From Eunapius fragilis (taxonomy: Eukaryota; Porifera; Demospongiae; Spongillida; Spongillidae), in contig OY811990.1 of the NCBI GenBank assembly GCA_963681505.1, forward strand, positions 1,547,350 to 1,611,349: a stretch of DNA of 64,000 nt. Direction: 5' to 3'. Made by a program: the position numbers and the translations under genes. The notes below the pieces were generated by a model that was given only the letters and a program-made list of their open reading frames with translations, made no database searches and was not told where the DNA came from. Shown one piece after another: positions 1 through 64,000 of the stretch. The number at the start of each line of letters is the position of its first letter. The stretch's first letter is position 1.

Positions 1-752
1 GCAATGCAGGTACAATGTCCAGTAATGATGGCGCCTGTTTTCTTGCTCACCCCAATCCAGGCCTCATGTGGTTTGTCATTTATCCGCTGTGATGGTGTTA
101 CTTTTGCCATGAGGATACTATTTCATTACCAGTGTCACGACTAGACTGTTCGAACCCAACCACTGAAATGGAAGTAGTGAAAACGTAACATATCTTTAGT
201 TATATGCATCACCTTATGTAATAATTGTATGGCTGTAGGACTTTAAAAGCCTTCAGCATCTCTTTGGTAAATTCTATCAAACACGTATAAACGTGAGGGA
301 TCTCTATTGGAGGCCCGCGCGAGACATCCTCGATCCATAATTCAACATTTAAATTGTTAACGCTCTTCTCACCATACATAGACACTTTAGTTTTCGCTCA
401 TACTTTTTCAGGTCTCTTCAGCGAATCACTGTATGTAGTTCATTTCGACACCACGATGTTATTTATTAGCGAAGCTAGCGCACTCGGCTACTCAAAAATT
501 TGCCCACCAAAATGGCGACCAGTAAAGAGTAATAATTTCACAACAATCTTGGGTCAAAGATAACAATTTTATACGATAATGGCTTCGCGCCGCAACTGAT
601 CTATTCCCTGCGTGCAATTGGCACCTCAGTTCTGTTAATAACTGTGCATATGCATGTCAACGTATGCATGCCATTTAAAGTACAACATATTTACATGTAA
701 CTATTCAGAGGACATGAATTTTTGTGACCGCTGGCTCTATTCCATACTTCAG
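1..752. other. 5' flank or intron upstream of the ITAM receptor
   Basis: No exon can be assigned here. The signal-peptide exon of the downstream Ig receptor is either in this stretch unrecognised or left of the window. Positions 500-600 carry two words, TTTGCCCACCAAAATGGC and TTCGCGCCGCAACTG, that recur in the nested palindrome near 61.3-61.6 kb, so this part is a fragment of that repeat family. Positions about 626-752 are also present, inverted, in the element at 33085-33575. Confidence 0.5.
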
Positions 753-2650
753 TTCAGTACTCGTTTGGTGCCACTATTCTAAATAGTCCTCAGGACCTTG
801 ATGGTCTTAATGATAACTCCAGTGTGATAGTAGCGGGATCAGTCATCCAGCTCTTCTGTTCAGCCAGTGGACAGTTCACTGCTCCCTACATACAGTGGAC
901 CAGGAACAATATCACCATTCCAGAAACTGCACAGTTGCCTCATCTGATGGTCAAGAGTAGGACAGAGAACAACACCATCACTTCTTCAGTCCTCACTATC
1001 TATGGTTTCTCTTCAAGTGATAATGGAAGCTATCATTGTTGCGCTTCTGACATCAGTAACAGTACTTTGAGTAAACCATTACTGTTAACAGGTTAGTATC
1101 ACAGATCTGTATTATTTCAATCATCAGCTCATCCTTTACTCTGCAGCTATCAATGGCTCCAACATGTTGAAGTTAATACGAGAACTTAATATCACCACAT
1201 CAGACAGAACATATGTTCCTCTTGGAAGTTCAAATATTTCAACCAATGGATCCTTTCTGAGATGTTCAGCTGAACAGCCTTCTTCATCCTCTCTTGCTGC
1301 ACCCAGTGTGATATGGTTGAAGGATGGGACACAGCTATCTGGTGATGGGGTTAGGGTTAATGTGACAACTACCAATACCACTATGATGGGATCAAACAGG
1401 ACTCTAAGCTTTGTCCGTATCTTCAACTTCAGTCAGTCTGATGCTGGAGTGTACCAGTGTGTGTTCTATGACACACCATCCCAGGGAGGAGAGGTCATCA
1501 CCACTAGACCATACAAAGTGGACACAGGTTACAAACAGCCTAATTTACATGTAGAATATGGTAATCAATGGAAGTGTTCTTTTTTTTTTAATTCTATTAG
1601 GTCCACTCTGCTTAACTGCCCTGGTCCCCTCATCAGTTACCCTCTGTCCCCCTGAGCCCCTGGTCCTTCAAGTGGAGGCAGGGGGAGAGTATGCTGGTAT
1701 TCAATGGACCAGGACACCAATAGCTCTAAATGTCAGCAGTGATGAACTGGTAGACTTCCAGCAAATATTTGTGAGGACTGTGACATCAGAGGAGGACTGG
1801 GGACTATATTCAATAGTCTTTTCAATAAATACTTCACTGCACTTTACAAGTGTGAACATTTCTAATTGCAGTGGAGCAAACGGTAAGATGCCATGGGTGT
1901 CAGTAGTATGCCTCTTCTATAAATTCCAACCTCTCTCGATTTGACAGACCATTTCAACAACACTTTTATTTTCCCTACTTGTGTTGTAGCTATGGCAATC
2001 CCAAGTAGCCATACGTCTTCTGCCGTGGGTCACACACTGCCACCAATGTTGCCTGTATACGTTTCTGTGGCAGGAGCCACTCTCATCATGGCCGTGGGTA
2101 TCGCATCTGTGATGATTATAATTATATTCAGATGGCGCAAGAAGCAAAAAAGGTACGGGTGACCATAATTGTATATATATATATCCATGTACTGTGCTGA
2201 CCAACGCACATTCCATGTAGGATAGAAATAACTGCGTCCAAGATGTGTACGCAAAGATCAGATAGGGTTGACTCCAATGTGCTGCGCAGTGCCAACGATT
2301 GGACGCTCCCGCAACGTTCCCATGGGGATCTCAAGGCGGTGAACCTTGAGGACACTTTGGTATACGACTACAAGCGCATTGCCCCACAACCCGACCACTC
2401 CAAGCAGTATACGTTTGGTAATGGTACCAACGAAGGCAATGAAAGGTCACGTGTACCAGTCGGGGCCCACTTGAATGCCGCAGTAGGATCTCTCCCCTCT
2501 GACCACGCCTTACCAGCTGGCCGGGACATGGAGTATAGTGTCCCAAGCCATCCAATGGCGCTGAATGCGAGTTCTAACGTGCAAGACGTTGCAGCGGGTG
2601 ACTACTCATTCCTGACCTCGAATGATAACCACGACTACACGAATTTGTGA
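753..2650 (+). CDS. Ig-superfamily single-pass receptor with C-terminal ITAM (5' end missing)
   Basis: Five exons: 753-1091, 1147-1527, 1601-1882, 1990-2152, 2221-2650. Each is bounded by AG/GT. Ig exons join in phase 1, the TM-to-tail junction is phase 2, and the frame is open throughout (about 530 residues). Exon 1 encodes a full Ig fold (VIQLFC, then IQWTR, then SSDNGSYHC). Exon 2 is a second Ig fold (LRCSAE, VIWLKDG, SDAGVYQC) rich in N-glycosylation sites. Exon 3 is Ig-like, with LCPPE, IQWTR and WGLYS but no second Cys. Exon 4 has a hydrophobic helix without charged residues (about VYVSVAGATLIMAVG onward) and the stop-transfer RWRKKQKR. Exon 5 is a 142-residue cytoplasmic tail with YKRI and EYSVP motifs and a terminal ITAM. 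The architecture equals a self-contained ITAM receptor of the Fc-gamma-RIIA type. A signal peptide has not been located. Ligand unknown. The acceptor at 753 is chosen for phase; one at 758 is also possible. Confidence 0.85.
2603..2647 (+). other. ITAM in the receptor tail
   Basis: The last 16 codons before the stop read D-YSFL-TSNDNHD-YTNL. This is Yxx(L/I), seven spacer residues, Yxx(L/I), with an acidic residue before the first Tyr. It satisfies the canonical ITAM consensus (spacer 6-8). In vertebrates Src-family kinases phosphorylate both Tyr and tandem SH2 domains of Syk/ZAP-70 then bind. The function here is inferred from the motif and from its cytoplasmic side of the TM helix. Confidence 0.85.
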
Positions 2651-2763
2651 TACCCAAGCACGTATGAAAACTGCACGTGATTGACTTTATATATCAGAAT
2701 ATTATGCGAAACATCTTATCGTGTATGTTATTTTGAACAGCGTGTTAATTGTAAAACACTCCT

Positions 2764-2975
2764 ATATACAGGGTGATTGGAAAGTCGCGCAAAATGGTAT
2801 AACTCCAGAATTGAACATTTAAATAAACTGAGCAGTAACTTGTAAAACTACCAATTAATAACTTTATATTAATCACTGGCATGTTTTTGGGTTCAATAGC
2901 ATAATTTTTCCATGCTCAGCTCTGGAGTTATACAATTCAAAGATTTTGCACGACTTTCCAATCACCCTGTATATT
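2764..2975. mobile_element. MITE with inverted ends
   Basis: The left end (ATACAGGGTGATTGGAAAGT) is mirrored by the right end near 2950-2975. The inverted match covers about 45 bp with few mismatches, including a shared ataactcca/ctggagttat word. The insertion sits in TA-rich sequence. There is no coding capacity in its 212 bp. It lies in or just after the 3' UTR of the ITAM receptor. Confidence 0.75.
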
Positions 2976-5639
2976 AATGATGCATTAGAGGCATCAATGA
3001 TCAAGATTATATTACACTGTAAATGATATTCTTCACAAATAAACTTGTTACTACATGTCGAGTAGGGAAGTACGAGCGGAAATATCTTTGGTGGGCCCGA
3101 GCGGAGATGTCTCGGTACGGCAGAAAGATTCTTGTTCGTGAAAAAAGTTAGTAAACAATTATCCTGTTTACCTGCCTTACTGATGAGATTGCGATTGCCC
3201 TCTGGTTTTGGGGGAAATGCCACTGGAATAATATTGCAGGCTGCGAATACACCCGTGTATATTGTTTCATTCATTTAGTTGTGTGATGGTGGTTAATTTA
3301 ATTTTGAGTATTGCCTCGTGTGAGAGACAATACCCGTGCAATCCATGTCGGATCTAACTGGCCACATGTTGTTTTCAATATATGGAATAATAGTCGTAAA
3401 TAAATATATTAGCACTGCGTTTGTAAAAACTGTAAAAAGGTATAATCCCGCTTAATTCACTTAATATTTTGGAAGCGGTCATGCACCAGGGTGTTTCAGC
3501 AAAGGCAGTAGAGCACATAAAACATACAGAAAATGATCCAAAGTGTGTTAAGTTGGGCTTGTGATGTATACTACTGGCAGTGGAGACCAGTCTAGGCACT
3601 GAGGGCCTTCTCACAGGTGGCTTCTTGGTTAGCCAAACACCCCCAAGTCAAAGGTAGTAGCAGAGCCATATGGCCGCCTTCGCTTTTTATTGGATAGAGC
3701 TAAAGCTCGATCAATCATGGTCCGCTCCTATCCCCAAACACTCCAACAAGAAAATGAACTGTACATGTAGTTATTTGTGTGTGCAATTGTGTCTTTGTGC
3801 CTTTGTTCTCTTGTATATTAATAATCATCAATAGTGTTATTTTTTTAAAAGGTATAATTATAATAATATTGTTATTTCCACTTTTTGGCACCTTATTGCT
3901 CTTCGTGGCTACCACTTGTCCCCTCAGAAGGCTTTGGCCTCCAGAACAGAGCCAGTGCCATGTTGTTGTCATGGGTGGCGTGGCTTAGACACCTCAGGAA
4001 GCTCACAATGTTCCCTCTGCCCCATTTGATTTTATATATAGATAGGTGGGCACCATCATAAATTGTTTTTTTCTTCTGAATCATATCATTTACATGGTAT
4101 GCTTAAGTGTACAAAAGTGAAGTAGGCAATGAGCAGGAAATGAAGTTACCCGCACATGTGCATGCAATGCATACATAAAAATGCACACCTGCAACTTTTA
4201 GGCCTATCTTCTGTTGTTCCACCCATCTCTGGCTCCACATTATCAATCAACCAGCTGTACCAGTGTATGTGTCAGTCATGTTGTGCCTCATTACCGACCA
4301 CACGATGGCCACACGAGGCGACAAAAGCACCTGCTTCTTGGTCATGAGGCATCAATTCCATTTAGATGTACAGTTAAGAAAAGGGTGAACTGAGAAATAC
4401 TTAGCTTAATATGGTCTCTTTGCTAAGGCATGCCAAGTACTGGTGTCACCTGGGTTAGCACCTAACAATCCTGAAGCTTGGAAACTTTTAATGGACAAAA
4501 ACCCTGAGTACGTCTGTCCTTCTTCTCCCATTCCACCATGTTGACCTTAGTCTGATGGCTGTCCTTAGGTCCTTTCCAAAGCTAATGCAATCAGTGGATT
4601 AACCATGTCATCATGGCACCCAGTTGCAAGAAGAGATTATCAGTTGTTATTGTCATTGAGATTTGAATCTACACTTACACTACACTGACATCAACAGAAC
4701 CATATTCAACACATCATCCATTGCTTCAGAAGAGCATTTGCCCTAACAAGGGTCAACTCAATCTCTCATAAGAGAGTTGCGATGGTTTTAGACTTTTGAC
4801 AACTTGATCGCATGCATAGCCAAGCCAAGCTAGAGGAAAGATGGGATTTAGCCCACCTTGCTTCAGTAACCCAACATCCATATGTCTCCACTGCTATCAG
4901 GATAAACTCAACCCAACACAAATACATTTGTAGTCATTGTCTTTTTTTTTTCTGTGCCCTCTGCTTCAAAGGCTGTTTAACCTGCTGTCATATTCACATC
5001 AGGTAAATTACTTGAAATTAGTGGTGAGGTGACCATAAAGTCAAATGCAGCGTGCTTGCCCATCATTTAACTTGCTACCAGCTAGGACATCAGCTGGTGG
5101 TGTGTGGTGTGTGGTGTGTGTCGCCCTCCACCTGAGCACTTATGCAGGTTCCCCTACAAGGCTCTCCATATAAGCCTGTTTGTGGCTATGACCACGTACC
5201 TCAATGCTTATAGGTCACCACATGGTGACCCAAGTTGTCCAAGGAATGAGGTGGATCCATAGTGCCCTGAGATCCTACCCATGCCTAGACACCACTGTAA
5301 GGCTGCTTGAAATCAGAAGGGTCGAAATGTTGATTAAAACTGGGAGTAGGAGCTTAAGAAAGCCATACATGCTGCATCGTGGGGAGATGCAAAAGTCAAT
5401 CTCTATCAAACAAAGATAGCTTAGCATAAAGCTGTGTAAGTAGATAGCATACCAGCTTATTTGATACCTTTTGGTGGCATGGCATTTCCACAATAGAAGT
5501 AACAGCCTCTTCACTCGAGACATGTTCATTAAATTCCTCAATAGAATTCATCAACTCTGAGCATTTGCAAGACGTACATAATGAAGATATGTAGCAGGAA
5601 GATGCATGGTCAGTAAAACAACAAGGCCCCAAAACCTCT
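2976..5639. other. Intergenic, no gene recognised
   Basis: Only short frames without domain signatures are present. Parts near 4100-5250 have a base composition like the retroelement remains to the right, but I cannot align them confidently. A short GTGTG run occurs near 5100-5120. Confidence 0.5.
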
Positions 5640-6510
5640 TTGCTAATTATACGGCTGTGTCTATTGGATGAGAGTGGTTATGGTCATTGGTGGTGAGGTT
5701 ACTTCCTTCCTCCACACCTTGACATTCAGGTGGACCCTGCAACAGGTTTTAGCAAATATGTCTCTCAGTTTGTTTTGGTGGGTTACTACATCACCACCAA
5801 GGCGTTTTCAGGTGAGCGCATGGTGGCCAAGGGGATCAAGCACTCTCCCAGGACAGAGGGGATAAATTGAGCCACATGAGGTGTCTGGGCCCAGCCACCA
5901 ATTTGTGGCCACCTGGAACTTTGAGGGCTGGAGGTGAAGGCCTAGCCCCTCGGAGGGCTCAAGAAGATGCAACATGAAGGGAGAAGTCAGAGAGAAGGCA
6001 TGCTCTATCTGTACAAGAAGACTGCTCATAGTTCAGGTTAAACAAATGGTTTCAATCTTTTTGGACAGCACCTTCTGATGGATAGATGTCAACACAACCT
6101 CAATGCTAACTGCCTTCGACAAAGAAAAGGGAGTTAAACAACTCAACTGCATGAGTAAGGAGAGCCAGTCTAATTGAGAGAGGTGAGGAACTCTTCCTCC
6201 TGCTGAACCTGATTGGAGGTGTCAACTGCTGTGCATTTGGAGAAGGTAGTACGGATGTCGTGATCAAAGGCCTGAATGGCTCATATGGCCAGCTTGCAGA
6301 ACCCCTCATGCTGACAGGGCTACACAAGGAACAATTGCAACTACTTCTTGTTGTAGCAGAGAGCGGGTAGAGCAAAATGCCTTGTCACCAATAGGGATGC
6401 CCAGAATAACTCTAGTGGGACCCAAGGATCGTTTCATTATGGGCAGAAATGAGCTGACATCATTTTTGTTAAAGATCTCACATTTATAATGAGACCGAGG
6501 GAAGGACAAT
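5640..6510 (-). mobile_element. LINE-like reverse transcriptase C-terminus, degenerate copy 1
   Basis: Read leftwards, frames give ILGIPIGDKAFC and then AVELFNSLF. These are followed by EGLGLHLQPSKFQVA and NWWLGPDT, then CPGRVLDPLGHHA and DVVTHQNKLRDIFA. This is the order (thumb, then GLHL...FQVA..WWLG, then a Cys/His GHH motif, then a GGDVV.RHN..RD block) of the C-terminal part of a retrotransposon polymerase family common in sponges and cnidarians. Family knowledge is from memory. Several frameshifts and stops make it non-functional. Confidence 0.7.
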
Positions 6511-6719
6511 TGAGGGAGAGAGGTTGAAGAACAGGAGAAATGGTACCAGTGAGCACACCATCATATGCTGGGGTATATTATTATTATCATATTACTATGA
6601 CTACCATGTGATATTAATATTTTATTTAACTACAAGAGAATACAATATATATATTTTTTAAAACAGAACAAAATACAAAGTAAATAACCTAACATAGCTA
6701 TTTATATTAATAGCTATTT

Positions 6720-7110
6720 ATATTAAGGTCTGTCCATATCTGGCTAGTATAGCTCTTGTGACCACCTGGGGTGATGTTTAGCTCCATAAATGTCATAGAG
6801 TACCTTAGCCTTGTTCAATGTGGAGCCAAATCACAGACGATTTGCAAGAAGGGAGAAAGTTCCCGGTGCTTCTTCATCCCAGTTGCTATACTCGCTACTT
6901 CCAAAGGTAATCACACCCAGCTCAACTCAGAGCACTTAAGGTCATTGGATGCATGCTTTCTGGCTTCAGCTACAGAGACAGCAGCATCTGTATCCACATT
7001 AGCTCTGGCCAGAATGGCAGGGATAGCAGAGATGTGACAGTGACATCGAAAGCAGCTGGTTTACCTAATTTCAGATCCATCCCATAACATCTGAAGGGCA
7101 AGAGCCTTCT
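6720..7110 (-). mobile_element. LINE-like RT C-terminus, degenerate copy 2
   Basis: Read leftwards: LGKPAAFDVTVTSLL, then LKCSELSWVCLPLEVAS and TFMELN. These match the terminal endonuclease-like block (GKPAAFDVTVTSPL) and the following conserved stretch seen in the neighbouring copies. Frames are broken. Only the 3' end of the element is present. Confidence 0.65.
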
Positions 7111-7613
7111 GCCAAGCGAGTTATATATGCATTTCACAATACAAGCACACATATAGATTATGCAACATGCATAGTCAAACACATCACTAGAAAGAATGGC
7201 CCTGGAGTTAGTTCTGATCAGGGTTGTATTCAGTCTAGCATAGACCTCGATTTGATTTATTGTGGTTGACGTGGGGTGTCACAGTCTGTTGGCTAGTCAT
7301 CCAGTAAGTTTAGAAAGACTATGTTAAGCTTCTGATCCCAAACATCCAAATGACTGGACCACCAGAGGGACACACACCCAACTTAACCCTCTACACTTCT
7401 CATCCTCACGGCTTCCTCTTTTCAGCCTGCATTGCTAATCCTGCCATCACACACATTACTTGATGATTGATAACTAAATGAGGATATGATGTAGAGACCA
7501 ACTGATTTTGCTTTATAATTGAATTGTGAACATGTACATTGTAGAATAAGTATGGATGAATATACTGCTTAGATTTATACATAGCATAAACACAAGAAAG
7601 AGTATCTCCTGCT

Positions 7614-8670
7614 CTATGCTGGTGGCGCTATCCTTGAAAGTATATGTGGGCGAACATTCAACCGGCCATAAATGTCATTGAGCACCACCAACTTTGGCTT
7701 GCCTGTGGAGGTAGCGAGTCTTGATCGAGGCAATGGAAGAGATGATGGCAGAGGCCACTTCACCCCAGGCTCCATGTGATTCAGCCACCATGGGGACACA
7801 CAAACACACACCCAAGTTCAGAACATTTGGGGTCATTGACCAGGTGTTTCCTTGCCTCTGTGACCTGAGCAGCAGCCTTGGGCCAACACTCCCGCTTCTA
7901 AAATGGTTTAGATGGTTAAGCGGTGAGGTGATTGAGACATCAAGTGCTGTTGTTTTGCCCAAGAACCAGTTAGGTAGCAAGGTGTTCGCTGGGCAAGACT
8001 TGCTGTGGTCACAAGTCAAGTTGCTGCCCACTTCCACCTGGACCCCTATGTGTGCTCGACGACAGGTTTACACCAGGATGTCCCTAACCCTGTTGTGACG
8101 GGAGACCACATCTCCACCATACTTGGAGGTGACTGCGTGATGGCTGAGGTGATTGAGTGCACTACTGGGACACAGAGCACATTGGGAGCCCTCGAGACCA
8201 AGCCACCGCTTGATGGGAACCTGGAACACAGGAGGATCCAGGTGAAGTCCAAAGCTCTCAGACGGGGTTACATACATCCAAGCTGAAGCATGGGGTGATG
8301 ATATGGATAATAGATGGGCCTTGTCTGCTAAATTAAATGTTGACATGCAGGTTCAGCAAATGGTTTTAAACAGATATGCGATGGTCATCACGCTGGAAGA
8401 CAGTTGTTTTTGAGTAGGAAGTGAAAGGAGAACAGACTCAGCAGTGATGGCCTCTTCTGGAGAAACCAAGTTGTTAAAGATCCCTATAGCTTGAGACAGG
8501 AGGTGGACTGATTGCAAAGCCAGAAAGAAAAAATGGAGGAGATGATAGCTGCAGATGAGTGGTGAGACAATGACCGCAGTCCAAGGCCACTGAGCTGGGC
8601 TTGTTCCCAGCAATGTTGGATGTGCCAACATCCATGCATTGATTGAAAGCCCTACGGATGTCATCAAAGA
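7614..8670 (-). mobile_element. LINE-like RT C-terminus, degenerate copy 3
   Basis: This is the most complete minus-strand copy. It shows FNNLVSPEEAIT, LLSISSPHASAW, SFGLHLDPPVFQVPI, then CPSSALNHLSHHA, GGDVVSRHNRVRDILV, NWFLGKTTALDVSITSPLN and finally NDIYGRLNV. The Cys/His block reads CALCP...HH.. instead of CxxC...GHH..C, and frames shift at least three times, so it is a fossil. It is head-to-tail with copies 1, 2 and 4. Confidence 0.75.
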
Positions 8671-8739
8671 CTGAAAGCCTTTGATGAGAGTGATGGTGGT
8701 GAATTGTTATTATTTATTTTTATCGGGATAAATGCATGT

Positions 8740-9150
8740 ACATAATACTTATGCGGATAGGAGCTCCCTGGCCAGGATGGCTCTGGCAATGATGAATCTG
8801 AGCTACATTCAACTGGCCATGCATCTCAACCACCACCGTTGACTTGGGGGAGGCCTGATGAAAGATGCCAGCCCGGAGATGGTATCACAGGCAGCCTCCT
8901 TGCCACAATTTCCATGTGTCACCACTGGCCACCAGAGGGATGCAAAATTACCTCTCATCATTACTGTCTATAACCTAGTCCTCCCCCCCCCCCCCCCCTT
9001 CCCCACCTTGGATGAGACATATCTCTGGGCTGTTGCAGCAGAGGCTAGCAAGCTCCACTCCAATGATGGTGATGTCTAGTGCTGCAGGTTTTGCCTCTGT
9101 CCCATCCAGCAACGTGGTAGTCGGGCAGGTATGGTATGACGAAGGTCTCT
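8740..9150 (-). mobile_element. LINE-like RT 3' end, degenerate copy 4
   Basis: Reading leftwards gives AKPAALDITIIGVELASL and, 200 bp further on, VVVEMHGQLNVAQIHHCQ. These correspond to the GKPAALDVTVTSPL block and the IYGRLNLTLVR end of the same polymerase family. A pure C run of about 19 bases (near 8980) interrupts it. Confidence 0.6.
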
Positions 9151-9699
9151 AGTGAGTCCATGCACATGATATTATTATTGTAAGGGTAACATCACAACAC
9201 ACCAATAACCTATGGGATGTCCAGTATGCCTGGGGCCGGGGGGGGGGGGGGGGGGGGGTGAAAATCTTTCCAGTAAGGCTCTAGCCATGAAATGCTACAA
9301 GTTCATCCTTCTGGATAGATCTGTCAAAGACTTGCGTTTGTGACAGGATTTTATTATTAGCGTATAGTATGTCGGATGAGATGAAATGAGCTGATCAATG
9401 ATGGGACACTGAGAAGAGTATCTGCCACAATTATTGCTGTTATTAACAATAACATTAGGATGAAGATGTTGCAGTTGCGAAAGGTGGACATGCGCAATGC
9501 CTTCAATTTGTGGTCTCCACGCAGGCTATTCTGGACGTATGCACTCTCTATTTGTGCTATGCTGCGGCACCCTCTCCTCTGAATAGAGTGTTCTCTCATG
9601 TACCCCATATCAACATACTTGGCGCTGCAACAAGGAACTACCTATTCTGTGCAGATTCGAAGCATTCAGAGGCCTTGAAGTTGTTATCCAGACCTGGTA

Positions 9700-10830
9700 G
9701 AAGTAGGAGCCTCAGACCCTCAGGTGGCTTTGATACTGCTTTGTTTGTGTGGGAGCTATTGTAAATTAATTGCTACCCAACCAAGTCTAGTCTCTGATGC
9801 ACTGCTGCTGTTTGATATAGAGGTTAGACAATTCTTTGTACGTAGTATAGTTGTAGGAGCTACTGATCATCCGTGGAAGCAGGCCCAGCTGAGTCTAATT
9901 AATTCATGGAGATTTTATCAACTTCCCACCATTCCTCTGCTGATTATATTGCCTCCCTTTCTGCTTCTGGCTTTGGGTGATGCACAGAATCCACATCAAT
10001 CTATCGCAGTTGATCTCTTCAGCAATTCTCACTCCCCATCTGAGGTAATCTCTGTGGATTCTATCGCAGCCTCACTCTTCCATCAAAGGGTACAGCCAAA
10101 GAAACTGGAGGACCACCAGTTCTCTTTGTTGTTGGAAGCATCATCACCTGCCAACAAGGCTCGACTCCTCTCTTTGTCAGCACCTCATGCCGCATCCTGG
10201 CAGTAGGTTACACCCATGGCATAATGAGCACCAAGAAACCCATCCTTGGCAATCATTGGATAGAGATTAGTACTTCATTAGTGTCAAGGTGCCAGGAGAT
10301 GGCACAGCTCTTGGCAACTATGCTACTACCTTCAAATGGGGTGGTGATGTCATCACTCGCCACAACCATCTGTGTAACTTGGTTGTTGAGTTTTGCCATC
10401 GTGCCCATCTTGGAGTGAGAGTAGAGTCGGGCGGGCAGTGGCCCTTACACCAGACACCAGATCTAAGCCATACCCGTCCAGCGGATGTACTTGTCCTCAA
10501 TTTAGAGAGAGGGAAACATGCTGCCCTTGACAGCCCTGTGACCTCTTCCTTAACCTCTTCCATTCTGACAGCAGTGAGCTTGTCAGAAGGGGCTACAGAA
10601 GAGGAGGCAGAGGCCAGTGTAAATGACCAACTGTTCTGAGATGGGTTGGGGGGGGGGGGGGGGGTGAGAAGAGTGGCCCAATCTAGTTTCTCCTATCTGG
10701 CTTCTCACCTGGCCATCATCACTTCCTCCCACAAACGTAAGGTTCTCTCAGAAATCTACAGCAGGCCAAACTTCACCCTGGTTCGGGCTGTGGTTTGAGC
10801 CTTAATGGCAAGATGTGCATCCTCCCTTGG
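9700..10830 (+). mobile_element. LINE-like RT C-terminus, degenerate copy 5 (opposite orientation)
   Basis: Forward frames give SLVSDALLLFDIEVRQFF, then DHPWKQAQLSLI, SSPANKARLLSLSAPHAASW, GGDVITRHNHLCNLVVEFCHRAHLGVRVE, SHTRPADVLVLNLERGKHAALD and finally KVLSEIYSRPNFTLVRAVV. This is one continuous 3' portion of the element with two frame changes and a (G)18 run near 10647. It faces copies 1-4, so at least two insertion events occurred. Confidence 0.75.
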
Positions 10831-11631
10831 CCTCCTGGACATATCTTGAATATTTCTGCATGTGTATGTATCGGGATGACATTGATCATGAATTAATAAT
10901 ATGATGCTACTGCACAATTAAAATAAATCAAGATGATATTATGGATACAATACACAGCAGGATACACACTCACAACAAAAATAACAACAACACCAACACT
11001 GAACAACAGCACATCTGACCAAAATTGCCCTGGCATTCTGCCTCATGAGGGTGAGGTGTAAATGGTTGATATAACTTCATTTAGAGGTCGACATAAATGG
11101 TTGATATAACCTCATTTAGAGGTCGACATAGCTGGGTGGCTACTTGTTTCGACAGGATTGAAAGAACATCAATAACTTCATTGCCCCATCCCCCACAACC
11201 AAAGTGATGTATGACCATCGTCTAAGGGCGCATTCCTCATCAGCTTTGGAGGCTGGCTGCTGGCCGTTATATGTAATAGAGCCAGGGCATCTTAGATGTT
11301 AATATATAAAGCTCTTTTACTATTCCTAAACATTTACATTGGCTTAAATCTCCCTTCAGATTGAGTTACTAAACAATTCAATACTAGCTATATTACAGAA
11401 TTAGTTCCAACTTACCATATTTTTCATCTTCTAAAAATAAAAAGACGCATGTCTTATGATCTCACTTTTACTTCATGAATTATATCTTGGTTTATTTGAC
11501 TTTATTGGAGAAACAAAAACATGGCACATCAAGAAGTGAGGCAAAAGCTATGAAGCTGACTGCCTAATGGGGGAAATTTTTCAGATAGTCTCAGAGAGTG
11601 AATGACTAAGCCAATATGTTGTATGTGAGCA
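10831..11631. other. Intergenic, no gene recognised
   Basis: AT-rich sequence. A unit of about 37 bp ending in GGTTGATATAAC...GGTCGACATA is repeated in tandem near 11050-11130. Nothing else is recognised. Confidence 0.5.
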
Positions 11632-13296
11632 AATTCCGTATATTGTTCAATGTATGTATTACAACTTCCTCAAATAACTATTTACAACTTGCACATTGTT
11701 TATTTCTACAAAAAAAAACCAAAGATACAAAACACGTTGTTTGTATTTCCTGCAACGGTTATTAAGGTTCTTTTTTTTTTAAGGTTCTTAATGTTACATC
11801 ATAACCTACGCGTAGGCGCGTTAGCCTGCATGTATGCATTACAAAATCCCTTAATTCCAACGTATGAACAGCCAGCCAACGCTTGAAGTAACAACGATCA
11901 ATATAGCAAAGAGGGCTACTTGTCAAGTGGCGGCAGAAACAACGCCAGCATGCTGCTAGTGCTCTGGCTGGGGCACGCCCTTCATTTAGCTCGAGTTGTT
12001 CCGATTTACAAAAAAACTTGCTAGAGCATTCTTCGATTTTTTAGGCAGATATGATTTAAACTCTTTTTGCCATCCAAACACGATTTACAAATTTTGTACT
12101 CTCTCTCTCTCATCAAGATCGTGGGCAATTTTTGTACGCTCCTCCTCCATCTCGATCGTGCAGCTAAAGAGCCGATGGTTGAGTGCGCTCCAAAGCGGAT
12201 TTAAAACGAAGCTCTATGCGTAAGTGTTACATTATTCGAGTTCGAAGTTTTGAATGCGAGGACCATAGGTCGCAATAAAACGCCTACGTGTAGGCTAAAA
12301 CAGCACTTCTCGCCTACATGCAGGCGATCTATCATCAAAGGGGTACAACTGTTTGTCATGTTAGCAAGTAAATAAAAACATTCTCTCTGAGAAAGTTGGT
12401 GGGATATAGGTTTTGCAGGCAAATAGTATACTGGTGTAAAAAGCAAGGAAACAAGTTTTATCAGAAGGGAAAATGTAATAGTCCTATATTTAGCACACTT
12501 CGACTAAGGCATATGCTGTTTCTGTGCTAAATATAGGACTATTACATTTTCCCTTCTGATAAAACTTGTTTCCTTGCTTTTTACACCAGTATACTATTTG
12601 CCTGCAAAACCTATATCCCACCAACTTTCTCAGAGAGAATTGTTTTATTTACTTGTTTCCTTAATTTTTTTAACATCCAAATAGTTTTATAAACATTGCA
12701 CGAACGGCCGGAACCACGCGGGAACATATGTTCCCGCGTGTTCCCGCTGGAAGTTCGTACGTTAAAACCATTCCTATCCCGAGTTATACGTCGACGACGA
12801 CGACGACGGAGGAGAAGAATTGGTCTGGGAATGAGAAAAACACGAGCATTTTTGTTCCATTAGCAAACAGTTTGAAGACTGGAACAAAACATTTAAATGA
12901 CTGTCTTTGCCTTCTGGCTATCCGTTTCTTGGTACGCGAGTTATACAAGGGTCTCGTTTAAAATTTTTTTTTAATGATTTCACGACCCGGGTCAATTCCT
13001 ACATAGGAACTACTAACGTAGTTCCCGATATGTTCAATATTTTCCCCCCTTTTGCCTTGGCTAATAAAGCTGTGACACCTATTCACCAAGGAACAACTGA
13101 CTACTTTGAGGACACGTGTGGGGGTGGCTTACTTGGCGAGAGAGTCACACCGCCCAATGAACTCGGATGGTTTAATCGACTCACAGCAGTACTTTTTTTG
13201 TGCACTGCACTTGGCATCCTAACTGAACAGCATTTGCATGGTTAATTGACTTGGCTTGAGGTCAGCTTCAATCTCTCTCACAACCTATAGTATCTA
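11632..13296 (+). repeat. Composite repeat, copy 1 (segments A-M-B-C)
   Basis: Segment A (11632-12364) recurs at 15588-16335. A hairpin MITE follows (12365-12655). Segment B (about 12680-13010) has a (GAC)n tract and the word ATACGCGAG...GGGTC. It recurs diverged at 15020-15345 and inverted at 56450-56760. Segment C (about 13010-13296) recurs at 17266-17556 with about 1 percent divergence. Segment C holds a 62-codon frame (…GERVTPPNELGWFNRL…) open in both copies, with two amino-acid differences in the shared part. I do not recognise a product. Confidence 0.75.
12365..12655. mobile_element. Hairpin MITE M1 (near-perfect palindrome)
   Basis: A 291-bp foldback. The two arms of about 130 bp each start CAAGTAAATAAAA and match with only one or two mismatches around a short unpaired centre. 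There is no coding capacity. It is inserted after GTTTGTCATGTTAG of segment A, the same site as M3 in copy 2, so the insertion predates the A duplication. Confidence 0.85.
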
Positions 13297-13579
13297 CAAG
13301 TGATAAAAACATTCTCTATGCGAGAAGGTTGGTGGTATATAGGAATCAAAGGCGGTGGTGGTGTAAAAAGCAAGGGAACAAGGATTGTGATTGAAAAGGA
13401 AAAATGAAATAGACCTATATTAGCACACACAGTTAAACATGACGACATGCTGCTAATATAGGTCTATTTCATTTTTCCTTTTCAATCACAATCCTTGTTC
13501 CCTTGCTTTTTACACCACCACCGCCTTTGATTCCTATATACCACCAACCTTCTCGCATAGAGAATGTTTTTATCACTTG
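13297..13579. mobile_element. Hairpin MITE M2 (perfect arms)
   Basis: A 283-bp palindrome starting CAAGTGATAAAAACATTCTC. I find the two arms of about 129 bp identical. It shares ends and several internal words (GGTGTAAAAAGCAAGG) with M1, M3 and M4 but differs from them at many internal positions. It sits exactly at the C|D junction that is continuous in copy 2 (17556). Confidence 0.85.
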
Positions 13580-15019
13580 TTTCCTACATTTTTTGGTAGA
13601 TTTAGTATTGTATTTAGTTCTTGAAAAGTAACCATGTAGCAAGAATGTCAAATGACAGTTTTATTTTAGAATCTCGTGGCCATGCAATTTTTTGAGGTGT
13701 GGGTGTACCATTAAAACACACAGTATTACTATTTAAACAGTAAGTACAAGTATTTCATTTATAACCCAGGAGCATGTCATCTTGTATAGGATATACTGCT
13801 GTATATTCTGGACCAGGATATACTTCTGTATATCCAGGATATATAGCAGGTAGAGCAGGTGGAGCTAATCCTGCAGCTGGACATGGAACCACTCCTGGAC
13901 CTGGACCTGAAACAGGTGATTTAAACAACCATTAGTTAAAACAAATCCTCCACTGGCAAGTGAAGCCATATAATACATCAGACAAAGATTACATGTACCC
14001 ACTGATCTCACGCTATTATCAGATAAACCACAATACGTTGTCATCAGCAACTTTGATACTATTAGATATAAATTATGCACCACAATACACATTAACATTA
14101 TTACGAAATTGTTGTCAGCGAACAGCGTGCACATATTTCAAACAACAGCACGGAGAGAGATGCAATATCTTCCGCTGTAACTGTTGCATAAAATATTTTA
14201 GCGATACACTTTTCATGCTATAATTTATGTCCAGATCCAACATTCATGGTGTAACGCACCTTCGGGGTGGTCGCTTTGATGGTCCTTTCAGTAGCGCGCT
14301 TGACACCTTGTCGTGTCTTGTATTGCACTCGTTTGGCATATCTGTAGGTGTACGAGTGGCTAGTTGTTGCCGGGTTTTTTTTCTGTAAGGGCGGTGGTGT
14401 GGGGGAGACACATTCTAATTGGAGCCTCTTGCTTCACATTATCTGCTGTAGACTGTATACCGTAGTATCTGATCGCGTATGTAGTTCCACCGACAGAATT
14501 CGAAAGTTATGCTATATAAGAAGCTATAGTATAGAAATCAATTCGGTCAAAACAATTATATGCGATAGTGTCGGGTACTTACGTGTATGGTAGTTTTGGC
14601 TTTCATTTCAAGCTGCGTAACGAATGATAAGAGTTGAGAGTAACGCACAGGCGTCATGCAGAAAATGATACCTTGAATATTCGTCAGGAGCCTTCCTATA
14701 ACGTTATCGCTGCTCCATTCCGTTTCTCAACCATTTGGCATTATGGTTGGACATTTATACATGGAGCCGTAGGGACCCGAAAAGGCTCTTGGATTCAGTG
14801 CGTATACCTCTTCCACAGCGTGCGGGAATATTAAGAATTTGAATCACGCCCACGACACGTGGCTATTATTGCATTTAAAAATAGCTAGCTGATGTAATTG
14901 GGTATTTTTAACCGAATACCAAATGAGGTACTATTCGCTTTAGTTAATTGCCCGAACAGTTAGGCGTCTAACAGACCCCCGAAGATAACCTGTGGACGCA
15001 TCCTGAAGCGATTGGTACA
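13580..15019. other. Insertion between segments C and D; one small frame
   Basis: With M2 and B', this forms a block of about 2.05 kb absent from the otherwise collinear copy 2. A 53-codon frame at 13774-13935 (+) starts ATG and encodes Gly/Pro/Tyr-rich repeats (GYTAVYSGPGYTSVYPGY). It could be a degenerate exon or a small peptide gene, but nothing confirms expression. The rest holds no recognised gene. Confidence 0.4.
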
Positions 15020-15550
15020 CTTGGCGTGCTTTACAAACGTTCCTGTCGTGAGTTATACTCTCCGGAAGGAAGAAGAAGAAGAAGAAGAATAAGAAGCCGA
15101 CGGAGGAGAAATTTTAGGTGGGACTGGGTACGGACGATGGGGACGAGTATTTTTGTTCTCTAAAAGTACACCGTCTTGTGACACAAATACAACGCAGAAC
15201 TGTTGTCCTTTTTTATATCGCTCGAATGCCACTAAGAGCGAAGTGACCCGATTCTTAAATGTCCCGCTAGACGTGAGTGACGTTTTTTTAATGACATTCA
15301 TGATACTGTTGGATTCCTATATGGAACCTACTCGCGTAGGTTCCGATATTGTCATATTTGGCAGGAAACTCAGAGCATTCCTCTCCCCACAGCCACATCA
15401 TAGCTGAGCCCCACTGCATAATAATTTGTATTATTTGTATTATTTACACTTAATCACATTTCCGCTATAGAAAATGAAACCTTTATTATTACTATGGTAT
15501 ATGCAAATAGTAAATACATATGTATCTGTTTGCTCTAGTTGTCATAGAAA
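15020..15550 (+). repeat. Diverged segment B' plus segment D
   Basis: 15020-15345 resembles segment B (GAGTTATAC start, GAAGAAGAA/GAC tract, short palindrome GGAACC...GGTTCC at the end). 15345-15550 is repeated nearly identically at 17557-17770 (TATTGTCATATTTGGCAGGA at both starts). Confidence 0.65.
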
Positions 15551-16335
15551 CATCGGGTGTGTCCTCGTCGGAGGACACACCCGATATTAATTCCGTATAT
15601 TGTTCAATGTATGTATTACAACTTCCCCAAATAACTATTTACAACTTGCACATTGTTTATTTCTACAAAAAAAAACCAAAGATACAAAATACGTTGTTTG
15701 TATTTCCTGCAACGGTTATTAAGGTTCTTAATGTTACATCATAACATACGCGTAGGCGCGTTAGCCTGCATGTATGCATTACAAAATCCCTTAATTCCAA
15801 CGTATGAACAGCCAGCCAACGCTTGAAATAACAACGATCAATATAGCAAAGAGGGCTACTTGCCAAGTGGTGGCAGAAAACAACGCTAGAATGCTGCTAG
15901 TACTCTGGCTGGGGCACGCGCGCGCCCTTCATTTAGCTCGAGTTGTTCCAATTAAAAAAAAAACAAAAAAAAAAAACAGAGCACTCTTCGATTTTTAGGC
16001 AGATATGATTTAAATTCTTTTTGCCACCCAGACACGATTTACAAATTTGTGCTCTCTCTCATCAAGATCGTGGCCAATTTTTGTACGCTCCTCCATCTCG
16101 ATCGTGTATCTAAAGAGCCGATGGTTGAATGAGCTCCAAAGTGAATTTAAAACGAAGCTCTATGCTTAAGTGTTACATTATTCGAGATCGACGTTTTATA
16201 CGCCATTGAATGCGAGGACCATAGGTCACAATAAAATGCCTCGTGTAGGCTAAAACGGCACTTTTTGCCTATATGCAGGCGATCTATCATCAAAGGGGTA
16301 CAACTGTTTGTCATGTTAGGATAAAAATTTATATA

Positions 16336-16592
16336 CAAGTAAAGAAAAACATTCTCTGACGAGAAAGCTGGTGATATAGGAATTGGAGGCAAAGGTGGTG
16401 TAGAAATGAAGGAAATAACCTTTTGGGAAAAGAAAAATTAGACAAAAATCCTATATTTAGCACATGTAAATTAGCAGAACCAAAAGAAAGAATTTTTGTC
16501 TCATTTTTCTTTCCCATGTTCCCTTCATTTTTACTGCACCTTTGCCTCCAATTCCTATATCACCACTTTCTCGTTAGAGAATGTTTTTCTTG
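16336..16592. mobile_element. Hairpin MITE M3 (decayed arms)
   Basis: A 257-bp foldback with CAAGTAAAGAAAAACATTCTC at the left and the mirrored GAGAATGTTTTTCTTG at the right. The right arm has lost several bases, so pairing is poorer than in M1, M2 and M4. Confidence 0.75.
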
Positions 16593-16638
16593 TTTCCTTT
16601 ATTTATTATTATTTTATGTATTGTCGAGCGAGATAAGA

Positions 16639-16726
16639 TAGTCTCGTTCCCAGGCCCAAGTACGTCACAGCTGCGGATGGATTACATCACCGCAACGTGA
16701 CGTACTTGGGCCTGGGAACGAGACTA
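16639..16726. mobile_element. Short foldback, TAGTCTCGTTCCCAGG family
   Basis: An 88-bp element with 30-bp inverted ends (TAGTCTCGTTCCCAGGCCCA...). Its centre word CAGCTGCGGATGGATTACAT also occurs in the right end of the element at 49668-50465. The TIRs resemble those at 57977-58508 and 61095-62068, so these form one family. Confidence 0.75.
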
Positions 16727-18056
16727 CTTCAAAGAAGCAAAAGTATCAGCGGTGCGAGCTTCTAAGCGCATCGCTAGAACAGAATTCTGACGAGGTACGA
16801 GCTACAGACGCCCGATTTTTTTCAGGATCTGTTCTGTAGCTGTCACGAGCAGACGCCCGCTTTTTTTTTCAGGATCAGCATTGTACCAAACGCGGGTGGA
16901 CTCTAACTCGTCGTCTCGATTTTGGGAGTATTCCTCTAGTCGTTTAGCTCTCCTCTTTTGATTACTGAATATAGGTAGTTGACAATTTTTTTCAAATTTA
17001 TTTTTTCGCAATAAATTGTATACCACTGGAAAGAGCAAAATTTCCATGCGAGTACCACGTAATTTTAAAGATCAAAATAAAAACGATCGGTAATGTACGC
17101 GAATGAATGGGATGCGTAAAACAAAAACTGTCCCGGTTGTGTTTCTATTCATTACAGAGATATTTATAAGTGCGCAAGCTTAACCAAAACCTTAACACAC
17201 ATAGTCTGACTAGTATTATACATAGAGATTCACTTAACACTGCTTGATTATGTGATTTTCATAAACGTAGTTCCTGATATGTTCAAAATTCCCCCCCCCC
17301 CCCCCCCCCCCCTTTTCCTTGACTAATATAGCTGTGACACCTATTCACCAAGGAACAACTGACTACTTTGAGGACACGTGTGGGGGTGGCTTACTTGGCG
17401 AGAGAGTCACACCGCCCAATGAACTCGGATGGTTTAATCGACTCACAGCAGTACTTTTTTTGTGCACTGCATTTGGCATCCTAACTGAACAGTATTTGCA
17501 TGGTTAATTGACTTGGCTTGAGGTCAGCTTCAATCTCTCTCACAACCTATAGTATCTATTGTCATATTTGGCAGGAAACTCAGAGCATTCCTCTCCCCAC
17601 AGCCACATCATAGCTGAGCCCCACTGCATAATAATTTGTATTATTTGTATTATTTACACTTAATCACATTTCCGCTATAGAAAATGAAACCTTTATTATT
17701 ACTATGGTATATGCAAATAGTAAATACATATATATCTGTTTGCTCCAGTTGCCATAGAAATATCAAGTGTGTTTGGAAAACAGACTCTTTCATTCGTAAA
17801 GGATCTTGCTTGTCGTGTTCGTAAGGTGTCAGGGGAAGTGAAGTCCTTTCCATACTCACTTCGACGCCTCGCTGCATGTAGCCGTACAGCGAGGTAATGC
17901 TGTCTCAGTCCTGGGCACCTTTGCGAGCGAAGATTGCCTTGTTTTTGAGGACAGTGATGCATATTATTATTTGTTATTCAGTGTAACTGTGTTAAGTTAT
18001 ATTAGTCTAATTTTATTATTATGTAAATACCGGCACCGTAAATCCAAATTATTATG

Positions 18057-18610
18057 TGTGTGGGAAGGGAGGAAGGAGAAGGGGAGGAGGGAAAGGAGGG
18101 AGTAGGGGATGGAGGGCCGGAGAAGGGGAGGGAAGGGAGGGTGTAGCTCCTTCCCTTCCCTCCTCCCTACCCTTCTAGACCTTCCTCCCTCCCTTCTCGC
18201 CCATCCTTTATACAGAAGGGGGGGAGGAAGGGAAGGAGAGGGAAGGAGGTGGAGGGAAGGGAGGGAGAAGTGTAGGGAGGAAGGAGGAGGGGAGGGAGGA
18301 AGGAGGAGGGGAGAGAGGAAGGAGGAGGGGCGGGAGGAAGGAGGAGGGAAGGGTGGAGGAGGGAAAGGAGGGAAGAGAAGGGAGGGAGGAAGGAGGAGGG
18401 GAGGGAGGAGGAGGGAAGGAGGGAAGAGAAAAGGGGGAGGAACTAGGAAGGGAGGGAAGGGGAGGGAGGGGAAGGGAAGGGAGGGAAGAGAGAAGGGAAG
18501 GGTAGGGAAGGAGGGAGGAGGAGGGAGTAGGGGATGGAGAGAGAAGGAAGGAAGGGAGGAGCAGGGAGGAAGAAGGAGGGAAGGGAGGGAGTAGGGGATG
18601 GAGGGAGAAT
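18057..18610. repeat. Purine-rich GGGA/GGAA tract
   Basis: About 550 bp of almost pure G/A on the plus strand (GGAGGGAAGG-type units), prone to triplex or G-quadruplex formation. It lies 360 bp upstream of the kinase start codon. Long frames across it are low-complexity artefacts. Confidence 0.85.
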
Positions 18611-18968
18611 GATTGGTTTCAACACGCGTTTTAAAAAGTAAACCATTAAATTGGTCTAAATTTTTGGTTATAACAGGAAGCCAATTCCATTGGGATCTTT
18701 GGTTTACCGTGGCAACCAATTTATTTGCAGTGTGGGTCTGTTTGGGATACATTGTTTCAACAACAAATGCAGCAAATAATATGAATGTGCACGTCGAGCA
18801 TGAGATTGTTTTCAAGAATTGGTTCGATCTCTGTCTCAGCTATTGTTGCGTAATGACTATTATACCACATCATTGAGTATGAGATTGGGAATTATTAATG
18901 CCATCGCGCACTTATTAATTAACTATGAATATATATTGAAGGCACATGCACAAAACCGCGAAACAGAT

Positions 18969-48529
<29,561 letters not shown>

Positions 48530-48834
48530 TTTATGGGTGTGTCCATCTCTAATGTGCATGACAATATGTGTCTTGTTTACGGATGTTTGTCTTATTTTGA
48601 TGTCTGTTGTGAACTCTGTTGTGTATGTCACTATTTTCACGTATATCTCACAATTGTTTGTTTACAACTTACAATTTATTGTCTGTAACTTTTATGAATG
48701 TCAAACTATGACAAGCTGAGGCAGCCCGCAGCGCCATATATTTCTGCAACTGCTTGAGATTTTGAAATTAGGCTGTTACTTTCCTGATTGCAATCCAAAG
48801 GTCTTCGGTTGTCAAGGCCACTTCTAGTGTCCAC
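48530..48834. other. 3' flank of the kinase gene
   Basis: No canonical AATAAA is seen within 300 bp of the stop; variants such as TATGAATG occur near 48690. No other feature is recognised. Confidence 0.4.
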
Positions 48835-49015
48835 AAAACGCGTTACAGCAAAAAAAAAAACGCAATTCCCCCAATTGATTTGTCACTTACATTCTGGTAC
48901 ATAATGTTAACAGTTTGTACCAGGTATGTAAACATTTTGTACCATAATGTAAGCGACAAATCAATTGAAAATCAAGAATTGATACGATTCGACGCGTTTT
49001 TTTTTTGCTGTGAAC
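48835..49015. mobile_element. Palindromic MITE, about 180 bp
   Basis: The left arm AACGCGTTACAGCAAAAAAA ... AATTGATTTGTCACTTACAT is mirrored by ATGTAAGCGACAAATCAATT ... AACGCG/TTTTTTTTTGCTGTGA at the right. The centre has GTACATAATG...GTACCATAATG. Confidence 0.75.
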
Positions 49016-49667
49016 ACTGCATGGGCGCCAAACAGCAGTGCTTTCCATGCAACCGATTGTGTAATCTACGCATACGATTCGGATACTACATGTATGTTGA
49101 AAGAATCACTACGCCTTTACTTTACAACTTGATACTTTAGTCTAATATAGGTGTTTACTGCGTCCGGGTTGCCAGGCCGGCTAGGGGTAAGATGCTAGGC
49201 GTGAGAACACGTATTGGGCCTCCTTCCCCCAATGCCCAAAGCCGGGTCCCTACGCCCAGTGGGATGCGGAAACCTGTTACAAACCAGGATCTGTGGGAAT
49301 ACAATCCCCAGGAACTTGTGTAGCAGTAGCACAAACCATAGCTAGATACTTAAGGGGGGCATTTATTTACTCACAAAGGTTGGAAACTAATTTATTTATT
49401 CTCTTCTCATGCGATGGACAACTGTTCTGCAAATGTGTGCGATATTTCCAATCAGGATGGGAACCACTATTTTTAATTTTACCTTTCCCTCCTCAACAAA
49501 AAGCTCGCTCTGTGAGAGTGTGGATGGATATTCACATCTTCCTTTCTTCCTCCGAATGGACCAGCTCAGTTGCATGATATGTGTGGTGAGCTGGTAATTA
49601 ATCGTGACGTCACCTGGTGCATGGCCAAATTTGTAAAAGCGAACGTTAGCGACGGTATACGGATAGC
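49016..49667. other. Intergenic, no gene recognised
   Basis: Only short frames are present and no domain motif was found. Confidence 0.5.
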
Positions 49668-50465
49668 TAGTTAGAACCATGCACACTCACAGCTGCGGAT
49701 GGCGCTACGCGTCTAACAAAAGTTGTAAGTAGATTTTACGTAATAAATGTGACGTCAAAAGTCTCAATTAACGTCATTCGGTGTATATCTACACCAACGA
49801 ATTCCCCTTCTAAGTTCTATCGCACTATAGACCCGAACTTCTACGCCATGCATGCATCATTTTCGAACAGTTCGCCGAAGTCTTCTCCCAGTCCCAGGGC
49901 GCGGCCCGGTCTCTGAAGGCCACGTCAGTCTCTTCTACAAGGTACTCCAAGTAGCGCACTCCCTCGTCAAGGAGTCCTCCATGTGCTTCATCCCGGAGAC
50001 CTGGCACACGTTCCTCAAGTCCCTCCTGAGGATCGCCAACAATACCCTTTCCCCTCCCCTCTAACCCAACGACTCCATCGGGGGCAAACTGCACGAGCAC
50101 GTGATACACGTCCTCTTCGAGAGCTGGCTGAGGGCCTGCTCAGAGTGCTTCCCAAACCCTGTCCACTGGAAGTCCCCCCGCGAGCTCTGCTGCTGTTGGC
50201 GCCACCACCCGAGCCTGGTCCTCTGCTGGAACAGCGTCACCCTCTCCCTCGCCACTTGCCAATACCATTAGTAACTATTAATAGAAGTGCTATATTACAC
50301 TCAATAATTAATTTATTACACTCTAGATCTGACGTCACGGGTGCTCTGCATTCTGATTGTGCGCCTAAATCCAGGCGCACGTTGAGCATTTCACCAGACC
50401 CTACCCTCGCGTAGCGGTGATGTAATCCATCCGCAGCTGTGAGTGTGGGTCTGGGTACGAGACGA
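49668..50465 (+). mobile_element. Mutator-like (Pack-type) element carrying a host gene fragment
   Basis: The left end (…CACACTCACAGCTGCGGATGG at about 49680) is mirrored by the right end (CCATCCGCAGCTGTGAGTGT near 50426-50446, continuing GGGTCTGGGTACGAGAC). The TIR word matches the foldback at 16639-16726, and the outer GTCTCGTxCCCAG matches that whole family. The interior is a RalGAP-beta fragment rather than a transposase. The left outermost 20 bp are diverged. Confidence 0.7.
49852..50272 (+). pseudogene. RALGAPB: RalGAP beta subunit N-terminal fragment, intronless, with internal stop
   Basis: One frame reads YKVLQVAHSLVKESS, ETWHTFLKSLLRIANNTL, a TAA at 50062-50064, then HVIHVLFESWLRACSECFP, HWKSPRELCCCWRHHP and SLVLCWNSVTLSLA. 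The order and words (ARESS.., ETWE..L.FLL.IN, GVLFE.WL.AC..CFP, YWKTA.E...NWRHHPA) match the N-terminal helical region of RalGAP beta, the regulatory partner in the RalA/RalB GTPase-activating complex. The region spans about 140 residues without an intron. GC content is much higher than the flanks. The stop and missing ends make it non-functional as a RalGAP. Confidence 0.8.
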
Positions 50466-51763
50466 AAGGATAGCGACCATCGATGTACGGAGTGTGGGAA
50501 TACCAAGCTTAAGGCAATCGATCCAATCGTCTCTTTCCCAAGGATCCAGTTAGGCAAGCTCTTCTAGAGAGAGTATGCTCCAGGCATTTTCGTAATGGCC
50601 GGGATCCCAGTAATTCTCCAAGTCTTTGTTAGGCAAGCAATTGGCTTATCCTATCAAACAGGACTCAAGAGCAAAGTGAGTTAAGAATAGAAGATCAACT
50701 ATACCAGCAACAATCGTACAGCAGGACACCTGAGCGTGGAAGCACTTCTAGTTCAGCCTGCTCCTGCATGGTTTAAACGCGTCTGACATTGCTACTACTC
50801 CTAATTCAGTTGTAGACACTACTACTTCTCAGTCTTTTTGAACAACTACCCTGGCTTTTAATAGTACTCAACCTCAACTCCAGAGAGCCCAGGTTGGTGA
50901 GCATGCAATTTTGATACAAATTACACTCTACATGAATTAAACCTGGACCTAGTGGACTATACCTGGACCTAGTGGACTATACCTGGACCTAGTGGACTAC
51001 CTAATGGACTATACCTGGACCTATGGGTCAATATGGCAGGCAGGGAGGGGGATGGGATATTTCTTAGGTACATAAATTCTGATACCATTTTGCATAAGTT
51101 TTCCATGATGTAGACAAGTAGGACAGCCAAATTCTCCATTATATTGTTTTCACACAAAACACTCGCTTTAGCTCATGGAACACTTCTTTGCATCATGGTT
51201 TCCATTCATGCAGGACTTCAGGCAGTACTGGGAGAGAGTCATGGCAAAGAGGTGCGTGGTGTGTGATATGTGTGGTGGATGTGTAATGTGTGGTGTATGT
51301 GATGCTTAATGTACTGTGATGTGTGTGTGATGTAATCATTGCATCACACACATCACAATATGTGTGCATGCGCACATTGGACTACATGTGAATAGTAATA
51401 ACTTCTTCTTTTCTGCAAGTAAAGAAACATTGTCACTGTCTCTGTGAAGCCACTGTGTAAGGATGGCCTGGTAAGTACACCACTTCAGTTGCCTCATCAC
51501 AAATCATTTGTGCTCTAAACTTGCACATCGCCAGCAACATTATTAGTTGTTTAGTTGTTTAGTTTCTATTGTATTATTATACTGTCCCTGCGAGGTTCTT
51601 CATAAGGATTAGTACTCCTCCATAGAGATGTATACATTGCTTTTTATAATGATTTTATTTTATTTTTATTTTAAATTGTGTGTGCGTTTTCAACTGTTAC
51701 TGACAATTTTGCACCCCTTTTTTATGGCATGTGATGTCCCATAAAGCATGGCCCATTTCCCTA
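50466..51763. other. Intergenic with a short tandem repeat
   Basis: Four units of ACCTGGACCTAGTGGACTAT lie at 50940-51020. An inverted GTGTGATGTAATC...GATTACATCACAC-like stretch lies near 51320-51355. Two short AG/GT-bounded segments (51214-51251 and 51427-51471) could be exon relics, unproven. Confidence 0.4.
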
Positions 51764-51930
51764 AATGGGAGGGGGTAGGGGACGGTCAGATTGGCATAGT
51801 GGTGTAATCCCTGTGTTATCACAGTGCAAGGTCAGTGGTTCAAATCACACCAAGGTACAAATTTGCAAATTAGCACAAATGCAGATAATGCAAGGTCAAC
51901 ATAGCACGCACCTCACCATAAGCACAATGT
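51764..51930 (+). mobile_element. tRNA-derived SINE, copy 1
   Basis: Pol III A box TGGCATAGTGG (51792-51802) and B box GGTTCAAATC (51837-51846) are spaced as in a tRNA head, but no cloverleaf is possible over the whole. The upstream word GGGAGGGGGTAGGGG is shared with copy 2. Confidence 0.65.
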
Positions 51931-52263
51931 GCACTAACTAGTACCCAATCCTTGCCCAAACCCCACAGAGTGATGTAGCAAAACAGCCAATCCTTGCCCA
52001 AACCCCACAGAGTGATGTAGCAAAACAGCCCAACCCAGGCAGTCCAGTGATATTACCTCATTAAATAACCTATTTATGCACTGTATTTTAAAGCAGATAT
52101 GTAATCCTCCTTTCACTATCTAGTGTGCTACTGTATAATGAGGTCCATACAGTTTAAACTTTGTTTTTGCCCCCCCCCCCCCACTAGCTGTACTAAAACC
52201 TAACCTGACAAAAATACTCCATACATTATGCACTTGATATGCCATATATGCCATACTTCTTAC

Positions 52264-52400
52264 CATGAATGGGAGGGGTAGGGTATGATTGAACTGGCAT
52301 AGTGGTGATTGCTCATAGCACTCTGAAGTGCAATACAAACCAAAAAACCATAACCATAAATCCTAAGCAATGTCAATTGCAATTGGGTACCAAATAAACC
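52264..52400 (+). mobile_element. tRNA-derived SINE, copy 2 (B box lost)
   Basis: It shares GGGAGGGGTAGGG and the A box TGGCATAGTGG (52295-52305) with copy 1. No B box is recognisable. A 36-bp tandem duplication (CCAAATAAACCTAAACATGT core) follows at 52388-52460. Confidence 0.55.
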
Positions 52401-52739
52401 TAAACATGTAATCTGAACTAACACCAAATAAACCTAAACATGTAATCTGAACTAACACAAGAATATTTTATGAACAGGGCATAGGTACATTAGCTCGTAC
52501 ATAGAATCTCTGATTGTGAGTGTCATTGTGAGAATGTGGTTGCATGGCACAAATTCTTTGCAGAAGTGAAGATAAGGAATTGCAATACAGCTAGATGGGA
52601 TGATCATTTTGTCATGAGTCGGGCGCTCGACTGGATGTTTGAAGCATAGATTCTATTTGCATATGGGCTATGAAAGTTAATAACTTGATTATTAGTGACG
52701 CACGCTAAATGTTACTAGAGCGGGATCATTTGCTGGGGT

Positions 52740-52870
52740 TTCAGAACAAAGGAAACGTGCCTTCAATGATGTAAAATGCTTAGAGCTAGATGGTCATGCA
52801 TACCATTGGCCGTTGAGACTTACGGCTGCAGGGGAGGTAAAGCTCACCTTCATCTTTTGCGCCTTGCCTC
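52740..52870 (+). mobile_element. LINE-like RT 3' fragment, copy 6
   Basis: Forward frames read FNDVKCLEL and, shifted, SCIPLAVETYGCRGGKA with LLRLASHL. These match the KCSELGW.CIPLAVE.YG.WG block of the 5.6-10.8 kb elements. It is cut off by a CTTCTC array. Confidence 0.65.
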
Positions 52871-52874
52871 CCAT

Positions 52875-53216
52875 CTTCTTCTTCTTCTCCTTCTCCTTCT
52901 CCTTCTCCTTCTCCTCCTCCTCCTCCTCCCCTGCTTCTCCTTCTCCTTCTCCTTCTCCTTCTCCTTCTCCTTCTGCTTCTCCTTCTCCTTCTCCTTCTCC
53001 TTCTCCTTCTCCTTCTTCTTCTCCTTCTCCTTCTCCTTCTCCTTCTCCTTCTCCTTCTACTTCTCCTTCTCCTTCTCCTCCTCCTCCTTCTCCTCCTCCT
53101 TCTCCTCCTCCTTCTCCTTCTCCATCTCCTTCTCCTTCTCCCCCTCCTCCTCCTCCTTCTTCTCCTCCTCCTCCTCCTCCTCCTCCTCCTCCTCCTCTCC
53201 TCCTCCTTCTTCTTAG
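52875..53216. repeat. (CTTCTC)n / (CCT)n tract
   Basis: About 340 bp of pure pyrimidine on the plus strand, triplex-prone. Frames through it are artefacts. Confidence 0.95.
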
Positions 53217-53611
53217 ACCTGCCTGCTCACTACAAACTTACGCAGTACAAAAAAGAGGTGATGCCTGAGATTAATCCTTAATGCCCTGATTCAGGATCAG
53301 GAGTTTCACTGAGCCTAATTGAATCAGTAAAGCTTCACTTTCAAAGGCTAATAACACTGCTTCATTTACAACCTGGTAGATATTCATTGACAGCTAAAGA
53401 AGGGTTGGATGGATCAGCATGCTGTGTATGATCAACTCAGTAATGTTCAGACACATAATATAATCATCTGGATGTGGGTACCGTTATACAGCTCTCCAAG
53501 AATAGTGATCAAGATCTACATGCATGCACCTCTACATCCACTGAAAGTGAGATTGTTTGGAAGGAAGGTGCACCAAGCCGTCCTTAAGTAGCCCGACACA
53601 TCTTAATCACA

Positions 53612-54827
53612 ATGGGTAAGGAAGACACAGAATTGCAGGAACAAATTGTCCCTCCTGTGGATGAAGAAATCACTAAGTTACATTCAAGTGGTGTTATAGT
53701 AGAAGTCAGTCGGGAGACATTTAATTCTGAAGTGGAATTTATGCGTTCTATGAACGATGGGACAATGCAGAAAGTTCTGCTTGGTAGAGAAGGAGAATTC
53801 TGTGTCCACACACTCAAGAAGAGGCAATTTCATTGCAACAAATCAAAGATGGTTTTGAGATAGGAGAGGTCGAAATTGATGAGCTTAATTTTTTGTATGA
53901 AGATTTAAAAGATGGGAATGTTGTCAAAAGAAGAGATTGGGATTAACTCAATGTCCAATAACAAGAGTCAGTATAAAAACATTTCCAATTTTGCATTCTT
54001 TGCTCCGAGGCTAAGACTTCTGCTTAAAAATATTGTATAAGCTGAATGCAGGTGTGACTTCATGGAAAGAAATAAGATTCTAGCTGGGTGTGTTAATGAG
54101 GCAATGAAAAGGGTTAGAGATATTATCAAGAACAAAACTGGTGTAGCTGTAGACTAACCTGATAGTGTAGGAGCTGGGGGAACAACAACCACAGAAAACA
54201 CAGCTTGAAAGTTTCTATTTGAGGTTGAAAAACGACTAATACTAGTTGACTGCATACCAGAAAAAATCCGAGCAGATGGGCAATGTGATAAGGTGTACGA
54301 AGATTTTCTTACAGACGTTTCTATCATTTTTGAGAGCCATTTCCTCCAAATGCTAGAAAGACTTTGTAAGGAAACATCAATAATGTCATTGGCCAACGTT
54401 TAAAATCACACCTTCAGTGCACCAAGTGCCAGCTCATTCTACAGCTCTCATCAATGCTAATGGTTTTACAGGATTGGGATCACTTTCAGAAGAACCACTT
54501 GAACATAACAATAAGAATTTGCGACGCTACAGGGAAAGTCTAGCTAGAAAAACAACACAGTATGCAAACTTATCGGATATACTGTCACGACTATGGATTA
54601 AAACTGACCCAATCGTCAGTAGTCATCGTAATGCCATTACGTGCTCGGCATGTAATGGAAATCACTGCATTCTATCTTACCCAAGGAGACATGTTTCATG
54701 TATTGGTTGCCAAACCATTGAAGAACACTTGATATCAACTATCAGTAACCCTGAAGTTGTGCAGATAGCGGAAACTGTAGTTGGGCAGATAGCTGAATCT
54801 GAGGTTGAGCATGCAGATTCAGGATGA
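53612..54827 (+). pseudogene. RAG1/Transib-type transposase remnant
   Basis: Broken across at least four frames. In order: FFAPRLRLLLKN; CVNEAMKRVRDIIKNKTG; DSVGAGGTTTTENTA then KFLFEVEKRLILVDCIPEKI; YEDFLTDVSIIFESHF; and, from 54417, LGSLSEEPLEHNNKNLRRYR, ARKTTQYANLSDILSRLW and KTDPIVSSHR. The last block aligns with the RAG1 C-terminal core (W-ASEGNES-NK-FR-FRK, NARQ, EMEDVLKHHW), where the Glu is the third catalytic acid. GN.ARK upstream matches RAG1 NGNFARKL. A Cys/His tail (CSACNGNHC...CIGC) follows. Alignment is from memory. The N-terminal 83-codon frame (MGKEDTELQEQIVPP) is unassigned. It is not functional. Confidence 0.65.
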
Positions 54828-56129
54828 AGAAGCTTCTACATCAATTGCAATTGGTCCTTAATTATATAAGTTCACAGAACCCTGATTTTATTGGCTTGAT
54901 TTTAATTAAGTATTTTGTAACGATTATTTCAATATCTATATATTAATGTACTATTTAAACCTATCAAGTAACTACAATTAAAATTTGATTTTGTTATCTT
55001 GATTTTAGTTAATTAACCGTAATTTTATTTCACACCACCTTCTTGAATGCAACTACACAAACAATTTGGTTATACTTGTATACAGTAATTTGAAAATGTC
55101 CTGTTCACCTATAGTTTTAAACCACTGTGCCCTATATGCTCTGCGTGTTTGACAATTGTGAAGCGAAGGCCCGGTTAGCTTGGCGTCATCGTGAAGTCAG
55201 TAACGTTGCATTGTTAGCTGCCTGCCAGATGGAAACAGTACACATAGATTGTAATGCAATAATACACGAGCTGTCTGGCTCTGGGGAGTTTCTTGCTCCC
55301 CCCCCTTTTTGAAATTCATGAATATAATTATATATCCTCGCGTTTAGAGCCCCTCCCCCCTCCTCCCCCCAAATCTCACATACCTCCGCCGCTCCTGCAG
55401 GTTTCATTGGAGTATGGGAATTCTATACAGCGGATCGATGTCAATTTTAGCGGACTCGTGGTAATTTGAAAGCGCTGCACCGTAACTGGCGAATGTATAC
55501 TTTATACATGTAGTTACGCATTCATTGTATACACGCTGTGTTTCTTAGTGGCGTTTATATAACCACTTATATTCACTTTAACTGTTTACTTGCGTTATAT
55601 GGGTCTGGGACGAGACTATGATATGCAAAAAAAAAAAAAAAAAACTCCAGGAATTATATGAAAGAACAAAAATTGTAAAATAGGTTCAGAATTTCAACCA
55701 GTATCCTTCACCAGTGGTGTTATAAAAAAAGGATCACTTATTGTAGTAACTCTGGCTAGAAACATATCATGCTGTAAATAATCAGATATAGTTGAGCTTT
55801 ATATAAATCCGACTAGACGTAGGGCAATATGTTCCTTGCCTTCACGACATCACATTATAGCTACATGTGACGATGAGCGGAATATTCCTACGCCTCCAGA
55901 AGCTTAGAGATAAGCAAGAGGAGTATACATAGATGAGAGCAGAGCCCGAAAACGATGTCGCCATAACTCTAGCCTCAGGACTCAGCGCGGAGGTAAATGA
56001 GGTAGGTCGTTGCTGCCACAGATTTGAATAAAACGACGAAGTCAACCTCCCGCTCACAGCTGCTCGACCCACCCACTCACACATACACATACACGAGGAT
56101 AAAACTGTTTGCAATACTCAAATTTAACA
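54828..56129. other. Intergenic; one orphan TIR end
   Basis: GGGTCTGGGACGAGACTA at about 55599-55616 is a right-hand end of the TAGTCTCGTCCC family with no matching left end found. A poly(A) run is at 55626. Two short frames (55127-55312 and 55842-56114) lack domains. Confidence 0.45.
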
Positions 56130-56350
56130 AAGACAAGAAAAAACATGCTGCAGGTCAAGAGTCTTGCTCGGAAGTACAATTCGGCGTGAATTCGCACCTT
56201 CTGATTTCCACTTGATACTTACATACACCTCAAGTGGCAATTCGATGTAAAGTAAAAACTGCTGTGGTTTACAATTGTTATGGAAAGTCCACCTTATTTG
56301 GGCCGTGTTTTCAGCCACCCTTCAACAAATATTTTGAAGTTCTATTTCAA
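56130..56350 (+). repeat. Paralogue of the gene-3 upstream region, left part
   Basis: AACATGCTGCAGGTCA and CAAGTGGCAATTCGAT recur in the same order at 59226-59320. The continuation is at 57331-57450, separated by the inserted inverted composite repeat. Confidence 0.65.
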
Positions 56351-56449
56351 CGTTCACAGCCATAATTAAGGTGATGCTGACGGTTAACAAACTATTCACC
56401 TTTCGTAAGGGTCAGTAAAAATTAACAAATGGAATATCAGGAACTACGG

Positions 56450-57330
56450 TATATAGGAATTGACCCGGGTCGTGAATATCATTAAAAAAACGCTACCCGC
56501 GTATAACTCGCGTACCAAGAAACGGATAGTGTAGCTCTTTGTTGCTATCGAACCAGAAGGCAAAGACGGTCATTTAAATGTTTTTTTCAGTTTAATAACA
56601 GCTTGTTTTAAGAGAATAAAAAAAACTCGTATTTTTCCTCGTCCCAGGCCAATTCTTCTCCGTCGTCGTCGTCGTCGTCCTCGTCTTCTCGCCCGAGTAC
56701 AACTCGGTATAGGAATGGTTTTAAAGAGCGCAAGTTATACCAGTCGCGACATGCATCACACGGCATTTAATAACCGGCACTTGGTGGACGTATCTACCTT
56801 CTATCTATCTAAACAATATACGTTTTAGAATCTCCTGGAAGGACATCTTCAGGTATCAGATATATTAAAACTGATATACGCGTAATATTGAGTGCTATAT
56901 TTAACCGTTCCCATGGCGACATTCACGCTTATTTAGAATTTTAGCAGCGTTATAAACAGTTTTGTTCACCACTTTTGGCTATAGCGAAGTTGTTTTCAAA
57001 ATACTTTCGCGTCAACAAAAGAGGAGAACGACGAGAGAGATAAATAGAGGAAACAAGTAAAGAAAAACATTCTCTAACGAGAAAGTTGGTGGGATATAGG
57101 AATTGGAGGCAAAGGTGGTGTAAAAAGGAAGGGAACAAGGTTTTGGGAAAAGAAAAATGAGACAAAAATCCTATATTTAGCACATGTAAATTAACAGAAC
57201 CAAAAGAAGTGCTAAATTTTGACTCATTTTTCTTTTCCCAAAACCTTGTTCCCTTCCTTTTTACACCACCTTTGCCTCCAACTCCTATATCCCACCAACT
57301 TTCTCGTTAGAGAATGTTTTTCTTTACTTG
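56450..57330 (-). repeat. Inverted copy of composite B-M with hairpin MITE M4
   Basis: 56450-56760 is the reverse complement of segment B (GACCCGGGTCGTGAA, ACTCGCGTACCAAGAAACGG, TCGTCGTCGTCG). M4 (57054-57330) is a 277-bp hairpin whose arms differ at about three positions and start CAAGTAAAGAAAAACATTCT. The order B then M is exactly the inverse of M1 then B at 12365-13010, so a composite unit moved as a whole. Confidence 0.75.
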
Positions 57331-57450
57331 TACTGATATATATGTTGCATAGTGAGGAATATTCAGCTAGACTAAGTGTTTCATGCACGAGACGTTTTCA
57401 AAGGGTGATCACACAAGCATTGTTTCGGCACAAACGGATATTTTAGTACT
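57331..57450 (+). repeat. Paralogue of the gene-3 upstream region, right part
   Basis: GCATAGTGAGGAATATTCAG ... TTTCATGCACGAGACG ... CACAAACGGATATTT aligns with 59530-59640 (ACATAGTGAGGAACAATCAG ... CACAATCGGATATTT). No coding sequence like gene 3 follows. Confidence 0.65.
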
Positions 57451-57920
57451 TATTATTTTAAAGACTGAACATGAAATTTTCAACATTACGGTTTTTGTGT
57501 TTGCTTGTGATAGAAATAAAGCGTACGAAATGCTTCTGAGAATGAATGCTTTGATTCATGTGGTTATTCCTGGTGATCACTTTAATACCAAAAAAACCCG
57601 ATGCACGTATAGGTACATGTCAGTGCTCCCATGGAAGGACACAATTTTTACCCTCAAGCTCTATGAAAAACATGTGTTTATTATATTAATTACTTTTACA
57701 GAAGCTTCAACTCATACTGTAAAAATATATTTTTTGGTGACAGACTTAACTCCTCTTGGGTGAGGCTACGTGATGTCACCCTGAGACCAGATGAATTTGA
57801 ATGGCTTTACTTCCATCTGTCTGAACAAGAAGAGTTCACTTGCCAGCCCATATACGAGGAATTGTTTTTGAAGAATAGCATGAGCAAGGTACATGTGCTT
57901 ATCAGTTAGGCAGTCTCCAC
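57451..57920 (+). pseudogene. Unrecognised broken coding frame, possibly PC4-like
   Basis: A frame open to 57763 (…KDTIFTLKLYEKHVFIILI…) shifts by one and continues SWVRLRDVTLRPDEFEWLYF HLSEQEE to 57908. The sequence resembles PC4-type single-strand-DNA-binding domains carried by some mobile elements (hydrophobic strand, then a GVTL..DEFEWL helix). This is a weak guess. The shift implies a relic. Confidence 0.3.
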
Positions 57921-57976
57921 TCTTCAGAACAGCTTCATTTGCCAGTGAATGTACATGCTATATTTCTACACTGCAT

Positions 57977-58508
57977 TAGCCTCGTCCCCAGGCCGTCAAT
58001 TAAAGTTTGAGAAAAAAGACGGCCTGGTCTCCATTGCAACTCCGTTAGTGCGCATGCGCTGGCCATTACCAGAAAAAGTGCTAATCGTATATTTTGCTTG
58101 TAAACCTTTCCGTAAACTAACTCGTTACCGGTCTGCCTCGTTCTAAGTGCCGGGCTTTTTCAATTAAAAACACATCGCGCACGTGCACAAAATACATAGC
58201 TACGCGTAGTATGGCAACGACGTCAAAGTCTTGCAGGATTAGTGGCAGTGTTGTGTCTCCTACACATTGTATTGCACATACTACGCGTAGCTATGTATTT
58301 TATGCACGTGCGCGATGTGTTTTTAATTGAAAAAGCCTGGCACTTAGAACGAGGCAGACCGGTAACGAGTTAGTTTACGGAAAGGTTTACAAGCAAAATA
58401 TACGATTACCAGGTAATGGTCAGCGCATGCGCACTAACGGAGTTGCAATGGAGACCAGGCCGTCTTTTTTTTTTCAAAACTTTAATTGACGGCCTGGGGA
58501 CGAGGATA
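57977..58508. mobile_element. Mutator-type foldback element with 9-bp target duplication
   Basis: The TIRs TAGCCTCGTCCCCAGGCC / GGCCTGGGGACGAGGATA continue as arms of about 220 bp with few mismatches. It is flanked by the perfect 9-bp direct repeat ACACTGCAT (57968-57976 and 58509-58517). There is no coding capacity. The 9-bp duplication is the signature of Mutator-like transposases, which must act in trans. Confidence 0.88.
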
Positions 58509-58772
58509 ACACTGCATGTGAGTAAGCATTTATAATATGCATCATTACCCGCCTATGAATGCATTTTCGATTCTCCAGCATATGCACGTTGGACAACTTC
58601 AGCCACATCACCATCTTGCCTCAACCTTCATATTTACATTATAACCCTACTATATGTTCACTGTCCCCATCACCACCATCTTTTATATTGGCACCACACT
58701 CACCTTGTTCGCCTTCACCATACTACCATACTACCGCTTTTTCATTGACACCACAATCACCTTGTTCAATTA

Positions 58773-58996
58773 TAGGGTAGCGTAGGTAGTAATCGGCATG
58801 CGGTAGTGTTCGGCACCCGATGTGTTATTATTTAAAAGGAACGTAGTTGCATTAAACTATAGTTACTGCCTCCTAAGACAACCCAGAAGGATGGCTCTTA
58901 TCCTTTTTTGAAGTACTGAAAAGTCTTCTAAAAGTCTCTGTATTGTGCGGTTGCCGACCACTCCCCATTGCCGACTATACCCTGCGCTACCCTAGT
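58773..58996. mobile_element. MITE with TAGGGTAGCG ends
   Basis: 224 bp. TAGGGTAGCGTAGG at the left, complement CCTGCGCTACCCTA at the right, both next to TA. Internal CGGCA/TGCCG words are also inverted. Confidence 0.75.
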
Positions 58997-59661
58997 AACG
59001 TTTCTGAAGCAACACTGTTATTAGTATCAATTGACTCGATCTGAAGTCATCTTGAAGTTTTTCATGCATGTTCCTAGGAAGTAAGCCATGAGACAAATAA
59101 AGCAGTCTGCAGTGTTCTCCAATCGCAGATACCCCCTCCCCCCCCCCCCCCCCCCCCCACACACACATGCACACAAACGGCATGCATCTGTTTTCAGGTT
59201 TCATGTCCAAGCAAAACAAGAAACAAACATGCTGCAGGTCAGTTTCCTCCTTAGTTGTTTAAAAGTATAATTCGCAACTTCTGTTTTTCCGCTTGTCAAA
59301 ACTACATAACCCCAAGTGGCAATTCGATAAGTGTTATGGTTTCTATGGTACGCGCGTGTGTCAATTTTCACAGGTTGTGCAATCTTTCTACGAATATTTA
59401 GAATTTTGATTATTATAATATAATTTCCATGTTGACATTCAAAATGTAGCTGTTGCTTTCGGCAAACTAGTTAATTCAATTGTTATATTGTAAAAAGTAC
59501 CACGTTCTTAAATGGAACGTACAGGTATATGTTACATAGTGAGGAACAATCAGCTAGTGTTTCTTGCACCAGACGTATTGAATGGGTATCACAGAATGCA
59601 TAACTACGTGAAACTAGGACACAATCGGATATTTGTACCTGTAAATATTCGGTATCTTGAC
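58997..59661 (+). promoter_or_regulatory. 5' flank of gene 3
   Basis: No gene. It includes a (C)20 run (59136-59158) and the stretch 59200-59640 duplicated at 56130-56350 plus 57331-57450. That shared, order-preserved sequence is the best candidate for the regulatory region. Confidence 0.5.
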
Positions 59662-59668
59662 TATATAA
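59662..59668 (+). promoter_or_regulatory. TATA box of gene 3
   Basis: TATATAA lies 38 bp before the ATG at 59706, implying a 5' UTR of only about 10 nt if transcription starts 25-30 bp downstream. Confidence 0.6.
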
Positions 59669-59705
59669 CACCGATTGCAAGGAACTAATTCGTAATACGA
59701 AGTAA

Positions 59706-60719
59706 ATGAAGTTACTCGTGTTTTTGTTGGCGAGCGGTTGCCTCGTTGCTGCATGTGTCGGCGCGAGTCTGACGTTTGATGAACAGAAGGAGGAGAAAGC
59801 GTTCGAAGAACAACAGGAGGAGGGGACGTTAGATGAACAGGAGGAGGGGACGTTAGATGAACAGGAGGAGGTGATGTTAGATGAACAGGAGGAGGAGATG
59901 TTAGATGAACAGGAGGAGGGGATGTTAGATGAACAGGAGGAGGGTACGTTAGATGAACAGGAGGTGGAGGGGTCATTAGATGAACAGGAAGAAGCGACCT
60001 CCGATGAACACAGTATCCTCATCAACAAAAGGGGACCTACAACCGCACGGCGGAGGACAAGTTCACCGAAGCCGCGGAGGACTAGTTCACCGAAGAGGAA
60101 ACAATCGCAGCGGCCGAAAAAAAAACAGACTAGTGATGACGATAACAAAAAAACGTTGAGGCGGAAAAAATCACAACGACTGAGGCAGCCAAAAAAAAAA
60201 CAGAACACTGATGACGACAAAAAAACGTTGAGGCGGAAAAAACCACGACGACTGTGGCGGCCGAAAAAAAAACAGAACACTGATGACGACAAAAAAACGT
60301 TGAGGCGGAAAAAGCCACGAAGACTGTGGCGGCCGAAAAAAAAACCAAGCAGTGACGATGACGACAAAGAAGAGAAAAAAACACCAAGCCCTGATGACGA
60401 CAACAACGAAGAGAAAAAAACACCAAGCCCTTATGATGACAACAACGAAGAGAAAAAAACACCAAGCCCTGATGACGACAACAACGAAGAGAAAAAAACA
60501 CCAAGCCCTGATGACGACAACAACGAAGAGAAAAAAACACCAAACCCTGATGACAACAACGAAGAGAAAAAAACACCAAGCCCTGATGAAGACAACAATG
60601 AAGAGAAAAAAACACCAAGCCCTGATGACGACAACAACGAAGAGAGGAAAACACCAAGCCCTTATGACAACGGCGATAACCAAGGGCTGCTGACGACGAC
60701 AATTCAGAATTTTGAGTAG
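59706..60719 (+). CDS. Secreted repeat protein with segregated charge blocks (single exon)
   Basis: 337 residues, one exon. Signal peptide MKLLVFLLASGCLVAACVGA (cleavage before SLTF likely). Residues about 25-100: seven or eight acidic repeats of LDEQEEGT type. Residues about 110-215: basic, with three copies of KKTLRRKKPRRLWRPKKK-like units separated by DDD. Residues about 216-325: eight copies of a KKTPSPDDDNNEE unit (mixed charge). Short tail QGLLTTTIQNFE. No Cys after the signal peptide and no transmembrane segment, so it is secreted and probably disordered. Charge-block design is typical of mineral- or matrix-associated proteins and of coacervating glues, but there is no homologue I can name. 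The start is set by the signal peptide and TATA spacing. Confidence 0.8.
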   Translation: MKLLVFLLASGCLVAACVGASLTFDEQKEEKAFEEQQEEGTLDEQEEGTLDEQEEVMLDEQEEEMLDEQEEGMLDEQEEGTLDEQEVEGSLDEQEEATSDEHSILINKRGPTTARRRTSSPKPRRTSSPKRKQSQRPKKKQTSDDDNKKTLRRKKSQRLRQPKKKQNTDDDKKTLRRKKPRRLWRPKKKQNTDDDKKTLRRKKPRRLWRPKKKPSSDDDDKEEKKTPSPDDDNNEEKKTPSPYDDNNEEKKTPSPDDDNNEEKKTPSPDDDNNEEKKTPNPDDNNEEKKTPSPDEDNNEEKKTPSPDDDNNEERKTPSPYDNGDNQGLLTTTIQNFE

Positions 60720-60839
60720 AGCAATTATTTCTTGAGACTCGCTGTTAGTTTACTCGCTGTTGATATGATAGCAGAATTACAATTATGAGCTAGGTGCATA
60801 TAATTTGTTACTTGATGCATGTATGCCGCGCAGAAATGA

Positions 60840-60845
60840 AATAAA
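60840..60845 (+). terminator. Polyadenylation signal of gene 3
   Basis: AATAAA about 120 bp after the stop codon. Confidence 0.7.
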
Positions 60846-61094
60846 GTTTAAAAAGTAGTCAAACGCTATAGTTTTTGCAGCGGAGCACGGCATGGCAAAA
60901 ATTATCCTACGTTAAAATTATCTTATAGGATGAAATATTTATTCATATGGGCCGATACGGCAAAAGACATCCATAGGATTAATTTTTATTCTATGCGATG
61001 TGAATTTTTTTTTTACATGCATGTTTGGACGAATGACATATTTTATAATAAGTGAACTATATGTTGTGGTACTCGATTAAGGCATTGCAAAGTA

Positions 61095-62068
61095 TAGCCT
61101 CGTCCCTAGGTTCCATTTTATATTAAGTTACCGGGACAAAAAAATAGGTCTTTGTGCGCATGCGCTAGCCATTCACCAGAAACTGGTGAAACGTGTACTG
61201 TTGTAATTTGGTTTGTGATCCTTTATATTAATTCGTTCTCCGGTCAAGCCTTACCTCGTCCCAGACCGTTGTATAGACCAGTTGCGGCGCGAACGTTTAT
61301 CGTTGGGATGGCCTTATAAGGCCATAATAACGACGAACGTGTTAGTCGTGGGCGTCCATTTCGGCGGCCATTTTGGTGGGCAAAATATACAGGTGGAGTA
61401 TGGGCCAAATGGAATGGTCAAGAGTTGTGTACAATCGGCTGAACAAATCGGTTCGAAAAGAATTGTGACAGGTAAACATTCAAATTTCTTACCGATAGCT
61501 AACTTTTTCGAACCGATTTGTTCAGCCGATTGTACACAACTCGTGACCATTCCATTTTGGCCCATACTCACCTGTACATTTTGCCCACCAAAATGGCCGC
61601 CGAATTGACGCCACCGAGTTCTACAAGCGTTGCCCGTAGATTTGCGTAGCACTCCGTTTCGAAACATACACCAAATACACAAAATCAATGCTGAACTTGT
61701 GAAGCAGTCGTTCGCTTCAGTTTGAACGGTAGGAGTTAGTAGCAAATTGACTTCGCGTACCCAGTAGGAAACCAAGCGAACACATCCAAACATTGTACAG
61801 ATGGAAAAGAGCTTCCTCTTGCTTGGCCTTGAGTATTAGGCTTTCCTGGTGAGCACACCTTGCTACCGCATCACGAAACTCAGCTGAATATGCCATCACT
61901 CGATCAGACTATTATACGGAAAGGATTAAAAACCAAATTACAACATGTAGTACACGATTAACCAGTTTTCTGGTGAATGGCGAGCGCATGCGCACAAAGA
62001 ACTTGTCCATTGCTAACAGCCCTTATTTTATGTCCCGCTAACTTTAATAGGGCCTGGGGACGAGTCTA
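61095..62068. mobile_element. Large foldback element of the CTCGTCCC family with a nested palindrome
   Basis: The left end TAGCCTCGTCCCTAGG is matched by CCTGGGGACGAGTCTA at the right. The arms pair over about 150 bp (GTGCGCATGCGCTAGCCATT / GAATGGCGAGCGCATGCGCA). It encloses about 650 bp including a second palindrome and has no transposase. No clear target duplication was found. Confidence 0.7.
61359..61610. mobile_element. Nested palindrome inside 61095-62068
   Basis: GGCGGCCATTTTGGTGGGCA ... TGTACAATCGGCTGAACAAA is mirrored at 61510-61610, arms about 110 bp with a few mismatches, loop about 30 bp. Words recur at 500-600. Confidence 0.8.
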
Positions 62069-63500
62069 GGCATATGTTTCGCATAACAACCGCTGTTTAT
62101 TTTTAGTTTTTACGACAAACGGGTGAAGTTAAGTGACATTGATTGTGAGATATGTAACTTCTTAAATATGCAGTTCACAATGTTAGTGATAAAAATGGAT
62201 TGAATGCATTGTAAGTCCATGATGAACTACAATGAAGCTACCAGATCGTTTTTACCAAACATGTCATTAAACAAAAATAGCATACAGAAATTTTTTCTTC
62301 TGATGCTAGGATTTTTTTTCAAAATGGTGTTAAATCACCGATTCCGCAGTGCCTATCAGTATAGTGCGGATCGCGATCTGGGTTGGCTGGCATGCGATAT
62401 AAAAGACCTGGTGATTTTCATCAACCATATACATTATCGTGCCGGCCAGCATCGTTTGAAAGTGTACAGAGGAAGATGTTGCTCGCAACAAAATTGTTGA
62501 TAGATAAGTATTACAGGATGATTGATTAGCTAGTAACTTGTGAAATTGTTAAGACTCTTTTTAAAGTGCTATGTGGTATATCATTCAGGAAATGCACAGC
62601 AATCGATCAGGATCATGAGTTTTAATAACTCAGTCATTCGGTATATTAGTCCATTCGTGTTTATAGTATTATACTTCTTTTATATCAATATAATTAAGAA
62701 AACGTTCGGCGGTAGAAGTGAATGATAAGTTAAAAATAATTGTTTCGCGCTAGTCGGACCCAACTATTCAGCCATTCGGTACACCACTACTACCAAAGAC
62801 TAGTGGCAAATCGAATTCCATTCGCACGTGGCTGCCAGGTCGGTAATTAGTAGGTAACTGGGTAATTAATATCATCAGGGTGCAAGAAAGATCGGAGATG
62901 TGATAAAAGTCACGTCCGAAGTTAAAAAAAAAAAAAACCGCAACGGTTGCCTAGGATATTGAGCATTCGTTTACTCAAATACAATCCTAAGCTTGGAAGT
63001 ACATACTTTCCTGCACCGATTCTTTATCTGATCTACCGAGAATTTTCTGTATATTCACCATGACTCTCAGCTGTATGAATTTATCAATGAATATAAAAAC
63101 ACATGACCGCCATAATCTGTCTGTAGCTATGCACGTTTTTGCTTATCAAAACATATCTCTTTATTGTGACCCATCAGTCCAAATACATTAATGCAGACCG
63201 ATAACTAACTTCCACTCGTGTTTAGTATTATACTTCTTTTATCTCTCTATTGAGTTCCAATCCACCAAGATTGCGGCCAAAATCAACATCCCTAGCTTAA
63301 TATGTTTAATTGCTACATGCACCTTTTCCCTTCCTGTAGGATTACATTTCTAAGACCCATAAGCTGAATTTCATGAAATCAACACTTAAAATCAACACCC
63401 ACCCATTGTTGGATTATATGTATTCACCCCAGATAATTCTCTGTCCTACCACGATTCAATAATCCGATATCTTTGAACAACAATAATCGTTACAAAATGA
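62069..63500. other. Intergenic, two short frames
   Basis: Frames at 62204-62500 and 62540-62725 (+) encode hydrophobic or mixed peptides without recognised domains. A poly(A) run is at 62925. No gene is supported. Confidence 0.4.
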
Positions 63501-63506
63501 TTTATT
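63501..63506 (-). terminator. Polyadenylation signal of the 7TM receptor
   Basis: TTTATT on the plus strand (AATAAA on the minus), about 135 bp beyond the receptor stop codon. Confidence 0.55.
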
Positions 63507-63638
63507 CTTGGGATTACATGAACAGTACTATTGGAACTAAATGAACAGTTATTAAAGGAATCTCTGCAGGTAGTAAGGTCTAACGCACTGGTACCATTAA
63601 TATATTATTTCCTCTATCAACGGTGTGCATGTCGCTTC

Positions 63639-64000
63639 TCAATCAGACATCCATGTATTGTACAAAATTTTAGGTCGTGACGGTCGTGATGGATGGGCTG
63701 AGTTACCAGTACTGCCATTATTGAGCTGATGGTCAGAGGGCCTGACAGTCACAATTATGTTACTAATACCAACACGAGAAGTGCGGATTGCACTGGGAGG
63801 CTTCAGCTGCAAAATATCCATGATTCTCATTCTAAACCTTTTGTTCACCGCTATGAATACCATGGGGCCTGCAGTTGGCACTAAGTATAAGCATAAAACA
63901 GCAATATGTAGAAGTGGTATATCCACTTTGGCAAAGGTTGTTTGATTGGCAATAGCGACTACTTCTTCCAAGATGATGAAAAAAGAACCCATAATGAATG
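63639..64000 (-). CDS. Rhodopsin-like 7TM receptor, C-terminal part (runs off window)
   Basis: The frame is open from the right edge to a stop at 63639. It shows a TM7-like helix (LLHIAVLCLYLVPTAGPMVF), then VNKRFRMRIMDIL, resembling the NPxxY...FR helix-8 junction of class-A receptors with NPxxY changed to AGPMV. A cytoplasmic tail of about 60 residues follows, with Ser/Arg clusters (HPSRPSRPK) and the end NTWMSD. The first five or six helices lie outside the window, so ligand and subfamily cannot be assigned. It would couple to G proteins at the plasma membrane if functional. Confidence 0.65.
   Translation of the reverse strand, partial: FIMGSFFIILEEVVAIANQTTFAKVDIPLLHIAVLCLYLVPTAGPMVFIAVNKRFRMRIMDILQLKPPSAIRTSRVGISNIIVTVRPSDHQLNNGSTGNSAHPSRPSRPKILYNTWMSD

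Follow-up and report, generated by a model that had tools for sequence, protein, structure and literature searches.

We identified a putative receptor gene on the forward strand at the left end of the window, by which we mean the whole stretch of 64,000 nucleotides that was analysed (G000:C20:1547350-1611349, in a host genome of 219 Mb in 24 contigs). Five of its exons lie inside the window, with GT/AG boundaries and matching phases by splice-site reading, and their joining is supported by sequence conservation across the copies of the gene. Exon 2 (753..1091) encodes a first Ig-like domain with a DNGSYHC hallmark and exon 3 (1147..1527) a second with the hallmark DAGVYQC, both delimited by splice sites and matched by Pfam Ig models (Ig_3, E 1e-17, over two stretches of the product). 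Exon 4 (1601..1882), placed by splice positions common to five copies, encodes a third region of Ig size that lacks the canonical cysteine hallmark; because Pfam found only two Ig stretches, its putative Ig nature is taken from size and pattern. The stalk and transmembrane helix follow in exon 5 (1990..2152, from splice sites and hydropathy), where GATLIMAVGIASVMIIIIF (2073..2129) forms the one hydrophobic helix of the product (Kyte-Doolittle mean 2.57 over 19 residues), contains no charged residue and is followed by RWRKK. Exon 6 (2221..2650) encodes the tail of 143 residues, six of them tyrosines, and carries the stop codon. About 1.8 kb upstream of the window start, at C20:1545547, lies a candidate exon that encodes MESHIIFAAVLLLTAG and ends in a GTAAGT donor whose phase matches, and conservation and phase indicate that it is probably the signal-peptide exon 1 of this receptor. 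The product is predicted to be a type I receptor with a signal peptide, Ig domains and a single transmembrane helix, an orientation that would place the tail in the cytoplasm. The original prediction of a single-chain design joining Ig domains, a transmembrane segment and an ITAM is borne out by the exon structure, the Pfam Ig domains and the one hydropathy helix.

Elsewhere in the window, a shortened relic of the family's first Ig exon (Ig1) lies in the opposite orientation (33138..33362, minus strand). Downstream of the receptor, an apparent receptor tyrosine kinase gene occupies 44264-48529 on the forward strand, with kinase exons near 44.3, 44.6, 46.5, 47.2, 47.5 and 48.1 kb and a tyrosine-bearing C-terminus; further kinase matches on the same contig, C20, include those at 720, 740 and 1624 kb. 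Long tandem repeats, which are open in several frames and are not genes, lie at 23721-25024, 27765-29205, 35336-36486 and 46534-47231, the last of which seems to sit between exons of the kinase gene.

The receptor tail ends in the ITAM YSFL-TSNDNHD-YTNL (2603..2647, forward strand), where the DNA encodes YSFLTSNDNHDYTNL and a TGA stop follows at 2648-2650; the motif YSFL-x7-YTNL directly before the stop had been predicted at exactly this position. The window copy fits the strict YxxL/I-x6-8-YxxL/I pattern with a spacing of x7, a fit that arises in 0.47% of shuffles of its tail, and we regard the ITAM as a confirmed observation that goes beyond chance. The remaining tyrosines lie, on the same strand, in Y-D-Y (2363..2371, within VYDYKRI), QYTFGN (2408..2410) and EYSVPS (2534..2536), and are the same in all five copies of the gene.

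These five copies were recovered by a tail search of the host, which matched five places, all on C20 (1421, 1465, 1507, 1543 and 1550 kb). The tails of the four paralogs (copies A to D) are 81-85% identical to that of the window copy (W), and the Ig exons of these intact paralogs are 83-96% identical to its own. All five copies have open frames from Ig1 to the stop over five exons with equal splice positions, the exception being a non-AG acceptor ahead of the transmembrane exon in copy A; near 1514 kb lies a sixth, broken copy. Upstream of W, C and D, and also of the broken copy, the signal-peptide exon can be read through. At copy A it has diverged, leaving a DNA match but no peptide, and within 9 kb of copy B no such exon was found. 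Extra signal-peptide exons occur at C20:1436664, which is 27 kb upstream of copy B, and at C20:1533747, with no matching Ig exon near. Upstream of copies W and D are stretches of ~290 bases, each matching its own reverse complement at 92-94%; weaker matches of this type occur near copies A, B and C, and the segments are possibly mobile elements. The Ig1 exon is far more widespread, with at least 35 matches in the host. At least 26 are near full length (E <1e-43; 16 on C20 and 10 on C22), and one of these contains a stop; five belong to genes with the window-type tail, and the remaining matches listed comprise five partial and four distant ones (46% identity), the latter on C10.

The paralog tails end in YSFLNSNDNFDYMNF (A), YSFLNSNDSFDYTNF (B), YSFLNSNDSLDYINF (C) and YSFLNSNDNFDYTNF (D). 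Both tyrosines, on whose presence the ITAM claim depended, are kept in 5/5 host copies together with the x7 spacing, the first YSFL and an Asn at +2 of the second tyrosine. At the +3 position of the second site, only the window copy has Leu and the other four have Phe (YSFL-x7-Y[TMI]NF), the Leu codon being one base from Phe. The description of the motif as a perfect, canonical ITAM thus suits the window copy and not the family, and the expected conservation of both +3 residues held at the first tyrosine (Leu in 5/5) and failed at the second (Leu in 1/5). Across the five aligned tails, 95/143 columns are invariant and so are all six tyrosine columns, an agreement that is weak by itself (~0.09) because 66% of the tail columns are invariant. 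In exon-wide comparisons between copies, mean dN/dS was 0.39 in the first Ig exon, 0.84 in the second and 0.49 in the third; the stalk and transmembrane exon had 0.43 and the tail 0.62. The highest value, that of the second Ig exon, is still <1, and the dN of this exon is 0.070 vs 0.072 for the tail.

A search with the whole product against 5.8 billion proteins (E <= 0.01, with the ~8000 candidates sharing most words scored) gave 16 matches, all of them models of Ephydatia muelleri, and a profile search (cut-off 1e-10, ~8000 candidates scored) returned the same 16. One of them, P0015 (Em0004g1303a), joins a family Ig1 exon to the domain PF12762, which we take to be transposase-like. NCBI assigns five of the matches (EMCRGX_G013621 to G013757) to E. 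muelleri, and the other 11 have EukProt tags running from Em0004g1255 to Em0004g1332, a numbering that suggests that the models sit close together; tags of this type are the E. muelleri style in a passage of its genome paper (PMC7385117). These matches, together with a host Syk that shares 87% identity with its E. fluviatilis counterpart and 68% with an E. muelleri model (among the matches listed), point to a freshwater-sponge relative and so establish the sponge host that had been left conditional. The receptor is described here as a predicted member of a large sponge Ig receptor family.

Hydropathy identified a transmembrane helix in 8 of the 16 E. muelleri models and none in the other 8. 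The strict ITAM occurs in two of the helix-bearing models, P0002 (YAVI-x7-YAFI) and P0003 (YEDL-x8-YETI), and is absent from the other six (P0001, P0005, P0007, P0008, P0011 and P0013), among which P0001 and P0007 have the same tail of 19 residues, which lacks tyrosine, and the tails of P0005 and P0011 are mostly alike. Six distinct tyrosine-bearing tails (window, P0002, P0003, P0005, P0008 and P0013) entered the tail test, from which P0001, P0007, P0011, the 8 helix-less models and the four host paralogs were dropped. The strict motif was present in 3/6 vs 0.020 expected from shuffles (P 7e-7) and the relaxed motif in 3/6 vs 0.21 expected (P 7.5e-4); since the window tail was picked for its motif, the fairer figure is that for 2 of the 5 others, ~1e-4. 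As a control, the first 330 residues of all 16 models, with 6-16 tyrosines, contained no strict or relaxed motif.

The ectodomains of these same six receptors are 54-85% identical in all 15 pairs, whereas none of the 15 pairs of tails aligns better than E 0.048, and the P0002 and window tails do not align. In the host, the P0002 tail had no match at E 1, and the P0003 tail matched weakly at two places on C2 (E 0.08 and 0.15), neither of them covering its ITAM. The Ig exons are bordered by phase-1 introns in the host copies, an arrangement that would make tail shuffling easy. Misjoined exons in the E. muelleri models could exaggerate the exchange of tails; the host receptor locus is contiguous. 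A structure prediction for P0002 from 12 sequences had a mean pLDDT of 36.

The host also encodes a candidate reader of paired phosphotyrosines. An SH2 search of its genome gave 70 matches, including a pair at C10:3460-3463 kb of which both domains match SYK/ZAP-70 best. Once the intron is removed, this tandem SH2 unit with its inter-SH2 linker can be aligned along its whole length, 248 residues, with human SYK (E 1.8e-45; host residues 7-254 vs human 9-255), so that the tandem-SH2 Syk called for by the original prediction is present. For the kinase exons downstream of the pair, the matches were headed by a chain of 678 residues annotated as EGF receptor, in which no individual stretch passed the cut-off; ZAP-70 and SYK came next and were best among single kinase domains. 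Syk-family proteins occur in E. fluviatilis, E. muelleri, Geodia barretti and cnidarians among the best 120 of 485 matches. A host gene with SH3, SH2 and kinase exons reads, in our interpretation, as Src-like. Other loci considered as Syk were set aside on our own reading of their exons: C9:796k reads as Src-like, C1:19.08M as a decayed Src-like copy, C4:2.1M and C1:12.29M as Fer/Fes-like and C19:5.54M as Tec-like, while the SH2 pairs on C14 and C22 read as PLC-gamma and RasGAP, respectively; a further, unassigned SH2 pair lies on C1. Two SH2 exons at C15:2460618, which are presumably Shark-like, represent a second candidate reader of ITAM-type tails. Published accounts of the origin of Syk disagree: in the sections concerned, Syk is tabulated as arising in vertebrates (PMC8662651), vertebrate-like Syk is limited among invertebrates to those with CARD-CC/Bcl10 (PMC5978004), and a tandem-SH2 Syk-family kinase of the sponge Amphimedon is used as an outgroup (PMC9601881). 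The occurrence of Syk-family proteins in sponges supports the last of these views.

We hypothesize that the window gene encodes a single-chain receptor of the ITAM type that couples to Syk and belongs to a family with interchangeable tails, a reading in which we have moderate confidence. Clustering or ligand binding of the Ig domains would lead a Src-family kinase to phosphorylate both tail tyrosines, and the doubly phosphorylated pair would recruit the host Syk via its tandem SH2 domains; we infer phosphorylation, Syk binding and activation for the window receptor. As the transmembrane helix lacks a charged residue, no separate signalling partner chain should be needed. The presence of one ectodomain type on different tails suggests that one kind of recognition is wired to different outputs. 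More broadly, it is conceivable, at somewhat less than even chances, that sponges possess a multigene receptor system whose one conserved ectodomain, of three Ig units, has been exon-shuffled onto many unrelated tyrosine tails, several of them Syk-read ITAMs.

The main rival to a Syk-coupled ITAM is a tail of endocytic or Grb2-type function. Yxx-hydrophobic motifs are known endocytic signals and Y-x-N is a Grb2-type site, and the tail could on these grounds serve docking or trafficking through YSFL, YTN[L/F] and Y-x-N, leading to internalisation or Ras and not to Syk. The Phe at the second +3 in 4/5 copies is a poor match to the ITAM consensus and suits a Yxx-hydrophobic signal; Y-x-N is kept in 5/5 copies vs Leu at that position in 1/5, and a tail with four more conserved tyrosines may well have several binding partners. 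Such a function would leave unexplained both the exact x7 spacing in five copies and the YxxI-x7-YxxI and YxxL-x8-YxxI pairs of E. muelleri, and we consider it unlikely, if the most serious of the competing explanations.

It is also conceivable that fast-changing, tyrosine-bearing tails yield ITAM-shaped pairs without function, as could be suspected from tails that do not align with one another across the family and from a window Leu that a single substitution would turn into the Phe of the other four copies. We find this improbable given shuffle frequencies of at most 0.5% per tail, the 3/6 motif-bearing tails and the 0/16 N-terminal stretches with a motif, to which the invariance of the six tyrosine columns adds its weak share. 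An inhibitory or mixed tail, read by SH2 phosphatases instead of Syk, would find precedent in the ITIM-like motifs of two E. muelleri models (SEYLVI in P0002, beside its ITAM, and SPYSYV in P0011). The first tyrosine of host copy B (C20:1464893-1465306) likewise fits the ITIM pattern, as LVYDYV, unlike the window copy, in which none of the six tail tyrosines lies in [SILV]xYxx[ILV] when read by eye, and for the window receptor this explanation is very improbable.

The Syk-coupled reading invites comparison with known systems. FcgammaRIIA and CEACAM3 are mammalian single-chain ITAM immunoreceptors, and the predicted sponge receptor resembles them in its Ig ectodomain, one transmembrane helix, same-chain ITAM and putative Syk reader. 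It differs in the Phe at the second +3 in 4/5 copies and in a family that shares its ectodomain and differs in its tails; moreover, both protein searches matched E. muelleri models only, with no match to vertebrate FcR or CEACAM among the ~8000 candidates sharing most words that were scored in each. Outside chordates, Draper/CED-1 with the Shark kinase has an ITAM-type tail, and the sponge host also has SH2 exons read as Shark; the Draper ectodomain is EGF-like and not Ig. The Alr proteins of Hydractinia vary between alleles in their ectodomain, whereas the Ig exons of the four intact sponge paralogs, which are copies and not alleles, are 83-96% identical to those of the window copy, and it is the tails that vary across the family.

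Shark has been linked with ITAM-dependent immune signals in part of the account given in PMC5978004. The treatment of ITAM receptors as classically chordate, from which the original prediction started, is outdated: a passage of a 2025 review (PMC12065747) reports ITAM and ITIM motifs on allorecognition candidates of Hydractinia, citing Huene 2022 and Rodriguez-Valbuena 2022 for the Alr motifs. On this description, the likeness to Alr lies in a non-bilaterian host and in clustered Ig-superfamily genes with ITAM/ITIM-type motifs. The same source, in its passages on Botryllus, describes a hemITAM and an ITIM on FcoR, clustered Ig type I receptors whose long tails resemble the sponge tail in bearing activating or inhibitory tyrosine motifs, and some FcoR loci exchange these motifs by splicing (PMC12065747). 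FcoR differs in belonging to a tunicate, in combining a V-type Ig, sushi and two C2-type Ig domains, and in a hemITAM that is not paired (PMC12065747). Sponge Ig-TIR receptors, as portrayed in a section of PMC6208332, are likewise transmembrane proteins with extracellular Ig domains, and differ in an intracellular TIR domain where the window receptor has a tyrosine tail. A literature search at the level of titles and abstract openings, covering few subscription journals, found no report of a sponge ITAM receptor, and neither 'immunoglobulin' nor 'Syk' occurs in the main text of the E. muelleri genome paper (PMC7385117). The sponge motif and the chordate ITAM receptors may reflect common animal ancestry or convergence, a choice that the tails leave undecided because those of family members do not align.

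A near-constant ectodomain with changing tails is, to our knowledge, the reverse of the usual pattern in immune receptor families, and it offers a natural series in which to define the minimum tail that recruits Syk (YxxL vs YxxF). If the tail-shuffling system is real, a very early animal branch would possess one recognition module with switchable activating, inhibitory and docking outputs. If the link to Syk holds, paired-tyrosine signalling by an Ig receptor would be demonstrated in sponges, on a very early branch of animals, and whether ITAM-Syk coupling is ancestral to animals or arose repeatedly would become testable.
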